This document shows, in pieces, positions 1 to 64,000 of a stretch of 64,000 bases of DNA. Both the position numbers and the translations under genes were made by a program. The DNA comes from Pelosinus sp. UFO1 (lineage in GTDB: Bacteria; Bacillota; Negativicutes; DSM-13327). Location of the stretch: positions 3,836,001-3,900,000 of the forward strand of contig NZ_CP008852.1 in assembly GCF_000725345.1 (NCBI RefSeq), given 5' to 3'. The notes beneath the pieces are model-generated. The model was given only the letters and a program-made list of their open reading frames with translations, made no database searches and was not told the DNA's origin. Within the stretch, counting starts at the first letter, position 1, and every line of letters starts with the position of its first letter.

Positions 1-577
1 GCACTCCCGCGATTGGATTATTCCCTTCTTGTAAGGCTTTTCTATAATAATCAATAACACTGGAAGCAGTTGATTTATATTGATATTTTTTGTTTTCGAT
101 AATATCTTTCAGATAGTTTGCTTGTATCCTATCGATTCCATCTTTAACGCCGATTACTTCGCGAGCAGGAGAATTTTTTGCAATACATAACCAGGTATAT
201 CCCCTTAATTGCCTGCCTCTCACCAAGAAATCAAGAATAGGTGTAATATCTTCTTTAGCCAATTCCTCACCAATTACGATTACTTTTGTGTGAGCATAAA
301 AATTTATTCGATCAAACTCCTGAGTTGTATTCCGAATTGCCTCAAAGATTGTTTCTCCTTTAGTAGAAACCAATGCAGCAGGGGCGTCTTTGCCTGGACT
401 TTTCTTGTCTAAGGAACCAGGTCTAATTACTTGAGACGTTAGAATAATCCCACCAGTTTCAGGGTCTTTGTCTATGGCAACGGCTACAACGATCCCGATA
501 TGACTAAGCTCTGGTTGACCTTTGCAGCCTGTTAGTAACAATAAACAAAGAAAGATTGAGCAAATTTTTAGCCTCAA
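1..577 (-). CDS. gerC: Ger(x)C-type spore germination lipoprotein, partial
   Basis: Third subunit of a GerA-type nutrient germinant receptor, expected to sit on the outer face of the spore inner membrane as a lipoprotein. The reading frame opens with a TTG at 577, preceded nine bases upstream by GGAGG (587-591), and gives a short hydrophobic signal ending in a lipobox LLTGC with Cys18. The mature N-terminus (GQPELSHIGIVVAVAIDKD) is typical of Ger(x)C. Only about 192 codons are present; the C-terminus lies beyond the window start. It begins seven bases after the gerA stop, so it is translated from the same mRNA as the last gene of the visible operon. The start codon choice is inferred from the ribosome site and lipobox, since no ATG fits. 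Confidence 0.88.
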   Translation of the reverse strand, partial: MRLKICSIFLCLLLLTGCKGQPELSHIGIVVAVAIDKDPETGGIILTSQVIRPGSLDKKSPGKDAPAALVSTKGETIFEAIRNTTQEFDRINFYAHTKVIVIGEELAKEDITPILDFLVRGRQLRGYTWLCIAKNSPAREVIGVKDGIDRIQANYLKDIIENKKYQYKSTASSVIDYYRKALQEGNNPIAGV

Positions 578-583
578 CGTTTT

Positions 584-2116
584 CTACCTCCGGTTGGTTC
601 TTGACGGACCTGGCTTGGACTGTAGACCTTGTCTTTGTGATTTTTTCCAAGTGATTGATTGAGGTCTTGATTTCATTAGCCACAAAAAAGATCTAACAAC
701 TGAATCTTTTAGTTCACTCCAAATTGTTGGCGCAAAGGGAGCCAAAAAAGGAGAACCAAATGAGCGCAATGAACACATATGAGCTAGTATGAAGAAAAAG
801 CCAATCAAAATCCCATATAACCCTAATCCTGTAGCCAAAATTAAAAGAAAGGTCCGCAAATAAAAGGTGACACTAATCAACGAGGGATTAACAAAATCAG
901 TTATTCCCGTAATAGCTACGATAATAATCATTGGGCTACTTACAATTCCAGCATTTACAGCCGCCTCACCAAGTACAAGGGCACCAACAATACTAGTTGC
1001 CTGTCCCACAGGTTTTGGCATTCTTACGCCTGCTTCTCTTAAGACCTCAAATACGATTCCCATTAGGAAAACTTCTAAAACAGCAGGAAAAGGTATTCCT
1101 TCTCTTGAAGCAGCCGTAGTTATAAGTAAAACTGTTGGAATCATCTCATAGTGAAATACCGTTACAGCAACATATAAAGCCGGAGCAGCTATAGTAATAA
1201 AAAGGGATATAATTCTTATTAGTCTCAACAATGTTGCTATAAAAGGACGGGAATAGTAATCTTCAGAAGTTCGTAGACTTTCGATAAATAAATAAGGGAC
1301 CGTCAGCACAAATGGCGTACCATCACAAAAAATTGCTACTCTTCCTTCTAATAGCTTTGCTGCAACAATATCCGGTTTTTCACTGTTGCCAATAGTAGGA
1401 AAGAGACTTGTAGGGTTGTCTTCAATAAGCTGCTCAATAGAGCCTGATTCTAATATGGAATCTATTTGAATTCGCTTTAACCTTTCTTTAACTTCTTGAA
1501 CTATTTTGGGATCTACGATCCTATCCAAATATGCTATGAAGATAGTTGTATTTGTTTTTCTGCCCACAATCATTTTTTCTAAAACTAGATTTGGATGTTT
1601 AATCTTTCTACGAACCAAGGCAATATTAACAGCGATGTTTTCCGTAAATCCTTCGCGAGGCCCTCTTACTACTGTTTCAGTATTAGGATCTTGAACATTC
1701 CTCGCTTCAAAGGCTAGTGCGTTAATGAGAAGTACTTTAACATACGTATCAATAAATAAAGCAGTTTTGCCTGCTAAAATTTCATTGATGACGTTCTTCA
1801 TTGATTGGGATTCATTCAAGTCCGTTATACTTAAAATATTTGTTTTAATACTTTCAAAAGTATTTGCTGACAGACTTCTTATATCACAAACTTCGGCGCT
1901 TACATTCTGTGTTAGTGATTTAATAATATGCTGACTAATCATTTCAGTATTAGCTAAACCACTTACATAACAAAGTAATGCTCGTGTTTGCTGTTGATTA
2001 GAAATTACAATATTTCTAAAAACTATATCATCACTTTTGCCTAAAATTTCTTTTAGCTTTGCTATATTCGCTTCGATATTCGGGCTAATTTTATATTGAT
2101 TTCCTTTAACCGCCAT
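584..2116 (-). CDS. gerA: GerA family spore germination protein
   Basis: Large membrane subunit of a germinant receptor of the GerAA/GerKA family (510 aa, usual length). The N-terminal half (about residues 1-290) is soluble, with the family pattern ALLCYVSGL and the conserved VVRGPREGF at about 150. The C-terminal half carries about five hydrophobic membrane segments, including the conserved EVLREAGVRMPKPVGQ stretch. It forms a channel-like complex with GerB and GerC that senses amino acids or sugars and starts spore germination. Its start overlaps the end of the small membrane gene by 11 bases and gerC follows at once, so translation is coupled. The specific germinant cannot be read from sequence. 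Confidence 0.95.
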   Translation of the reverse strand: MAVKGNQYKISPNIEANIAKLKEILGKSDDIVFRNIVISNQQQTRALLCYVSGLANTEMISQHIIKSLTQNVSAEVCDIRSLSANTFESIKTNILSITDLNESQSMKNVINEILAGKTALFIDTYVKVLLINALAFEARNVQDPNTETVVRGPREGFTENIAVNIALVRRKIKHPNLVLEKMIVGRKTNTTIFIAYLDRIVDPKIVQEVKERLKRIQIDSILESGSIEQLIEDNPTSLFPTIGNSEKPDIVAAKLLEGRVAIFCDGTPFVLTVPYLFIESLRTSEDYYSRPFIATLLRLIRIISLFITIAAPALYVAVTVFHYEMIPTVLLITTAASREGIPFPAVLEVFLMGIVFEVLREAGVRMPKPVGQATSIVGALVLGEAAVNAGIVSSPMIIIVAITGITDFVNPSLISVTFYLRTFLLILATGLGLYGILIGFFFILAHMCSLRSFGSPFLAPFAPTIWSELKDSVVRSFLWLMKSRPQSITWKKSQRQGLQSKPGPSRTNRR

Positions 2117-2285
2117 TGTTTGTCTTCCGGTACAGTAAAAGCCTTATTGCATATAAACCAAGATTATATAGACAGATGAGGGCAAGAATACATGCACATA
2201 ACCATCCTCCAACAATAAGAATGCTCGGTACAAAGCCAATTTCTTTCAAGGTATCAAAGGTAATCGTAGCATCTATATTCTCCAT
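2106..2285 (-). CDS. small membrane protein between gerB and gerA
   Basis: A 59-aa protein, MENIDATITFDTLKEIGF then one or two hydrophobic helices and a basic tail (LLLYRKTNNGG). I start it at ATG 2285 because GGAGG (2291-2295) lies five bases upstream; a longer frame from TTG 2300 would place that ribosome site inside the coding region. It overlaps gerA by 11 bases, which argues for real translation. Small single-pass proteins occur in other ger operons and some modulate the receptor. I do not recognise a named family, so a role as an accessory germination subunit is inferred from position only. Confidence 0.72.
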   Translation of the reverse strand: MENIDATITFDTLKEIGFVPSILIVGGWLCACILALICLYNLGLYAIRLLLYRKTNNGG

Positions 2286-2319
2286 TTGAACCTCCATCAA
2301 GCTTAGGATAAAATTAGTT

Positions 2320-3444
2320 TCAAATACATTGCTGCTGTATACTTTGCTTGTGCAACTTGTTCTTCAGAATGATTATTATCAGTAATAAAGACGGACAAAC
2401 AATTTCCAAAACAGTAAAACCACTATAAAAATAAGAAATGGATATTTTTAGCCCAACCCAGCGGTGAAAGAGAAGGTTTGGGTAATAAACAATGGAAAAC
2501 CAAGTCCAAAAGACACCAAATAGAGCAATCAGCCACTTCTCATTAATAATTTTAAAAAGTGATTTAACAGCTAATACTCCTCCGTAAAAATGAATCGTCA
2601 TCTTAAAAAATCCGCCAATAAACTGGACTACAGTCGCAAGAGAATCTAAGTTCGTTAGAATATCTCCTATATTAATCAGTTTAATTACTTCGTAGATAGG
2701 AATCGTGGAATTTGTAACAAATGGCACATCTAAAACGGCAACCATAAGGGCCAATACACTTGATAACAATAGCCCAATGGTAATCGTAACAAAAAAAGAT
2801 GTTTTCCGAATACACTGTTTCTCATTTACATAATGCCAATACATTAAAAACACAACCATTTCCCCAAATGGGAAGTTAACAAGTGCAGGAATGGCTGCTT
2901 TTAAAACTGGCGTAATTCCATTACCTAAAACGGGCTGTAATCTAGTTAAATCCACTTGCTCTGAAAAACCAATTAGGACAAATATACTAAGAATAAAAAA
3001 TATAATCAGTGGAAACATTAGTTCTCCTAGACGAGCTAACACCTCAAAACCGAGAAAAAGAGTGTACATGGCTGTAATCATAAAAACAACAAGAATTACT
3101 GACAGTGGGACAGATGGTAGTAATATCATTGAAATTAGTTCGCCAAATTCTCGAAAATTCAAAGTTGAAATCCAAAAAAATTCTAACGCATAAAGTAAAA
3201 TTATAGGTATAGCAAGCCATTTTCCTAATACAGATATCAGAATCTCTGCTAGATTTTTTTCTGGATAATATTTTTGAATTTCAGTATAAATCCAAATTAA
3301 TACAAAACCAAAAAACATCGCTAATAAAACAGCAATCCAGGCATCTTGCTTAGCATCAATACCTAATCCAAAAACAGTTGTGCTTCCTATTTCAAATAAC
3401 ATCATAAGACAATACAGTTGCCAATTATTAATTCGCATCTTCAT
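2320..3444 (-). CDS. gerB: GerB-type germination permease-like subunit
   Basis: Germinant-binding subunit of the receptor, a member of the APC superfamily (spore germination permease, GerAB/GerKB family). The 374-aa product has about ten hydrophobic segments across its whole length and the family N-terminus (INNWQLYCLMMLFEIGSTT), followed by GLGIDAKQDAWIAVLLAM, a hallmark of the family. It is the first gene of the visible ger operon. A start two codons further in (ATG of MRINNW) is also possible. Expression would be expected in the forespore under sigma G, but I could not identify a convincing sigma-G promoter upstream. Confidence 0.94.
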   Translation of the reverse strand: MKMRINNWQLYCLMMLFEIGSTTVFGLGIDAKQDAWIAVLLAMFFGFVLIWIYTEIQKYYPEKNLAEILISVLGKWLAIPIILLYALEFFWISTLNFREFGELISMILLPSVPLSVILVVFMITAMYTLFLGFEVLARLGELMFPLIIFFILSIFVLIGFSEQVDLTRLQPVLGNGITPVLKAAIPALVNFPFGEMVVFLMYWHYVNEKQCIRKTSFFVTITIGLLLSSVLALMVAVLDVPFVTNSTIPIYEVIKLINIGDILTNLDSLATVVQFIGGFFKMTIHFYGGVLAVKSLFKIINEKWLIALFGVFWTWFSIVYYPNLLFHRWVGLKISISYFYSGFTVLEIVCPSLLLIIIILKNKLHKQSIQQQCI

Positions 3445-3726
3445 ATATCAGCCCTCTATGCTATCATAAATCCTATTATTAATTAGTATTGTTTTACAAA
3501 AATACTTTATCTTGTTATTATTTCCTCAATAAGGAAAAATATGCAAAATCTCTCTTGCAGTAAATAGTTATTAACCTAGGGTGAACTATAAAGAGTAAGA
3601 TGCGCTTATAGCTGGTAAATAAACAAGGTAATTTAGGAATTCTTTTGAAAACGCTCTTAATAAACAGGTGCATCTTCAAGTATTGGAAAGATACTGCAAA
3701 ATAATTACACATCATAAAAAATAATA

Positions 3727-3767
3727 AGGGTGTATGTCTCTCAAAATAATTTTGAGACATACACCCT
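3727..3767 (-). terminator. Rho-independent terminator of the TetR/zinc-ribbon unit
   Basis: Perfect 14-bp stem (3727-3740 with 3754-3767, AGGGTGTATGTCTC) and a 13-nt loop. On the minus strand it is followed by a T-rich run, and it lies 18 bases past the zinc-ribbon gene. The whole 3445-3784 gap otherwise holds only the gerB upstream region. Confidence 0.85.
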
Positions 3768-3784
3768 ACGAAATTCTACAAGGC

Positions 3785-4024
3785 TTATTCGGCCTTCCAA
3801 GCAGGAAGCTTATCCATCATTGACTTTGCAGCAATATTTGCCGCTTTTACTTCTAATCCCTGGGTTTTGACGATAAAGCTAGTTAAAGAATCTAATTTTT
3901 CCTCATAAGATTGCATTATCCCGTCTGGACGAGAACAGTACCGACAGTATTCTTTTTCTGAATCTCCCATAGCAAAATCTTCTGGATTTTTCATAGGCAT
4001 CCCACATGCAATACATCGTTTCAT
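3785..4024 (-). CDS. zinc-ribbon domain protein
   Basis: A 79-aa protein with an N-terminal two-CXXC zinc ribbon: Cys4/Cys7 (CIAC) and Cys27/Cys30 (CRYC). It then has an acidic helical C-terminus. It matches the pattern of the putative zinc-ribbon family often found beside TetR or AraC regulators in Firmicutes. It lies 14 bases behind the TetR gene with its own ribosome site (AAGGAGG), so the two are co-transcribed and end at the terminator at 3727-3767. No enzymatic role can be assigned. Confidence 0.8.
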   Translation of the reverse strand: MKRCIACGMPMKNPEDFAMGDSEKEYCRYCSRPDGIMQSYEEKLDSLTSFIVKTQGLEVKAANIAAKSMMDKLPAWKAE

Positions 4025-4038
4025 TCTATTTAGCCTCC

Positions 4039-4638
4039 TTATATTTGGGGTGGTATTGTTATTAAGCTGATATAATGCTGAAATAATTCCTGCCAGTGTT
4101 GCTTTAAGACAGAGCCACTGGAGCAGAATAAGTCACCATTTGTTATGTAATAATGAATTAATCCTATCCAAGTATTATAAATTAGGTGTAAGGGAATTTG
4201 ACGAATAATACCTTGTTCCATCTCTTTCTCAGCAGCTATACCGATATGAAATGAAATAGTAGATTGGATCATAATATACGTATTGCGAACACTCTCAGGG
4301 AGTAGACGTCTTTCGATAACCAGTCTTGTATAAAACGGTTCAAATTCAGTTAAACCTATTATGTGAGCCTCTAAAACTTCAATTAAACTACTATTCGTAT
4401 CGATCAATTCATGAAGTCTTTGTGCAATTCTAATTCCGAATTCCTCAACTACGGCTAATAATAAGTCTTCCTGTGCTCTAAAGTGTACGAATATAGTTCC
4501 GTGTGAAACTTTCGCAATTTTAGCAATATCTGCAGAGCGAGTCGTTGTTATTCCATTTTCACCAAACTGTTGAATTGCTATTTCTATCAAATGTCTTCTA
4601 GTTAATTCCTTCTGTTTCTGTCTTTTATTTTCTACCAT
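4039..4638 (-). CDS. TetR/AcrR family transcriptional regulator
   Basis: A 199-aa one-component regulator. Residues 12-58 form the TetR helix-turn-helix (RRHLIEIAIQQFGENG ... TTRSADIAKIAKVSHGTIFVHF). The rest is an all-helical ligand-binding domain with no recognisable ligand signature. It probably controls its own unit: two overlapping palindromes built from AATGAGT half-sites lie 18-50 bases upstream (4656-4688). It is followed directly by the zinc-ribbon gene; no transporter or enzyme target is adjacent on this strand. Confidence 0.92.
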   Translation of the reverse strand: MVENKRQKQKELTRRHLIEIAIQQFGENGITTTRSADIAKIAKVSHGTIFVHFRAQEDLLLAVVEEFGIRIAQRLHELIDTNSSLIEVLEAHIIGLTEFEPFYTRLVIERRLLPESVRNTYIMIQSTISFHIGIAAEKEMEQGIIRQIPLHLIYNTWIGLIHYYITNGDLFCSSGSVLKQHWQELFQHYISLITIPPQI

Positions 4639-4654
4639 TCCATCAACTCCATTT

Positions 4655-4688
4655 CAATGAGTTTAAACTCATTGAGTACAAACTCATT
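4655..4688. promoter_or_regulatory. TetR operator-like three half-site array
   Basis: Perfect 20-bp palindrome at 4655-4674 (AATGAGT, TTAA, ACTCATT core). It shares its right half with a second near-palindrome ending in ACTCATT at 4682-4688. It lies 17-50 bases upstream of the TetR start, the usual place for an autoregulatory operator. Confidence 0.65.
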
Positions 4689-4733
4689 ATATTAAAAATG
4701 GTGTTTTCTGTCAATCATTAATATATATATCCT

Positions 4734-4788
4734 AAATAAAAAAGAAAGTTCACCAGATTTTATGTCCGTTGAACTTTCTTTTTTATTT
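4734..4788 (-). terminator. Rho-independent terminator after the Fe-S protein gene
   Basis: Perfect 19-bp stem (4734-4752 with 4770-4788) containing GAAAGTTCA/TGAACTTTC and A/T-tracts on both outer sides, so it can work in both directions. It lies 18 bases beyond the Fe-S gene stop. Confidence 0.85.
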
Positions 4789-4805
4789 AACTATCATACC
4801 AAAAA

Positions 4806-5498
4806 TTATTTAGCCTTCTTATTTCCATGGGGACAAACAGCAACACAAATTCCGCAGACATGTCCATGGAATTGAGAATAGTTGTCTATTTTCCATAAGT
4901 CGCACTTTTTAACATCAATTAATTTTTCCCTTGATAACTCTTCACTCCAAACATTCCCTACAATTGCCCCTGCTGGGCATACATCAACACATTTTTTACA
5001 TTTACCACAATAGTTTTTCGCAGGAAAACTATCTGTCTGAAATGGTATGTCAGTGAGCACGGTTGAAATTCTAACTCGGGGCCCATATTGCCTCGTTATT
5101 AAAAGGGAACTCTTCCCTATCCATCCTAATCCGCCTCTTACAGCAGCTGCTTTATGAGGAAAGTCACCTTTAATATTAACAAAATCAGTTCTTTTTGAAG
5201 AGGCTATGGCATAAGCGAGATGTCCTTTCTTCACTATTGCATTTTTTAGTTGCTCAGTTATCAAGTCAAGCCTATCGTTTACGCTAAGATATTCATTATA
5301 ATAAGCTTGGTTAGGTCCAGATACTATATCATCAACAATAGTTGGTGATATAGGTAGTCCAATTGTTATTGCATATGGACTATTTTTATATTTACAGGCT
5401 GCAATATCACCTACATAGGCAAATCCATATAATATCTTATCAAATTTTTCTAATAGGTTTATTATATCTTTTTGTATTTCCAAATCTGTTGTTTGCAA
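4806..5498 (-). CDS. QueG-like double [4Fe-4S] cluster protein
   Basis: A 230-aa iron-sulfur protein related to epoxyqueuosine reductase QueG and reductive-dehalogenase-like proteins, but much shorter than QueG (about 350-380 aa). The C-terminal part has two ferredoxin motifs: YCGKCKKCVDVCP with a later CD, and HVCGICVAVCPHG. The middle has the family stretch AAVRGGLGWIGKSSLLIT. I start it at TTG 5498, which sits seven to eight bases after GGGAGGGG; a longer frame to 5585 has no ribosome site and adds a hydrophobic stretch. It lies downstream of the LysR gene in the same direction. True tRNA-queuosine activity is doubtful at this length; an electron-transfer role is equally possible. Confidence 0.8.
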   Translation of the reverse strand: MQTTDLEIQKDIINLLEKFDKILYGFAYVGDIAACKYKNSPYAITIGLPISPTIVDDIVSGPNQAYYNEYLSVNDRLDLITEQLKNAIVKKGHLAYAIASSKRTDFVNIKGDFPHKAAAVRGGLGWIGKSSLLITRQYGPRVRISTVLTDIPFQTDSFPAKNYCGKCKKCVDVCPAGAIVGNVWSEELSREKLIDVKKCDLWKIDNYSQFHGHVCGICVAVCPHGNKKAK

Positions 5499-5601
5499 AT
5501 TATCCCCTCCCAGCTTTCTTACCCATATTATACTGGAGAGTGACTTTTCTATGAAATTGAAAAGGACTATGAATGATATAAACATCTCCTATATAGTGCC
5601 T

Positions 5602-6459
5602 TTATTTTTCTTGCAGTATTTCGAGTATGCTTTGTGCCGTAACTGATAGATACTTATCCTTACGAGTAATAGCAAACAGTGGAATTTCTAAATTACTCAA
5701 TTCATTAAATATATAAAGTTTGGCATTTTCTTTAGCAAGGTTCTCTACAACGCTTCGAGGAAGCAATGCAATACCTAACCCTCCAGTCATAGCATTTTTT
5801 ACAGCATCAAAGTCACTATATTCAAAAGTAGAATTTAGTCCACGTTTTTGCAATAATGTATCGCACAACATTCGGAAAGTACACCCCTGCCGAAAATTAA
5901 TGATTGGATAATCATCGATTCGTGGGCAAACCTTGTCCTTAATAATATTTTGATGTCCGACCCAAACAAGTTCTTCCGTATTAATAATAACTGTATCTAG
6001 GTATTTCCCAGAAAGAAAGTCATGTACAATACCAATATCATATTTATTACTGTTAACTCCATCAAGCACACAGCTTGAATTCAAGCAGATTTCTACGTTA
6101 ATTTTCCCTGCAGATCCCTTTGCTTGCAATTGTAATAGTGCGGATGAAAGAAAATTATTAATATAGCTACTTGATATACCAATTCTTGTATATTGTTTTT
6201 CCGAAAAATAATTAATCCCGGTAACCGCTTCACCATATATTTTGAGAATTTCTTCAAAAGGGTCAATTAAATACTTACCAGCATCAGTTATATAAAGCTT
6301 TTTTCCAATACGTTCAAATAATTGTACCCCAAACTGTTCTTCTAAAGTACGAATTTGAGCTGAAACAGTCGGTTGTGTAAAATTAAGTAGTTCTGCAGCT
6401 TGTGTAATGTTCTCCAGTTTTGCCACCACACAAAATGTTTTCAATAAGCGAATATCCAC
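5602..6459 (-). CDS. LysR family transcriptional regulator
   Basis: A 285-aa LysR-type regulator. Residues 1-60 are the winged helix-turn-helix (MDIRLLKTFCVVAKLENITQ, then AAELLNFTQPTVSAQIRTLE). Residues 90-280 are a periplasmic-binding-protein-like effector domain. It is divergent from the histidine kinase gene at 6811 and upstream of the QueG-like gene, either of which may be a target. The effector is not predictable. Confidence 0.93.
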   Translation of the reverse strand: MDIRLLKTFCVVAKLENITQAAELLNFTQPTVSAQIRTLEEQFGVQLFERIGKKLYITDAGKYLIDPFEEILKIYGEAVTGINYFSEKQYTRIGISSSYINNFLSSALLQLQAKGSAGKINVEICLNSSCVLDGVNSNKYDIGIVHDFLSGKYLDTVIINTEELVWVGHQNIIKDKVCPRIDDYPIINFRQGCTFRMLCDTLLQKRGLNSTFEYSDFDAVKNAMTGGLGIALLPRSVVENLAKENAKLYIFNELSNLEIPLFAITRKDKYLSVTAQSILEILQEK

Positions 6460-6810
6460 CCTACACCTCGAGTAATAATTTCCGAATTTCGTTGTGCTTA
6501 ATTTCTTCTCATTTTCTTAAAAATACTTCTAGAAATAGTCTATCCAAGATCGCGAATAGGAAATCTTTCATAGCTAATTAAACATAGCTAAGTAATTTCG
6601 ACACGAATGAGGTGCATTCCCCCCGTATAAATAATTATCTGAGCCGAAATCTTATTCTTACAAACCAAGGTTATTGATCCAATAGGAACCCCATATACGT
6701 TTTTAGTTATAACAAGGAATTCTGTGTTGTTCCAAAAAGGATTTTTTGCATTTTTAGCAGAATAAACAATTATGTGTAATAATTTGTAAATTTGGATATT
6801 AGGAGTAACA
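6460..6810. other. intergenic region between lysR and kinase
   Basis: 351 bp divergent promoter region. AT-rich, with a plausible ribosome site (TTAGGAGTAAC) before the kinase ATG. No hairpin, small gene or repeat that I can support. Confidence 0.6.
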
Positions 6811-8469
6811 ATGGACTATATTGTAATTGGTTCAGCAATTGGAACAATTTCTATAATTCTAATCTACGTATATCTATATGTACTATATCGCGAACGCTAT
6901 ATGGGCATATGGGCTGCCGGTTGGCTCATCCTACTCTCACGTTATATGATTTTTGATTCAGGGCTGTTTCCTTGGAAACAGTCTATCTTAGGTTTGACTA
7001 TCTATCAATTGCTGATTATAACTAGTGTTATGTTTTTTACATGGGCTACTCATAGCTTTATAAAAAAGCCTCTTAATAAACTTTGGATACATGGAACACT
7101 CATCATCTCTGTCTTAAGTTTTTCACTGAACTTCCTAAGTTCAGCGTTAATTTTTAAATTATTACTTCCTATCTATTTCGGCTGCTTTGTATGTATATGG
7201 ATTGGTATAACTTTTATACGCAATGTACAGATGCGAGGGATCGGCCACTTAATCACTGGTTACTCATATATCTTATGGAGTCTTCTCAATCTAGCTGCCC
7301 CTATTGTACTTACTGGCTCTTGGCTTCTTCCTGTGGCTCACTTTATGGGCGGGGTATTACGCCTATTCATAGCGATTGGTACTTTAATGGTATACTTTGA
7401 GAGTACTAGAATGGATTTAGTAAAGAAGGAAACCCAATATCGTTTACTCGCCGAAAACGCTGCTGACATAATATATTCCTATCAATTTTCACCTAAACCC
7501 AAAATCGATTATATCAGTCCATCTGTTCTACAGCTCACGGGTTATTCCCCTGAAGAATATTACGCTGATAATAAATTAATTTTCAATTTGATACACTCTG
7601 ATGATTATAGTTTTTTTACAGAATTCATCCATAATTTCCCTAACTCTATTGAATTGCCACTGACATTGCGTCTAGATCGAAAAGATAATACGATCTTATG
7701 GATCGAACAGAAATGTACCCCTATTTATGATAAAAATGGTGATCTTATCACATTGCAAGGTATTATTCGCGATGTTACAACAAGGAAAAACTTAGAAAAG
7801 ATGACCTCAATGCTAGACCGCATGAATATGGTGGGTAGTATGGCAGCAACAGTTGCTCATGAAATTAGAAATCCCTTAACTACAGTACGCGGTTACTTAC
7901 AAGTTATGGGAAGAAAAGAAAAATACCAAACTGATAAAGAGAAATTCAAACTAATGATTGAGGAAATGGATCGAGCTAACTCTATTATCCGCGAATATCT
8001 TTCCTTATCTCGTGAAAAGCTAGCCAATTTGGAAAAGTGCTCGTTAAATCTTATTATTGAAGCATTATTCCCATTAATCCAGGCAGATGCTAATTCTTCA
8101 AAAGTATATGTATCTCTTGACCTTACTGCGATTTCTGAATTATTACTTGATGAAAATGAAATTCGTCAATTACTATTAAATCTAATACGCAATAGTATTG
8201 AAGCAATGCCAGAAGGAGGAAACCTAATTATTCACACCTCTCAAGAGGGTGACAAAACTATCTTGTCGATCAGTGACCAGGGCTCAGGAATCCCCTCCCA
8301 TATACTTGATAACTTAGGTACACCCTTTATGACTACAAAAGATACAGGAACTGGTTTAGGTCTTCCCATCTGTTATCAAATAGCCCACAGGCACAACGCC
8401 AGCATTAAAATTAATACCAGCCACGAAGGAACTACATTTTTTATTAATTTTAGGTCTCCAATATTATAA
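6811..8469 (+). CDS. membrane PAS sensor histidine kinase
   Basis: A 552-aa sensor kinase. Residues 1-200 form about seven hydrophobic segments. Residues 205-328 are a PAS domain (AENAADIIYSYQF ... YISPSVLQLTGYSPEEY ... IIRDVT). The phospho-acceptor His350 lies in the H-box TVAHEIRNPLTTVRGY, followed by a HATPase domain with N-box LIRNSIEAM, G1 DQGSGIP and G2 GTGLGLPI. The layout resembles Firmicute sporulation/energy-sensing kinases. No response regulator is adjacent, so it is an orphan that may feed a phosphorelay. It ends before a plus-strand terminator (8487-8536), and the acyltransferase gene follows on the same strand. Confidence 0.93.
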   Translation: MDYIVIGSAIGTISIILIYVYLYVLYRERYMGIWAAGWLILLSRYMIFDSGLFPWKQSILGLTIYQLLIITSVMFFTWATHSFIKKPLNKLWIHGTLIISVLSFSLNFLSSALIFKLLLPIYFGCFVCIWIGITFIRNVQMRGIGHLITGYSYILWSLLNLAAPIVLTGSWLLPVAHFMGGVLRLFIAIGTLMVYFESTRMDLVKKETQYRLLAENAADIIYSYQFSPKPKIDYISPSVLQLTGYSPEEYYADNKLIFNLIHSDDYSFFTEFIHNFPNSIELPLTLRLDRKDNTILWIEQKCTPIYDKNGDLITLQGIIRDVTTRKNLEKMTSMLDRMNMVGSMAATVAHEIRNPLTTVRGYLQVMGRKEKYQTDKEKFKLMIEEMDRANSIIREYLSLSREKLANLEKCSLNLIIEALFPLIQADANSSKVYVSLDLTAISELLLDENEIRQLLLNLIRNSIEAMPEGGNLIIHTSQEGDKTILSISDQGSGIPSHILDNLGTPFMTTKDTGTGLGLPICYQIAHRHNASIKINTSHEGTTFFINFRSPIL

Positions 8470-8486
8470 AACTTGAAAATAACTAT

Positions 8487-8536
8487 GCCCTTTTTCAGTG
8501 ATGCATAAACAATGCTCCTGAAAAGGGGCTTTTTTT
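8487..8536 (+). terminator. Rho-independent terminator of the kinase gene
   Basis: 12-bp stem with one G-T pair (GCCCTTTTTCAG at 8487-8498, CTGAAAAGGGGC at 8518-8529), followed by seven T residues. Lies 18 bases past the kinase stop and separates it from the acyltransferase gene. Confidence 0.85.
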
Positions 8537-8624
8537 CATCTGCATTACTAGATAATTCTACCTTTTTCACCATAGTTTTACATCTTTCGTAGGAATTCTA
8601 TTAATTTTTTCGTATTATCTCTGC

Positions 8625-8651
8625 AAGGAGGTGATAGTTATGAAGGCATAA
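8625..8651 (+). other. optimal ribosome site with a three-codon open frame
   Basis: AAGGAGGTGAT (8625-8635) is an 11-base complement of the 16S rRNA 3' end. Five bases on comes ATG AAG GCA TAA (8640-8651), a three-residue frame. It lies 50 bases upstream of the acyltransferase start, which has its own weaker site (GAGGAGAG). It could be a regulatory mini-ORF, a ribosome standby site, or the remnant of a lost gene start. Confidence 0.4.
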
Positions 8652-8701
8652 TTTTTTTCGCAATTTATTATTCCAAACTTATAATATGAGGAGAGATAAT
8701 T

Positions 8702-9862
8702 ATGACAACTAACTATCAAAAATCATTACTCAACACAACAAATGAAATAACCGAAGAATCAATCATCCTAGGTATAGCCATCACCTCAGCCGAAAAGAGG
8801 GAAATATACCATTTTCGTTATCAAGTTTATGTAGAAGAGATGTCCAAGCATCTCGATAAGGTAGATACTGTGAATAAATTATTATATGATGAATTTGATG
8901 AATGGGGCATTCTATTATTTGTAAAATTAGGTTCAGAGCTGATAGCTACTGCACGGATCAATATTGGCACTGTTGACGACTTTCCACGAGAAGAAGCAGC
9001 CTTTTTATCTCTAGACGCATTTCAAGATTGTCATACAGAACGTGGAAATCATCAATTCGCCTTTGTTACAAAAATAATGGTAGCTCCCGCGCACCGAAGC
9101 TCACAAGCGTTTTACCTACTGATAGCAAAATGTTATGAGCTTTGTTGCGGCAACCAGGTACAATTTATGTTTGGTATCTGCAATTTCCATTTAATACGCC
9201 TCTATGAGAAAATGGGCACTCACCGGTATGGCAAAAACTTTTTCCTTACAGGTTATGGCTTACAGACTCCTCTTGTCTTGCTCATTAATGATGTTCAACA
9301 TCTACGTATGGTACGTTCTCCCCTTTTCCGCATAGCGCGTAAAAGAGAAGCAGTAAATACGGAGGCGGTAGAATGGTTCCATAATAAATTCAGCAAGCAC
9401 TCCCCCATCATCAATAGTCAAAACGTTACCGAAGAAAAGTTATGGGCTGTTTTAAGTGAACGTTTGTCTTCTCTGCCAACGAAATCCATAACTATATTGA
9501 GTAATTTATCAATAACAGAGGCAAAAAAATTCCTACACTGCTGCGCCAGTTATGTACTATGTGATCCAGGCAATCTAATTACTACCCAAGGTGATGTCAG
9601 CTACACCTATAATATATTACTTTCTGGCAAGCTAAAGTCATTAACCTTCCTTCATCCAATTAAAGAATATTCTTTGCCTGGACAAAACTTCGGTGCAAAC
9701 GGATTAACCGAGCACAATAAGCACACAGAAGACATCGTCGCCACTGACTCAGCAGAAATATTGATACTCTCAGGTACTTCATTTCAAAAGTTTTCCCATT
9801 CTAACCCTGAGATTGCCCACAAGGTCGTACAAAACATTATAAAACTACGTAGTAGTAAATAA
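8702..9862 (+). CDS. FeeM-like N-acyltransferase fused to a cyclic-nucleotide-binding-like domain
   Basis: 386-aa protein in two parts. Residues 20-215 match the N-acyl amino acid synthase / autoinducer-synthase branch of the GNAT fold: HFRYQVYVEEM with Arg39, LYDEFDEWG with Asp63 and Asp66, and ATARIN with Arg85. These repeat the R...DxxD...R pattern of LuxI-type enzymes, followed by MVAPAHRSS in place of the acyl-CoA loop. Residues about 270-370 look like a cNMP-binding beta-barrel (ILLSGKLKSL, then PGQNFGANGL), without the classic FGE/RxA phosphate cassette and without a DNA-binding domain. The enzyme probably joins a fatty acyl chain to an amino acid or similar amine, with the C-terminal domain as a regulatory sensor. 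Substrate is unknown. Monocistronic, ending at the 9937 terminator. Confidence 0.8.
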   Translation: MTTNYQKSLLNTTNEITEESIILGIAITSAEKREIYHFRYQVYVEEMSKHLDKVDTVNKLLYDEFDEWGILLFVKLGSELIATARINIGTVDDFPREEAAFLSLDAFQDCHTERGNHQFAFVTKIMVAPAHRSSQAFYLLIAKCYELCCGNQVQFMFGICNFHLIRLYEKMGTHRYGKNFFLTGYGLQTPLVLLINDVQHLRMVRSPLFRIARKREAVNTEAVEWFHNKFSKHSPIINSQNVTEEKLWAVLSERLSSLPTKSITILSNLSITEAKKFLHCCASYVLCDPGNLITTQGDVSYTYNILLSGKLKSLTFLHPIKEYSLPGQNFGANGLTEHNKHTEDIVATDSAEILILSGTSFQKFSHSNPEIAHKVVQNIIKLRSSK

Positions 9863-9936
9863 AATCAATATTTTCATGAATTTAAGTACTTTAACTGTCC
9901 ATAAATTATCGTAAGCAAAAGAATTAAGCAAAACAA

Positions 9937-9967
9937 CTCCTTAGGCAACTAAGCCTAAGGAGCTGTT
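9937..9967. terminator. bidirectional terminator
   Basis: Perfect 10-bp stem CTCCTTAGGC / GCCTAAGGAG (9937-9946, 9953-9962) with a 6-nt loop and T-rich flanks on both strands. It can end the acyltransferase mRNA (plus) and the nucleoside-transporter operon (minus). Confidence 0.85.
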
Positions 9968-10089
9968 TTATTTCTATTCTCACATACATTTCTTTTTCTC
10001 TTTTTGTCTAGCTGGTAACACCCGCATGTTATTTTATGTATGGCAGCCTTAAAAGGTTACATAGTATCTATATTTACTTGCCCAAGTGC

Positions 10090-11034
10090 TTAACGTTTAC
10101 CATGTTCAAAGGGCTCACCTGAAGCCCGTGGAGGCTGAGAAGATTTAGAAAAGAGTACCAGGACCAGCAGTGTAATAACATACGGGAAAATTTTTAAAGC
10201 AACTCCTGGGATCTGAGCAAGCACCGGGCTCACTTGGGCGACATTAGCTATTGTGCTGGCAAAACCAAAAAAGAGTGTAGCACCAAGAATCCCTAAAGGC
10301 TTCCATTGTCCAAAAATTAGTGCCGCCAAAGCTAAAAATCCTAAACCGAAGACTGTTCCATTAAACTCACCAGAGTAAGTCGTCAGGATGATTGCACCAC
10401 CAAGCCCAGATAAAGCACCGGAAATGGCAACTGCTATATAGCGCATCTGATATACGTTAATACCAGCTGCATCGGCAGCATGGGGATGCTCGCCGCAAGC
10501 ACGCAAACGTAAACCAAATACTGTCTTATAGAGTACATAATAGGAAATAGCCAGGATGCCAAGCACCAGCCATGTTGTGGCATAGGTATTGGTAAATAAA
10601 ATTTTCCCAATAATGGGTAGTTCACTAAGCCCTGGTACATTGAAACGGGTAAAGCTTGCAACCTGTATATTGCCGCTACCAGTCAGATTACGAGCAATAA
10701 ATACAGTCAATGAGCCAGCAATCATATTAATCGCCGTGCCACTAATAACCTGATTGGCATTCAGACTAACGCTGGCAAACGCATGGAGCAGGGAAAAAAT
10801 TGCACCAGCCGCTGCGGCAACCAGAAGCCCTAACCAAAGCGCATCACTGTGCATGGTGGCTTGTAGTGAAAAAATAGTCAGTGCACCTGCAAAGGAACCA
10901 ACAACCATCAAACCTTCCAAACCGATATTTACAATACCACTACGCTCGGAATATAAGCCTCCTAAGGCAGTAATCAGCAGAGGAATCATATAGGCTACAG
11001 CGTAAGGTGATATCTGCTCAAAGATGATCCACAT
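10090..11034 (-). CDS. nupQ: nucleoside ABC transporter permease (NupQ/YufQ type)
   Basis: Second permease of a BMP-type nucleoside importer (314 aa, BPD_transp_2 fold, about nine hydrophobic segments). Family signatures include YSERSGIVNIGLEGLMVVG near residue 28, LRACGEHPHAADAAGI near 176 and the ALSGLGGA segment. It works with the permease just upstream (two-base gap), the double ATPase and the lipoprotein at 13746-14846. Last gene of the operon. Substrate is inferred from the neighbouring uridine phosphorylase: most likely pyrimidine and/or purine nucleosides. Confidence 0.92.
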   Translation of the reverse strand: MWIIFEQISPYAVAYMIPLLITALGGLYSERSGIVNIGLEGLMVVGSFAGALTIFSLQATMHSDALWLGLLVAAAAGAIFSLLHAFASVSLNANQVISGTAINMIAGSLTVFIARNLTGSGNIQVASFTRFNVPGLSELPIIGKILFTNTYATTWLVLGILAISYYVLYKTVFGLRLRACGEHPHAADAAGINVYQMRYIAVAISGALSGLGGAIILTTYSGEFNGTVFGLGFLALAALIFGQWKPLGILGATLFFGFASTIANVAQVSPVLAQIPGVALKIFPYVITLLVLVLFSKSSQPPRASGEPFEHGKR

Positions 11035-11036
11035 AC

Positions 11037-12107
11037 CTAATTACCTCCTTTGTTTCTATTTTTACTTTTTATTTTATCAAGAACCTTACAAATCAGTATA
11101 TTAGTTGCGGCAAAGTAAATGATCGTTGCGATAATTGTATCGGCGATTTCAGGCGGAATACTGGTCATTGCATTCATAAATCCCTTACCGGAATACAATG
11201 TTCCAAAAAACAAGGCTGCTGCCAATACTCCCCAAGGTGAATTAGCACCGAGCAAAGAAACTGCAATGCCATCAATTCCTTGGGAAGGCAGCACGCCAAT
11301 CTGAATATTCGTTGCGTAACCGGAGTAGAGGGTCATGCCGCCTAATCCTGCCAATGCTCCAGCAATCATCATGGAAAGTACAATGCTACGGCTAGCATTG
11401 ATACCCGCGTATTCCGCCGCATAACGATTAAACCCCACTGCCTTGAGCTCAAAACCAAGTGTTGTGCGCTGCAAGATGAATGCACTTACTAGTACCGCCA
11501 CCACCGCTAAGAATAATCCGATATTAATATATGAGCCATTAAATAATTGAGACAACCCTTCACTACGTAAAGATGCCTCAATTGGAATATTCCGTGACTC
11601 AGTTTCAAAGGCTCCTTTGAAATACGAGGGTACAAAATAATAGACAATCCAATACGCTATCCAATTAAACATAATCGTCGATACCACTTCATGGACATTA
11701 AACCTTGCTTTAAACCAGCCTGGCAGTGCTGCCCATAAGGCACCAGACACCATGGCAGTTATAGCCATAACTGTTAAAAGCACGGGCTTAGGAAGTTCCA
11801 GTGTTAAACCAACAGCCGTAGCACAAAAACCGCCAAATAACATCTGCCCTGCGGCACCAATATTAAAAAGACCTGTTTTAAAAGCAAAGGCAACTGATAA
11901 ACCAGTGAAAATTAGCGGTGTTGCGGTAGCCAGCGTATTGCCAATTCGCTCTAAGCTCATTAGACCGCCCCGGAACAAAAATTCATAGCCAAGCAAAGGA
12001 TCATGACCAGTCACTAACATAAACAAAGCACCAGCTAATAAACCTAAAAGGATGGTTAAAAGCAGGATCAGTGCATCTTTATTAATTTTAATATTAAAAT
12101 TTGTCAT
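11037..12107 (-). CDS. nupP: nucleoside ABC transporter permease (NupP/YufP type)
   Basis: First permease of the importer (356 aa). About ten membrane segments, with ATATPLIFTGLSVAFAFKTGLFNIGAAGQ at about residue 60 and LKAVGFNRYAAEYAGI near 220, both typical of the YufP/RbsC-like BPD_transp_2 family. Its start overlaps the end of the ATPase gene by 14 bases and its stop is two bases from the next permease gene, so the three transport genes are translationally coupled. Confidence 0.92.
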   Translation of the reverse strand: MTNFNIKINKDALILLLTILLGLLAGALFMLVTGHDPLLGYEFLFRGGLMSLERIGNTLATATPLIFTGLSVAFAFKTGLFNIGAAGQMLFGGFCATAVGLTLELPKPVLLTVMAITAMVSGALWAALPGWFKARFNVHEVVSTIMFNWIAYWIVYYFVPSYFKGAFETESRNIPIEASLRSEGLSQLFNGSYINIGLFLAVVAVLVSAFILQRTTLGFELKAVGFNRYAAEYAGINASRSIVLSMMIAGALAGLGGMTLYSGYATNIQIGVLPSQGIDGIAVSLLGANSPWGVLAAALFFGTLYSGKGFMNAMTSIPPEIADTIIATIIYFAATNILICKVLDKIKSKNRNKGGN

Positions 12108-13629
12108 CCTCCTGCTCCTCCCTTCGAATTCCTGCCATCATCAACCCTATTTTACACTCATTTGTCTCAGCAGCACTGACAAAACCAATTTGTTCACCAT
12201 TGCTGACAACCACGATGCGATCCGAAAGATTCAATATTTCATCGAGTTCCAGTGACACCAAGAGAACTGCATAACCTGCATCCCTTTGGGCGACCAAGCG
12301 TTTATGAATATACTCAATCGACCCTACATCCAACCCCCTGGTAGGCTGTACTGCAATGAGCACCTTCGGATTCAAACTTATTTCACGGCCGATGATCGCC
12401 TTCTGTTGATTACCGCCTGATAGAGATCGAGCACTAGTTATTGCTCCCTGTGCCGAACGTACATCAAAATGCTCCATAATCTCCTCTGCATACTGCCGAA
12501 TCGCCTTACGGTTGAGGAGGCTATTTTTTGAGAAGGGTTCTCGTCCATAAATTTCTAACACCATGTTATCTTCCAGGCTATAATCTAAAACCAGACCATG
12601 CTTCTGCCGATCCTCGGGCACATGAGCAAGGCCCGCATCAATACGCTGTTTGATTGTCATTTTGGTTATCTCATTACCATTTAGCCAAATTGATCCGGAT
12701 TCAGCTTTTCTAAGACCTGTAATTGCTTCTACCAACTCCGTTTGTCCATTGCCATCAACCCCTGCCACACCTACAATCTCGCCAGCGTGCACCCCAAGGG
12801 TAAAATTTTTCAAAGTTGCTGCTTTAGCATTATTCATGACCGTAAGATTCTCTATCTGTAATAATACAGCTCCAGGTTCTCGCTTTTCCTTTGCCACAGT
12901 AAAGGATATTTGGCGGCCTACCATCATTTCAGCCATCTCTTTTTCACTAGTAGAAGCTACGTCAACGGTTCCAACATATCGGCCACGCCTTATTACTGTG
13001 CAGCGATCAGCCACTGCCTTAATTTCTTTCAGCTTATGTGTTATGAGAATAATTGATTTCCCTTCCGCTACTAAATTTCTCATAATTTTCATCAAATCAA
13101 GTATTTCCTGAGGTGTAAGTACTGCCGTTGGCTCATCAAAAATAAGTACCTCAGCATTGCGATATAACATCTTCAAAATTTCAACGCGTTGTTGCATACC
13201 TACCGAAACATCCTCAATTTTAGCATCGGGATCCACATTTAATCCATAACGAATCGACAAGTCTTTTATACGCTTAGCAGCTGAAATGGTATTCAGTACG
13301 CCAAATTTGTTAGGTTCTTGCCCCAAAATAATATTTTCGGTAATTGTAAAATTATGAACTAGCTTAAAATGCTGATGTACCATCCCAATACCAAGTTCAT
13401 AAGCCACATTAGGATTATTGATATGTACTTCCTGCCCGCGTACGAAAATATTACCGCGATCAGGCTGATATAGTCCAAATAAAATACTCATCAGTGTAGA
13501 TTTCCCAGCACCGTTTTCCCCCAATAGAGCATGTATTTCACCCTGTTTAACAGCTAACGTAACTTCATCATTGGCGATAATTCCTTCAAATTCTTTGCGT
13601 ATGCCTCGCATTTCTACGACATACTCCAT
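12094..13629 (-). CDS. nupO: nucleoside ABC transporter ATPase, double domain (NupO/YufO type)
   Basis: 511-aa protein with two fused ABC ATPase domains, as in RbsA and YufO. The first has Walker A GENGAGKST, signature SVGMQQRVEIL and Walker B VLIFDEPTA. The second has the degenerate P-loop GVDGNGQTEL and signature LSGGNQQK, with Walker B-like VLIAVQPTRG in which the usual Asp-Glu is replaced; this is common in the family. I start it at ATG 13629, seven bases after GGGGAGG; the frame is open 27 codons further up, but there it runs through a hairpin. Energises the two permeases downstream. Confidence 0.93.
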   Translation of the reverse strand: MEYVVEMRGIRKEFEGIIANDEVTLAVKQGEIHALLGENGAGKSTLMSILFGLYQPDRGNIFVRGQEVHINNPNVAYELGIGMVHQHFKLVHNFTITENIILGQEPNKFGVLNTISAAKRIKDLSIRYGLNVDPDAKIEDVSVGMQQRVEILKMLYRNAEVLIFDEPTAVLTPQEILDLMKIMRNLVAEGKSIILITHKLKEIKAVADRCTVIRRGRYVGTVDVASTSEKEMAEMMVGRQISFTVAKEKREPGAVLLQIENLTVMNNAKAATLKNFTLGVHAGEIVGVAGVDGNGQTELVEAITGLRKAESGSIWLNGNEITKMTIKQRIDAGLAHVPEDRQKHGLVLDYSLEDNMVLEIYGREPFSKNSLLNRKAIRQYAEEIMEHFDVRSAQGAITSARSLSGGNQQKAIIGREISLNPKVLIAVQPTRGLDVGSIEYIHKRLVAQRDAGYAVLLVSLELDEILNLSDRIVVVSNGEQIGFVSAAETNECKIGLMMAGIRREEQEDDKF

Positions 13630-13658
13630 CTCTTTGCCTCCCCTATTAAGAGCCTTAC

Positions 13659-13720
13659 AAAAACAGGTCCGGACAGAAGAACCGCCCATAAACAAGCTGA
13701 GCTCTCTCACTTCCGGACCT
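13659..13720 (-). terminator. attenuator-like hairpin between lipoprotein and ATPase genes
   Basis: 9-bp stem AGGTCCGGA/TCCGGACCT (13712-13720 with 13665-13673, in transcript order), a 38-nt loop, then GTTTTTG on the minus strand. Fits a partial terminator that lets the binding protein be made in excess of the transporter. Confidence 0.55.
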
Positions 13721-13745
13721 CTTCTAAGGACCTCTCACATTCTAA

Positions 13746-14846
13746 TTAACGGAATAGACCATCGCCTTTTGCTGCTACCGTAATTTTACCCGTTTTCAGA
13801 TTTTCAAAAACTTCCTTTACCTTACTCACAACATCTTCTCTCAAATTCGGATTTGTGGCAGGAATACCTACGCCATCATTTTTTGCATTAAAAGTAAGGG
13901 TTTGACCACCAGGGAATGTACCATCTTTTACGCCTTTGATCATATCATAGGCAGCTTGGTTGATGCATTTCACAGCGGAAGTCAAAATGACAGATTTGGT
14001 TTTCCCCTCATCGTAGAAGCCCTGTGAATATTGATCTACGTCAACCCCAACCACCCAGACTGGATGATTTGCTTTGGTACGAGCTACAGCTTCATTAATG
14101 ACACCTACACCTACGCCGCCTGCAGCAGCGAAAACAACATTTACGCCCTTGTCATACATTTGCGCAGCCAGCTGTTGTCCAGCTGCCACGTCATTGAAAG
14201 TCCCCTGATAGATAACATTTTCGGCTTTAAGACCAATTTTCGTCCCTAGGTTGGCATTCGCATACGTAACACCTTGCTGGAATCCCCAGTTAAAGCGCTG
14301 TACCGCTGGAATTTCCATACCGCCAATAAACCCAAACTCACCGTTTTTAATTTGTAGTGCTGCCGCAACTCCCGCCATAAAACCGGCCTCATGCTCAGCA
14401 AAATTGATGGAAACAGTGTTGTTGCCTACCTTTGCTTTAGAATAGTCGCTGCCTGGGTGAGGAACGCCATCGAGCAATACGAATTTCGTATCTGCATATT
14501 TTTCTTGGGCTGTAAAAATTGAATTCTCAAATTTAAAGCCAGGTGTTATGATAAGTTTGTAGCCTGCGTCATGTAAATTAGCAATTTCTTTATCATAGTC
14601 TGCCTCTGTTGTACCGTTGGGACGAAGATACTTAGGTTTAAAAGAAAAATCAGTACCAGCTTTCATAATTCCTTCCCATGTCCCTTGATTAAAGGATTTG
14701 TCATCAATCGTGCCAGCATCAGTAACCATGCCAACCATTAAGTTACCAGCAGCAGGGACTTTCGTCTCTTGCTTGCTAGAACACCCTAGAAAAAAGACGG
14801 ACATAACGATCAAAAGTAATAATAAGGGTAAACTTTTCTTATTCAT
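13746..14846 (-). CDS. BMP family nucleoside-binding lipoprotein
   Basis: Substrate-binding subunit of the importer (366 aa; Bmp/Med/PnrA family). Signal sequence residues 1-21 with lipobox FFLGC and lipidated Cys22. The mature part carries MVGMVTDAGTIDDKSFNQG, the family N-terminal strand, and later VVFAAAGGVGVGVI and WVVGVDVDQYSQG, the nucleoside-contact strands of PnrA-like proteins. First gene of the transporter unit, separated from the ATPase by a partial terminator. Upstream at 14919-14931 is the dyad shared with the Crp-like regulator's promoter region. Confidence 0.94.
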   Translation of the reverse strand: MNKKSLPLLLLLIVMSVFFLGCSSKQETKVPAAGNLMVGMVTDAGTIDDKSFNQGTWEGIMKAGTDFSFKPKYLRPNGTTEADYDKEIANLHDAGYKLIITPGFKFENSIFTAQEKYADTKFVLLDGVPHPGSDYSKAKVGNNTVSINFAEHEAGFMAGVAAALQIKNGEFGFIGGMEIPAVQRFNWGFQQGVTYANANLGTKIGLKAENVIYQGTFNDVAAGQQLAAQMYDKGVNVVFAAAGGVGVGVINEAVARTKANHPVWVVGVDVDQYSQGFYDEGKTKSVILTSAVKCINQAAYDMIKGVKDGTFPGGQTLTFNAKNDGVGIPATNPNLREDVVSKVKEVFENLKTGKITVAAKGDGLFR

Positions 14847-14918
14847 TTCTTTGTCCTCCTAATTATTCAAAATTTCAGAATTTACTTAAATTTTATTATG
14901 AAGCATGCTGTAAAAAAA

Positions 14919-14931
14919 GGACACATGTCTA
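14919..14931. promoter_or_regulatory. Crp/Fnr-type site in front of the nucleoside transport operon
   Basis: GGACACATGTCTA here and GGACACCTGTCTA at 16103-16115 differ at one position. On the minus strand the dyad centre lies about 29-30 bases before a TAAAAT that could be the -10 element. That is the spacing of a class II Crp/Fnr activator site. Confidence 0.6.
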
Positions 14932-14939
14932 CTTTATGA

Positions 14940-15166
14940 AAAGATTTATCCGATGACTAAACCGCTCTAAGACTCCCATCTTCATCTCGTTAACAGCCTG
15001 TAATATCCTGCCCTCTGGTTAGGATAACAGTCTGTAAAACTCGAAGTAAGTTCGCTCTAAGGATTTTCGAATCCAAGGCTCACTTATATAAGTGGGAGTT
15101 AAGAGTGGCTAAGTCCCTGGATAAGAAGGGCTAAGATTTAGCTGGAGTTAAAACTCCATCTAAATC
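14940..15166 (-). other. hairpin-rich intergenic segment after udp
   Basis: About 230 bp without a gene. It holds a perfect palindrome CACTTATATAAGTG, direct repeats of AACAGYCTGTAA and, next to the udp stop, a 15-bp stem with one mismatch (15135-15149 with 15152-15166) that probably ends the udp mRNA although its T-run is poor. Other hairpins may belong to a dispersed structured repeat or a processed 3' UTR. Confidence 0.45.
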
Positions 15167-15180
15167 AAGTCTTCTTTATC

Positions 15181-15951
15181 TTAGCGCCCTTCCTTCATTT
15201 TCTGATCTTGGATAATCAACAAACGTACAGCCTCTACTGCGACGGCGATCGCCGCCGTTGTATCGTGAACAGTTTGATTAGATAATCCCGCTTTCTCACG
15301 CTCCTGATTCCAAACTACCGATAATACGCAGCCTGCCCGCGCTCGTAGCACACTGGCTACTGTATACAGCGCCGCTGACTCCATTTCAGAAGCTAGACAG
15401 CCCGATTTAATCCAAGCATTCCACTTGTAGAGTAACTCTTCACCGATCGGCATTCGACTAGGACTGTGCTGTCCATAAAATGAGTCTTTGCACTGGACTA
15501 CGCCTGTATGAAAGCGATTTCCTAACTGCTTTGCTGCATTCACTAGCGTACAGGCAGTATCGAAATCAGCAACCGCTGGGTACTCAATTGGTGCATATTC
15601 TTTTGAAGTCCCCTCCATGCGAACCGCTGCAGTTGCAATTACGATATCCCCGCTCATAACGTCTTGCTGCATACCGCCACATGTACCAATTCGGATAAAA
15701 GTCCTAACTCCTGCCATATATAATTCCTCTACGGCAATAGCAGTGGAAGGACCACCGATTCCAGTCGAAGTCACCAGCACGCGCTCCCCCTGCAAAGTCC
15801 CAGCATAGGTTTTATATTCTCGGTTGGATTTTACAAATACGGGATTCTCCAGTAACTGGGCAATTTTTTCTACACGGCCCGGATCACCGGGAAGTATGGC
15901 ATATTGAGCCCCTTGTTCTGGAGTTAAACCAATATGATATAGTTCACTCAT
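15181..15951 (-). CDS. udp: uridine phosphorylase
   Basis: Cytoplasmic nucleoside phosphorylase, 256 aa, of the PNP/UDP family: nucleoside + phosphate to base + ribose-1-phosphate. Shows [16 protein letters not shown] (phosphate site) at 18-33, [16 protein letters not shown] near 77, RIGTCGGMQ near 100 and EMESAALY near 190. The order and spacing follow E. coli Udp rather than PNP. Started at ATG 15951, eight bases after AGGAGG; a longer frame lacks a ribosome site. It lies upstream of the nucleoside importer on the same strand, so uptake and cleavage are paired, and is divergent from the Crp-like regulator. Confidence 0.9.
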
Positions 15952-16102
15952 ATATAAAGCCTCCTTAATTATTTCAGCAACTACCAATTAAACTGTTTGG
16001 TCCTATGCAAAGGATACCTCTTTTGCATACACCTCCAATACATTTATTTCCAACTAAGTTATATTTTATTAAGATTTTATTATTAATTGAACTGAAAAGA
16101 TA

Positions 16103-16115
16103 GGACACCTGTCTA
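16103..16115. promoter_or_regulatory. Crp/Fnr-type site between udp and the regulator gene
   Basis: Near-identical to the motif at 14919-14931. It lies 52-64 bases before the regulator's ATG and 152 bases before the udp ATG. It is centred about 29 bases before a TATCTT that could be the regulator's -10, suggesting autoregulation and possibly udp control. Confidence 0.55.
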
Positions 16116-16166
16116 TTTTTGTTGAAAAGAAATAAGTATCTTGCTTATCCTAAAGGAGGTATACAA

Positions 16167-16874
16167 ATGCTTGGAATATACGATGTTACTTCATTCAATG
16201 AATTAACCCTCTCCGCCCCAGTCAGACAGATGCTACAGCATATGCCTGAGGCAATACGCAATGCCGCGTCTCGGGTGACACTACGAAAAGATTCTATTCT
16301 TGTGAAAGCGAATGATCCTAGTGACTATGTCTATCTAGTACTGAGCGGACGTATGGAAGCTCTAGCTGAATATTCTTCTGGCATCAACTATTCCTTTACA
16401 GAGTTTACTGCCTTCGATATTATCGGTGAGATGGAGGCCATCACGGGTGATTCTCACTACGCCGTTACGATAAAAGCCCAAACTACTTGCAAGACCATTC
16501 GTATGTCTAAGGAAACATTTCTAGACTGGATGCGGCAAAGTCCTGATGCCTCATTTACGCTTTGTCAATTGGTTACAAAAAAACTTTTCTCTCAAATTAA
16601 AACTGACCGCAACTTTTTATTTTTGGATGCCATTGACCGCTTTGTTTTGCATTTGATTGCTTGTTACCAAAAGCGCAGCGTTGATTCCACACTTTTTTTG
16701 AAATCAACCCGTCAGCAAATTGCTGATGAAATCGGTTTTTGTACCAAAACCGTCAATCGATGCGTCAAGCGGCTATCACAAAAAGGGTACCTCACTTTGG
16801 AACGCAACAAAATTGTCGTAAATAAAGAACAATATGAAAAACTAACTGCTCTGAATATAAGACAAAGTAACTAA
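16167..16874 (+). CDS. Crp/Fnr family transcriptional regulator
   Basis: 235 aa. Residues 20-125 are a cyclic-nucleotide-binding-type beta-barrel (LVKANDPSDYVYLVLSGRME ... FDIIGEMEAITGD ... SKETFLDWM). Residues 150-225 are a winged helix-turn-helix (STRQQIADEIGFCTKTVNRCVKRL). No N-terminal Fe-S cysteine cluster is evident, so it is not an Fnr oxygen sensor. Started at ATG 16167, seven bases after AAAGGAGG; the frame is open 16 codons further up from a TTG but lacks a ribosome site there. Probably an activator of nucleoside uptake and breakdown, inferred from the shared dyads at 14919 and 16103. Confidence 0.9.
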   Translation: MLGIYDVTSFNELTLSAPVRQMLQHMPEAIRNAASRVTLRKDSILVKANDPSDYVYLVLSGRMEALAEYSSGINYSFTEFTAFDIIGEMEAITGDSHYAVTIKAQTTCKTIRMSKETFLDWMRQSPDASFTLCQLVTKKLFSQIKTDRNFLFLDAIDRFVLHLIACYQKRSVDSTLFLKSTRQQIADEIGFCTKTVNRCVKRLSQKGYLTLERNKIVVNKEQYEKLTALNIRQSN

Positions 16875-16934
16875 GAAATTTATAAATTTTCTTTGAAAGA
16901 TCCATATTTCTATTATAGTTTTATATAAATAATA

Positions 16935-16963
16935 AACTCCTGCGAAGTTACTTTGCAGGAGTT
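16935..16963 (+). terminator. terminator with a stem shared by three sites in the window
   Basis: Stem AACTCCTGC-AAGT / ACTT-GCAGGAGTT with one mismatch, 60 bases past the Crp-like gene. The CCTGCAAAG/CTTTGCAGG stem recurs at 38969-39002 and 48227-48257. Confidence 0.75.
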
Positions 16964-17041
16964 GTTGATATATTAAATTTTATAATGGTTGCAGTTGTTC
17001 GGTATTGGAATTGTCCCGGCGAGTTACCTTCGCATAAGAGT

Positions 17042-17869
17042 TTAATAATCACATGTAACGATTGGCTGCTCTTTCATATCTTGAAGATCTTCTCTAATTA
17101 GGTCAAGAATTTCTAAAAAGTATTCCGCTTCCCTGAGAACATGATCTGCTAGTAACGGTGGAATCAAGGAGACTACTTTACAACATGAAATTAAATCACG
17201 CGCTGCCTTTTTAAAATCACGAATTTGTACCGTTGCGTTCGTTGCATCCATCTCAAACCGAACAAGATCATTATTAGGGCGGAAGTGCCATAACATACTA
17301 TCAAGGTCACGCGCTTGCAGCTGTAGCTGCTCAAACTTGACCGCAAAATCATTCGCTTGCTCAACAAAACCTCGCTCAGACGGATCGAGTAGCCCAGCAA
17401 TAAATCTAGCATGATCCGCCATATGTCTGAGCCAAAAAACATTATCACTCACGATTGAGTCAACAGGGCATTTCATATCTCCATCCTTAATCTTTTCAAG
17501 AAGCTTTAGAAAATACATAGCCTCACGGGAAATATGATCGATTAAGAGGGGATAATTAGATCCGCCAATTTCACATTCGATAATTAAATGTAAAACATGA
17601 CGTTTAAAAGCGAAAATATTCTTAACTGCAACCGTAATCCGACAGACGAAATCCATGAATTCTTCGTCACACTTTATCATACATGACTTTTTTTCCAGGT
17701 CTTCGAAAACATTATAAAACTCTTCAGCTTGGCGGATAAGCTCAACGTTGGAACATGCAAATCCAAGCTTCATGAATAATGCATGCTCTTTCATAATTCT
17801 AAGCCAAAACTGAACCCGTCTTAAATTTAGACACTCATAGGGTTTTACGTCCCGACAAAATATGTCCAT
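17042..17869 (-). CDS. DUF2935 protein
   Basis: 275-aa soluble, alpha-helical protein of the DUF2935 family, function unknown. It is an internal duplication: the first half has FWLRIMKEHALFMKLGF near residue 19 and the second FWLRHMADHARFIAGLL near 152, each followed by a helical region containing ADHVLREAEYFL or DHISREAMYFL. The repeated His/Glu positions suggest a four-helix-bundle metal site, which is an inference. Started at ATG 17869, eight bases after AGGAG. Monocistronic by spacing. Confidence 0.88.
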   Translation of the reverse strand: MDIFCRDVKPYECLNLRRVQFWLRIMKEHALFMKLGFACSNVELIRQAEEFYNVFEDLEKKSCMIKCDEEFMDFVCRITVAVKNIFAFKRHVLHLIIECEIGGSNYPLLIDHISREAMYFLKLLEKIKDGDMKCPVDSIVSDNVFWLRHMADHARFIAGLLDPSERGFVEQANDFAVKFEQLQLQARDLDSMLWHFRPNNDLVRFEMDATNATVQIRDFKKAARDLISCCKVVSLIPPLLADHVLREAEYFLEILDLIREDLQDMKEQPIVTCDY

Positions 17870-18008
17870 ACTATATGCTCCTTTTATTACATATTTATTG
17901 TACAATATGCAATAAAGGGCTATATTGAACCAAAATTATGACTTCTAGTATTTGCTTTAATAAACCTTCGACACCCATTTTTTATTACATCTAGTTCATT
18001 AGGCAAAA

Positions 18009-18653
18009 CTAGTATCCCACATTTTCTCCAATAACTACTACAGTTATATCTGTCACCATTGGTTTTTTTCTTAATACGGAATATGCCCTGCATATTCTGC
18101 TTTTAGATTGACAATTCATACAGGTACCTGTTTTCGTGCATGGATTTGGAATGCCCAATCTTTTATTATTCATCGGTGCTGCGATGCCTTCTAATCTTTC
18201 AAAGGCAGCTTTTTCATCTTTGCATATTTTATTAATGCCAGCTACTACGATTACCTTTTTAGGGCCAAAAGTCATTGCTGCTACCCTATTTCCCATGCCA
18301 TCTATATTAACAAGCATGCCATCTAACGTAATTGCATTGCTACTACATAAATATAAGTCACTTAACATTTCTTTTCTTGCAATCGATATTTTTTCTTCCA
18401 AGGTAAGGCCCGGCGCTCCATGATCCAAAACCGTACCACCAGCAGCCTCGACCTTATCTTGAATCCCCATATTATTTATTGTCATAGACCCACCAAAACC
18501 CACTTTAGTTTCAGGTTTTACGTGCTCCATAATAAAAGCAGCTGCCTCCTCAGCAGTTGGAAAGTATACTGCGTTGAAATCATTTTTTTTGAAAGCCTCT
18601 ACTACCTTCTCACCAAGTGTTTCCTTATGCCAATTGTGTATTTCCATATTCAT
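18009..18653 (-). CDS. LUD domain protein (LutC/YkgG-like)
   Basis: 214-aa protein of the LUD (lactate utilisation) domain superfamily. It shows VGFGGSMTINNMGI near residue 48, the LYLCSSNAITLDGMLVNIDGMGNR block near 105 and a C-terminal CTKTGTCMNCQSKSRICRAYSV cysteine-rich stretch. It is a stand-alone gene without LutA/LutB partners, so oxidation of lactate is not supported here; such single LUD proteins are common in anaerobes and uncharacterised. The ribosome site AAGGAGGAG supports the start. Confidence 0.87.
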   Translation of the reverse strand: MNMEIHNWHKETLGEKVVEAFKKNDFNAVYFPTAEEAAAFIMEHVKPETKVGFGGSMTINNMGIQDKVEAAGGTVLDHGAPGLTLEEKISIARKEMLSDLYLCSSNAITLDGMLVNIDGMGNRVAAMTFGPKKVIVVAGINKICKDEKAAFERLEGIAAPMNNKRLGIPNPCTKTGTCMNCQSKSRICRAYSVLRKKPMVTDITVVVIGENVGY

Positions 18654-18833
18654 ATTTACTCCTCCTTAGATTTTTTAATCTGCAATTATTATACACTTGC
18701 CAAGAAAGACATGGAAGTACGTACAATTTCTATACATAATACCCTAAACGTGTCTTAGTATACTTTATAATACCTATGTGAAATTTTGCGGCTTGGCATT
18801 TTCCTATGAACTAGCACGCAATAGAAAAACAAT

Positions 18834-18868
18834 AAAACTACTTACGTTTCAACATTGTAAGTAGTTTT
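18834..18868 (-). terminator. Rho-independent terminator of the MBL-fold gene
   Basis: Perfect 12-bp stem AAAACTACTTAC / GTAAGTAGTTTT with an 11-nt loop and T-tracts at either end. Lies 58 bases past the stop of the minus-strand gene at 18926. Confidence 0.8.
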
Positions 18869-18925
18869 TCATCTTATTTTAGTTGCATTATGTTGCACTC
18901 ACAGGAGCCGCCCTGTGCTTCCCCC

Positions 18926-19762
18926 TCACCTATAGTCCAATTCTAGCCCTACACCAACATCTTCAATATTCATCGCCTGGGCTAAACATATTTTTGAACG
19001 TAAATCGGTGCAATGGCAGGCATGGATAGTAGCAGTTTGACATTTTTTAAGATATTCAACGGTATTCTCTAATTTATGTTGGGAGGGATTCAGCAGGTGA
19101 AATCCGCCAATAACATCATATACTCTTTCCTCATTACACACCTTTTTAGCATATTCAATAATATTACAAACTCCAGCATGGGAGCATCCCGTTATGATTA
19201 CCAAACCCTTTTCCGATGTATACACCAGAGCAGAATCATCAAGCACATAATCATCTTCCAATGTATTATTCCTTAGGGTTTTGCCAATGGGAACTTTAGC
19301 TTCAAAAGAATTATTTCTTTCGATTTCCCCTAAAAACATAAGTTTATTGGTGAGCCACACAGGCTCTTTACTTAGTTTTAATGAAAATGATTTTTTAAGT
19401 TGGTTTACAGACATCATTGACCCTATATCAAGCCCATCAATATTTTTATCTAAAAAAGCATCTGGATGAGCGATTATCATAGTTTTTTTGCACTCATGCC
19501 CTTCACATGCAGCCTCCGTGTATAGTTTAACTAACTCACCAAGTCCCCAAGTATGGTCATTGTGACCGTGTGAAATAACTACAGCATCCAACCCTAATAA
19601 GTTAATACCCATTTTAATGGCATTCCTCAAAAATATGTCGGAATATCCAGTATCAAACAAGTATTTTCTGCCATCGCACTCGATGAAATAAGATACTCCT
19701 GGTTCACCATGAAAATATCTATCAATTATAGTATTATTATCGACTAAAACTGTTAGTTTCAT
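18926..19762 (-). CDS. MBL-fold metallohydrolase
   Basis: 278 aa, metallo-beta-lactamase fold, intracellular. The zinc-binding motif is VVISHGHNDHTWGL near residue 61; CSHAGVCNI near 195 and GGFHLL near 220 supply the other metal ligands. Resembles the group annotated as dihydropterin-phosphate synthase-like MBL proteins in archaea and anaerobes, whose true substrate is mostly unknown. Monocistronic, ribosome site AGGAGGAAAG before the ATG. Confidence 0.87.
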   Translation of the reverse strand: MKLTVLVDNNTIIDRYFHGEPGVSYFIECDGRKYLFDTGYSDIFLRNAIKMGINLLGLDAVVISHGHNDHTWGLGELVKLYTEAACEGHECKKTMIIAHPDAFLDKNIDGLDIGSMMSVNQLKKSFSLKLSKEPVWLTNKLMFLGEIERNNSFEAKVPIGKTLRNNTLEDDYVLDDSALVYTSEKGLVIITGCSHAGVCNIIEYAKKVCNEERVYDVIGGFHLLNPSQHKLENTVEYLKKCQTATIHACHCTDLRSKICLAQAMNIEDVGVGLELDYR

Positions 19763-19928
19763 CTTTCCTCCTATTGTTATCCCTTACTGCCAGCAATTAT
19801 AATTATATATTTCAATATATACTATTTTACCTGATTATTCCATATTTATCTCTATTATATAGAGTACTAGTTATGCCGATAAACGACCTTTTGCATATTA
19901 ATATTGTCTAAGCACCTTCTTAGAAATT

Positions 19929-20798
19929 CTATTTGACTGCCCTGACAAGTTTGAATTTTTGCGCAGCTGGTTGAAAATCATTAGTATTAAAATATTTTTT
20001 TGCTAATTTAACCGAATCTAATTCTTCCATTACTTCAAAACTATATTTTTCTAAAAAATCCCTTATCTCTCCCGCAAGTACAAACCCAGGCTTTTCACCT
20101 GCTTTGACAAGAGTTTGGTAATGTTTTTTCGTATTGGCGGAATTACTCTCTTGATTAAGCGTTGAAGTAAAGGCATAATCAAAAATTAGTTGGCTTCCTT
20201 TTGCAGCATAGCTGCTTATGAAATTAAACATACTAACAATCGTATCTTGAGGAAGATAGTATGTCAGCCCTTCTAATAAAAAAAGACATTTGCGATTTTT
20301 TTCAAATCCCGCTTCCTCTAATTTTTCCAATAACATTTCCTGGGTAAGATCTAGTGAAACAAACTTCAGATTTGTTGGAAATTCCATGTTTCTTTCCGCA
20401 AATGTAGTTCTTTTTGCCTGCTGGGTGGGCGACGCATCAATTTCAAATACTTTACTATTTTTCAATTCTTTTTCAAATCGTATAGCCCGCGAATCAAATC
20501 CGGCTCCAAATATTAATACTTGTTCTACGCCGCTTAACTCATTTTTAAATATCGCATCAATAAAGTGGGTCCTTGAAATGACATACTCATAAATACCAGG
20601 AACTTTAAAAAATACTTTCTTTAAAATAGCTCGTGAAAAATTGCATTTGGCCGTTGTCGTAAGAAATGATGGTAGAATGGCTGAAGCGATGAAATCTTCA
20701 CTTTTGTAACATGGATCTTTTTCATAGTAAGAAATAGCCCGCATCAGGCAAGTTCCCTGTGCAGTTATGGATACTTTTGTTTTAATTGGTTTACTCAT
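19929..20798 (-). CDS. class I SAM-dependent methyltransferase (TcmP/PPM1 type)
   Basis: 289 aa. SAM-binding motif I QVLIFGAGFDSRAIRF at about 97-112, acidic loop KVFEIDASPTQQAKR, and the LFLLEGLTYYL segment. These place it in the leucine carboxyl methyltransferase-like family (TcmP and related O-methyltransferases). A natural small-molecule substrate is likely but unknown. An operator-like sequence at 20834-20856 upstream is shared with the neighbouring TetR gene, so the pair is probably one regulatory module. Confidence 0.88.
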   Translation of the reverse strand: MSKPIKTKVSITAQGTCLMRAISYYEKDPCYKSEDFIASAILPSFLTTTAKCNFSRAILKKVFFKVPGIYEYVISRTHFIDAIFKNELSGVEQVLIFGAGFDSRAIRFEKELKNSKVFEIDASPTQQAKRTTFAERNMEFPTNLKFVSLDLTQEMLLEKLEEAGFEKNRKCLFLLEGLTYYLPQDTIVSMFNFISSYAAKGSQLIFDYAFTSTLNQESNSANTKKHYQTLVKAGEKPGFVLAGEIRDFLEKYSFEVMEELDSVKLAKKYFNTNDFQPAAQKFKLVRAVK

Positions 20799-20833
20799 GA
20801 TTTTCTCCTTTGCATTTCAGTAGATATTCGATT

Positions 20834-20856
20834 TAACGACCGTTCGTTAGCTAAAT
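20834..20856. promoter_or_regulatory. TetR operator-like site, methyltransferase side
   Basis: TAACGACC ... GTTAGCTAAAT at 20834-20856 matches 18 of 23 bases of the sequence at 21631-21653 in front of the TetR gene. The first contains the inverted pair AACGA/TCGTT. Confidence 0.6.
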
Positions 20857-20944
20857 ATTACTTGATACAAAATTAAAAGTCAAGTCCACTGAGTTTTTTT
20901 ACCAACTCCATAATTTCCCCTATGTAGTGCTCCCTAAGCGCAAT

Positions 20945-20976
20945 AAAAGGACTCCGATAATTACCGAAATCCTTTT
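20945..20976 (-). terminator. possible weak terminator of the TetR gene
   Basis: 7-bp outer stem AAAAGGA/TCCTTTT with an 18-nt imperfect loop, 24 bases past the TetR stop, followed by TTATTG on the minus strand. Confidence 0.35.
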
Positions 20977-20999
20977 ACAACTTGCCTTACAATTCCCTA

Positions 21000-21617
21000 C
21001 TATCTTACTTTTATTCCGTGCCAATAATTATTCCAAACCGTTTCAATTTGCTCAAGCTTTTGCTTTTGCGGCATATCCGTCATATACACACTCATAAGAG
21101 CATACAGCCCTTGCCTTAGACTATAGTAAGAGAGCAAGATTTCTTCCACCGGGGCTTTCCGAAATACTCCTTGACGAATACCCTCTCTGATTATTTCTTG
21201 ATACTTCTCACCAAGTTCCCTCTCATGTTGTAACGCTGTACTGAGCAACCTCTCTTTGATCACTGCTGGAGGAAAAAACATAATACGAATCCAAAAAGTT
21301 CTCTCCGCTATATCCTCTTCTCTAGAAACATTCTGATTACCAAGTAAATAATGTTTAAAGAGATAATACAGCCTTTTATCGGGTGCCATACTTGCTGAAT
21401 CTACCAGCAACTGCGCCATATAGTTATGATAGGACGCCTCAACATCTTGATAAATTTCCCAAAAGAGTGCTTCTTTACTAGCTATAAATGTATATATAGA
21501 TGATTTCTTAATCCCTACTCCGGTCGCAATTTTCTCCATACTGGTTGCATCATATCCATCATTAGCAAATAGGGTCAGTGCAACTTTTATTATTTTATCT
21601 CTAGTTTTACTACTCAC
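21000..21617 (-). CDS. TetR/AcrR family regulator
   Basis: 205 aa. N-terminal helix-turn-helix KTRDKIIKVALTLFANDGYD ... TSMEKIATGVGIKKSSIYTFIASKEALFWEIY, then an all-helical ligand domain. Likely represses itself and the downstream methyltransferase gene through the two related operators (20834-20856 and 21631-21653). Its ligand is unknown. Confidence 0.92.
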   Translation of the reverse strand: MSSKTRDKIIKVALTLFANDGYDATSMEKIATGVGIKKSSIYTFIASKEALFWEIYQDVEASYHNYMAQLLVDSASMAPDKRLYYLFKHYLLGNQNVSREEDIAERTFWIRIMFFPPAVIKERLLSTALQHERELGEKYQEIIREGIRQGVFRKAPVEEILLSYYSLRQGLYALMSVYMTDMPQKQKLEQIETVWNNYWHGIKVR

Positions 21618-21630
21618 AATTTATCCTCCA

Positions 21631-21653
21631 TAACGACCAGCTGTTAGGTAAAT
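21631..21653. promoter_or_regulatory. TetR operator-like site, autoregulatory
   Basis: TAACGACC ... GTTAGGTAAAT, 14-36 bases upstream of the TetR ATG; see the partner at 20834-20856. Confidence 0.6.
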
Positions 21654-21693
21654 TGTATTTCACAGCATGGAGAAAGTCAATCTTAGTAAGATA

Positions 21694-22299
21694 TTACTTC
21701 CCAACTGAGATTTCCCAAAGGTAGAGTGCTGCAACGGTTCCATAAGGTGAATAACGCCTTCTATATTTCTCAAACATTACCTTATCAAGCTTCCTGTGGT
21801 GGTAAAGCATCATCATGCCACGCCGAATCGCAAGGTCATCCCAACTTACAATATTCGGACGTTGCAAACAAAACGTCATCAGCATTTGTGCTGTCCACAC
21901 TCCGATACCGTTGAGAGCGGACAGCCGTTTGCATACTTCATCATCCGGCAATTCGTAAAGTTCCGTGATTTTAAACTCACCGCTGAGTACGGCATCGGCA
22001 ATATTTTTGATATAAATCGCCTTTTTCATGGTCATACCACATTGCTGTACTTCTTCCGTTGTTTTTAAGGCAATACTTTCCGGTGTAATTTCAGAGAAAC
22101 GCTCCTGCATACGCGCCCACACAGTATCGGCAGCTTTCATAGATATCTGCTGGCCAACAATACTGTTGACAAGTGCAGCAAATAAATCCGGAATCACTTC
22201 GCGTGTGATAAATCCAATACGATCAATTGCTTCTGCTAGTTTTTTATCTTTCTTTTTTAAGTACTCAATTTCCCTTTGCCCATACTGAAAAATCTCCAT
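21694..22299 (-). CDS. DNA-3-methyladenine glycosylase II (AlkA-like)
   Basis: 201-aa HhH-GPD superfamily glycosylase that removes alkylated bases. Shows LVNSIVGQQISMKAADTVW near residue 40, the helix-hairpin-helix LSALNGIGVWTAQMLMTF at about 127-144 and the catalytic Asp in SWDDLAIRRG. It lacks the N-terminal extension and the Fe-S cluster of the EndoIII/MutY groups. Ten bases behind nfo on the same strand, forming a two-gene base-excision repair unit: glycosylase then AP endonuclease. Confidence 0.9.
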   Translation of the reverse strand: MEIFQYGQREIEYLKKKDKKLAEAIDRIGFITREVIPDLFAALVNSIVGQQISMKAADTVWARMQERFSEITPESIALKTTEEVQQCGMTMKKAIYIKNIADAVLSGEFKITELYELPDDEVCKRLSALNGIGVWTAQMLMTFCLQRPNIVSWDDLAIRRGMMMLYHHRKLDKVMFEKYRRRYSPYGTVAALYLWEISVGK

Positions 22300-22309
22300 T
22301 TTCTTCTCC

Positions 22310-23143
22310 TTATTCTTGATAAGCTTCTCTTAGTAGCTTTATTTCTGCGGCATAACCAGGAAGCTCATTAGGCGTTTCTAAGAAGAAGGGCAAATTGCAC
22401 AGTTGAGGATGATTAATGATACGAACAATTGGTTCTAAACCAATGTTACCTGTCCCAATACAGGCATGGCGGTCTTTGTGGCTTTCCAGTTGGTTTAGAC
22501 TGTCATTGAGATGAATGGCATAAAGCTTATCAAGACCAATTACTTGGTCAAACTGTTCAAGCACACCATCAAGGTTGTTCACGATGTCATATCCTGCGTC
22601 AAACACATGGCAGGTATCAAGGCATACACCCATTTTCTCACTCAACTCTACCTTATCAAGAATAGCACGGAGCTCTTCAAAGCTGCGGCCAACTTCGCTG
22701 CCCTTACCTGCCATTGTTTCAAGCAACACTCTTGTATTTTGCTCTGGGCGCAGAATTTCATTGAGCATATCGGCTATGAAATTGATGCCAACTTCCACCC
22801 CTTGTCCCACATGACTTCCCGGATGAAAATTGTAGAAATTTCCCGGTAAATATTCCAAATTAGCGAGATCCTCTGCAAAAACCTTTCCGGCGAATTCCCG
22901 CAAACCCGGATCAGCAGAGCAGGCGTTCAGTGTATACGGCGCATGTGCCAAAAGCGTTGCAAACTTATTTTCTTTTAACAACTGTAGCAGTGATGCCACG
23001 TCTTGTTCATCTATTTTCTTTGCCTTACTGCCCCGTGGATTACGAGTAAAAAATTGAAACGTATTCGCCCCAATCGAAAGAGCCTCTTTCCCCATATGCC
23101 TATAACCCTTCGATACGGATAAATGGCAGCCAATATTTAACAT
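22310..23143 (-). CDS. nfo: endonuclease IV (AP endonuclease)
   Basis: 277 aa, TIM-barrel metal-dependent AP endonuclease that cuts 5' of abasic sites. It has the EndoIV zinc-ligand blocks: [11 protein letters not shown] (signature 1 region), [26 protein letters not shown] and [26 protein letters not shown]. Full length. Ribosome site AGGAGGAAG five bases before the ATG. First gene of the nfo-alkA-like unit; ordinary housekeeping repair. Confidence 0.96.
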
Positions 23144-23465
23144 ATACTTCCTCCTAACCTCTATAATCTAAACTATATTTGTTGCGTAATACGTACGGCT
23201 TGCATCCAACCCAATTTTAAAACGGGATTTATAACGCTGATAAATCGTAACTATCTTTTACGTTGTGGGACAAATCTATTACAAGCTATTTTACATTAGC
23301 AGTATCTGTTTGTCTTTTGGAATATCACTTTTCAATTCTGTAAATTTGATACCCTTATGGATAGTATCGCACCAAAAAGTGCATACTACATTTCCTTATA
23401 TATTTATATTATTATATATACATATCAATAGACTGAAAGTCAAATTAAAACGAAAGGAGATTTCT
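23144..23465. other. divergent intergenic region, nfo/flavin reductase
   Basis: 322 bp between divergent genes. AT-rich with no stable hairpin. The plus-strand frame of the reductase stays open back to 23265 but without a ribosome site. No further feature supported. Confidence 0.6.
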
Positions 23466-23975
23466 ATGACTACATTTAGTGAAATTAAGCCCGAAGAATT
23501 TGATCATAGCCCATTTAAATTGATAGGTAAGGACTGGATGCTCATTACTGCTGAGAAGGAAGGCAAATTGAACACCATGACTGCATCTTGGGGGGGATTT
23601 GGTGTAATGTGGGCAAAAAATGTCGCCTATATTGTGATCCGTCCCCAACGCTACACGAAAGAATTCATAGATACATCAGACACATTTTCACTCACTTTTT
23701 TTGATGAAAGTTTTAGAAAAACATTAAGTTATCTTGGAACAAAATCTGGTAGAGATGAAGACAAAATTGAAAAATCCAATCTAACCGTTCTTCACACCGA
23801 TACTATTCCATATTTTGAAGAAGCAAATATAGCCATTCTTTGCAAAAAACTGTATGCGCAAGAGTATAAACCTGAGTGCTTCGTGGCCCAAGAACTTAAC
23901 GAACAATGGTATCCTGATGTTGATCATCATACCTTATATATTGCAGAAGTTACCAAAATTCTTGTTAGAAGGTAA
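23466..23975 (+). CDS. flavin reductase-like (DIM6/NTAB) protein
   Basis: 169 aa of the flavin-reductase-like FMN-binding split-barrel family. Typical strands NTMTASWGGFGVMWAKNVAYIVIRPQRYT and the TFSLTFFDESFRKTLSYLGTKSGRDEDK stretch are present. It likely binds FMN and acts as an NAD(P)H-dependent flavin or small-molecule reductase. Started at ATG 23466, preceded by AAAGGAGA; a longer upstream frame has no ribosome site. Monocistronic, terminator at 24015-24053. Confidence 0.87.
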   Translation: MTTFSEIKPEEFDHSPFKLIGKDWMLITAEKEGKLNTMTASWGGFGVMWAKNVAYIVIRPQRYTKEFIDTSDTFSLTFFDESFRKTLSYLGTKSGRDEDKIEKSNLTVLHTDTIPYFEEANIAILCKKLYAQEYKPECFVAQELNEQWYPDVDHHTLYIAEVTKILVRR

Positions 23976-24014
23976 CCACGGAGGAAAACAACAAAATTAC
24001 CTAGGGATAATTTT

Positions 24015-24053
24015 AAGACTCAAGTTGCAGTAATTCGCTGCTTCTTGAGTCTT
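24015..24053 (+). terminator. Rho-independent terminator
   Basis: 10-bp stem AAGACTCAAG / CTTGAGTCTT with an inner GCAG/CTGC stem, followed by TTGTTGTTCTTTT. 40 bases past the flavin reductase stop. Confidence 0.85.
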
Positions 24054-24184
24054 TTGTTGTTCTTTTATCTCGATGAAGCATTGCAATTTATTCCTTTAGA
24101 CTTAAAATACTCAGCATCGTCTACACACGACTGCTATGAAAACGTATCTTATGTATCTTAATCGCGAATGTATATCCTACATTC

Positions 24185-24642
24185 ATTGACACTGTATCCT
24201 TACTCCCTTATTACGCCAAGTATATCTAGGAGCTTACTATCATTACCATCATCATTAAAACATCCTTTTTCTCTTCAATCTCGCAAAATCCTATCAGATC
24301 TGGCAAACATTGCAGGCTCTTCCACTAGTTTCGGCGATGTAGATTTCTCTCTTTCGGATCGTGTATCGATTCTTAATGAAATGTGTATTGGTGCAGTTTT
24401 TTATGCAAATAGCGAAATTATCAGCGCAAACTAGCTTTTGGGGTGGGTAACTGGCTTGTAAGTTAATGGCATGGCAATTGCATTCTAGAGAAGAAAACAA
24501 TTTTGGCGAAAATTTGCGGTAGCAGAAACTTCTGCTACCGGAGGTGGTGAACAATAATGTTGATGTTGCTATGGAGCGGTTAGGAATACTACAGTTTGCA
24601 AAAGGTTTTTGCGAATGAAATGCAGCATGGGGGAAAAGATGG
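24185..24642 (+). promoter_or_regulatory. promoter and long structured leader of the GH9 gene
   Basis: A possible sigma-A promoter TTGACA (24187-24192), 17-bp spacer, TATTAC, would give a leader of roughly 420 nt. At 24516-24540 lies an 11-bp perfect stem CGGTAGCAGAA / TTCTGCTACCG. It is followed at once by GGAGG, which has no well-placed start for the GH9 gene: only very short frames follow, and GH9 starts about 100 bases later. I compared the leader with GEMM, cobalamin and TPP riboswitch cores and found no match. Function unknown. Confidence 0.35.
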
Positions 24643-26520
24643 ATGAAAAATTTTTTTTATAAAATGTTAGGCTTTGCTACCTTTACTCTTTTTGTGTTAC
24701 TCACAGCATGTCCTGTATTTGCTGATACTAGTAACGCTACAGATGGTAAAATTCATGTAGACCAAGTAGGCTATTTGCCAGATTACCCTAAAGTTGCCAT
24801 TGTTATAGCAACTAAGAGCAGCAATGAGTTTCAAATCATTAATGCAGATACGAATGAGATTGTTTATAAAGGTGTTTTATCCGCCCCACGAAAGGACATC
24901 TCCTCTGGGGATGTGGTAAGGAAAGCCGATTTTTCAGCAGTAACCACGCCTGGCACCTATGTAGTGAAAGTGACTGGAATAGGCAGTTCTTATAAGTTTG
25001 AAATTAATGATAATATCTATTACATACCACTGGTTCATACACTGCGTACTTATACGTTAGCACGGAGTAATATTGCAATGAATGATCCTATCACCGGTCT
25101 AAAGCATGCCATGGATCACGAGAAAGCAACAGTTGCTAAAGTATTCTTCTCTGATGGTATTAGCACCAAAGGTGACGTTGTGGATGTTACTGGAGGTTGG
25201 TATGATGCCGGTGATTATGGCAAATATGTACCAACAGGCGGAATTACTGTTGCCAATATTTTATTGGCTTATGAAGCCCAACCAGAAAAATTTAAAAAAG
25301 GACAGATGTTCTTCCCCGAGGGGATTGCCGTAGATGAAGCAGCTCCTGATATGCCTGACGTATTAGTAGAAATGAAGTGTGAACTGGATTGGCTGCTTAA
25401 AATGCAGCGTCATGATGGCGCTGTTTACCTTAAAACGTCTGGATCTTATTGGTCGGATTTAAACACTAGACCGGAAGATGAAAAATATCCTCAGTATGTC
25501 TATGGGCTTGCAACATATAATACAGCTCTGTTTGGCGCGACTAATGCTATGGCATCCCGAATCTATCAAAAATATGATCCTCAATATGCCGCCAAGCTCT
25601 TAGATGCTTCCAAAAAAGCATTTGCTTTTTTAAGCAATCATCCTGAGCCTATGTTCCGTTCTGATCCTGGTCAGAATAGTGGTTCGGGACCATACGAAAA
25701 AACAGTTGAAAATGAACATCATTTATGGCTTGCAGCCGTAAAAGCAGGGTATCCTAACCTTACTCTAACAGGCGATATAGAAGAGCGTATTTGGCTCGCC
25801 GCTGAATTATTTAAGACTACGGGCGATAAGCAATACGAAGAATATTTAAAGAATAACTTTTCCAAGGTAATTGTTATTAAACCGAAAGCCTTTAGCTGGA
25901 CAAATTCATTAGCCTTAGGACAATGGGCATATGTGACCAATCCTGATGCAGACGAAAGTCTAAAAATACAAGTTAAACAAGCGTTTCTTAGCTATGCCGA
26001 TAGTACATTAAAACAAATTGAAGCCGATGGTTACAGTTGTTCACTCGGCAAAAATGAATATACTTGGGCATCTAATAAAGTAGCCATGAGCAAAGCTAAT
26101 ATGCTGGTCTTAGCTTATCAACTTGATCCAAAAAAATCCTATTTAAATGCTGCCCTAGACCAAGTACATTATGCCTTAGGCAGAAATACTAACGGAGTTT
26201 GTTATTTGACTGGTTCTGGCACCAATCCTACACAAAACGTACACAATCGAATACGGGTAAGTACTGGAATTTACATTCCAGGTTGGCTAACTGGCGGACC
26301 CAATAGCTGGCCAGGTGGTGATCCAGTGCAAGCTCAATTGCTTGCAAAGGGCAACGTCCCTCCCGCAAAAACTTATATTGATGTGAGTGAATCCTATTCT
26401 ACGAATGAAAATGCCATTGATTTTACAGCAGCTATCGTGTATCTGCTAGCCTATTTTTCCACGCCAAATGACAATTTGACGCCAGAAGATATTAAAGTTC
26501 CAGCTGCGCGCACGCGCTAA
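24643..26520 (+). CDS. glycoside hydrolase family 9 endoglucanase, secreted
   Basis: 625 aa. Signal peptide residues 1-27 (cleavage after VFA; an overlapping LTAC lipobox at Cys23 would make it a lipoprotein instead). Residues 36-120 are the CelD_N immunoglobulin-like domain (IHVDQVGYLPDYPKVA ... GTYVVKV). Residues 125-610 are the (alpha/alpha)6 GH9 barrel. The catalytic base lies in GGWYDAGDYGKYV (Asp188/Asp191), the HNRI block near 544 is conserved, and the general acid Glu589 is in NENAIDFTA. It hydrolyses beta-1,4-glucan or related links. No dockerin, CBM3 or SLH domain is present, so it is not a cellulosome part. The small secreted protein follows 31 bases downstream. Confidence 0.93.
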   Translation: MKNFFYKMLGFATFTLFVLLTACPVFADTSNATDGKIHVDQVGYLPDYPKVAIVIATKSSNEFQIINADTNEIVYKGVLSAPRKDISSGDVVRKADFSAVTTPGTYVVKVTGIGSSYKFEINDNIYYIPLVHTLRTYTLARSNIAMNDPITGLKHAMDHEKATVAKVFFSDGISTKGDVVDVTGGWYDAGDYGKYVPTGGITVANILLAYEAQPEKFKKGQMFFPEGIAVDEAAPDMPDVLVEMKCELDWLLKMQRHDGAVYLKTSGSYWSDLNTRPEDEKYPQYVYGLATYNTALFGATNAMASRIYQKYDPQYAAKLLDASKKAFAFLSNHPEPMFRSDPGQNSGSGPYEKTVENEHHLWLAAVKAGYPNLTLTGDIEERIWLAAELFKTTGDKQYEEYLKNNFSKVIVIKPKAFSWTNSLALGQWAYVTNPDADESLKIQVKQAFLSYADSTLKQIEADGYSCSLGKNEYTWASNKVAMSKANMLVLAYQLDPKKSYLNAALDQVHYALGRNTNGVCYLTGSGTNPTQNVHNRIRVSTGIYIPGWLTGGPNSWPGGDPVQAQLLAKGNVPPAKTYIDVSESYSTNENAIDFTAAIVYLLAYFSTPNDNLTPEDIKVPAARTR

Positions 26521-26551
26521 AATTAAAAACATAAATTTTAGGGGGATTAAA

Positions 26552-27109
26552 ATGAAAAAATCTTTGGTAATAACGTTAGTGTTCTTGTTTGTGGTTGGTC
26601 TTTTCACTACTGCCCTTGCTGCTGAAAAATTTGAGGTAAAAGGCCAAGGCAGTGCGGACAACAACTATATTAATTATTTCGCTAAGCAAAAACCATTTAA
26701 CGACGGTGCATCTACAATAACACAAACAGTTGGTGCCGATGGTGCATTAACAATAAAGTATTTGTTGCAGCCAAAAGGCTGGCTTGGTGCGACCTGTGAT
26801 CAGTTCCAAGAAGATTGGTCTGCTTTCACCGGTTTACAGTTTAAGGTAGCAGGCGGAACAAAAGCTAAAATTAGATTGGAACTATATGATGCTAATGGGG
26901 TGTCTTATGAAGCCATATTTATCGATGACTCAACTAAAGGAAAGCTCGTTGCCATCCCGTTTAGCAGCTTCAAAACTAGAACAGACTATCAACCCGCGGG
27001 TGTAGATCCCGACCAACCGTTTTCCTTGGTTCCTGTAAAAACTTTAAATATCTCACCCCTTGAAGGAAAAGGAACCATCATCTTTTCAGAAATGAGACTT
27101 TATAAATAA
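26552..27109 (+). CDS. secreted carbohydrate-binding-like beta-sandwich protein
   Basis: 185 aa with a clear signal peptide (residues 1-23, cleavage after LAA). The mature part is all beta: alternating strands such as ALTIKYLLQPKGWLGATCD, FTGLQFKVAGGTKAKIRLEL and a final GTIIFSEMRLY, the pattern of CBM11/CIA30-like jelly rolls. Aromatic residues in KGWLGATC and EDWSAFTG could form a glycan platform. Same strand and 31 bases behind the GH9 gene, so it probably helps the glucanase bind substrate. Assignment to a numbered CBM family is not certain. Own ribosome site AGGGGGATT. Confidence 0.75.
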   Translation: MKKSLVITLVFLFVVGLFTTALAAEKFEVKGQGSADNNYINYFAKQKPFNDGASTITQTVGADGALTIKYLLQPKGWLGATCDQFQEDWSAFTGLQFKVAGGTKAKIRLELYDANGVSYEAIFIDDSTKGKLVAIPFSSFKTRTDYQPAGVDPDQPFSLVPVKTLNISPLEGKGTIIFSEMRLYK

Positions 27110-27128
27110 GGCAATTGAATTAATTGAC

Positions 27129-27169
27129 TGAAAGATGGTATTACCGTTACAAGGTAATACCATCTTTCA
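27129..27169 (+). terminator. long perfect hairpin after the GH9 unit
   Basis: 17-bp perfect stem TGAAAGATGGTATTACC with its complement (27129-27145, 27153-27169), 7-nt loop. It lacks a classic T-run, so it may end transcription weakly or protect the mRNA 3' end. Confidence 0.6.
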
Positions 27170-27242
27170 AGTATGGGACTTTAATAATTACCAGCTGATT
27201 TCAGACATTTACACCAGAGCAGAAATTATCAAATTCCTTCTT

Positions 27243-28184
27243 TTAGGCTCCTCTTGTGGCGGTTATAATTTGTCTGCCGTCAATATCATGCATTTTTACC
27301 TGAGAAAATCCTGCTGCTTTCAGCCAGTTGGTATATTGATCCAAAGTCCAAGTACCGCCTGTCTTGGTGTTCGCCAGCATATTTACGCCAAAGAGTTCCG
27401 CTCTTGGACTGATTCCCCTAACAAAATCTAAAATGGCTATACGTCCCCCCTTCTGCAAGGAATCATGCACTCTCTTAAACAGGAGAATGTTTTCTTCTTC
27501 TCCGTAGATATGGCAAATGTTACCCAGAAAAACCAGATCAAACTGTCCTGGAAAAACTTCCTCAGTAAAATCACCTGGCACAAAATTAATCTTTTCCCCA
27601 GGTAGTAAAGTTGGTTCCATTATGGCGCAAACTTCTGGTATATCTTGAACTGTAACTTCAGCTCCAGCATCAGCGAATGGCCTAGCATAATTCAGAGGAC
27701 CTCCGCCTAAATCAAGAACCCTCGCTTTTTCTGGCAAGCCATCCAGAGAAATAGTTACTAATTGCTGAGCGATTTCCTTAGCTGTTTTCTTCATTGCACT
27801 CATAAAACCCTTAATATCTTGCTGGTCACGTTCATATTTGTATGGTTGACCCGACTTTAAGATCTCAGGTAGATGGGTCCAGGCCTTAATAACATTAAAA
27901 GTGTGAATCAAAGAGTTACCCAGATAGTTTTCACTGTCTTCATTAAAAAATAAATCATTCGTTTCTGGTGTCACTTTTAAAGTTTCACCATTGCGATTAA
28001 CGTAGCCTAGCGAAATAAGTGCTTCCATCACTGTCCAAAGAGCTCGGCGATCCATGGATAGGTTACTAGCCAAGTCCTCCAGACTAGTAGGCTTATCCCG
28101 TAAGGCATCGAAGATCCCCACTTTTAAGGCTGCCCCTGCCACCAGTAATTCTTGAGGGGCCATAGGATTTTTTAGATTTGGCAT
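27243..28184 (-). CDS. SAM-dependent O-methyltransferase with N-terminal winged helix
   Basis: 313 aa, plant-type/hydroxyneurosporene O-methyltransferase family. Residues 1-90 are a dimerisation winged helix (ELLVAGAALKVGIFDAL ... LEDLASNLSMDRRALWTVMEALISLGYV). Residues 150-300 are the SAM fold with RVLDLGGGPLNYARPFADAGAEVTV, FVPGDF and the FLGNICHIYGEEENILLF segment. It methylates a hydroxyl on an unknown small molecule. Started at ATG 28184 after AGGAGGAAGTT. Stands alone, so no pathway is indicated. Confidence 0.87.
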   Translation of the reverse strand: MPNLKNPMAPQELLVAGAALKVGIFDALRDKPTSLEDLASNLSMDRRALWTVMEALISLGYVNRNGETLKVTPETNDLFFNEDSENYLGNSLIHTFNVIKAWTHLPEILKSGQPYKYERDQQDIKGFMSAMKKTAKEIAQQLVTISLDGLPEKARVLDLGGGPLNYARPFADAGAEVTVQDIPEVCAIMEPTLLPGEKINFVPGDFTEEVFPGQFDLVFLGNICHIYGEEENILLFKRVHDSLQKGGRIAILDFVRGISPRAELFGVNMLANTKTGGTWTLDQYTNWLKAAGFSQVKMHDIDGRQIITATRGA

Positions 28185-28328
28185 ACAACTTCCTCCTTAC
28201 ATTTATAGTATATTTTTTACTCTTTTTTCTTATCTTATATTTCCGCTTTTGCAATTTTTGTCATTTTAAGGCTAGCCTTTTATATGGAAGATATTATTGG
28301 TGAAATCTTCTAGGGCGAAAGCAGAAGA

Positions 28329-28370
28329 AGGGATTGTGTTGAAACTTTAGTTTCGTCACAATCCCTTTTT
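28329..28370. terminator. terminator downstream of gltD
   Basis: 10-bp stem AGGGATTGTG / CACAATCCCT (28329-28338, 28357-28366) with inner GAAAC/GTTTC. T-runs on the plus strand and a CTTCTT run on the minus strand; it lies 42 bases past the gltD stop. Confidence 0.75.
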
Positions 28371-28411
28371 CTCATTCAAAAATTATCGTTCTATTTACTT
28401 TGATTTTGTAC

Positions 28412-29896
28412 CTAGGGCAAGTTGGTATATCCCATGAGATATTCATCACAGTCCTTAGCTGCTCTGCGCCCTTCATCAATCGCCCATACAACGAGACTTT
28501 GCCCCCGTCTGGCATCACCAGCGCAGAACACTCCCTTAATATTTGTGGCAAAGCTACCATTATGAGTTTTTACATTGCTGCGTATGTCTTGTTCCACACC
28601 AAGCTTTTTGAGAATGTCCTCTTCCGGTCCTAAAAATCCCATGGCAATCAGCAGCAACTGAGCAGGCCACTCTTTCTCCGAACCTTGCACCTCTAGAGGC
28701 ACAAACTTTCCTAAATCATCTTTTCTCCATTCCACCTGTATCGTCTTCAAGGATTTTACGTGTCCAGTTTCATCGCCGATGATTTTCTTTGTCATAATAG
28801 AAAATTCCCGCGGATCGGATCCAAATAACGCCTGTGCTTCTTCTTGCCCATAATCTGTCTTAAAGACCTTTGGCCACTCTGGCCAAGGATTGTTAGGCTC
28901 TCTTGAAAGCGGAGGTTTTGGAAGTATTTCAAACTGTACCACACTTGTGCAGCCTTGGCGTATGGCGGTAGCAACACAATCAGTACCTGTGTCACCGCCC
29001 CCGATAATGATAACGTCCTTACCCTTGGCTGACGGGATTCCAATCACCTTCATACTTGAGTCCAGCAGACTTTTTGTATTGGCGCGAAGAAAATCCACGG
29101 CAAAATAAACCCCGCTATTTTCACGCCCACTTGCCATAAGGTCTCTTGGCTTAGTTGCTCCTATGCACAACACAACAGCATCAAAATCAGTCAATAACTC
29201 TTCGGCAGGAATTGATTTTCCTACTTCTATGTTTGTTCTAAAAAGGATTCCTTCTTCCGCCATAAGATCAATACGGCGTTGCACATTTTTTTTGTCCAGT
29301 TTCATATTTGGTATCCCGTACATCAATAGTCCGCCAATTCGGTCAGAACGTTCCAGTACAGTTACCCAGTGTCCCACCTGATTGAGCTGATCCGCACAAG
29401 CAAGCCCTGAAGGACCAGAACCAACCACTGCCACCTTTTTCCCTGTTCTAGTAGTAGGAGGATGAGGTTTCATCCATCCTTGCACATATGCATAGTCAAT
29501 AATAGAACATTCATTGGCCTTGATGGTAACCATAGGTTCGTTAATACCTAATGTGCAGGAACCCTCGCAAGGCGCTGGGCAAACTCTCCCCGTAAACTCT
29601 GGAAAGTTATTGGTCTTTAAAAGACGTTGCAAGGCTTTTTCCCATAAACCCTTATAGATTAATTCGTTCCACTCAGGAATCAGATTATTGATCGGACATC
29701 CTGACGCCGCCCCGCTAATCATCACACCAGAATGACAAAAGGGGGTTCCGCAGTCCATACAGCGAGCAGCTTGTATACGCTGTTTCTCTTCATTTAAACT
29801 ATTATGCAGCTCATTCCAATCTAGAACCCTTTCTCGGGGGGACCGCTCCTTGGCAACTTCTCTGGTGTATTCCATAAAACCTGTCGGCTTTGCCAT
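28412..29896 (-). CDS. gltD: glutamate synthase small (beta) subunit
   Basis: 494 aa. NAD(P)H-oxidising beta subunit that passes electrons to the large subunit. The N-terminal Fe-S region has CMDCGTPFC, SGCPINN and CPAPCEGSC. The FAD-binding Rossmann motif is VAVVGSGPSGLACADQL; the NAD(P) motif is VIIIGGGDTGTDCVATAIR. Near the C-terminus GVFCAGDARRGQSLVVWAIDEGR closes the FAD site. Started at ATG 29896 (MAKPTGF) after GGGAGG; a few more codons are open upstream. Follows gltB by 14 bases. Confidence 0.96.
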   Translation of the reverse strand: MAKPTGFMEYTREVAKERSPRERVLDWNELHNSLNEEKQRIQAARCMDCGTPFCHSGVMISGAASGCPINNLIPEWNELIYKGLWEKALQRLLKTNNFPEFTGRVCPAPCEGSCTLGINEPMVTIKANECSIIDYAYVQGWMKPHPPTTRTGKKVAVVGSGPSGLACADQLNQVGHWVTVLERSDRIGGLLMYGIPNMKLDKKNVQRRIDLMAEEGILFRTNIEVGKSIPAEELLTDFDAVVLCIGATKPRDLMASGRENSGVYFAVDFLRANTKSLLDSSMKVIGIPSAKGKDVIIIGGGDTGTDCVATAIRQGCTSVVQFEILPKPPLSREPNNPWPEWPKVFKTDYGQEEAQALFGSDPREFSIMTKKIIGDETGHVKSLKTIQVEWRKDDLGKFVPLEVQGSEKEWPAQLLLIAMGFLGPEEDILKKLGVEQDIRSNVKTHNGSFATNIKGVFCAGDARRGQSLVVWAIDEGRRAAKDCDEYLMGYTNLP

Positions 29897-29910
29897 TTTC
29901 CATCCTCCCG

Positions 29911-32900
29911 TCAATTTCCGCCGATGCGGGCAAAGTCGCGGTGATTTTTTTGAAAGGCAGCCATTAGCGCTTCATCGCCTGCTAATCCTTCGGTATGAGC
30001 CTCCTCAATGGCTTCTAACATACGTTTGTAGTCTTTCGGGATTACCTTGACAAATTTATGCCATACAAATTCCCACTCTTCCAGTACTTTTTTAGCCCGG
30101 TTACTATCAGTGTAGATAAAATGGTTTTGAATCATTCCCTTGACTTCTGCTCTTTCCCCACTATCTTCTATCAGTGCAAGCTCCACCATTTCTTTATTAC
30201 ACATATGACTAAATCGACCATACTCGTCGAATACATATGCAATACCTCCAGACATACCTGCTGCAAAATTTCGACCTGTTGAGCCAAGGATCACAACGCG
30301 TCCTTCGGTCATGTATTCGCACCCATGATCTCCAACTGCTTCTACGACAGCTTGGATCCCGCTGTTACGAACACAGAAGCGTTCTCCAGCCACACCGTTT
30401 ATATAAGCCTCTCCACTAGTAGCACCGTAGAAAGCTACATTACCAATGATGATGTTTTCTTCCGGGATAAAATTTATGTTCTTAGGCGGATATACGATCA
30501 TTTTTCCTCCGGAAAGACCTTTACCAATATAATCGTTGGCATCCCCCTCTAATATCATGGTCATGCCTTGGGGTATAAAAGCACCAAAGCTTTGCCCAGC
30601 AGAACCGATAAAATTCAATTTAATCGTATCACCAGGTAACCCCACCGAACCATATCTCCTAGTTATTTCACTACCTAAGATAGTTCCTACAACACGGTCG
30701 GTATTACATATTGGTACGGTTGCTTGAATTTTTTCTCCATCCTTGAGAGCTGGTTCACACAGCTTTAATAAAAGTCGATTATCAAGAGATTGAGTAAGAC
30801 CATGATCTTGTGGTATCTGGTAATAACGGCCTACTGTTTTGGGTACTGGAGGTTGGTAAAGAATGGCTGAATAATCCAAGCACTTGGCTTTCCAGTGCTC
30901 TATAGCCGATGACATTTCTAGCTGATCAGAACGTCCAACCATTTCATTCAACGTTCTAAATCCAAGCATTGCCATGATTTCACGTAACTCCTGGGCAACG
31001 AAAAACATGAAATTCACTACATGCTGCGAGTCACCAGTAAACTTTTCTCTTAGCTTTGGATTTTGCGTAGCAACACCTACAGGACAGGTATCCAAGTGAC
31101 AAACCCTCATCATAACACACCCAAGGGCGACTAAGGGAGCTGTTGCAAAGCCAAATTCTTCAGCCCCGAGTAGCGCAGCAATCGCTACATCCCGCCCCGT
31201 CATTAACTTACCATCTGTCTCCAAAGTAACGCGGCTGCGCAGATTATTGATCAGTAAGGTCTGATGTGTTTCTGCTAGGCCAAGCTCCCAAGGGAGTCCA
31301 GCATGGCGGATACTTGTCCGGGGTGATGCCCCTGTTCCTCCGTCGTAACCACTGATCAGAATGACATCAGCCAATCCTTTGGCAACACCGGCGGCAATCG
31401 TACCAACACCTGCTTCAGAAACTAGCTTTACGCTAATACGTGCCCTAGGATTAACATTTTTCAAATCATGGATCAATTCCTTAAGGTCTTCAATGGAGTA
31501 AATATCATGGTGTGGTGGCGGAGATATTAAGCCAACACCTGGAGTCGAATATCGTACCTTGGCGATCCATGGGTACACTTTCCCGCCAGGTAGTTGCCCG
31601 CCCTCACCTGGTTTTGCTCCTTGCGCCATCTTGATCTGAATTTCCTCGGCATTAACTAAATACTCACTGGTTACACCAAACCTGCCTGAGGCAACCTGCT
31701 TGATCGCGCTACATTTCAAATCTCCGTTGGGCTCTCGGTGAAACCGGGCTGGGTCTTCGCCTCCTTCACCAGTATTACTTTTGCCACCAATACGGTTCAT
31801 AGCGATAGCCACCGTCTCATGAGCTTCCTTACTAATGGAACCAAAGGACATAGCACCAGTCTTAAATTTCTTGCAGATTGAATCAATCCCTTCCACTTCA
31901 TTAAGAGGCACAGGTGATGCTCCTTGCTTAAATACCATCAAGCCCCTTAACGTACATTTCCTTTGGCTATTATCATTAATTAACTTAGAATACTCTTTAA
32001 AACTCTCATAGTTTCCCGTCCGGCAAGCATGCTGAAGCTTGTGTATCGTTTCAGGATTATACAGATGATATTCCTCATGACTCCGGTACTGATACTTGCC
32101 ACCACTAACAAGCCCTTCTTCCTGGAGCGGACTGCTGGCAAAGGCAGCTTCATGACGCATTTTGATTCCTTGGGCAATTTCTTTGATGCCAACACCGCCA
32201 ATTCTTGAGATTGTCCGTGTAAAATACTTATCGATAAAAACTTGCCCAAGACCGACGGCTTCAAAAATCTGAGCCCCTTGATAACTTTGTACTGTTGATA
32301 TGCCCATTTTTGATAAAATCTTAATGATTCCTTTTGTGCTTGCTTTACTATATTGGGATATCGCTTTTTCTACCTCTATGTCCGCCATAAAACCTTCTTT
32401 TATCAATTGGGTTATAGATTCAAAGACCATATACGGATTAATTGCCGATACACCATAACCAAGTAGGCAGGCAAAATGATGGACCTCACGAGGTTCGCCA
32501 GATTCCAATATAATACTTGCCTGCGTTCGCAGTCCTTCACGAATCAGATGATGATGAAGACCTGCTACTGCAAGCAATGATGGCATAGCCGCATATTCTT
32601 TATTGATTCCACGATCGGATAAAATAAGAAGGTTAACACCTTCCTCCACTGCCTTTACTGCTGCTGCGAACAGCGCTTTTAGAGCTAATTTGAGGCCCAT
32701 ATCCTCTTGAGACACTTGATATAAAGTGGATAAAGTAATTGCTTTGAAGCCTGAAATATTGATGTTTTTCAGTTTTTCTAATTCATGGTTGTCAAGTATC
32801 GGTGAAGTGAGTTTTACTCGACGGCAGCTTAACGGCTTTTGTGCTAAAAGATTCTGTTCAGAACCGAGCAGCACTTCAGTAGACGTCACAATGGCCTCCC

Positions 32901-34506
32901 GTAATGCATCAATGGGGGGATTCGTAACTTGAGCAAACAATTGCTTAAAATATTCATATAGGAGTTGTGGTCTTTCCGACAGCACAGAGAGAGGAATATC
33001 GTTGCCCATAGCACCAATTGGATCCACCCCGTCCTTGGCCATGGGCACTAGAATCATACGTAAGTCTTCATAGGAATAGCCAAATGCTTTTTGCTTTTGC
33101 ACAAGCTTTATTTTGTCTTCCATCGTTTCCGATCTGATATCAGGCAAATCATCCAAATGAACTATGTATCGATTAAGCCATTCACGATAAGGATGTGCAG
33201 ATACTATATTATGTTTTAGCTCTTCGTCATTAACAATCCGGCCTTCCTTTGTATCGATAAGCAACATTCTCCCTGGATACAACCTATCTTTTTTTATAAT
33301 TTTTTCATCGGGAATATCAAAAACGCCAACTTCAGAAGCTAGTACCACCATACCATCACTAGTAACATAATACCTTGATGGGCGTAGTCCATTTCTATCG
33401 AGAACTGCGCCTATTCTCACACCATCAGTAAATCCCATGGCAGCTGGACCGTCCCACGCCTCCATTAAACAGCTGTGAAATTCATAGAATGCTTTTTTTT
33501 CATCCCCCATGCTTTCGTGGTTAGACCAAGGTTCTGGAATCATCATCATCATGACATGAGGCAAAGACATACCTGACAGCATCAAGAACTCCACACAGTT
33601 GTCAAACATAGCCGAATCACTTCCATCAGGATTGATGACTGGCAGCACTTTACTAAGATCTTCACCGAAAACTTCCGTTTGAAATAGGGCTTCGCGGGCA
33701 TGCATCTGATTGATATTGCCACGTAGTGTATTGATTTCACCATTATGGATGATATAGCGGTTAGGATGGGCTCTTTCCCAACTGGGGAAGGTATTGGTGC
33801 TGTAACGTGAATGAATGAGTGCCAGTGCCGTCTCGCAAGATGGATCATTTAAATCTAGGTAAAAAAGAGCAAGCTGTTCGGCCTTCAGCATCCCTTTATA
33901 TACAATCGTTCTGCTAGAGAGGCTGGAAATATAGAAACTTTCAGCCATAATCGAACTTGACTCCTGGGCAACCTTTTCTCCTCTTTTACGAATAACGAAC
34001 AATTTTCTTTCAAAATCAAGTTCTCTCTTCAATTCATTGCCTCGGCCAATAAACACTTGCCGGATACATGGCATACAATCCTTTGCCGTTTTGCCAAGGC
34101 TAGAAGAATCTGTGGGAACATCCCGCCAGCCTAAAAGCTCTTGTCCTTCACTTTTAACGATATCTTCCAGACAAGCTTCATAGTAACTTCGCTGCTCAGT
34201 ATCTACGGGAAGAAACACCATGCCAATTCCATATTCGCCCCATTCAGGTAAATCAATTTCATCTTTACAAACCTTCTTCATAAAGGCATGGGGAATTTGT
34301 ATGAGGATCCCCGCTCCATCTCCTGTGTCTGGTTCACTGCCAACCCCACCTCTGTGGCTTAAATTAGTAAGACCGATTAAAGAACGCCGGAGTATTTCAT
34401 TTGATTTTTCACCTTTTATATTGACTACAAATCCCATACCGCAGGAATCATGTTCAAGTTGCGGATCATAAAGCCCTTGTTTAGGTGGCACTTTATAATT
34501 TTTCAT
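29911..34506 (-). CDS. gltB: glutamate synthase large (alpha) subunit
   Basis: 1531 aa, full-length for the family. An amidotransferase domain begins at Cys22 after a 21-residue propeptide (HDSCGMGF). Then come the central domain, the FMN-binding synthase domain (about 860-1220, e.g. [20 protein letters not shown] and [10 protein letters not shown]) and the [3Fe-4S] ligand stretch [15 protein letters not shown]. The C-terminal beta-helix GXGXG domain contains [17 protein letters not shown]. Converts glutamine + 2-oxoglutarate to two glutamates, using the GltD electrons. Two-gene operon gltBD. No nitrogen-responsive operator was recognised in the 427-bp upstream gap. Confidence 0.97.
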
Positions 34507-34933
34507 GTCTCTTACATCCTTCCACGTAATTCTTATATGAAAAACTTTGCCTATAAAAGGCTTAGGAATGTCTTAAGCATTACAATATGGATTTTTATGC
34601 TAGAAAGTAAATATATTATTAGCCACCACATAGTCAAATTAGATAGTACTCCCACTAGGCATGATTAATTTTTATCGTCCAAAACTTTAATTCGTTAGAT
34701 TCTATGAAAATTCTGCTAAATTATTACTATTCGTATAAGAAAAGACTTGGCTTAGGCCAAGTCCTCAGACGTAGGCAGAAGCCTTAGTCGTTCTTACTTG
34801 GAATCAAGAAAGTGTTATACTTTCTGATTCCGTAAAAAATGCGTTATCGCTTATCGATAACGCATTTTAAGTCAGATTAGAAGAACACTTGTCTTATCAT
34901 ATCCTAGTGATGCAAGAAATTGTTCTTACTATA
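34507..34933. other. gltB upstream region with three hairpins
   Basis: 427 bp. The part nearest gltB is AT-rich and unstructured. The distal part holds GACTTGGC/GCCAAGTC (34744-34763), a stem GGAATCA...GAAAGT/ACTTTC...GATTCC (34799-34831) and the terminator at 34836-34868. The first two hairpins face neither gene clearly; they may be a structured 3' end of the DUF3298 mRNA. Confidence 0.5.
34836..34868 (-). terminator. Rho-independent terminator of the DUF3298 gene
   Basis: Perfect 14-bp stem AAAATGCGTTATCG / CGATAACGCATTTT with a 5-nt loop and T6 on the minus strand. 66 bases past the stop. Confidence 0.85.
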
Positions 34934-35581
34934 CTATTTTATTGCCATCATATCACTAATTTGCCCGTAGGGAATGGTAAACTTGGGAAAGCCGTAGAAA
35001 TAGGGGGTATATTCATAAAGCTGATAATAAACAACGAGTCCATCTTGTGAAAGATAAAAATCCTGGTTATCACTTATACCTTTAAAAGGCTTAAGCAATG
35101 GTATTTTTTGTTCGGCAATTTGCTGCTCAATCACTAAATTTATCTTTTCCTTATACCCTGTACCTTGTTTAAAAATATCTTTTAACTGATAAAATTCGCC
35201 TGTCTTGGTGTTTATCGTGAAAGCTTTCAAATAGGTCATGGGATGTGCTGCATGTTTTACATAGAGCATTTCGCTGAGCGTCACACTAAGCAAGTGGTGG
35301 TCATTATATTCTACTTTATAACTAACCTTGCCACTGTGATCAGGTGTATTCAGCTTAGCAGCAAACCCCTCAACCTCTTCCTGAATCGCTTTGTTAAACT
35401 TAATCTGTACTTCTCCCTTAGATAAGCCTTCTATTTGCGGATAGGCAATCTCTAATTTATCACGGGTTTCTTCCTTGTCCATAACTTTTACAGTGTTAGG
35501 ATAAGCCACTGTCATGAATAAATAAAAACCTATGGCGATAACCACAGCACTCACAGCAACTAAGCCAAACCGTTTTGTCAT
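34934..35581 (-). CDS. DUF3298/DUF4163 membrane-anchored protein (RsiV-like sensor fold)
   Basis: 215 aa. One N-terminal transmembrane anchor (residues 5-26) with the rest outside. Residues 35-120 match a DUF4163-like region and 125-210 the DUF3298 fold: HPMTYLKAFTINTKTGEFYQLKDIF, then FYLSQDGLVVYYQLYEYTPY. The same fold forms the lysozyme-binding part of the anti-sigma factor RsiV and the N-terminus of PdaC. Here there is no cytoplasmic anti-sigma domain and no sigma factor gene nearby, so the role is unknown, perhaps at the cell wall. Monocistronic. Confidence 0.85.
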   Translation of the reverse strand: MTKRFGLVAVSAVVIAIGFYLFMTVAYPNTVKVMDKEETRDKLEIAYPQIEGLSKGEVQIKFNKAIQEEVEGFAAKLNTPDHSGKVSYKVEYNDHHLLSVTLSEMLYVKHAAHPMTYLKAFTINTKTGEFYQLKDIFKQGTGYKEKINLVIEQQIAEQKIPLLKPFKGISDNQDFYLSQDGLVVYYQLYEYTPYFYGFPKFTIPYGQISDMMAIK

Positions 35582-35723
35582 CTATAAGCCCTTCTCTCAT
35601 TTTATTACATAAATCATAACAACCAAGGACCTACGTGTCAATTAAGAATAGTCCCGGCCTGTCAGTGACAGAAGGAACGATAATTCTGGAAATACAATCT
35701 TTTTTCCAGTAATACCCACGTAT

Positions 35724-35752
35724 TTGCTTCTCTTTTTAAGCCATACTATATA
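35724..35752 (+). promoter_or_regulatory. predicted sigma-A promoter for the 35.8-36.2 kb RNA
   Basis: TTGCTT (35724-35729), a 17-bp spacer, TATATA (35747-35752), pointing into the repetitive G/T-rich stretch. No plus-strand coding gene follows. Confidence 0.5.
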
Positions 35753-35758
35753 GTGTAA

Positions 35759-36175
35759 AGGGTTCGTAATGGTTGAGCCAAGACTGGTGCCGGATCTTAT
35801 AAGGGTTCGGTATTGGTCGGCCAAAGATTATTGTCGGGTCGAAAGGTTCGGCAGTAGTCGGCGGGCAGATCGTTATATGTCTTGTAAGGCTGTGCGGCAG
35901 CCCAACTGTTGTTGTATGGTCAAAAGGGATGTATAACGGTCGAGCTAAGACTGCTATGGGTGCCGAAGTTATAGGGGTCGGCCGTTGTCGGGAGATTGCG
36001 ACCGGTTCGGTAGGTATCTGTGGCAGTCGAGCAAAGGTCAGTATCGGTTGTGTAATGCTTGTGGGTAGTCGAAAGATTGCGTATAGGTATGTAATGATCG
36101 GTATTGGCTGTAGCGTAGATCATTACGGGCTCTTTTTTAGGCTAACGGTTTATTCCGTTAGCTTTTATTTTTATC
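35759..36175 (+). ncRNA. putative ~0.4-kb structured non-coding RNA with internal repeats
   Basis: About 415 bp, G/T-rich on the plus strand and clearly different in composition from the AT-rich surroundings. The motif GGTYGAGCYAAGACTG occurs at about 35766 and 35939, about 170 bases apart, each followed by a TGCCG and then GGTCGGCC; GTCGAAAG and GTTCGG recur as well. Stems can be drawn (TAATGATC...GATCATTA near the 3' end; GGTCGGCC...). A promoter lies in front (35724-35752), and a hairpin GCTAACGG/CCGTTAGC (36141-36162) with a T-rich tail on the plus strand only ends it. Short open frames exist on both strands but lack ribosome sites and look like repeat translations. No known RNA family was recognised. 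Confidence 0.45.
36141..36175 (+). terminator. plus-strand terminator of the putative ncRNA
   Basis: 8-bp stem GCTAACGG/CCGTTAGC, 6-nt loop, then TTTTATTTTTAT. On the minus strand the stem is followed by an A-run, so it cannot serve the minus-strand permease gene. The nearest plus-strand protein gene ends 9 kb upstream. Confidence 0.75.
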
Positions 36176-36205
36176 TTGCTAGATCTCCTCATTATTTTTT
36201 ATAAC

Positions 36206-37669
36206 TTACGTCCTTTTTTCTTTTTTCTTTACTTTTTCTTGATCAATAGCAACTTCCTTTGCGATTTCAAATTGCATTTCCTGTTGCTGTAATAAACCTC
36301 TGGTAGAAACGTTTTCCCTCATAGGTTTATCTTGGCTGTAATATCTTTTCTGGTAAAGCTTTTTACCAATATAAATGGCTGAAAATAGAGCTACTACTAC
36401 CAATCCTGCAGCTAATCCGGCTCCCTGTCCAGGAACTAAAGGCATACTGGCAATAATCAAAAGAATGCCTACCAAGGCCACCCAAGATGTGGTGGGGTAT
36501 CCTGGGAGTTGGCATTTTCCATTAACGCAGCCATTTCTTTTTCTTAGTTTATAATGGGTTGCTAGAATAACCACATAAGAAAAAAGTAGGGCGAAGCCAC
36601 CAGAACTCACTAAAAAAAGATAAACCTGCTGTGGCAATAAAAATCCAAGGGCAAGAGCTACTAGCATAGCAATACCAGAGAAAACAATCCCACGGTAAGG
36701 CATTTCTCCTTTATCTTTTAACCATAAAGGCGCGTGCCCCTCTTCAGCTAATGACTTAATCATACGACCTAACCCAAACATAGCTGCCAGCATTGTAGAC
36801 AGAATGGCTGTAACTAAAACAATGGTCATTACATTTCCCGCCCAGCCTAAATTCCATCTTGTCAAAGCTAGAGCTAATGGACTTTCCTCAGCAGTTAAAG
36901 CAGTTGTTGGTATTAAGGGTAATAAAACAAGAATTGATAATACATACAAACCAACTAGACTTATAACTGTATAGCGAATAGCTCTTGGCACAGTCTCATA
37001 AGGATTTTCAGCTTCCGTTGCCGCTAAGCCGATAATTTCAAAACCAGCATATGTAAACATTACAATTAGCATGCTACCAGCAATTCCCCCTATTCCCGCC
37101 GGAAGCAGAGGCTCGGCCAAAAGCTCTCCTACGCCAACCGTTGCAGCACCTGGCATAAAACCGCCGATCAAAGCAGCACCCAGCAAAATAAATCCTATAA
37201 TCGCAAATAGTTTTATTGCCGCCAGTCCACTTTCCAGCTTACTTAGCTGATCGGCTCCTAACAGATTTAGAAAAGATACTCCAATGATGACAACCGACCC
37301 CAGTAACAGAAGAGACGTCCCTGGAAGCCATGTTTGTAAAATAATAGATACAGCAGTAGCTTCACTAGACATAGCTAAAACAAGTCCACTCCAATATACC
37401 CAACCTACAACAAAACCTACTCCAGTGCCATATGCTTGTTCTGCAAATGTACGAAAAGAACCTGGCGCAGGATCTGCCACCGTCATTTCCGATAAAGCAA
37501 CAAGTATAACGTAAACCAAAGCACCTCCTAATAAATAGGAAATAATAACTCCTGGCCCAGCTGTATGAATGGCAACAGCTGATCCTAAGAAAAAAGATCC
37601 ACCAATCACAGTTCCTAGTGCCATCATAGTTAATTGCCACGCCGATAATCCTTTATCTTGTTTTTTCAA
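36206..37669 (-). CDS. APC family amino acid permease
   Basis: 487 aa, about 12 membrane helices, APC superfamily. Helix 1 has ALGTVIGGSFFLGSAVAI, the GXG-type substrate loop. The TYAGFEIIGLAATEAENP segment in helix 6 is also typical of amino acid/polyamine transporters. The C-terminal tail (about 50 residues) is charged and cytoplasmic. A Cys-containing loop KRNGCVNGKCQLPGYPTTSW follows helix 10. Substrate not predictable. Monocistronic by spacing. Confidence 0.9.
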   Translation of the reverse strand: MKKQDKGLSAWQLTMMALGTVIGGSFFLGSAVAIHTAGPGVIISYLLGGALVYVILVALSEMTVADPAPGSFRTFAEQAYGTGVGFVVGWVYWSGLVLAMSSEATAVSIILQTWLPGTSLLLLGSVVIIGVSFLNLLGADQLSKLESGLAAIKLFAIIGFILLGAALIGGFMPGAATVGVGELLAEPLLPAGIGGIAGSMLIVMFTYAGFEIIGLAATEAENPYETVPRAIRYTVISLVGLYVLSILVLLPLIPTTALTAEESPLALALTRWNLGWAGNVMTIVLVTAILSTMLAAMFGLGRMIKSLAEEGHAPLWLKDKGEMPYRGIVFSGIAMLVALALGFLLPQQVYLFLVSSGGFALLFSYVVILATHYKLRKRNGCVNGKCQLPGYPTTSWVALVGILLIIASMPLVPGQGAGLAAGLVVVALFSAIYIGKKLYQKRYYSQDKPMRENVSTRGLLQQQEMQFEIAKEVAIDQEKVKKKEKRT

Positions 37670-37770
37670 ATTTTAACCTCTCAATTCATAAGGAAACATC
37701 TATTTATAAGTATTTCCTCGTTGGAGTCAACTTATGAATCGTTTGGTCCTCTCTAGCATTAATATAATAA

Positions 37771-37806
37771 AGGACCTCAATCCTATATTTATAAGGATTG
37801 AGGCCT
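37771..37806 (-). terminator. terminator of the DUF2000 gene
   Basis: Stem AGGACCTCAATCCT / AGGATTGAGGCCT (one mismatch) with a 9-nt loop and a T-rich minus-strand tail. 55 bases past the stop. Confidence 0.75.
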
Positions 37807-37860
37807 CTTAGCAATTAGCACTAATACCATATTATTCAAATTCTAAGCTTATCGCAAAAT

Positions 37861-38268
37861 CTACCTTAGAAGCCCTAGATTACCAGTAAAACTGTTAACT
37901 TTTTTTACTGGTCCACATAGACAAAGCCCCATATAATGTATCCCGCTATTCTTCATGCTTGATAGACGTTGTGTATATTCTCCATAATCTAAGCACCTTT
38001 GGGCAATTTCGCTAAAATCTACAACAATTACATCAGAGTATGCCTCATCAAACAATTTGTCACGCATTGTTTTCACTTGTTCTCGCGTGGCTCCTAAAAT
38101 AGGAATTGTTTTCGTAGTTATTCCCAAATGTAGTTTACCATTATCATCTGCGATGCTTTCGCCAACAACCTCTGGAAATAACTTACCCAAACTGATACCC
38201 AATACTGCTGATGCATTGGCAATCAGCCCGAGAGGCAGTTCCTTATTAATAACGATTGCTACTTTCAT
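37861..38268 (-). CDS. DUF2000 protein
   Basis: 135-aa protein of the DUF2000 family, a compact alpha/beta fold related to peptidyl-tRNA hydrolase 2. Family features include the N-terminal VAIVINKELPLGLIANASAVL and GLCLCGPVKKVNSFTGNLGLLR at the C-terminus. Function unknown. The upstream ribosome site AGGAGGGAATATAG supports the ATG. Stands alone. Confidence 0.85.
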   Translation of the reverse strand: MKVAIVINKELPLGLIANASAVLGISLGKLFPEVVGESIADDNGKLHLGITTKTIPILGATREQVKTMRDKLFDEAYSDVIVVDFSEIAQRCLDYGEYTQRLSSMKNSGIHYMGLCLCGPVKKVNSFTGNLGLLR

Positions 38269-38412
38269 TACTATATTCCCTCCTGTCCTAACTTCTTCTT
38301 ATATAATAGACAGCCGGTCATACAGCGTATAGTAAAAAATTGATAAAAATCATATTTTGCATGTAGCCAATTCACCAAACTTTTGAGTCAAATCAACTGA
38401 TTTCGCAAATCC

Positions 38413-38910
38413 TTAAATAGTTACATAAGTGATTTTATTGCCATTCTGCTGGATTACTTTTTTTATGTCATCAAAAGAAACCCAGACAGTTGCCGTATTC
38501 TCATTTGGATGAAACCCAAGGCTATTTTTACCTACCAAATCTTGATCAAAGACTACCTCAACAACACAATCTGTATCGTTGATGATCCCAAAAGGAGTTA
38601 CTGCGCCTTTACTTAGTTGCAGGTATTTTTCCAGCCTTTCTTCAGACGCAAAGCTTAACGCGGTAGTTCCCATTTGTTCGCGCATTTTTTTCAAATCTAC
38701 GTGCTTATCCTTATCCAATACTACAATAAAATGTCGCTTCCCTTTGTAATCTCGCAAAAATAGATTTTTACATACATCATCCAAATTGGTAATTCCCAGA
38801 TCATCCATTTGCTCTATTGTATAAGCAGCTGGATGATGGATTACTTTATAATTAAGTTTTAATTCATCTAGTTTCTCAAAAACCTTTTTCTGTTTCTCCA
38901 TCCTATTCAC
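38413..38910 (-). CDS. prolyl-tRNA editing protein (ProX/YbaK type)
   Basis: 165 aa, trans-editing domain that hydrolyses mischarged aminoacyl-tRNA(Pro), most like Ala-tRNA(Pro) deacylases (ProXp-ala). Shows YKVIHHPAAYTIEQM near residue 22, CKNLFLRDYKGKRHFIVVLD with the catalytic-type Lys at 48, and GAVTPFGIINDTDCVVEVVFDQDL plus FHPNENTATVWVSFDD at the C-terminal half. The start is either GTG 38910 or the ATG three codons later. Stands alone between DUF2000 and malic enzyme. Confidence 0.88.
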   Translation of the reverse strand: MNRMEKQKKVFEKLDELKLNYKVIHHPAAYTIEQMDDLGITNLDDVCKNLFLRDYKGKRHFIVVLDKDKHVDLKKMREQMGTTALSFASEERLEKYLQLSKGAVTPFGIINDTDCVVEVVFDQDLVGKNSLGFHPNENTATVWVSFDDIKKVIQQNGNKITYVTI

Positions 38911-38968
38911 TTCTTTCTCTCAAAAAAATTAATTACCATATTAAATTTGATTTTACCATAAAAATACA

Positions 38969-39002
38969 AATTCCTGCAAAGCTATGCTGCTTTGCAGGAA
39001 TT
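38969..39002 (-). terminator. terminator of the malic enzyme gene, shared stem
   Basis: Perfect 14-bp stem AATTCCTGCAAAGC / GCTTTGCAGGAATT with a 6-nt loop, T-rich minus-strand tail. Same CCTGCAAAG stem as at 16935 and 48227. Confidence 0.85.
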
Positions 39003-39015
39003 CACATTATCTATT

Positions 39016-40257
39016 TTATTTTTGATCAGCAAGTTTAATTCTTGCTGCAGCCTTAGCCCTTACTTCTTCAGGATCTACTATAATTCTAGCAACACCTGTT
39101 TTAATTGCAGCGCGAGCTACCGCTGCCGCTACAGCTGGAGCAACTCGTTTGTCAAAAACTCCAGGTACAACATAATCTTCTCTTAGTTCTTCTTCTGTTA
39201 TTAGCTCTGAAATGGCATATACGGCTGCCAATTTCATTTCTTCATTAATTTGGCGAGCTCTCACATCTATAGCTCCACGGAAAATTCCAGGAAAAACGCA
39301 AACGTTATTTACTTGGTTAGGAGAATCTGAGCGGCCCGTACCAGCTACTTTTACTCCCGCAGCCTTGGCATCAGCATAACTAATTTCCGGTTCAGGATTG
39401 CACAAAGAAAATACGATGGAATCTCGATTCATACTCTGAACAATTTCTTTCGTGAAGGATCCAGGTTGCGAAACACCGATAAGCACATCTGCACCTTTTG
39501 CAATGTCTTGCAGGCTACCTTGTTCTTTTTTCAAATTAGTTCTAGGCAATAAAGCTGCTTGAACCCGATTTACGCGAGATGTCTCCATTCCATCATACAT
39601 GGCACCTTTGGAATTCATCATAACTACATGCCCTACACCAGCATTGAGTAATAATTGTACGATGGCGGTACCAGCTGCACCAGCACCATTTACTACAACC
39701 TTGACCTCATGCAACTGTTTTTTTACTAATCGCAGTGCACCAATCGTAGCAGCTACAGCAGCAATGGCCGTCCCATGTTGATCATCATGAAACACAGGTA
39801 TATCCATTTGCGCCTTGAGAGCATCTTCAATATCATAGCATTTAGGAGAAGAAATATCCTCTAAATTGATTCCTGCAAAATTAGGTTGTAACAGTCGAAC
39901 GGTTTTGATAAATTCATCTGCGTCCTTCGTGTCAATTGACAAGGGAATGGCATCTACGTCACCAAATACTTTATATAGTACAGCCTTACCTTCCATTACG
40001 GGTATAGCTGCCTCTGGACCAATATCTCCAAGACCGAGCACTCTAGTTCCATCAGTAATAACTGCCACCATATTACCACGGCAAGTATATTCAAAAGATA
40101 AATCTTTCTCGCGATGAATTTCCATGCAAGGTTCTGCTACCCCTGGGGTATACGCTAGACTAAGATCATGACCATCTCGTAGTGGAGTCTTAGCAATCAC
40201 ACCTAATTTACCATTCTTTTCTCGATGATAGGCTAATGCTTCATCACGTAAACTCAT
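39016..40257 (-). CDS. NAD(P)-dependent malic enzyme
   Basis: 413 aa, short bacterial malic enzyme: malate + NAD(P)+ to pyruvate + CO2. N-terminal malic domain has LSLAYTPGVAEPCMEI, GLGDIGPEAAIPVMEGKAVLYK and the metal-site LEDISSPKCYDIED. The Rossmann domain has VVNGAGAAGTAIVQLLL and FSLCNPEPEI. No phosphotransacetylase extension. Supplies pyruvate and reducing power in a fermenter. Monocistronic. Confidence 0.94.
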   Translation of the reverse strand: MSLRDEALAYHREKNGKLGVIAKTPLRDGHDLSLAYTPGVAEPCMEIHREKDLSFEYTCRGNMVAVITDGTRVLGLGDIGPEAAIPVMEGKAVLYKVFGDVDAIPLSIDTKDADEFIKTVRLLQPNFAGINLEDISSPKCYDIEDALKAQMDIPVFHDDQHGTAIAAVAATIGALRLVKKQLHEVKVVVNGAGAAGTAIVQLLLNAGVGHVVMMNSKGAMYDGMETSRVNRVQAALLPRTNLKKEQGSLQDIAKGADVLIGVSQPGSFTKEIVQSMNRDSIVFSLCNPEPEISYADAKAAGVKVAGTGRSDSPNQVNNVCVFPGIFRGAIDVRARQINEEMKLAAVYAISELITEEELREDYVVPGVFDKRVAPAVAAAVARAAIKTGVARIIVDPEEVRAKAAARIKLADQK

Positions 40258-40614
40258 ATTTTATCTCCTTCTAACTATTATTTTCTATATCAACTAAGCT
40301 ATATTAATTTGCTCACTTAGAACCGCTTTAATGTCGACTTTTAGCGCTTTCAATTACATTATATGATTATTTTAAATATAAAGATAATATCGAATATTTA
40401 TTGTATGATAACTTTTAGTTATACTGTCTATACCCTTTAGTTTTATCTATTTTGTACTAAAACTTTGTCAAATTACTCCTTTGTAATCTAGGATCGCTCT
40501 TCTTTACTTCTTCTACGTTTATAGCTAATTCAAAAAGCCTTCTTGATTACTCAAGAAGGCTTTTTTTACTGGTTGAGAACTATTGACATACGTTCTCTAA
40601 ATATAATTTTCAAC
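40258..40614. other. intergenic region malic enzyme / SDR
   Basis: 357 bp. Holds the malic enzyme promoter region (AT-rich) and the terminator at 40532-40565; nothing else supported. Confidence 0.6.
40532..40565 (-). terminator. terminator of the thiolase/SDR operon
   Basis: Perfect 15-bp stem AAAAAGCCTTCTTGA / TCAAGAAGGCTTTTT, 4-nt loop, T-runs on both strands. 50 bases past the SDR stop. Confidence 0.9.
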
Positions 40615-41355
40615 TTACAGAGTGCAAGCACCATCTACACTTAATACTGTTCCGTTAATATATTTAGCATCATCTGATGCAAGGAATGCAAAAGCTGCTG
40701 CTATTTCTTCAGGCTCACCTAATCGTCCTGCAGGGACTTTAACAAGAATTCTATCTTGCAATACTTGCTCAGGAATTTTCTTCACCATGTCTGTACCGAT
40801 AAAACCAGGAGCCACGCAATTGAAACGTAGTCCAGATTTCGCCATTTCTTTTGCCCATGATTTAGTCATACCGATTACGCCCCATTTTGTCGCTGCATAA
40901 TTGGTTTGCCCCATGTTTCCGTAGATACCTACAACAGAAGAGGATGTTAAAACAACACCTGACTTTTGTTCTAACATATATGGTAATACTGCGGAAGTAC
41001 AATTAAACACGCCAGTAAGATTTACAGAAATGACAGCATCCCAAGCATCTTTTGTCATTTTTTTCATCATCGCATCTTTTGTAATTCCTGCGTTGTTAAT
41101 CAACACATCTACTTTACCAAAAACTTCAATCGTTTTGTCCATCATATTTTTAACACTCTCTGGGTTGGCTACATCAACTTGAACATAAAATGCGGCAGTT
41201 CCCTTTGCTTCTAGTTCAGCTACAGTACCTGATCCATCAGCAAAATCAGCAACAACTATTTTCGCACCTTCCTCAGCAAATCTAAGGGCAGTACACTTGC
41301 CAATCCCATTAGCAGAACCAGTAATGATTACTACTTTATCCTTCAAACCTCTCAT
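40615..41355 (-). CDS. SDR oxidoreductase, acetoacetyl-CoA reductase / FabG type
   Basis: 246 aa classical short-chain dehydrogenase. Cofactor loop TGSANGIGKCTALRFAEEG, NNAG at about 90, catalytic Ser in TSSSVVGIYG and Tyr/Lys in YAATKWG. Position 60 bases behind a thiolase gene on the same strand suggests reduction of acetoacetyl-CoA to 3-hydroxybutyryl-CoA (PhaB-like) rather than fatty acid synthesis. No crotonase or PHA synthase gene is present in the window, so the end product is open. Confidence 0.88.
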   Translation of the reverse strand: MRGLKDKVVIITGSANGIGKCTALRFAEEGAKIVVADFADGSGTVAELEAKGTAAFYVQVDVANPESVKNMMDKTIEVFGKVDVLINNAGITKDAMMKKMTKDAWDAVISVNLTGVFNCTSAVLPYMLEQKSGVVLTSSSVVGIYGNMGQTNYAATKWGVIGMTKSWAKEMAKSGLRFNCVAPGFIGTDMVKKIPEQVLQDRILVKVPAGRLGEPEEIAAAFAFLASDDAKYINGTVLSVDGACTL

Positions 41356-41416
41356 TTTTAAAAAACTCCCTTCAATACTCTTTTTATATTATAAACCTTT
41401 GCCTATAACATCGCTT

Positions 41417-42598
41417 TTAAATTGCCTCGATTACAGTAGCAATAGCCGGTCCCCCACCAACACATAATGAAGCAACACCATAACGCTCGCCAGAACGTTT
41501 TAATTCATATAAAAGTGACACAATTATTCTTGCAGCAGTACACCCAACTGGGTGGCCGAGCCCAATTCCAGAACCATTACGATTAACATTTTTAAGATCA
41601 AGATTTAATTCTTTATTTACTGCTATAAATTGGGCTGCAAATGCCTCATTAATTTCATAATAACTAATTTGATCCTTAGTCAAGTTTGCATCCTTCAGTA
41701 CTTTAGGAATAGCAAAAGCTGGTCCTATACCCATAACCTCTGGGTGTACTCCCATATTCGCAGTAGCAACTACACGGGCGAGTGGCTTGATCGAAAGTTC
41801 ACGGGCTTTCTCGGCAGACATTAATACTAATGCGGCTGCACCATCATTAACACTTGATGAATTGCCTGATGTTACGGTTCCATTTTTCTTAAAGGCAGGT
41901 TTCATGCCAGCTAGCTTTTCAACTGTAAAATCATCTCTCGGATGCTCATCTGAATCTACTACTACTGCTCCTCGTCTCGTTTCAATAGTTACAGGAACAA
42001 TTTCCTCTTGAAATACTCCACGACGTTGAGCAGCAATCGCTCGCTGATGACTCAGCAATGCTAATTCGTCTTGTTCCGAACGGGATATATTGTACTGCTC
42101 AGCCAAGTTTTCCGCTGTAACGCCCATATGATAACCCTGTATTGCACAAATTAAACCGTCGTATAGCATAGAATCATGGATCTCACCATGACCCATACGA
42201 TAACCTTCACGAGCACCTTTTAGAATATAAGGAGCCTGAGACATACTTTCTGCACCAACAGCTACCACAATTTGTGCTTTTCCAAGCATAATCGACTGTG
42301 CTGCGGCTTCGAATGCTTTCATACCGGAACCACACTGTTGATCAACCGTATATGCGTACCCTTCAGTAGGCATTTTGCATTTTAACTGTATCTGGCGACC
42401 AGGGTTCCCTTTTGCTCCACCTTTGTAAATCATGCCACAAACAAGTTCTTCAACCTGTTCAGGTTTTAAATTGGCTCTAGCTAATGCTCCGTTTACAGCT
42501 ATTACTCCAAGATCAATAGGACTTACGTCTTTTAGCGCTCCAAGGAAATTACCAATTGGAGTTCTTGCAGCACCAACGATTACTACCTCGTGTATCAT
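41417..42598 (-). CDS. acetyl-CoA C-acetyltransferase (thiolase)
   Basis: 393 aa biosynthetic-type thiolase: 2 acetyl-CoA to acetoacetyl-CoA. Active-site Cys in DQQCGSGMKAFEAA (about residue 88), His in NEAFAAQF, and the second Cys in the GSGIGLGHPVGCTAAR block, which is mildly unusual because most have GHPIGASG/GCSGAR. First gene of a two-gene unit with the SDR reductase. A compact array of TAGACA half-sites lies 170-200 bases upstream (42767-42794). Confidence 0.93.
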   Translation of the reverse strand: MIHEVVIVGAARTPIGNFLGALKDVSPIDLGVIAVNGALARANLKPEQVEELVCGMIYKGGAKGNPGRQIQLKCKMPTEGYAYTVDQQCGSGMKAFEAAAQSIMLGKAQIVVAVGAESMSQAPYILKGAREGYRMGHGEIHDSMLYDGLICAIQGYHMGVTAENLAEQYNISRSEQDELALLSHQRAIAAQRRGVFQEEIVPVTIETRRGAVVVDSDEHPRDDFTVEKLAGMKPAFKKNGTVTSGNSSSVNDGAAALVLMSAEKARELSIKPLARVVATANMGVHPEVMGIGPAFAIPKVLKDANLTKDQISYYEINEAFAAQFIAVNKELNLDLKNVNRNGSGIGLGHPVGCTAARIIVSLLYELKRSGERYGVASLCVGGGPAIATVIEAI

Positions 42599-42766
42599 TA
42601 CTTTGACCTCCTTGATCTCCCTTAACTATATAACCGTTGAGCTTACTTATAGAGTAATGCAAGTTATGTGCCAATAATTAGATCTTTTAAAAATCCTCTT
42701 AAACTCAATTATTGCGCTATATCTATTATTTGTTTCTAACTTTTTTGTCCTATAGCGTACTATAAA

Positions 42767-42794
42767 TAGACAACAATGTCTATTATATTAGACA
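42767..42794. promoter_or_regulatory. three half-site operator upstream of thiolase
   Basis: TAGACA, 4 bp, TGTCTA, 6 bp, TAGACA: two overlapping palindromes sharing the middle half-site. In the likely promoter region of the thiolase/SDR unit; the cognate regulator is not identified. Confidence 0.5.
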
Positions 42795-42830
42795 TGCTTA
42801 CCTCGCTATATTATGCTCCAAATACAAAAG

Positions 42831-42861
42831 GCCACCTTAATCAATTAATGATCAAAGTGGC
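42831..42861 (-). terminator. possible terminator downstream of the EamA gene
   Basis: Imperfect 13-bp stem GCCACCTTAATCA / TGATCAAAGTGGC with a short loop; distant (about 185 bases) from the EamA stop. Confidence 0.4.
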
Positions 42862-43046
42862 ATTTAATAATAGGTGCAGTTGTTCAGATTATTCTAGAAC
42901 CATTTAAGACTCTGTAATCGTTCCGCCCATTAACATGAAGTACCTGTACTGAAACATAGTAGGAGTCTTGTGAAGCGAGATATACTATGCTATTCATAAC
43001 CTTATGTCACTCTCCCATCAATCTTTTTAACGAAAAGGTAATTGGT

Positions 43047-43955
43047 TTAAGAAGCAAATACACTTTGTAATCGTTTTTTTAACCAAACTTCCAATATCGC
43101 AGCTCGACTAACTAGAAATATACCCCAAAGTACCAAACTAACCCCGATGAATGAGTAAACTGATAAATATTCTGACAGAACATAGTAACCAACAAATTGA
43201 GCAATCACTGGTGAAATATAGGTCCATGTTGAAGGTAATAATGGGCCTGCACGATTTACTAACCAGTAATACGATCCATGACCAACAAGTGAACCAAATA
43301 CAACAAGATAAGCCCATGAAAGGAATATATTATAGTTGATAATTAGTTCAGTTCGTTCTGTGGCTAAGGATAGCATGATAAGCAGACTTCCACCAGCTAG
43401 CATTTGCCAGCCATTGAGCAGGGCGGGACTTAAACCCGCAGCTAAGATTTTTTTTGATTTCATTGTACCAAAGACGCAGCCAACTTCAGCGGCAAGTATC
43501 CCTGCTACAGCTAATAAAGCTTCTTTCGTCACATCGATCCCTAAGGCAGGAAATACTGCAACACCTACTCCAATAAAGGAAATAAATAAACCACAGCCCT
43601 TAATCCAAACACTTTCTCGAGAACCTTGAAACCATTCTACAATACCTATCATAATCGGCGTAGTTGCAGCCAATAGTGCTGCAATACTTGACGAGATATA
43701 CTGCTCACCCCAGTATAAACAGCCAAACATGATCCCAGTCATAAAGATACCAACTAGTAAAACATCTCGTCGCTCTTCGACTCGTAAGCTAATTTTGCCA
43801 TGCAATAATTTAACGGCAACCAATACGATAACTCCCGCGATAAAAAACCTGGTACCGGCGAAGAGAAAAGGTGACACTCCAGCTTCTATACCAACCTTAA
43901 TCGCGAGAAACGTGGTACCAAAAATTAAACACATCAAACCATATACTATATACAT
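43047..43955 (-). CDS. EamA family drug/metabolite exporter
   Basis: 302 aa, ten membrane helices in two EamA repeats (LIFGTTFLAIKVGIEAG ... SSIAALLAATTPIMIGI; and later LLNGWQMLAGGSLLIM ... PVIAQFVGYYVL). Started at ATG 43955 with GGGAGAGCTT upstream. Divergent from a MocR-type regulator with which it shares TATAACAG half-sites, so its expression is probably tied to that regulator's ligand, likely an amino-group compound. Substrate unknown. Confidence 0.9.
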   Translation of the reverse strand: MYIVYGLMCLIFGTTFLAIKVGIEAGVSPFLFAGTRFFIAGVIVLVAVKLLHGKISLRVEERRDVLLVGIFMTGIMFGCLYWGEQYISSSIAALLAATTPIMIGIVEWFQGSRESVWIKGCGLFISFIGVGVAVFPALGIDVTKEALLAVAGILAAEVGCVFGTMKSKKILAAGLSPALLNGWQMLAGGSLLIMLSLATERTELIINYNIFLSWAYLVVFGSLVGHGSYYWLVNRAGPLLPSTWTYISPVIAQFVGYYVLSEYLSVYSFIGVSLVLWGIFLVSRAAILEVWLKKRLQSVFAS

Positions 43956-43971
43956 AAGCTCTCCCTCTTTT

Positions 43972-44049
43972 CTGTTATATAACATTCGTGTATATTATTC
44001 TTATAAAACCATTTATTTACTATAACAGTCAAGGAACAGGTATAACAGT
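43972..44049. promoter_or_regulatory. MocR-type operator: two direct and one inverted TATAACAG
   Basis: TATAACAGT direct repeats at 44021-44029 and 44041-44049 (20 bp apart, two helical turns) and an inverted copy CTGTTATA at 43972-43979, all in the 104-bp divergent promoter region. Paired direct repeats are the usual MocR/GabR binding pattern. Confidence 0.65.
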
Positions 44050-44059
44050 TGGAGGACCT

Positions 44060-45544
44060 ATGAAAATTTCTATTAACCGCCAAAGTAACGTTTCGATTCG
44101 CCAACAAATTTATTTAGAAATATCTCAGCGTATTCGTTCCGGTCTGATTGAACCAGATTTTAAACTTCCTTCGGTGCGAGAATTAGCCAAAGATCTAAAC
44201 GTTAGCTTAGTAACTGCACACCAAGTTTACAAAATGCTTGATCATAGCAACTTAACGGAAAGCATTCGGGGTAAAGGTACCTTTGTGCGCAGTACGAAAG
44301 ATGATACTTTAGATACGAATAACCCTTCCGCTACTTTTGATTGGCAGCTTTCTGTCCCTGACTATCTGCCGCGCGCTAGTTTTTGGAGTCAAAGTACAGT
44401 ACGCTTACCACCCAATATATTAGATTTAGCATCTGCTTCAGTACATCATTCCCTGCTCCCTATGCATTTAGTTCAAACCTCTATCCGTCAAACACTCGAC
44501 AACTCTCCCAGCTCCCTAGGGAAATACGCTAATTTCCAAGGAGATAGTGACTTCATACTTGCCTTAATAGATTATCTAAAAGTATTATCAATTGATTTAA
44601 CTCCCCACCAATTAATCGTTACAAGTGGTACACAGCAAGGTATTGACCTATTTGCACGTACCTTTCTTGGACCTGGTGACATTATTGGAGTTGAAACTCC
44701 TTGCTTTTCAGGAGCCATTGATGCCTTTCGCTTGTCTCATGTCAATCTGCACCCCATCCCTGTTGATAGCAATGGAATACGAGTTGATATACTAGAAGAT
44801 TTGGTGCCTTATACTCGTTTTAAAGCTATTTACACTGTTCCCACTGGGCAAAACCCTACTGGTGCGATTATGTCTCTATCACGGCGGCAAGATTTATTGA
44901 ATTTTGCAAGGCAGCATAATGTCCTTATCTTAGAAGACGAACCACATCGTGAACTAGAAATGGATAAAATAAAATGCTCTATTTTACCGCCACCGTTAAA
45001 GATGTTAGATACAGACGGTCGGGTAGTTTATCTTAAAGGTTTTAGCAAATTTCTCTTTCCTGGCATGCGGCTTGGCTTACTTGCCGCAGATGGCAGTATC
45101 TATAATCGACTGCTTGCAGCCAAATCTATTGCCGACCTAGGATCCCCCCTTTGGCTGCAAAAGTCTCTTGTACCGTTTTTTCGTAATCCCCAGCTTTTCT
45201 CTTCCATTCGTAAAATGAATACAGTTCTTGACAGCCGTCGCAAAGCTGTTCTCCAAACACTAGACCTTCTTCTTGACCCTCGCATTATTCGCCCTAAACA
45301 AACTGCTGGCCTCCACTTATGGTTGTCAATGCCAAGCGGAATTCACACGGATTTCTTAATTCCTGAAGCCCACCGTCGCGGCGTACATTTCCTTCCTGGT
45401 TCAATTTTCTATCCCGGAGAACCTGAGACCAATCATCTTCGAATTTGTTGGACTAACCTTACAGACGTAGATTTACCAAAAGCGCTCAAATTACTTTGCG
45501 AGTTACTCAACGATGCTGTTTTACATCCAGACCTTTTCTCTTAA
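44060..45544 (+). CDS. MocR/GntR family PLP-dependent transcriptional regulator
   Basis: 494 aa. Residues 1-75 are a GntR winged helix (RQQIYLEISQRIRSG ... KLPSVRELAKDLNVSLVTAHQVYKML). Residues 110-480 are an aminotransferase class I fold with VTSGTQQGIDLFARTFL, VPTGQNPTG, LEDEPHREL and the PLP lysine in YLKGFSKFLFPGMRLG. Started at ATG 44060 after GGAGG; the frame is open further up without a ribosome site. Probably regulates the divergent EamA exporter and itself. Confidence 0.93.
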   Translation: MKISINRQSNVSIRQQIYLEISQRIRSGLIEPDFKLPSVRELAKDLNVSLVTAHQVYKMLDHSNLTESIRGKGTFVRSTKDDTLDTNNPSATFDWQLSVPDYLPRASFWSQSTVRLPPNILDLASASVHHSLLPMHLVQTSIRQTLDNSPSSLGKYANFQGDSDFILALIDYLKVLSIDLTPHQLIVTSGTQQGIDLFARTFLGPGDIIGVETPCFSGAIDAFRLSHVNLHPIPVDSNGIRVDILEDLVPYTRFKAIYTVPTGQNPTGAIMSLSRRQDLLNFARQHNVLILEDEPHRELEMDKIKCSILPPPLKMLDTDGRVVYLKGFSKFLFPGMRLGLLAADGSIYNRLLAAKSIADLGSPLWLQKSLVPFFRNPQLFSSIRKMNTVLDSRRKAVLQTLDLLLDPRIIRPKQTAGLHLWLSMPSGIHTDFLIPEAHRRGVHFLPGSIFYPGEPETNHLRICWTNLTDVDLPKALKLLCELLNDAVLHPDLFS

Positions 45545-45577
45545 TTGAAATAAATCCCCTTTCCTATTCGCAAATAA

Positions 45578-45614
45578 GAAAACCAGCAGGTGCTAAAGCC
45601 TGCTGGTCTTCTTA
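45578..45614. terminator. bidirectional terminator between mocR and the FapA-like gene
   Basis: Stem ACCAGCAGG / CCTGCTGGT extended by AAGA/TCTT, 8-nt loop, T-rich both ways. Its right arm includes the stop codon of the minus-strand FapA-like gene. Confidence 0.8.
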
Positions 45615-47642
45615 TCGTAAGGATGTGAACTTAATTTCTCCTTCATGAACGTATAGAGAGACATATTTGAGAGGATCATTGAGAGGTTTTGTTAATGGTC
45701 CCATAAATAATTTGACACCGGGGTAAATGACACCGTTCACATGTATCTTGCCTGGTTTAAGAGATTTGAGAAGGTCTTCAATATGAGTTATGCGTTGCCG
45801 CATCTCTTCTAAACTAACCCTCATTGTATTGCATTCAGCCTCTTTTTTTGCATATCGATCTCTTTTTTCAGACGAAAGATTTTCAACACCTTGGTTTAAA
45901 ATGTAGGATAGAGATTTCTTTAATTCTTCATATAAAGCTGTTGCTTTTTTACTTTCAAGACGAATCTTAAATAATTCATCCTTAAGATATGGATTGACGG
46001 AGACTTCAATATCAGTAGCAACATTGGCCTGGTTGCCAATGGTGAGAGCGCGAATTTCTTCACCGGCTGATATCCGTCCGCCACGAACAAGACCGCGCTG
46101 CCCTTCTACAATTACTTTGACACCCGCAAAAACTGAACTATTTAAAATTACATCGCTAACATTAACTTCCTGATCAGCATAAACAGTAGCATTTTCTATA
46201 AAATTCGTCCTTAGGCGCTCCCGTGCTTTAATTACGCTACGATTCATTCCCTGAATGCCTCTGTGGATAATAATGTTATTAGCTTCTACAATACCACCAC
46301 AAATGCTGCCGCATATTTCAACATTACCGCCTGCTTTTACTGAAAACTCAGGTTGAACTGAACCGCGGACAATGACACTCCCCCTAAATTCGATATTTCC
46401 GCTGGAATAATCAACATCCCCTTCAATTACAATGACTTCTATGACATTGATGCGCTTATCGAGAAATATATGCAAATGACCATCAATTGCGGCATAAAGA
46501 CGCCAATCATCAACATTAATCACATTTTTTCCTACAGGCATTAGTATGTCTTTCCCCGGTTTCGCTAAAATTGGCAGTCCAAAGACGTCTATCCCCGAGG
46601 TACCAGGTGTAGCGGGAATTTTCTCTACTAAAAGCTGTCCTTCTTCTACACAGAGAAAACTATTGTTTTCCTTAAAATCAACGCGCCCATCATCCATCTC
46701 TACTGGACGTCCTTGACTATCACTGTCAACGTGATAATGCAGAAACGCGTTATCTCCGTCACAGGGAGGATTGCCACGTGCAACAACAATATCACTCCCT
46801 ACACGTAATTGAGTGAGAGACTCAAGAGCGGGTACGTCAATACCGTAAACAACACCAGCCGATTTTAATTTGTCTATTAGTTGCGACATTGTAACATTAG
46901 GAACATCTTCTGGTATGGTAAGATCAATCCTAGCTTCCAGACGATCCCGTCGCACCCTTACGCGAATACTAGGCTCCATTCGAAGCGACACCTGTGCATT
47001 GACAATTAGTATTGGCTGACCAATAGCCTCCTTGATCACCGTGGAGATGAAATCACTATCAAATTCAGTAAATTTTTGATTCATCAATTCTTGAATAATC
47101 TCGCTTTTTTTTGCTGGAGACCCAGCGTTGACCGGTGGCCACACACTGAGATGAACGCCTGCATCTGTTGCTGTAATTTGATACCGGCCATCTTGGGAGG
47201 GTTGTGAATTCATAATTAGTATTGGTCTGCCAATGGCTTCTCTGATTACCGTAGAGATAAAATCACTGTCAAAATCGGTAAATTTTTGGTTGATCAAATT
47301 TTGAATAATCTCAGTCTTTTTAACTGGCAATCCCGTATTGACTGGTGACCATACACTGAGATAAACGCCAGTATCTGTAGCCGTGATCTGATACCGGCCG
47401 TCTTGAGATGGCAATGAGCTAAAAATTTGTATTGGCTTACCAATGGCCTCCTTGATTACTATGGAGATAAAATTACTGTCATAGTTAATAAATTTTCGAT
47501 TGGTCAAATCTTGTATAATTGTTGCCTTTTTTACTGGCAGCCCATCGTTACTTGGTGGCCAGACACTAAGGCATACGCCAGTATCAGTCGCGGTAATTTG
47601 ATATCGGCCGTCTTGTTTCAGGGGGGAAACTTTTTCATTCAT
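45612..47642 (-). CDS. FapA/DUF342 family protein with triplicated N-terminal module
   Basis: 676 aa. Residues 10-79, 80-149 and 150-219 are three 70-residue tandem copies, each starting QDGRYQITATD and containing GVxLSVWxP, a KK then II and a DSxFIS then EAIG. Residues about 225-600 are the DUF342 (FapA-like) region: a small alpha/beta part, then a parallel beta-helix with repeated IEGDVDYSSGNIEFRGSVIV and KAGGNVEICGSICGG turns. A coiled-coil-like tail (about 575-650) follows. DUF342 proteins are linked to polymer or cell-surface assembly in Firmicutes, but function is not settled. The N-terminal module usually occurs once; three near-identical copies are unusual. Monocistronic. Confidence 0.85.
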   Translation of the reverse strand: MNEKVSPLKQDGRYQITATDTGVCLSVWPPSNDGLPVKKATIIQDLTNRKFINYDSNFISIVIKEAIGKPIQIFSSLPSQDGRYQITATDTGVYLSVWSPVNTGLPVKKTEIIQNLINQKFTDFDSDFISTVIREAIGRPILIMNSQPSQDGRYQITATDAGVHLSVWPPVNAGSPAKKSEIIQELMNQKFTEFDSDFISTVIKEAIGQPILIVNAQVSLRMEPSIRVRVRRDRLEARIDLTIPEDVPNVTMSQLIDKLKSAGVVYGIDVPALESLTQLRVGSDIVVARGNPPCDGDNAFLHYHVDSDSQGRPVEMDDGRVDFKENNSFLCVEEGQLLVEKIPATPGTSGIDVFGLPILAKPGKDILMPVGKNVINVDDWRLYAAIDGHLHIFLDKRINVIEVIVIEGDVDYSSGNIEFRGSVIVRGSVQPEFSVKAGGNVEICGSICGGIVEANNIIIHRGIQGMNRSVIKARERLRTNFIENATVYADQEVNVSDVILNSSVFAGVKVIVEGQRGLVRGGRISAGEEIRALTIGNQANVATDIEVSVNPYLKDELFKIRLESKKATALYEELKKSLSYILNQGVENLSSEKRDRYAKKEAECNTMRVSLEEMRQRITHIEDLLKSLKPGKIHVNGVIYPGVKLFMGPLTKPLNDPLKYVSLYVHEGEIKFTSLR
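46986..47615 (-). repeat. three tandem 210-bp coding repeats in the FapA-like gene
   Basis: Units at 47406-47615, 47196-47405 and 46986-47195 encode the three 70-aa modules. Units 2 and 3 are closest; unit 1 has diverged more (e.g. NDGLPVKKATII against NTGLPVKKTEII and NAGSPAKKSEII). In-frame, no spacer between units. Confidence 0.9.
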
Positions 47643-47882
47643 TGGGTATCTCCTTTTGACAGTTTTACTATTGGTACTTTCTTTGAACTTTTATTGATGC
47701 AGGTACACTCATTTTCCAATTTTATTTTTACCATCTAGATGGATTAATTTAAACCTATACTTTATAATAATAAATCATTTTGTAATTTTTTTCCTATACT
47801 AAAAGGTATAGATTACCAATAAAATTCAAAGAAAATAAATGACTTTTTTAACATTTAGATAACTCCTTGTTTAGACAAAAAT

Positions 47883-47921
47883 AAAGCCATGTTTAGGATT
47901 ATTCATCCCAAACATGGCTTT
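47883..47921 (-). terminator. terminator downstream of the 34-codon gene
   Basis: 12-bp stem AAAGCCATGTTT / AAACATGGCTTT with inner GGAT/ATCC; minus-strand tail ATTTTTG. Lies 27 bases past the small gene. Confidence 0.75.
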
Positions 47922-47947
47922 TAAATTTATTACTTCAGAATTCTATT

Positions 47948-48052
47948 TTACCAGTAAAAGCCGTATTTCGAGCTTCCTGCTTCCTGCATAATTTCGCCTT
48001 CTCTTACTACTCTCTCTACAATAAATGAACCAATTTTCTTTAGTATTGTCAC
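47948..48052 (-). CDS. small 34-aa protein
   Basis: GTG 48052 with GGGAG eight bases upstream opens a 34-codon frame: an amphipathic basic helix (LKKIGSFIVERVVREGEIM) and a tail ending KYGFYW. It is closed by a proper terminator 27 bases on. A longer frame overlaps it in another register (47943-48152) but has a poorer start and no such ribosome site. No known family. Upstream at 48099-48133 is a 13-bp inverted repeat that could be an operator. A real small gene is likely but unproven. Confidence 0.5.
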   Translation of the reverse strand: MTILKKIGSFIVERVVREGEIMQEAGSSKYGFYW

Positions 48053-48098
48053 GTTTTTCACTCCCTAATCTTAGGTAATTATTAACTTCAATATCAAT

Positions 48099-48133
48099 AC
48101 ATTCTAATTGATAACAATTGTCAATTAGAATGT
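48099..48133. repeat. perfect 13-bp inverted repeat upstream of the small gene
   Basis: Arms ACATTCTAATTGA (48099-48111) and TCAATTAGAATGT (48121-48133) around 9 bp. No T-run, so it is more like an operator than a terminator. Confidence 0.7.
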
Positions 48134-48226
48134 CTATTCCGTTAAAAGGCACTATTATGCAAATTACAACTATTCAATAAATAGTATTATATTTAATGAA
48201 TAGTAGCCCTTTTACCACGAATAAAA

Positions 48227-48257
48227 AATCCTGCAAAGTAAGTTACTTTGCAGGATT
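48227..48257 (-). terminator. terminator of the monooxygenase gene, shared stem
   Basis: Stem AATCCTGCAAAGT / ACTTTGCAGGATT, 5-nt loop, T6 on the minus strand. Third copy of the CCTGCAAAG stem seen at 16935 and 38969. Confidence 0.85.
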
Positions 48258-48288
48258 CTTTCAGTTAATAATTGTCAAGTTCTCATTA

Positions 48289-48588
48289 TTAGCGAGAAAT
48301 TGCAGCCACTTCTTCATACAATTTGATTTCTGGTTTTTCAAGAAGCAAGCCGGAAATTGTGCTAAATAATTCTTTTAAATAAGGTGTAGAACCATGATGA
48401 TCTAGTGCTTGCTGATCTTGATATTTTTCATAAAAGAAAAATTTCCCAGCATTGGTTTTGGAACGATGAAGCGCATATGCTACAGTGCCTTCTTCCTGTT
48501 GCACCTTAGGAAATACAGTCTGTAACGCAGCCTCTAGTTCTTTTTCCTTACCTGGTTTTGCCTGCATATTAGCTACTAACGTAATCAT
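48289..48588 (-). CDS. antibiotic biosynthesis monooxygenase (ABM)-fold protein
   Basis: 99 aa, ferredoxin-like ABM fold as in YgiN-type putative quinol monooxygenases. Shows MITLVANMQAKPGKEKELEAAL, then EEGTVAYALHRSKTNAGKFFFYEKYQDQQALDHHGSTPYLKEL, the standard strand-helix pattern with HH and the final Y/F positions. In an anaerobe it may act in quinone or thiol stress rather than as a true monooxygenase. It lies behind nrdD on the same strand with a 58-base gap and its own ribosome site (AGGAGACTTT). Confidence 0.87.
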   Translation of the reverse strand: MITLVANMQAKPGKEKELEAALQTVFPKVQQEEGTVAYALHRSKTNAGKFFFYEKYQDQQALDHHGSTPYLKELFSTISGLLLEKPEIKLYEEVAAISR

Positions 48589-48646
48589 ATGTTAAAGTCT
48601 CCTCTACTAAATACTATGTGATTAGTTATAACACATTTTTAGTAAT

Positions 48647-51055
48647 TTAATTACTACTAGTTCCGTTTCTCACACCATGCTTAACTCGATCTTTTTCTTC
48701 TGCCCGTTTGCCATCATTCCATTTATCCATAGTACCTACTAAGTATCCAGTAATACGACGAATACGTTCAAAACCCATGCCGTTTTCCCCTTCTACTCGT
48801 CCACATTTTGGACATTGATCGCCAATCACACCTGTAAAACCACATTTCGGATCACGATCTACTGGATGATTAATAGAGCCATAGCCAATGCCGCATTCCT
48901 TCATCTTGCGAACAACCATTTCAAAAGCATCTAGATTTTTGACCAGATCTCCATCCAATTCAATGTAGGTAATATGGCCTGCATTGGTCATTGCATGATA
49001 AGGAGCTTCTATCTCAATTTTTCTAGCAGCTGGAATTGAATAATATACAGGAACATGGAATCCATTTGTATAGTAATCCCGATCCGTTACCCCAGGAATA
49101 ACTCCATAATTCTTAGCATCAATTTTTACAAAACGTCCTGATAAGCCTTCTGCTGGTGTCGCAATCAAGGAAAAATTCTGTTGGTACCTTATTGCTGCTT
49201 CATCCATACGTTTTCTCATATGTCCAATGATTGCAAGTCCTGCTTCTTGAGCTGCCTCCGATTCTCCATGATGTTTTCCATAAAGAGCGGTAAGAGTCTC
49301 CGCTAAGCCAATAAATCCAATTGTTAGAGTGCCATGTTTAATTACATCTTCTAGCGTATCTTCCCATTCCAATTTATCCGAATCAAACCAAATCTTCTGT
49401 CCCATTAAGAAAGGAAAATTCTTAACTTTTTTATTCTTTTGGATTTCATAACGATCTAATATTTGCTGAATTACCAGTTGAATTAAAGAATCTAATTCTT
49501 GATAAAAACCATCTATATTAGGCGCCGTTCTTTCACCTAAACAAATACCATGATTAATTCCTATTCTCGGAAGATTGATGCTAGTGAAGGAGTTATTCCC
49601 CCTCCCAAAAATAATACCATCGGATTCAGGGAATACAGATCCAATAACCCTTGTTCTACATCCCATTGTCGCAATTTCTGTTTCAGGACGACCTGGTTTA
49701 TAGTATTGCAAATTGAATGGTGCATCAATAAAGACGAAATTAGGAAATAATCGTTTCGCTGAAACACGACAAGACAATTTAAATAAGTCATAGTTAGGAT
49801 CTTCCGTGTTATAATTAATGCCTTCTTTTACCTTGAAAATACTAATTGGGAAAATGGCTGTTTCTCCATTACCTAAGCCAGCTTCTACAGACAATAAGAA
49901 CTGTTCTACGACCAATCGGCCTTCTGGCGTAGTGTCTGTCCCAAAATTGATGCTGCTAAATGGTACTTGTGCCCCTGCCCTAGAATGCATGGTATTTAGG
50001 TTATGCAAAAATCCTTCCATTGCTTGATAAGTTTTCTTTACTGTTTCCCTTTTAGCAAAACGATAAGTAAAATCCTGAATTTTATCGATCTCAGGTTCCG
50101 TTATAGTAATGCCATATCCTATTAACGCTTCCTTCAAACGGGATGCTTCTTGTCCATGATAAACTTGATATTCCGTCTCACCAATTCGAGGATAATCTCC
50201 TTCCTCACCACTATATTGATGGACTGTTTTTAAGAGGATTTGATCAATGGTGTCTTCCTCTAGATTTGGATAATCAATGATCAATACTTTTTTCATATTT
50301 TCTGCATATAACTTAATAAAAGTTTTTGCAACACCTGCAGCTAAGCCATAATCAAAATTAGGAATGGATTGTCCTCCATGCTGATCATTTTGGTCACTTT
50401 GAATAGCAATAGCTGCCAACGCAGCATAGCTCATAATATCTTGAGGCTCTCTTAAATGGCCATGCCCTGTAGAAAAACCATCGCGAAATAGCTTCTTAAT
50501 ATCAATCTGACAGCAAGTCAAGGTGCCGATAGCCTCAAAATCCATATCATGGATGTGAATATAACCAGCCTGATGAAATTTAGCATGTTCTGGCTTTAAG
50601 ATATGATGAATCGCAAATTGCTTAGACCCTGTTGCCCCATACTGAAGCATCGTTCCCATAGCGGTATTTCCATCTACATTAGCATTTTCTCTTTTGCCAT
50701 CAACTTGTTCTGCATCTTTAAAGGTAATGTCCTTATAATCCATCATCAAACGCATATTTGCTTCCCGCACTTGAGTACGCTTGGCCCGATAAGCAATATA
50801 CTTTTTAGCAACAGCTACCTCTTCTGACTGCAATAATACATCCTCAACAAGGTCTTGTATTTCTTCCACTGATAAGCTATGTATTTTACGTGTCTCAATG
50901 TTAGTAAGTACTTTGTCTGTTAATAGCTGGAGTTTTTCCTTTTTTACTACACCATCAAAGTTTTCCTTGTAAGCCTTTTGAATTGCCGCATAAATTTTTC
51001 CTGGATTAAATTCCACTTCACGACCATCACGTTTAACAACTTGAAAATTGCTCAT
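48647..51055 (-). CDS. nrdD: anaerobic (class III) ribonucleoside-triphosphate reductase
   Basis: 802 aa glycyl-radical enzyme that makes dNTPs from NTPs without oxygen. Residues 1-95 are the ATP-cone (VVKRDGREVEFNPGKIYAAI). The catalytic barrel includes HIHDMDFEAIGTLTCCQID and FINF-like SSINFGTDTTPEGRL. The zinc site is CGFTGVIGDQCPKCGRVE near 745-762 and the radical Gly lies in RRITGYLVG. Formate-linked type by length. The activase gene nrdG is not next to it in this window. Two NrdR-like boxes lie about 250-290 bases upstream. Confidence 0.96.
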   Translation of the reverse strand: MSNFQVVKRDGREVEFNPGKIYAAIQKAYKENFDGVVKKEKLQLLTDKVLTNIETRKIHSLSVEEIQDLVEDVLLQSEEVAVAKKYIAYRAKRTQVREANMRLMMDYKDITFKDAEQVDGKRENANVDGNTAMGTMLQYGATGSKQFAIHHILKPEHAKFHQAGYIHIHDMDFEAIGTLTCCQIDIKKLFRDGFSTGHGHLREPQDIMSYAALAAIAIQSDQNDQHGGQSIPNFDYGLAAGVAKTFIKLYAENMKKVLIIDYPNLEEDTIDQILLKTVHQYSGEEGDYPRIGETEYQVYHGQEASRLKEALIGYGITITEPEIDKIQDFTYRFAKRETVKKTYQAMEGFLHNLNTMHSRAGAQVPFSSINFGTDTTPEGRLVVEQFLLSVEAGLGNGETAIFPISIFKVKEGINYNTEDPNYDLFKLSCRVSAKRLFPNFVFIDAPFNLQYYKPGRPETEIATMGCRTRVIGSVFPESDGIIFGRGNNSFTSINLPRIGINHGICLGERTAPNIDGFYQELDSLIQLVIQQILDRYEIQKNKKVKNFPFLMGQKIWFDSDKLEWEDTLEDVIKHGTLTIGFIGLAETLTALYGKHHGESEAAQEAGLAIIGHMRKRMDEAAIRYQQNFSLIATPAEGLSGRFVKIDAKNYGVIPGVTDRDYYTNGFHVPVYYSIPAARKIEIEAPYHAMTNAGHITYIELDGDLVKNLDAFEMVVRKMKECGIGYGSINHPVDRDPKCGFTGVIGDQCPKCGRVEGENGMGFERIRRITGYLVGTMDKWNDGKRAEEKDRVKHGVRNGTSSN

Positions 51056-51300
51056 ATTTCCCCACCCTAAATATTTATATTTTTAAAACTAAACTACTCA
51101 AATCTTTGCATTTTTAAATTAAAGCAACTTCCATACACAAAAATACTTATTTTTGGTGGATTATTCACGCCCACCAAACGAGTAAAAAAACGTTACATTT
51201 GAATAAAATAATTATTCTCTATACGTAATTATATCACTATATTTTTTTAAACCAAGACTTGACTTTTACTAATTTACGGTTATCTATAAAATTTCAAAAT

Positions 51301-51347
51301 ACACAACATATAGTATTGTCTTTTCTTTTTAAAAGCACATATTGTAT
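51301..51347 (-). promoter_or_regulatory. tandem NrdR-like boxes upstream of nrdD
   Basis: On the minus strand ATACTATATGTTGTGT (51301-51316) differs little from the NrdR consensus ACACTATATATTGTGT. A weaker copy ATACAATATGTGCTTT (51332-51347) lies exactly 31 bp away, the three-turn spacing typical of NrdR operators. Confidence 0.6.
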
Positions 51348-51401
51348 TTTCATTATCTAGAAATCCTAGGGTAAAAGTCCTAAATTTTTGCTTAAAATTA
51401 A

Positions 51402-51441
51402 AAAGATTAGGCAAAAATCCAACTGTTTTTGCCTAATCTTT
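51402..51441 (-). terminator. terminator of the SpoVB-like gene
   Basis: Perfect 16-bp stem AAAGATTAGGCAAAAA and complement, 8-nt loop, TTTTTAATTTT on the minus strand. 112 bases past the stop. Confidence 0.85.
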
Positions 51442-51552
51442 GCTTTATTAATTTACCAATATTTCAAACCAAATCAATATATCCAGTCTTATATTTAAAT
51501 CGCTACTGTTTTGATGATACATCTTACAGCTAGGATATTATACCTAATGAAA

Positions 51553-53193
51553 TTAGTTCTTAAATAGTCCAAACTTACGCAATATAGGCACTACACGAGA
51601 ACCAATCAACGGTACCTGTTTCATATCGCTCTCGCTAATGCCGCCAATAACGAGCAATACTCCACCATATACAATAATACCAAAGGTCATCGCTATAAGA
51701 GTGGCAAGGGCTATATGAGACGTAGCCGAGACAATGGCATCATAACTTATGTAAATAACACTTCCCATAACAGCGGCTGCAATGCTTGGTTTTACTAAGC
51801 TTTTAATCTCGATGGCATAACCAACATAACGATGCACATAATAAATATTCAAACATGCGGCAACTCCAATATCTGCTACCGTCGCCCAAGAAGCCCCTTT
51901 AATACCAAGAGTCGGAATAGCCGTCAGTGCCCAATTCAAAACAATCTTAAAAATAGCTGCAATCCCCATATTAATGACGGGAATGGCAGTATGCCCCATA
52001 CCTTGCAATACTCCTGTTGTCACCTGGTGTATGCCTAAAAGAAAAATTCCAATAGATATAATACTGATTGAATGGCTAGCCTGGGGCGCATTATAAACCA
52101 TCTGAGAAATAGGCTCGGCCAACAACCACAAAGCTGCAAAAGCGGGAATGGTCACCAAATTAGCAATTCTCATAGCAGATGCTGTTTGCTGATAAATTCG
52201 CTTGGTATTACCTAGGGAAAAAGACTCCGATATAGCTGGCACTAAACTAGTAGCCAATGAAGCTGTTAAAATCGTGGATAAATTCAGCAGTGGTACTGCC
52301 ATACCTGTTAAATAACCAAATAATTCCGTTGCCTGTTCCACAGTATACCCCGCCACCTCTAACCGGGCAGGAACAATAAATAAATCAAAATTTGCTACAA
52401 TAGGCAGCATAATACTTGATAAAGATACTGGTAAAGCAAGCTTGATTAGACGTCTTATGATGCTCATACTCGGTTCTTGTACCCGGTCTATAACTTGTCC
52501 CTCTGTATCTTTTTTACTTTGTTTTTGTAGACGTACATAATAATAAATCAAAACCAGCAGGCCTGCCACAGCTCCTGGAGCAGCCCCCAAACTGGCCCCC
52601 CCTGCTGCATAGTCTAAGCCTTTAGGTAGTAATAAACTTGCAAAGATTAACATCGTACCAACTCTAACTAATTGTTCGGCAATTTGTGATACAGCAGTTG
52701 GCGTCATGATTTGGCAGCCTTGTAAGTACCCACGATAGCTGGATAAAATCGTGACAAAGAACACTGCAGGTGCTAACGCCAACAGAGAATAGTAGGCCCG
52801 GGGATCTCGAATAAAACGGTATTCAATTAACAAACCCGCACCAAAATATAACAATAAGCTAAAGAATAGTCCTGTGATAACTAATACCGTTAAGGAAATT
52901 CGAAAAACACGATTTGCCCCAACGTAATCAAATAAGGCCCTTTTTTCAGCAGTAATAATGGAAATAGCTACAGGAATGCCTGCTGATGATACGCTCAACG
53001 CCAATAAATAGATAGGAAATGCCATTTGGTAAAGACCAATGCCCTCACCACCTAATACTCTTGATAAAATAATCCAATTTAAGAATCCAATAACTTTAAC
53101 AACAATGCCACCTACGGTTAAAATCAAAGTGCCTTTTAAAAAGGAATTAGAACTTCCTTTATTCTTATTGATTTGTTCATTTTCTTCCGTCAT
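51553..53193 (-). CDS. SpoVB/MurJ-like polysaccharide (lipid II) flippase
   Basis: 546 aa, MOP exporter superfamily, about 14 membrane helices. N-terminal helices FLKGTLILTVGGIVVKVIG and FLNWIILSRVLGGEGIGLYQ, and SSYRGYLQGCQIMTPTAVSQ, match stage V sporulation protein B / YtgP-type flippases that move lipid-linked cell-wall precursors, in B. subtilis for the spore cortex. Several such paralogues occur in sporulators. Monocistronic by spacing, with its terminator at 51402-51441. Confidence 0.9.
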   Translation of the reverse strand: MTEENEQINKNKGSSNSFLKGTLILTVGGIVVKVIGFLNWIILSRVLGGEGIGLYQMAFPIYLLALSVSSAGIPVAISIITAEKRALFDYVGANRVFRISLTVLVITGLFFSLLLYFGAGLLIEYRFIRDPRAYYSLLALAPAVFFVTILSSYRGYLQGCQIMTPTAVSQIAEQLVRVGTMLIFASLLLPKGLDYAAGGASLGAAPGAVAGLLVLIYYYVRLQKQSKKDTEGQVIDRVQEPSMSIIRRLIKLALPVSLSSIMLPIVANFDLFIVPARLEVAGYTVEQATELFGYLTGMAVPLLNLSTILTASLATSLVPAISESFSLGNTKRIYQQTASAMRIANLVTIPAFAALWLLAEPISQMVYNAPQASHSISIISIGIFLLGIHQVTTGVLQGMGHTAIPVINMGIAAIFKIVLNWALTAIPTLGIKGASWATVADIGVAACLNIYYVHRYVGYAIEIKSLVKPSIAAAVMGSVIYISYDAIVSATSHIALATLIAMTFGIIVYGGVLLVIGGISESDMKQVPLIGSRVVPILRKFGLFKN

Positions 53194-53270
53194 CTTATAT
53201 CCTTCGCTCCATAATATGATGCTTACCGTTCCTCACTCTTTATACTACCCTATATCAATCTGCTTTACCC

Positions 53271-53867
53271 TTACGCATTTTTACTCTTTTTATTTAGATA
53301 ATACAATAAAAAAATAAAAATTCCGCCAGCAACAAGTAAGCTAGCCTCATGACCAATTGTACGTATTGTCTCCCAATTCGCCCCGAGCATCATTCCTGCA
53401 TAAACTATGGCAATGGTCCAAGGTACAGACCCTATAATAGTATACAGGATAAATTTAATAAAATTAACTTTTGCAAACCCTGCTGGCAATGAAATAAAAG
53501 TGCGTACAACGGGCAATAGCCGCGCTAATAGGACGGTAATTAACCCATAGCGATCAAACCATTTCTGCGCCATGGCTACCTTCTGCTCAGACAAAAAAAT
53601 ATATCGTCCATATCGTGTGACAAAAGGCGGACCCCCATAATAGCCAGCTAAGTAAGAGCCTATCGACCCTAATAAACCGCCTGCTACACCTGCCATCACA
53701 GCCAAATTAAAATCCATTCTTCCTAAAAAAACAAGATAACCAGCAAAACCAAAGATCAATTCGCTGGGTATCGGTATATTCGCACTTTCCAACGCCATAC
53801 CTATTAAAATAGCAGGATAGCCCCATATATCAATCAAATGAATTACATATTGGAAAATTTGCTCCAT
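53271..53867 (-). CDS. DedA family membrane protein
   Basis: 198 aa, four to five membrane segments. Shows the DedA/VTT core: ALESANIPIPSELIFGFAGYLV, AGGLLGSIGSYLAGYYGG and RFLPVVRT-like ARLLPVVRTFISLPAGFAKV, GSVPWTIAIVYAGMMLG. Family members are lipid scramblases or undecaprenyl-phosphate recyclers. Stands 77 bases upstream of the flippase gene on the same strand, so the two may be co-transcribed and share a role in envelope lipid movement. Confidence 0.92.
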   Translation of the reverse strand: MEQIFQYVIHLIDIWGYPAILIGMALESANIPIPSELIFGFAGYLVFLGRMDFNLAVMAGVAGGLLGSIGSYLAGYYGGPPFVTRYGRYIFLSEQKVAMAQKWFDRYGLITVLLARLLPVVRTFISLPAGFAKVNFIKFILYTIIGSVPWTIAIVYAGMMLGANWETIRTIGHEASLLVAGGIFIFLLYYLNKKSKNA

Positions 53868-54057
53868 AATACCCCCAAGGAATAAATTATATCACAATTA
53901 CGCTATTAATATAGTGTGAATCTGAAATATACTTACTATACATCACATAGAAATTTTATTCCTTTTATAATGTTTTTGCAAACATTATTATAAAAATTGA
54001 CCATATTAAGCATAGCTGTACTTATGAATTAAACGGCTAAATTTTTCATAAAACAGT

Positions 54058-54100
54058 AAAGGAACAGTCCGCCTCTCTCTAGAAGCAAACTATTCCTTTT
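54058..54100 (-). terminator. terminator downstream of the MBL gene
   Basis: Imperfect stem AAAGGAACAGT...TCT / AGA...ACTATTCCTTT; minus-strand TTTACTG tail. Moderate strength. Confidence 0.5.
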
Positions 54101-54113
54101 GCACTCGCATGAA

Positions 54114-54869
54114 TTATGATAAAACTATTTTTTCACCATCTATAGGAATGAGCACTTTCTCTTGTAAGCCTTCTCTCTTTACATAATCATAAAGTGCTTC
54201 CCGTGATAAATGACAATGGTTTATAGCCTCCATGTGGACAGCTACTACTTTCGTCTCACTTTCATACCTACAAAGGTTCCCTACATCTTCTTTTGTCATG
54301 GTAATTGGATCACCATTTAAAAATTGAGCCGCTCCAGCATTCACTATCGTTACCTGTGGATGGTATGTGCCCAAGGCACTCTCTACCTCTGAGCAATAAA
54401 TAGTATCTCCAGCTATATAAAGCATCGGTTCACCTTTCGCTTCCAGAATATAACCAGAGACTGGCGACATAGCGATACCTATTTCCCCTGTTCCATGTTG
54501 ACCTGCGGTGCGGGTAATATTTAACCCTTCCCAGCAATTTTGTTTAAAAATCGGAATAACTTGATAGAATCCTAATTCCTTCAGTTTGCCCTCATCCTCT
54601 GGCTGACAGAAAATCAGTTTATTTTTAGGCAGCTGCTCTGCTGCAGCATCATCAAAATGATCTCGATGCATGTGGGTTAATAATACAGCATCAATATGTT
54701 GCAAGAAATCCTGTGGGCAATTCAATTCAACAAGAGGATTGGGGCGTTGATTTGTTGAATTGACGATAGGTGGCATGGCCCCTACCGGACTTAACATTGG
54801 GTCAATTAGCAATGTTTTACTATTCATACTTACCAATAAGGTAGCATGCCGTAACAGTTGAATCTCCAT
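54114..54869 (-). CDS. MBL-fold metal-dependent hydrolase (UlaG/YddR-like)
   Basis: 251 aa. Metallo-beta-lactamase fold with the metal motif LLTHMHRDHFDDAA near residue 70, YIAGDTIYCSEV near 170 and VAVHMEAINHCHLSREAL near 215. Similar to the UlaG-like group acting on lactone or phosphodiester substrates; true substrate unknown. Started at ATG 54869; ATG 54890 seven codons up is an equal alternative because the leader TAGGGAAT(T/G)AT(A)-ATGG is locally duplicated. Divergent from the Lrp-type regulator, which may control it. Confidence 0.88.
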   Translation of the reverse strand: MEIQLLRHATLLVSMNSKTLLIDPMLSPVGAMPPIVNSTNQRPNPLVELNCPQDFLQHIDAVLLTHMHRDHFDDAAAEQLPKNKLIFCQPEDEGKLKELGFYQVIPIFKQNCWEGLNITRTAGQHGTGEIGIAMSPVSGYILEAKGEPMLYIAGDTIYCSEVESALGTYHPQVTIVNAGAAQFLNGDPITMTKEDVGNLCRYESETKVVAVHMEAINHCHLSREALYDYVKREGLQEKVLIPIDGEKIVLS

Positions 54870-54994
54870 ATAATTCCCTACCTTTACCATGTATCATTCC
54901 CTACTACTATTATGACAATAAATTGAGTTCACTACAATTTTACGATGAAAGACTATAGGACCTTCCACTTACAGGATGAAAGGAATGAGATAAC

Positions 54995-55414
54995 ATGCTT
55001 GATAAAACAGATTGGGAGATATTACAATGCCTACAAAATAATTCTCGTATGCAATGGCAGGAAATTGGCAAACTGGTTCATTTAACCGGCCAAGCAGTAG
55101 CTGCACGTATTAGACGAATGCAAGATTTAGAAATCATTGAAAGTTTCACTATTACTCTCAACCAAGAGAAGCTAGGTAAACCCCTAATAGCATTTATAAC
55201 TGTATTTATGAAAACTACAAATCACTCACTCTTTCAGGACTTTGTGATAAATCGAGAAGAAGTGCTGGAAGCCCATAAAATAAGTGGTGAAGGATGTTAT
55301 TTGCTTAAGGCTGTCTTGGCCAATCAACAACACCTAAGTGCACTTCTTGACGAAATACTATTGCATGGGAATTATCGTATTAACCTATCAATTTCTGATA
55401 TCAAGAAGAAATAG
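54995..55414 (+). CDS. Lrp/AsnC family transcriptional regulator
   Basis: 139 aa. Residues 5-60 helix-turn-helix (DWEILQCLQNNSRMQWQEIG ... LTGQAVAARIRRMQDLEII). Residues 65-138 AsnC-type ligand domain (LIAFITVFMKTTNHSLF ... EVLEAHKISGEGCYLLKAVLA). Divergent from the MBL hydrolase gene, a likely target. Ribosome site GAAAGGAATGAG. Confidence 0.92.
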   Translation: MLDKTDWEILQCLQNNSRMQWQEIGKLVHLTGQAVAARIRRMQDLEIIESFTITLNQEKLGKPLIAFITVFMKTTNHSLFQDFVINREEVLEAHKISGEGCYLLKAVLANQQHLSALLDEILLHGNYRINLSISDIKKK

Positions 55415-55419
55415 ATTTA

Positions 55420-55629
55420 TTAATCTCCAACATATACAAACCGTTTTACTGCCTGCCCCTCCACTTGAACCATTTCTTCAAACATAGCTAAGGGGCGTAT
55501 CCACATCCCTTTCTCCCCATATAAAGCTTGATAGACAACAAAATCCTCTAATGTTTCACTATGCTTAGCTATCATTACTACTTTATATGTATTACCTTTA
55601 AAATGACGATAAGTTCCTAATTTAATCAT
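55420..55629 (-). CDS. DUF1653 protein
   Basis: 69 aa single-domain DUF1653 protein: KLGTYRHFKGNTYKVVMIAKHSETLEDFVVYQALYG, then WIRPLAMFEE. Started at the second ATG (55629), six bases after GGAGG; the first ATG two codons up lies too close to it. Convergent with the Lrp regulator, six bases between the stops. Function unknown; the fold is a small SH3-like barrel by family assignment. Confidence 0.87.
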   Translation of the reverse strand: MIKLGTYRHFKGNTYKVVMIAKHSETLEDFVVYQALYGEKGMWIRPLAMFEEMVQVEGQAVKRFVYVGD

Positions 55630-55767
55630 ATCCATCCTCCAAATATTGTAATTAGCTTTTCCCTAATTAAGATACTATAAGAATTTTTATATGGTAGCTC
55701 AATTTTATCATATCCTCAAAATATTGAGACTTGTTTGGTTAATAAAAATAAAGATTTCAAAAAGTAA

Positions 55768-55801
55768 AAAAGTCAGCAACCTTGCAAAGGTACTGACTTT
55801 T
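55768..55801 (-). terminator. terminator of the HD-GYP / 51-aa gene unit
   Basis: Stem AAAAGTCAG / CTGACTTTT with inner ACCTT/AAGGT; minus-strand T-run (TTTTTTACTTTTTG). 24 bases past the 51-codon gene, on its strand. Confidence 0.8.
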
Positions 55802-55824
55802 CAAAATAAGGTGCGCCTTCTTAC

Positions 55825-55980
55825 TTATTTATCAGAAGTTAAAGATCCCCTCTGATGAATATTCTTTGTATATTCTTCCAAAAGTTTCTCTAATCTATTT
55901 AGAACTTCTATTTCATGACTCTTACTTTTCGGTTTGTTTAAAAGACTTATAAGATACTCTATTTCTTCGTGATACTCCAC
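55825..55980 (-). CDS. small 51-aa helical protein downstream of the HD-GYP gene
   Basis: GTG 55980, preceded by GGAGGAGAGTAAATC that lies in the last codons of the HD-GYP gene, opens a 51-codon frame: MEYHEEIEYLISLLN, then a KPKSKSHE linker and the helix EIEVLNRLEKLLEEYTKN. Two charged helices resembling Spo0E-like or small helical-hairpin regulators (I note the shape only; the Spo0E SQELD motif is absent). Only three bases separate it from the HD-GYP stop, and a terminator follows. Thus both are one mRNA. No family recognised. Confidence 0.55.
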   Translation of the reverse strand: MEYHEEIEYLISLLNKPKSKSHEIEVLNRLEKLLEEYTKNIHQRGSLTSDK

Positions 55981-55983
55981 GAT

Positions 55984-56688
55984 TTACTCTCCTCCTAATA
56001 AAAAGAAATTTACCAACTCAGAATTAAAGTGAGTTCCTCTTCCATCATGCAGGACTTGAATCGCTTCCTTTCGTGTCATTGCTTTACGATAGGCCCGATC
56101 TGAAGTAATCGCTTCATAAACATCTACAATACTTAATATTTGTGAAATTAAAGGTATTTCTTGACCTACTTTCCCAAATGGATAGCCCTTACCATTAAAT
56201 TTTTCATGGTGACAGAGAACTGCTTCTGCTAGTGAATCCAATTTCTTTATATTTTTCAAAATTTCAAAACCATATTGGGAATGCTTTTTTATAATTTTAA
56301 ATTCATTTCGAGTCAACTTCTCAGGCTTATTTAATATATGGGGGGGGATTTTTATTTTACCTATATCATGAAGTAGGGCAGCCGACGTTATATCATCAAT
56401 AGTGGAAACTGACAGGTTAAGTCTTATTGCAAAATTGGCTGCCATACCGGCTACCTTATAAGAATGCCGCGCTGTCCCTGCATCATGTTGATTTAATAGG
56501 TTAAGCAAATGATTTATTATTTCTAGCTTCGTTTTAGAAGCATAATGAAATGTAATTTTATTATTTTTTAGCAAATTTTGTAGTATACTAAATCCTCCTT
56601 TTAAAAAAGCAACAAAAAGTAATGTAACACAATATACTTGTGTTACATTACTTTTTGCTGCTAACCCATTTAAAACAAGAATCTGCAT
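55984..56688 (-). CDS. HD-GYP domain protein, c-di-GMP phosphodiesterase type
   Basis: 234 aa as drawn. Residues 53-230 are an HD-GYP domain: His75 (ARHSYKVAG), HD at 107-108 (LLHDIGKIKIP), HHE at 160-162 and GYP at 168-170 (HHEKFNGKGYP), and DVYEAITSDRAYR near 188. This is the c-di-GMP hydrolase signature. No receiver or other sensor domain is attached. The frame is open back to ATG 56688, but there it passes through a recombination-site-like palindrome (56613-56657). A strong ribosome site (AAGGAGG, 56594-56600) beyond it is followed only by an ATA or a distant TTG (56574). The start is therefore uncertain and may depend on orientation of the adjacent invertible segment. Confidence 0.85.
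   Translation of the reverse strand: MQILVLNGLAAKSNVTQVYCVTLLFVAFLKGGFSILQNLLKNNKITFHYASKTKLEIINHLLNLLNQHDAGTARHSYKVAGMAANFAIRLNLSVSTIDDITSAALLHDIGKIKIPPHILNKPEKLTRNEFKIIKKHSQYGFEILKNIKKLDSLAEAVLCHHEKFNGKGYPFGKVGQEIPLISQILSIVDVYEAITSDRAYRKAMTRKEAIQVLHDGRGTHFNSELVNFFLLGGE
56613..56657. repeat. left inverted site of the putative invertible element
   Basis: 20-bp perfect arms (56613-56632, 56638-56657) around spacer TATAC. The inner 23 bp (56624-56646: GTAACACAA, TATAC, TTGTGTTAC) is the exact reverse complement of 57406-57428. Reading toward the HD-GYP gene it is also a terminator-like hairpin followed by T-rich sequence. Confidence 0.8.
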
Positions 56689-56773
56689 GGTAATCCATTT
56701 TTTGCTATTTTTTCTTTAGTTTTAAAGTAACATATTATATACTATATAACAAATAAGAACCATTAAATGGGAA

Positions 56774-57331
56774 GTGATTAAAATAGAGTATGTAGAACCA
56801 ATACGATGTAAAGGTCAGATAAGTAAAATCAAAACTTATTTAAAAAATAAAAATTTGCGCGATTACTTACTTTTTGTTCTAGGCATCAATAGTGGTTTAA
56901 GAATATCTGACTTATTATTACTGACTGTAAATGACGTAAAGGAAAAAGATAGAATCCAGCTTAGAGAAAAAAAAACAGGTAAAAATAAAGATTTTCCCCT
57001 TTCAGACACATGTAAAAAAGCTATAAAAGAATATCTAGATACAATTCAGCTTAGTAACGGTTGCCTATTTAAAAGTAAAAAAGGGGATAAACCCATATCT
57101 CGAATACAGGCTTATCGAATTATTAATCAAGCTGCACGAACAACTGGTATTACTGACGCAATTGGCACCCATACACTGCGTAAAACCTTTGGATATTGGG
57201 CCTATAAAAAAGGTGTAGATATAACTAAAATTCAAAAGCTCCTTAACCATTCAGCCCCTAGTGTAACATTAGCTTATATTGGAATTACTAAAGATGAACT
57301 TGACGATATTTATATTAATTTAAATCTATAA
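56774..57331 (+). CDS. small tyrosine recombinase (FimB/FimE-size invertase-like)
   Basis: 185 aa, consisting of the catalytic domain only, without the N-terminal SAM-like core-binding domain of XerC/D; FimB/FimE have about the same length. All catalytic positions are present: Arg43 (GLRISDLLLL), a Lys at 70/72 in the TGKNKDFPL hairpin, His133 and Arg136 (HTLRKTFGYW), His159 (LLNHSAPS) and the nucleophile Tyr168 (VTLAYIGI). GTG start with only a weak ribosome site (TGGGAA), suggesting low expression. It sits alone between two inverted 23-bp sites, so these are its likely substrate. It probably inverts the segment that carries it. Confidence 0.88.
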   Translation: MIKIEYVEPIRCKGQISKIKTYLKNKNLRDYLLFVLGINSGLRISDLLLLTVNDVKEKDRIQLREKKTGKNKDFPLSDTCKKAIKEYLDTIQLSNGCLFKSKKGDKPISRIQAYRIINQAARTTGITDAIGTHTLRKTFGYWAYKKGVDITKIQKLLNHSAPSVTLAYIGITKDELDDIYINLNL

Positions 57332-57358
57332 AAAAAATGCAGTAAAAAAAAGGATAAT

Positions 57359-57388
57359 TTGAAAAAATGACGTAATATGTTTTATTAT
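57359..57388 (+). promoter_or_regulatory. outward-facing promoter inside the invertible segment
   Basis: TTGAAA (57359-57364), 18-bp spacer, TATTAT (57383-57388), pointing right through the right-hand site into the 3' end of the ABC gene (antisense). After inversion it would face the HD-GYP gene. Confidence 0.5.
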
Positions 57389-57399
57389 GGGAAATTTGT

Positions 57400-57434
57400 A
57401 AAGAGGTAACACAAGTATATTGTGTTACCTCTTT
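57400..57434. repeat. right inverted site of the putative invertible element
   Basis: 15-bp perfect arms (57400-57414, 57420-57434) around spacer GTATA. The inner 23 bp (57406-57428) is the exact reverse complement of the left site. Also a plausible bidirectional terminator for the recombinase and ABC genes. Confidence 0.8.
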
Positions 57435-57475
57435 TGACAAATTATTCAAAGTAAAAATAGGTAATTGACCTACAT

Positions 57476-59209
57476 TTACCTACTTATTTTTTTTACTGCC
57501 CAATTGCCCGCCCCATTTAGTTCTATTTTCATCTGATGGTATTTCATAAGCGTGCTACGGTGTCCTACGCTAACAATAGCTGTATTTGTCATTTTATCGA
57601 CAATCATTTGATAAATTGCTTGTTCTGTTTCTTCATCTAATGCAGAAGTGGCTTCATCAAGAAATAGCCAGCTCGGCCTTTGTAATAACACTCGTGCAAA
57701 AGCAACCCTCTGTTGTTCCCCCAAAGATAAGGTCTGCCCCCAATCAGCTACTTTATGCAGTTTATCAACTAAATGAGGCAATTTGCACATCACCAAAATC
57801 TCTTGTATCTTTTTGTCATTATCCCCTTTTACAATCTCGGGATAAAATAAAATTTCCCGCAGAGAACTAAAAGATAGGTAAGACTTTTGAGGCACAAACA
57901 TCACTTTTTGTCCCTCAGGAACGATTATTGTTCCTGAGGCATAAGGCCAAATACCGGCAAAAGTACGTAGCAGTGTACTTTTACCACAACCCGATGCCCC
58001 CATAATAAGTAATTTTTCAGAAGGCTTGATGGACAAAGAAAAGTCCTTTATTAAATTTGACCCATCAGGTAAAAGAACCTGCAAATTTTTTGCCGAATAA
58101 GTAGAAAAAATTTTCCGGGAAATATCTAACTTAGATGCTTTTGGTGATTGGCTTCGCACCATTTCCATGCTAATTAAAAAGTTATTTAACCGATTCACTA
58201 CTGCCCGCCACTGAGCAAGACGAGTAAAACTATCAACAACAAAGGAGAATCCTGTCTGAACATGGTTATAGGCGTCGACAATCTGAAACATTTGTCCTAA
58301 GTGAATTTGACTACTAAAATAACGAGGCGCTGCAGCGATAGATGCAAAGATTGCAGATATTTGCGTATAAGCAGATGTCAACCATGTTATGTGTTTACGT
58401 ACTACCATAATATTTTGGTAAGTCGCAACTACTTTACTAAAACCTTGCCCAAAACTCCATGTTTCTTGTTTTTCTCCTCCGTACAGGGCAATACTCTCTG
58501 CATTTTCCCTGAGTCGCATTAAACTAAAACGAAAATCGGCTTCATACCGTTGTAAATCAAAATCCAGTTTAACTAAGGGGCGTCCAGTCTTTACCGTCCA
58601 ATAGGTACCAAAACCTGCATATAAGATTGCTACCCACACTAAATAGCCATAAATAGAAATTAGGTACCCACCAACAGAAAAGGTAACAATACCTGAGAGG
58701 TTCCATAAAATCATAATAAATGATAAAACCGTAACAAGATCCTGTAGTAAATCTAAGGAAAGTCTAAGTGTCAGCCATACAAATAATTCAATATCCTCAC
58801 TAATCCTTTGATCAGGGTTATCCGTATCATGATCGGGAGATAGCTGTAATAAATAATAGGTTTTATTATATAACCAATCGGATAAATACCTCTCTGTCAT
58901 CCAACGACGCCATCGAATGTGAAGCAGCATACGGGAATAGATTTGGTAGCCTCTTACCACAACCAAGCAGCCGGCTAATATACTGTACTTCCCAATGGCC
59001 TCCATAAAGCCCCCATAGTCGTGACTTTGGATCACTTCATAAAAATTAACTTGCCAGGTATTAATCAACACTAAAATATATACAATTCCCAGATTCAAAG
59101 AAATTACCGTAAGTAATAATCTCCAAGCGGACCACTTTTCCTCCGAGAACCAATAAGCCCTAGCAATTTTCCAACTAGTTAATAGTAGGGCAGCTTTCCC
59201 TTTCCTCAT
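57476..59209 (-). CDS. SbmA/BacA-YddA type ABC transporter, fused permease-ATPase
   Basis: 577 aa. Residues 25-330 are an ABC_membrane_2 / SbmA-BacA-like membrane domain with about six helices; landmarks are WQVNFYEVIQSHDYGGF, RWRRWMTERYLSDWLYNKTYYLLQL and the NPDQRISEDIELF motif. Residues 360-575 are the ATPase: Walker A GASGCGKSTLL, signature LSLGEQQRVAFAR, Walker B LFLDEATSALD. YddA-like exporters/importers of this group move peptides, B12-like or lipid substrates; the exact one is unknown. It ends 48 bases before the right inverted site. Confidence 0.9.
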   Translation of the reverse strand: MRKGKAALLLTSWKIARAYWFSEEKWSAWRLLLTVISLNLGIVYILVLINTWQVNFYEVIQSHDYGGFMEAIGKYSILAGCLVVVRGYQIYSRMLLHIRWRRWMTERYLSDWLYNKTYYLLQLSPDHDTDNPDQRISEDIELFVWLTLRLSLDLLQDLVTVLSFIMILWNLSGIVTFSVGGYLISIYGYLVWVAILYAGFGTYWTVKTGRPLVKLDFDLQRYEADFRFSLMRLRENAESIALYGGEKQETWSFGQGFSKVVATYQNIMVVRKHITWLTSAYTQISAIFASIAAAPRYFSSQIHLGQMFQIVDAYNHVQTGFSFVVDSFTRLAQWRAVVNRLNNFLISMEMVRSQSPKASKLDISRKIFSTYSAKNLQVLLPDGSNLIKDFSLSIKPSEKLLIMGASGCGKSTLLRTFAGIWPYASGTIIVPEGQKVMFVPQKSYLSFSSLREILFYPEIVKGDNDKKIQEILVMCKLPHLVDKLHKVADWGQTLSLGEQQRVAFARVLLQRPSWLFLDEATSALDEETEQAIYQMIVDKMTNTAIVSVGHRSTLMKYHQMKIELNGAGNWAVKKISR

Positions 59210-59268
59210 ATTACTCTATCACCTCCCTACGTTATATTCAATTACTACAAATTGCATAACAAAAAACA

Positions 59269-59313
59269 AAAAAACAAGACACAGCCTGTCAATTTAGGCT
59301 TAATCTTGTTTCT
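59269..59313 (-). terminator. terminator of the phospholipase-like gene
   Basis: Outer stem AAACAAGA / TCTTGTTT and inner AGCCT / AGGCT around a short loop, T-runs on both strands. 63 bases past the stop. Confidence 0.65.
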
Positions 59314-59375
59314 TTTGCTATTAAATATATTCGATACATTTAAGAAATTATCTTATTATTAGTTATCAGGAATTC

Positions 59376-60104
59376 TTAATAAGCGTCATTTATAAAAACC
59401 TCCAAAGAAGGCACACCCATAATTTTTTTTGCCCTAGCAAAAAAATAACAAAATTGATTGGCGGTACTTTGATTGGCTAGGGGTAATAATATCTCAGTTG
59501 CCTTTTGATATTGATCATTTCTAGCATCTGCATTTACATAACTATATAATTCTAGGGCATTTTCAGCATTCTTTAATAATAATCCCACAGGATTCACCAT
59601 AGGAATATTAGCATTTTGCGTAAATGATAGTTCATGTAAGTGCTTCTCGACCCATATTTCATATTTTTTATGCCCATCAAATAACTGGCATTTCGCATGA
59701 TGAGGAACGCACATATCTTGCACTAAGTGAGCGGCAGCACCTAAATAAAAAATTGCTTCCTTCATACAGCCCTGTCTTACAAATTTTATAGACGTATTAA
59801 AAAATTCTAAATAATCACCAGCTGCATTTGAAAAATGCCAAAACCCACGACGAGTTTTTGGATGCAAAAAATGATGGATGTTCTTCCAATTTAAATCCGC
59901 CCAGATGACACCATCTTGAAGCTGCTTGTAATAGTTTTTTAATAATACAGTCTCTTGGATAAAACCATTGTGTTGTAAAATGTTCAATGCCTGCTCATTG
60001 CAATATTGATGAGTAGTGCAACAAGATGAGTCAATGCTTTGTAATAGTGGATTTTCAAGCAAAGCAACTGTTTTCAAGCTAGTTCCAACAACCCCTTTTA
60101 GCAT
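59376..60104 (-). CDS. zinc-dependent phospholipase C-like protein
   Basis: 242 aa, all-helical zinc-PLC / S1-P1 nuclease-like fold. Metal-ligand pattern: WADLNWKNIHHFLHP, FWHFSNAAGDYLEFF, then LGAAAHLVQDMCVPHHAKCQLFDGHKKYEIWVEKH, the HxxxD...HxxxxxxxxxE set of Bacillus cereus PLC. No clear signal peptide, in contrast to secreted PLCs. Started at ATG 60104 (GGTGGG upstream), overlapping the glycosyltransferase stop by seven bases, so translation is coupled. May act on a glycolipid or phospholipid made or turned over by its neighbour. Confidence 0.82.
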   Translation of the reverse strand: MLKGVVGTSLKTVALLENPLLQSIDSSCCTTHQYCNEQALNILQHNGFIQETVLLKNYYKQLQDGVIWADLNWKNIHHFLHPKTRRGFWHFSNAAGDYLEFFNTSIKFVRQGCMKEAIFYLGAAAHLVQDMCVPHHAKCQLFDGHKKYEIWVEKHLHELSFTQNANIPMVNPVGLLLKNAENALELYSYVNADARNDQYQKATEILLPLANQSTANQFCYFFARAKKIMGVPSLEVFINDAY

Positions 60105-61285
60105 GATTGCCCACCTACTCCTTGCCAATATCCTGAAGCGAAGAAGGCTTCTTTCCTATCCACATCAGCAAGCGAACTAATTTTTTCAACAATATGAGAA
60201 GTAGCAAATTCTGGGCTAATTTCAGCACACTTTGCTTGCATCTCCTGCAGCCACTTTTGATTTCCAAACAAAAGTGCAGCGGTTTTTCCTACAATTTCAC
60301 GGTCATCTTGAATCCAAATAGCAGAGCCTTGTTCGTTAAGATAATATGCATTTTCTTCTTCTTGACCAGGTAAAGGATTCAATAAAATCATAGGTAAATT
60401 TACAGCTAACGCTTCACTACAAGTAATGCCTCCAGGTTTAGTGATTAACAAATCTGCCTGTTTCATCATCGTTGCAATGTGGGGAGAAAAAGGCAATACG
60501 GTAACTTTGTTGTGTAATGTTCTTGCTAAAATCCTAGCTCGTTCTTCGAATTCTTGATTTTTCCCAGCTACAACTGTCACTGCTATGGGACTCGGTAATT
60601 TCTCTAATTCTTGAAGCGTTGTCTCCATTCGGCCAAATCCTAACCCCCCACCCATTACCAAAACATGGGGAACCTGCTTTCTGACTTTCTCACCAACTGG
60701 TGTAAAGCTTTTCCCTACGGGAATACCTGCGCAAGTAATCTGACTAGCAGAAATAGCATGTTCTTGTAATTCGCGAGCCATAACTTCATTGGCAACAAAA
60801 TAATGGTCTACTCTATCTCCGAGCCACCAGGAATGTACTGCAAAATCAGTAATCACACCCACAAGGGTAAAATCTCTTTTTTTCTTACACCGCAACTGGG
60901 AAGCAGCTCCTAGAGGAAAAGGATGTGTACAAATCACAAGATGGGGACGATAACTAGCAATAAGATTCGCCATCGTTTTTTGATTCGCTGCATTAATAAA
61001 ATCAATCACTTTGCGTGTGTGCTGCTTTTCCGTTATTTTGTAAATTTCCTTATATACATAAGGCGCAACCTTCAGCATTCCATAATAAGATGATTTCATC
61101 AATTTCATAAATTCTATTTGCAGTCGGTTTAATTTTGGATAACGAAATTGTCCAACTTGTAAAAAATCAACTATTTCTACATTACAACTAGTACTTTCCT
61201 TTAGCTCCTCACATATAGCGGAAGCTGCCTGCATATGCCCATTTCCAATTGATGCTGAGACAATGAGAATCCTCTTTGATTTCAT
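60098..61285 (-). CDS. MGDG synthase/UgtP-like glycolipid glycosyltransferase
   Basis: 395 aa GT28/MGDG-synthase family. N-terminal MGDG_synth domain: ILIVSASIGNGHMQAASAICEEL at residues 5-27 and LVICTHPFPLGAA near 118. C-terminal nucleotide-sugar domain: VLVMGGGLGFGRMETTL, LPFSPHIATMMKQADLLITKPGGITCSEALA. UgtP-like enzymes transfer glucose or galactose to diacylglycerol at the inner membrane. Started at ATG 61285 after GAGGTGCGGCT. First of a two-gene unit with the phospholipase-like gene. Confidence 0.9.
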   Translation of the reverse strand: MKSKRILIVSASIGNGHMQAASAICEELKESTSCNVEIVDFLQVGQFRYPKLNRLQIEFMKLMKSSYYGMLKVAPYVYKEIYKITEKQHTRKVIDFINAANQKTMANLIASYRPHLVICTHPFPLGAASQLRCKKKRDFTLVGVITDFAVHSWWLGDRVDHYFVANEVMARELQEHAISASQITCAGIPVGKSFTPVGEKVRKQVPHVLVMGGGLGFGRMETTLQELEKLPSPIAVTVVAGKNQEFEERARILARTLHNKVTVLPFSPHIATMMKQADLLITKPGGITCSEALAVNLPMILLNPLPGQEEENAYYLNEQGSAIWIQDDREIVGKTAALLFGNQKWLQEMQAKCAEISPEFATSHIVEKISSLADVDRKEAFFASGYWQGVGGQSC

Positions 61286-61398
61286 AGCCGCACCTCTTAT
61301 CATTTAATATCTGTACCTTGACAATACCACAACAGCTAAAAGAATTAATTAGGATTACATTAACATTTCGTTAATTATACGTCCTGTTCCATAAGAAA

Positions 61399-61419
61399 AA
61401 CTGCCCAATATAGGCAGTT
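61399..61419 (-). terminator. terminator of the nucleotidyltransferase gene
   Basis: 7-bp stem AACTGCC / GGCAGTT with a 7-nt loop and TTTTTCTTAT on the minus strand, 20 bases past the stop. Confidence 0.7.
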
Positions 61420-61438
61420 CTTAGTGCTATCCTTTCTT

Positions 61439-62173
61439 CTATTTCATCACAAGTATCCCAAGTGCCTTTTCTTTGGGCATTTGCACTAATTTTTCATAAT
61501 CAGTAAGGCGTCCTACATCCCACCAAGGGAAGTCTTGAACGAAACCATAAATGGGAACGCCTTGTTCTAATAAAAGAGGAAAGACTTCCCCTGGTAAATC
61601 CACTTCATTGTTTTCAGGGCCAAATTTCTCGATATAAGGAAAAATACTTTTATCTAAAACATAAGACCCCATGCTTACTGGTTCATTGAGATTGGTTTTT
61701 TCAAGAAACTTTACAATTCTTTGCTTTGTATCTACTTCTGCTAATCCTACTTCTAAACGATATTGGGTAGAAAACACTACCGAAGTCCCTCCATCATGTT
61801 TCCGGTGAAAGGCAAATACATCTTGATATTTCAGATGGCAAATGGTGTCACCTGGCACAACTAAAAAGCTTTCTTTATCATCTTTTAGCAAGCCGCGAGC
61901 CCGCCATATTTCTCCTGCCTTGCCTGCAGGCAAAGCTCCATAACTGTAATTAATTTTTACGCCCCACTTTTCTCCCTTGCCAAAATAATTTTCTATCTGC
62001 TCAGCTAAGTAACTTACGGCGATAACAAATTCTTCTACCCCACAGGAGATTAGATGAAGTAATACCCATTCCATTAACGGTTTTCCCTGTAAAGGAATCA
62101 TAGGTTTCGGTATATAATCTGTAATCGGTCGTAGCCTAGTTCCCTTGCCTGCAGCTAAAATTAAGGCCTTCAC
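61439..62173 (-). CDS. sugar-phosphate nucleotidyltransferase
   Basis: 244 aa, NTP-transferase family (glucose-1-phosphate thymidylyl-/uridylyl-/mannose-1-phosphate guanylyl-type). Signature LILAAGKGTRLRPITDYIPKPMIPLQGKPLMEW at residues 4-36, VVPGDTICHL for the metal Asp, and WWDVGRLTDYEKL at the C-terminus. It makes an NDP-sugar, probably the donor for an adjacent glycosyltransferase. Its start overlaps the stop of the upstream GT gene by four bases, so they are coupled. Confidence 0.9.
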   Translation of the reverse strand: MKALILAAGKGTRLRPITDYIPKPMIPLQGKPLMEWVLLHLISCGVEEFVIAVSYLAEQIENYFGKGEKWGVKINYSYGALPAGKAGEIWRARGLLKDDKESFLVVPGDTICHLKYQDVFAFHRKHDGGTSVVFSTQYRLEVGLAEVDTKQRIVKFLEKTNLNEPVSMGSYVLDKSIFPYIEKFGPENNEVDLPGEVFPLLLEQGVPIYGFVQDFPWWDVGRLTDYEKLVQMPKEKALGILVMK

Positions 62174-63372
62174 GATTTCACCACCTCTCTCTTAGGAATT
62201 AAATCTTCAATCATGGATGCTGCTGCCCCTGCTCCTCCATAAACCCTGCATAAATCTCTAAGATTTTCAGCCTTCGCTTGATAAGTAGGGCTGGATAAGA
62301 TTTTTTCTATGGCTTGTGCCAAGATAACAGGAGTTAAAGTAGCCTTCTCTAAAACAATTCCAGCTCCATGCTTAGATAACACAGCACCATTATCTTCTTG
62401 CTCTCCCATGGAAGGAATGACGACGGCTGGTTTACCACAGGCAAGACAATTCATAAGGGTAGAAGATCCACCGTGAAAAACCGTCACATCACTAGCTCGT
62501 ATCATTTCAGTTCCTGGTACAAAATTAAAAATAGAAACGTGAGCGGGTGGATTATACGATGAAAACTCCTCCGATGAAAGCCCTAAACCGGTAGAAATCA
62601 CAGCTTTTACAGTTGGCATCAATTGAAAGGTTTCTAACACTAGCTTTAAAAATTCCTCACCAATGAGTTTCGAGCCACCACCAATGGTCACATATACCAT
62701 TTTAGAATGACTTTCACCAATATGCTTCCTCTTCAGTTCCTCTTGCCCTGGTAACTGTTCAGGATCTTCTAGTAATAGCGGTCCTGTATAACGAACCTTC
62801 TCTTTTATAATGGATGTCCACTCTGTACCTTTTGCCAACTCTGCTTCTACACCTAATTCTGGTATGCCCTCAAGTAAAATGAGATCAGCTGCCTCTAATA
62901 CTTCACGAAAAACTACCGTTATACTAGAATTATCGCTTACACCTTTTGAAAACATAGCAAGAGTTTTTTCTCCATGGGGCTGCAAGCAGGTTAATACAGA
63001 AGGAATACCAAGTATTTGCGCTGCTTGCACTCCTGTGATGGTCCCGCAGAGCATGATATCTGGGCTTTCCGTCTTACCGACTTCAACCTCCTTTGTTTTT
63101 ATCTTATCTATTACTTCCTTAATTTTTTTCATTTTTTCTTCTTGATTGGTTTTGCCCTCTCTGAATTCATCCGTAAAAGCTTCTATCTGAGGCATATCTT
63201 TAAACTCAATGACCTCTAAACCATAACCACGAATCACCGAAATTAACTTATCACCTGCCAAGAATTTAATGTCGTGACCCCGGTGTTGAAGTTCCTTGGC
63301 GATTGCTACCACTCGCATGGTTTGTCCCATTATCGTACCAGTGCCCATCTGGGTGGAACACAAAACTTTCAT
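62170..63372 (-). CDS. GT1/MGT-type glycosyltransferase
   Basis: 400 aa, GT-B fold of the UDP-glycosyltransferase/MGT type (calicheamicin/macrolide GT-like). N-terminal acceptor domain MKVLCSTQMGTGTIMGQTMR ... IKFLAGDKLI. C-terminal donor domain VYVTIGGGSKLIGEEF, NFVPGTEMIRASDVTVFHGGSSTLMNCLACGKPAVVIPSMGEQEDNG, the classic HGGxxT and P-Q/E-D donor contacts. GGAGG nine bases before ATG 63372 supports the start, although this lies 107 bases inside the end of the PfkB gene. Acceptor unknown: a lipid, or a small metabolite. Confidence 0.9.
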   Translation of the reverse strand: MKVLCSTQMGTGTIMGQTMRVVAIAKELQHRGHDIKFLAGDKLISVIRGYGLEVIEFKDMPQIEAFTDEFREGKTNQEEKMKKIKEVIDKIKTKEVEVGKTESPDIMLCGTITGVQAAQILGIPSVLTCLQPHGEKTLAMFSKGVSDNSSITVVFREVLEAADLILLEGIPELGVEAELAKGTEWTSIIKEKVRYTGPLLLEDPEQLPGQEELKRKHIGESHSKMVYVTIGGGSKLIGEEFLKLVLETFQLMPTVKAVISTGLGLSSEEFSSYNPPAHVSIFNFVPGTEMIRASDVTVFHGGSSTLMNCLACGKPAVVIPSMGEQEDNGAVLSKHGAGIVLEKATLTPVILAQAIEKILSSPTYQAKAENLRDLCRVYGGAGAAASMIEDLIPKREVVKS

Positions 63373-64000
63373 CTTCAGTACCCTCCTTACTCTCGTGAAT
63401 CATAACTTGACTTTTGGAAAGAAAATCATCTAGTAAATTATGAAGATAGTCTCGATAGTGCTGATGGACAATGCCTCTTACCTCAGGTTGAGAGGGAAAT
63501 CCATTCAAACCTTGAAACGAAGCCTTTAGTGAACCAAAGGTATTCCCCAGTATGACCCCTAATAGGGGATTTTTAATTTTTGCATAGGAATATACAAAAC
63601 CTGCAGATGCGGAGTCACCGCAGCCAGTTGTATCGACTACTGGACCAAAATCTCTAACCACAGGTACATTTGCCCATAAGATACGCTCATCCCTTTTCCA
63701 AGCAACAAGAGAAGATTGATCCCCAAAGGTGATCCAACAGGCAGTTAGTCCCTCTTTCACTACGCTAGTAGCATACTCCACATATTCCTTGTAATGACCC
63801 ATTTCATGGCCGGCAACCCATTGGGCTTCTTTGGCATTCATCTTCAGAATATCGATACACCCTAACCATTCCTTTGGGTTTTCCCAATATTTATTAAATC
63901 GTTTCCCTTCTTTAGTAACGCCTGTTACTAAACCATGAACATCAAGAAAAATGGTACCATGGGAAACACGCCGCCATTCTTTAGCACAAGCTAAGGGTAT
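63266..64000 (-). CDS. PfkB family carbohydrate kinase, partial
   Basis: The last 244 residues of a ribokinase/PfkB-type sugar kinase whose start lies beyond the window end. Contains LDVHGLVTG, ILKMNAKEAQW, LTACWITFGDQSSL, and the PfkB signature 2 VVDTTGCGDSASAGFVY with the catalytic Asp. The last 36 codons (residues KEGTEDESFVFHP onward) overlap the GT gene in another frame and look non-globular (WYDNGTNHASGSNRQG), as if an original stop near 63372 was lost. First visible gene of the kinase-GT-nucleotidyltransferase run, which suggests activation of a sugar for transfer. Confidence 0.85.
   Translation of the reverse strand: MPLACAKEWRRVSHGTIFLDVHGLVTGVTKEGKRFNKYWENPKEWLGCIDILKMNAKEAQWVAGHEMGHYKEYVEYATSVVKEGLTACWITFGDQSSLVAWKRDERILWANVPVVRDFGPVVDTTGCGDSASAGFVYSYAKIKNPLLGVILGNTFGSLKASFQGLNGFPSQPEVRGIVHQHYRDYLHNLLDDFLSKSQVMIHESKEGTEDESFVFHPDGHWYDNGTNHASGSNRQGTSTPGSRH

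Follow-up and report, generated by a model that had tools for sequence, protein, structure and literature searches.

We read a segment of about 0.8 kb in the window (the whole 64,000-nucleotide stretch of Pelosinus sp. UFO1 DNA analysed here) as a self-contained invertible switch, which would control a neighbouring HD-GYP gene through a hairpin at the junction together with the direction of a promoter. We give this reading a probability of roughly 85%, the effect on expression being what we infer from the sequence. Which of the two states is ON, action in trans and the consequences for c-di-GMP are likewise treated as predictions in what follows.

The segment is bounded by a left recombination site at 56624-56646 (plus strand; core GTAACACAA-TATAC-TTGTGTTAC) and a right site at 57406-57428 (minus strand), which is the exact reverse complement of the left one. 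Both are exact matches, and the earlier note, which had described exact inverted 23-bp sites with spacers TATAC and GTATA, was accurate in all coordinates and sequences. The repeats are inverted with an identical crossover region, as in an inverton. When the 23-bp pattern was searched with up to three mismatches, just two occurrences were found in the window, against an average of 0.04 in shuffled sequences. A pattern search of the whole genome (5,115,410 bases, one contig), one of the checks proposed earlier, returned one further good match, a lone copy at 3598927 with one mismatch, and no second site pair besides that of the window, this copy being partnerless. As the genome holds no other pair, action in trans on other loci does not apply to the UFO1 strain. 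The lone site (3598927-3598949) has the spacer GTACA, lies within a palindrome, CCCAAAG..CTTTGGG, and stands about 100 bp ahead of a gene assigned by eye to the CPBP-type proteases.

Each window site forms the core of a longer palindrome, a feature absent from the earlier note. That of the left site covers 55 bp (56608-56662; 25-bp arms and a 5-nt loop) and that of the right site 35 bp (57400-57434; 16-bp arms), the latter lying downstream of both the recombinase and the ABC transporter genes. A terminator scan found the left palindrome to read, on the minus strand, as a terminator-like hairpin with a T run, directly upstream of the Shine-Dalgarno sequence of the HD-GYP gene. These extended palindromes are probably central to the operation of the switch.

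Between the sites lies the gene of a tyrosine recombinase (56774-57331, plus strand; GTG start), which is 185 aa long and consists of the catalytic domain only (Phage_integrase, PF00589, E=2e-29). The residues R43, K67, H133, R136, H159 and Y168 were invariant across 42 relatives, which bears out the earlier description of a catalytic-domain-only tyrosine recombinase with all R-K-H-R-H-Y positions; both the integrase catalytic domain and the R-K-H-R-H/W-Y residues of this class are thus present. In sequence the protein is nearest to Xer-type catalytic domains, and it falls outside the models of the FimB/FimE-type invertases, scoring 52.9 and 59.6 bits against cut-offs of 221 and 222 (NCBIfam PRK09870 and PRK09871). 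Further along the segment, a promoter-like site (TTGAAA-N18-TATTAT, 57359-57388, plus strand; consensus match only) points outward across the right site. It overlaps a motif, AAGGA..TGACGTAATAT, which is present in the recombinase, TTTGC and TTTAC switches of the genus. The form AAGGA-N12-15-TGACGTAATA was considered as a general promoter of the strain and rejected, since its single occurrence in the genome is inside the window segment.

The presumed switched gene (55984-56586, minus strand) encodes a 200-aa HD-GYP domain protein (PF13487, HD_5, E=3e-39), whose translation contains HDIGK and HHEKFNGKGYP. By its sequence it has both the HD and the GYP motifs of an HD-GYP c-di-GMP phosphodiesterase, and enzyme activity is predicted. 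Its Shine-Dalgarno sequence, AGGAGG (56594-56599, minus strand), is kept in the orthologs. The start codon, as placed by comparison, is ATA (56584-56586, minus strand; position 56586), 7 nt past AGGAGG, where the orthologs have ATG. In the orthologous genes the start, ATGCTTCAAAAT, lies 32-33 nt beyond the site. At that codon, here 37 nt from the site, ATACTACAAAAT is read in the window strain and also in G006, a near relative; the ATA start may lower translation of the HD-GYP protein. According to the earlier note the left site interrupted the 5′ end of this gene. The orthologous starts instead put the site 37 nt upstream and, together with the good Shine-Dalgarno sequence, place it in the 5′ leader, outside the coding region. 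Translation from the upstream ATG at 56688 would pass through the hairpin, and this codon is an unlikely start.

Downstream of the HD-GYP gene lies a gene for a 51-aa protein (55825-55980, minus strand), orthologs of which also follow the HD-GYP gene in relatives; the protein, 51-61 aa among relatives, has no Pfam match. In two other genera its relatives come first among the genes next to switches (L016:2355-2522; L019:976-1158). An SbmA/BacA-type ABC transporter gene (57476-59209, minus strand) reads toward the switch and is a conserved anchor of the locus, which is itself conserved throughout the genus.

Judging from the assembled genomes, the segment is invertible in the genus. G004 and G002 agree in the flanks of this locus, which are collinear and 94-95% identical, but the segment, 96% identical, is inverted between them, so that the search of related genomes that had been suggested for either orientation found both; the window has the orientation of G002. 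The TAGAA and GATGC switches likewise occur in both orientations among relatives. One inner end of about 80 bp occurs twice in the draft genome G001, adjoining the ABC-transporter flank in one place and the HD-GYP flank in another. Of 46 sites in drafts, 13 lie exactly at a contig end, where 0.003 were expected, and in G006, the closest relative (ABC transporter 98% identical), both outer flanks of the window locus stop at the core and the segment is missing. Such ends are to be expected where an assembler meets both orientations, since the two part at the final base of the core. The opposite orientation, whose lack from every product would have told against inversion, is represented in the drafts by both junctions or by breaks exactly at the sites. 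The flipping that the earlier note proposed is thus borne out in relatives, where both orientations (the other mark of an inverton) and both junctions occur, while the complete genome of the window strain holds one orientation only. An A/G difference in the outer half-site of G001 travels with its flank, which places the crossover in the centre of the site. An integron-like, single-strand use of the palindromes was considered and set aside, as an outer half that stays with its flank fits ordinary crossover in the spacer.

The palindrome at each site is made up of an outer arm, which belongs to the chromosome, and an inner arm, which belongs to the segment. At the HD-GYP-facing junction the predicted fold is -36.7 kcal/mol as sequenced versus -14.3 when flipped, and at the right-site junction -32.0 versus -14.6. 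Arms of at least 8 were found at 24 junctions; 2000 swaps of the inner arms between loci gave 5.1 such junctions on average and never more than 13. Arm matching was never seen in both orientations of one switch. By prediction, then, a junction terminator hairpin of the cwpV type is present in one orientation only, and in some relatives the stem extends over the Shine-Dalgarno sequence. Among recombinase switches with a target hairpin, the hairpin orientation was that in which the recombinase points away in 8 of 8. For the pairs listed with a long arm in either orientation, it was the sequenced orientation that had it in 19 of 21, which suggests a bias to OFF; in a few of these the long arm lies at the non-target end.

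The earlier note had envisaged a plain flip of a promoter. The promoter-like site in the segment fits such a flip, but the terminator split over the junction is probably at least as important. A simple invertible promoter, for which promoter direction alone matters and the extended palindromes are ordinary bidirectional terminators of the neighbouring genes, could draw on the site at 57359-57388, on the pdcB switch, which works with an internal promoter (PMC9286219), and on the many junctions in other genera that are without long arms. Some switches in other genera have no extended hairpin in either orientation, and there a promoter flip alone may suffice. As an account of the window locus we nevertheless hold it to be rather unlikely, though by no means negligible, since the stems are split over the junction, form in one orientation only, stand well above the swapped controls and lie at the ribosome-binding site of the target.

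In the switch that we favour, in which junction hairpin and promoter direction act together, the recombinase would exchange strands within the central spacers and so invert the segment of about 0.8 kb that holds its own gene. In the sequenced orientation, predicted to be OFF, the inner arm by the HD-GYP leader is complementary to the outer arm, and RNA over the junction would fold into a 25-bp hairpin that is followed by a U run and ends shortly before the HD-GYP ribosome-binding site. The outward promoter and the recombinase gene face away from the HD-GYP gene, toward the second hairpin. On inversion to the predicted ON state the arms would cease to match and both promoter and recombinase would turn toward the HD-GYP gene, and transcription from the promoter, the recombinase and possibly the ABC transporter would run into the HD-GYP and 51-aa genes. 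In related species, sister switches with the same arms and private spacers would be acted on in trans and would control chemoreceptors or other HD-GYP genes.

Relatives of the recombinase (about 70-87% identity) were found throughout the Negativicutes, often with several paralogs per genome, and sites of the form GTAACAnAA-N5-TTnTGTTAC flank most of the closer relatives. A strict site search found sites in 17 of 60 relatives, and a control search of the 60 with the reversed site pattern gave almost no matches. Many site pairs are without a recombinase, the two sites being inverted and about 200-260 bp apart. In all 30 of 30 adjacent pairs the spacers were inverted-identical, with 17 different spacers and common arms; the two sites of a pair thus vary together, independent variation being the outcome that the earlier note had named as counting against a switch. 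The common arms presumably serve binding, and a spacer private to each switch would be expected if strand exchange needs spacer identity.

Sites and the recombinase family co-occur (13 genomes with both, 36 with neither, 7 and 4 discordant; Fisher p=2e-5), the switches and genomes being related by descent and the counts, here and elsewhere, not independent. Three genomes with sites and no recombinase (G005, G006 and G034) are draft assemblies in which the contigs break off at the recombinase-switch spacer, so that the segment was probably lost in assembly; G003, also with sites and no recombinase, lacks any site of the recombinase switch. Several switches accompany a single close recombinase in G002 and in G017. 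The first genes facing switches, 19 of which were scored, comprised 12 chemoreceptors, 6 HD-GYP genes and 1 sigma factor, and the window adds a further HD-GYP gene. Set against the 42 chemoreceptor matches above the cut-off and roughly 21 HD-GYP matches in the window genome, the share of these two kinds (18 of 19 targets) is far above background. HD-GYP and chemoreceptor genes recur next to other switches, and the site is retained in the HD-GYP leader across the genus; both observations support the choice of this gene as the target, as first claimed. For the second HD-GYP switch of the genus (TTTAC), no switch-bearing ortholog was found in the window genome, the best match being the window HD-GYP gene itself. 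In one genus the gene opposite the recombinase switch encodes a sigma-70-type factor and no chemoreceptor or HD-GYP protein (L025:669-1253, minus strand; L117).

A more far-reaching reading is a phase-variation network across the Negativicutes, in which a self-flipping recombinase would serve several spacer-insulated switches of chemoreceptor and HD-GYP genes, and each switch would bring together or part the two halves of a terminator in the leader; we rate its chances slightly below even. If it were true, clonal cells would differ combinatorially in sensing and c-di-GMP turnover, and the ON state would couple recombinase transcription to the target.

A different account of the same distribution is a single-gene mobile element, with the sites as its terminal inverted repeats and the apparent switches as insertions and remnants. 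Such an element would fit the recombinase paralogs, of which a genome may carry several at separate loci, the related small integrases found in phages and on plasmids, and the lone site in the window genome. Yet the window locus is conserved over the genus; many pairs enclose no recombinase, and from one species to another the sequence on either side of them remains collinear; 18 of 19 cases lie next to MCP or HD-GYP leaders, which would be unexpected for random insertion; and identical inverted sites invert and do not excise. We regard this account as improbable. Poorer still are the prospects of static inverted repeats, old palindromic terminators at which recombination has ceased, which would suit activity in relatives only and the single orientation of the complete genome, but hardly suit 95% identical genomes that differ in orientation, one assembly with both junctions, breaks at the exact base and private spacers that stay identical within pairs.

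The switch proposed here, with its recombinase inside and its split hairpin, shares features with several known systems. In the fim switch of E. coli, FimB and FimE, which are catalytic-domain-sized tyrosine recombinases, invert a short segment; their genes, however, lie outside it, and the window recombinase falls far below the cut-offs of the NCBIfam fim models. Mpi is a serine-type recombinase with mainly surface polysaccharide promoters as targets, in contrast to the tyrosine recombinase and the HD-GYP and chemoreceptor genes considered here. The likeness lies in one recombinase thought to serve many switches with a common site, as is described for Mpi as the master invertase of Bacteroides fragilis (PMC5903667).

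In the cwpV switch of Clostridioides difficile, a 195-bp segment lies between inverted repeats in the 5′ leader, with RecV as the recombinase (PMC2784873). It resembles the window locus in the OFF-orientation terminator proposed across the repeat, in its leader location and in its use of a site-specific recombinase, but RecV is encoded elsewhere, the segment is without gene or promoter and the target is a cell wall protein (PMC2784873). Inversion at C. difficile pdcB switches a c-di-GMP phosphodiesterase, with a promoter within the segment and an upstream promoter whose output depends on orientation; it differs in its EAL-type enzyme and in the segment, which is 174 bp long, encodes no recombinase and lies 840 bp upstream of pdcB (PMC9286219). 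For Clostridia, invertible sites have been reported in the neighbourhood of chemotaxis genes and of HD-type phosphodiesterase genes, and for Providencia stuartii an 844-bp invertible segment enclosing a recombinase (PMC5903667). The former share the kinds of neighbouring gene and the latter the recombinase inside the segment, but they belong to other bacterial classes and were reported as read signatures, and the part of that source used here describes for them no common site family, private spacers or split hairpins (PMC5903667).

Phase variation has been studied mostly for the surface structures of gut bacteria and pathogens, and a median of 11 invertons per genome is given for Negativicutes-like Firmicutes of the gut (PMC11892184). 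A literature search on Pelosinus and phase variation, and on the switch family or its site rules, found nothing. In the present case, bet-hedging appears to involve the chemosensory receptors and c-di-GMP enzymes of environmental anaerobes that reduce metals. The simple sequence rules (common arms, private spacers and split terminators) would make switches and their states readable from a genome, and the switch family would account for recombinase segments lost from draft assemblies. At L092, L096 and L121 an HD-GYP gene is closely followed by a chemoreceptor-like gene downstream of one switch, which suggests that these pairs are phase-variable two-gene units. Small integrases 57-66% identical to the window recombinase occur on Alicyclobacillus and other plasmids, several per plasmid.
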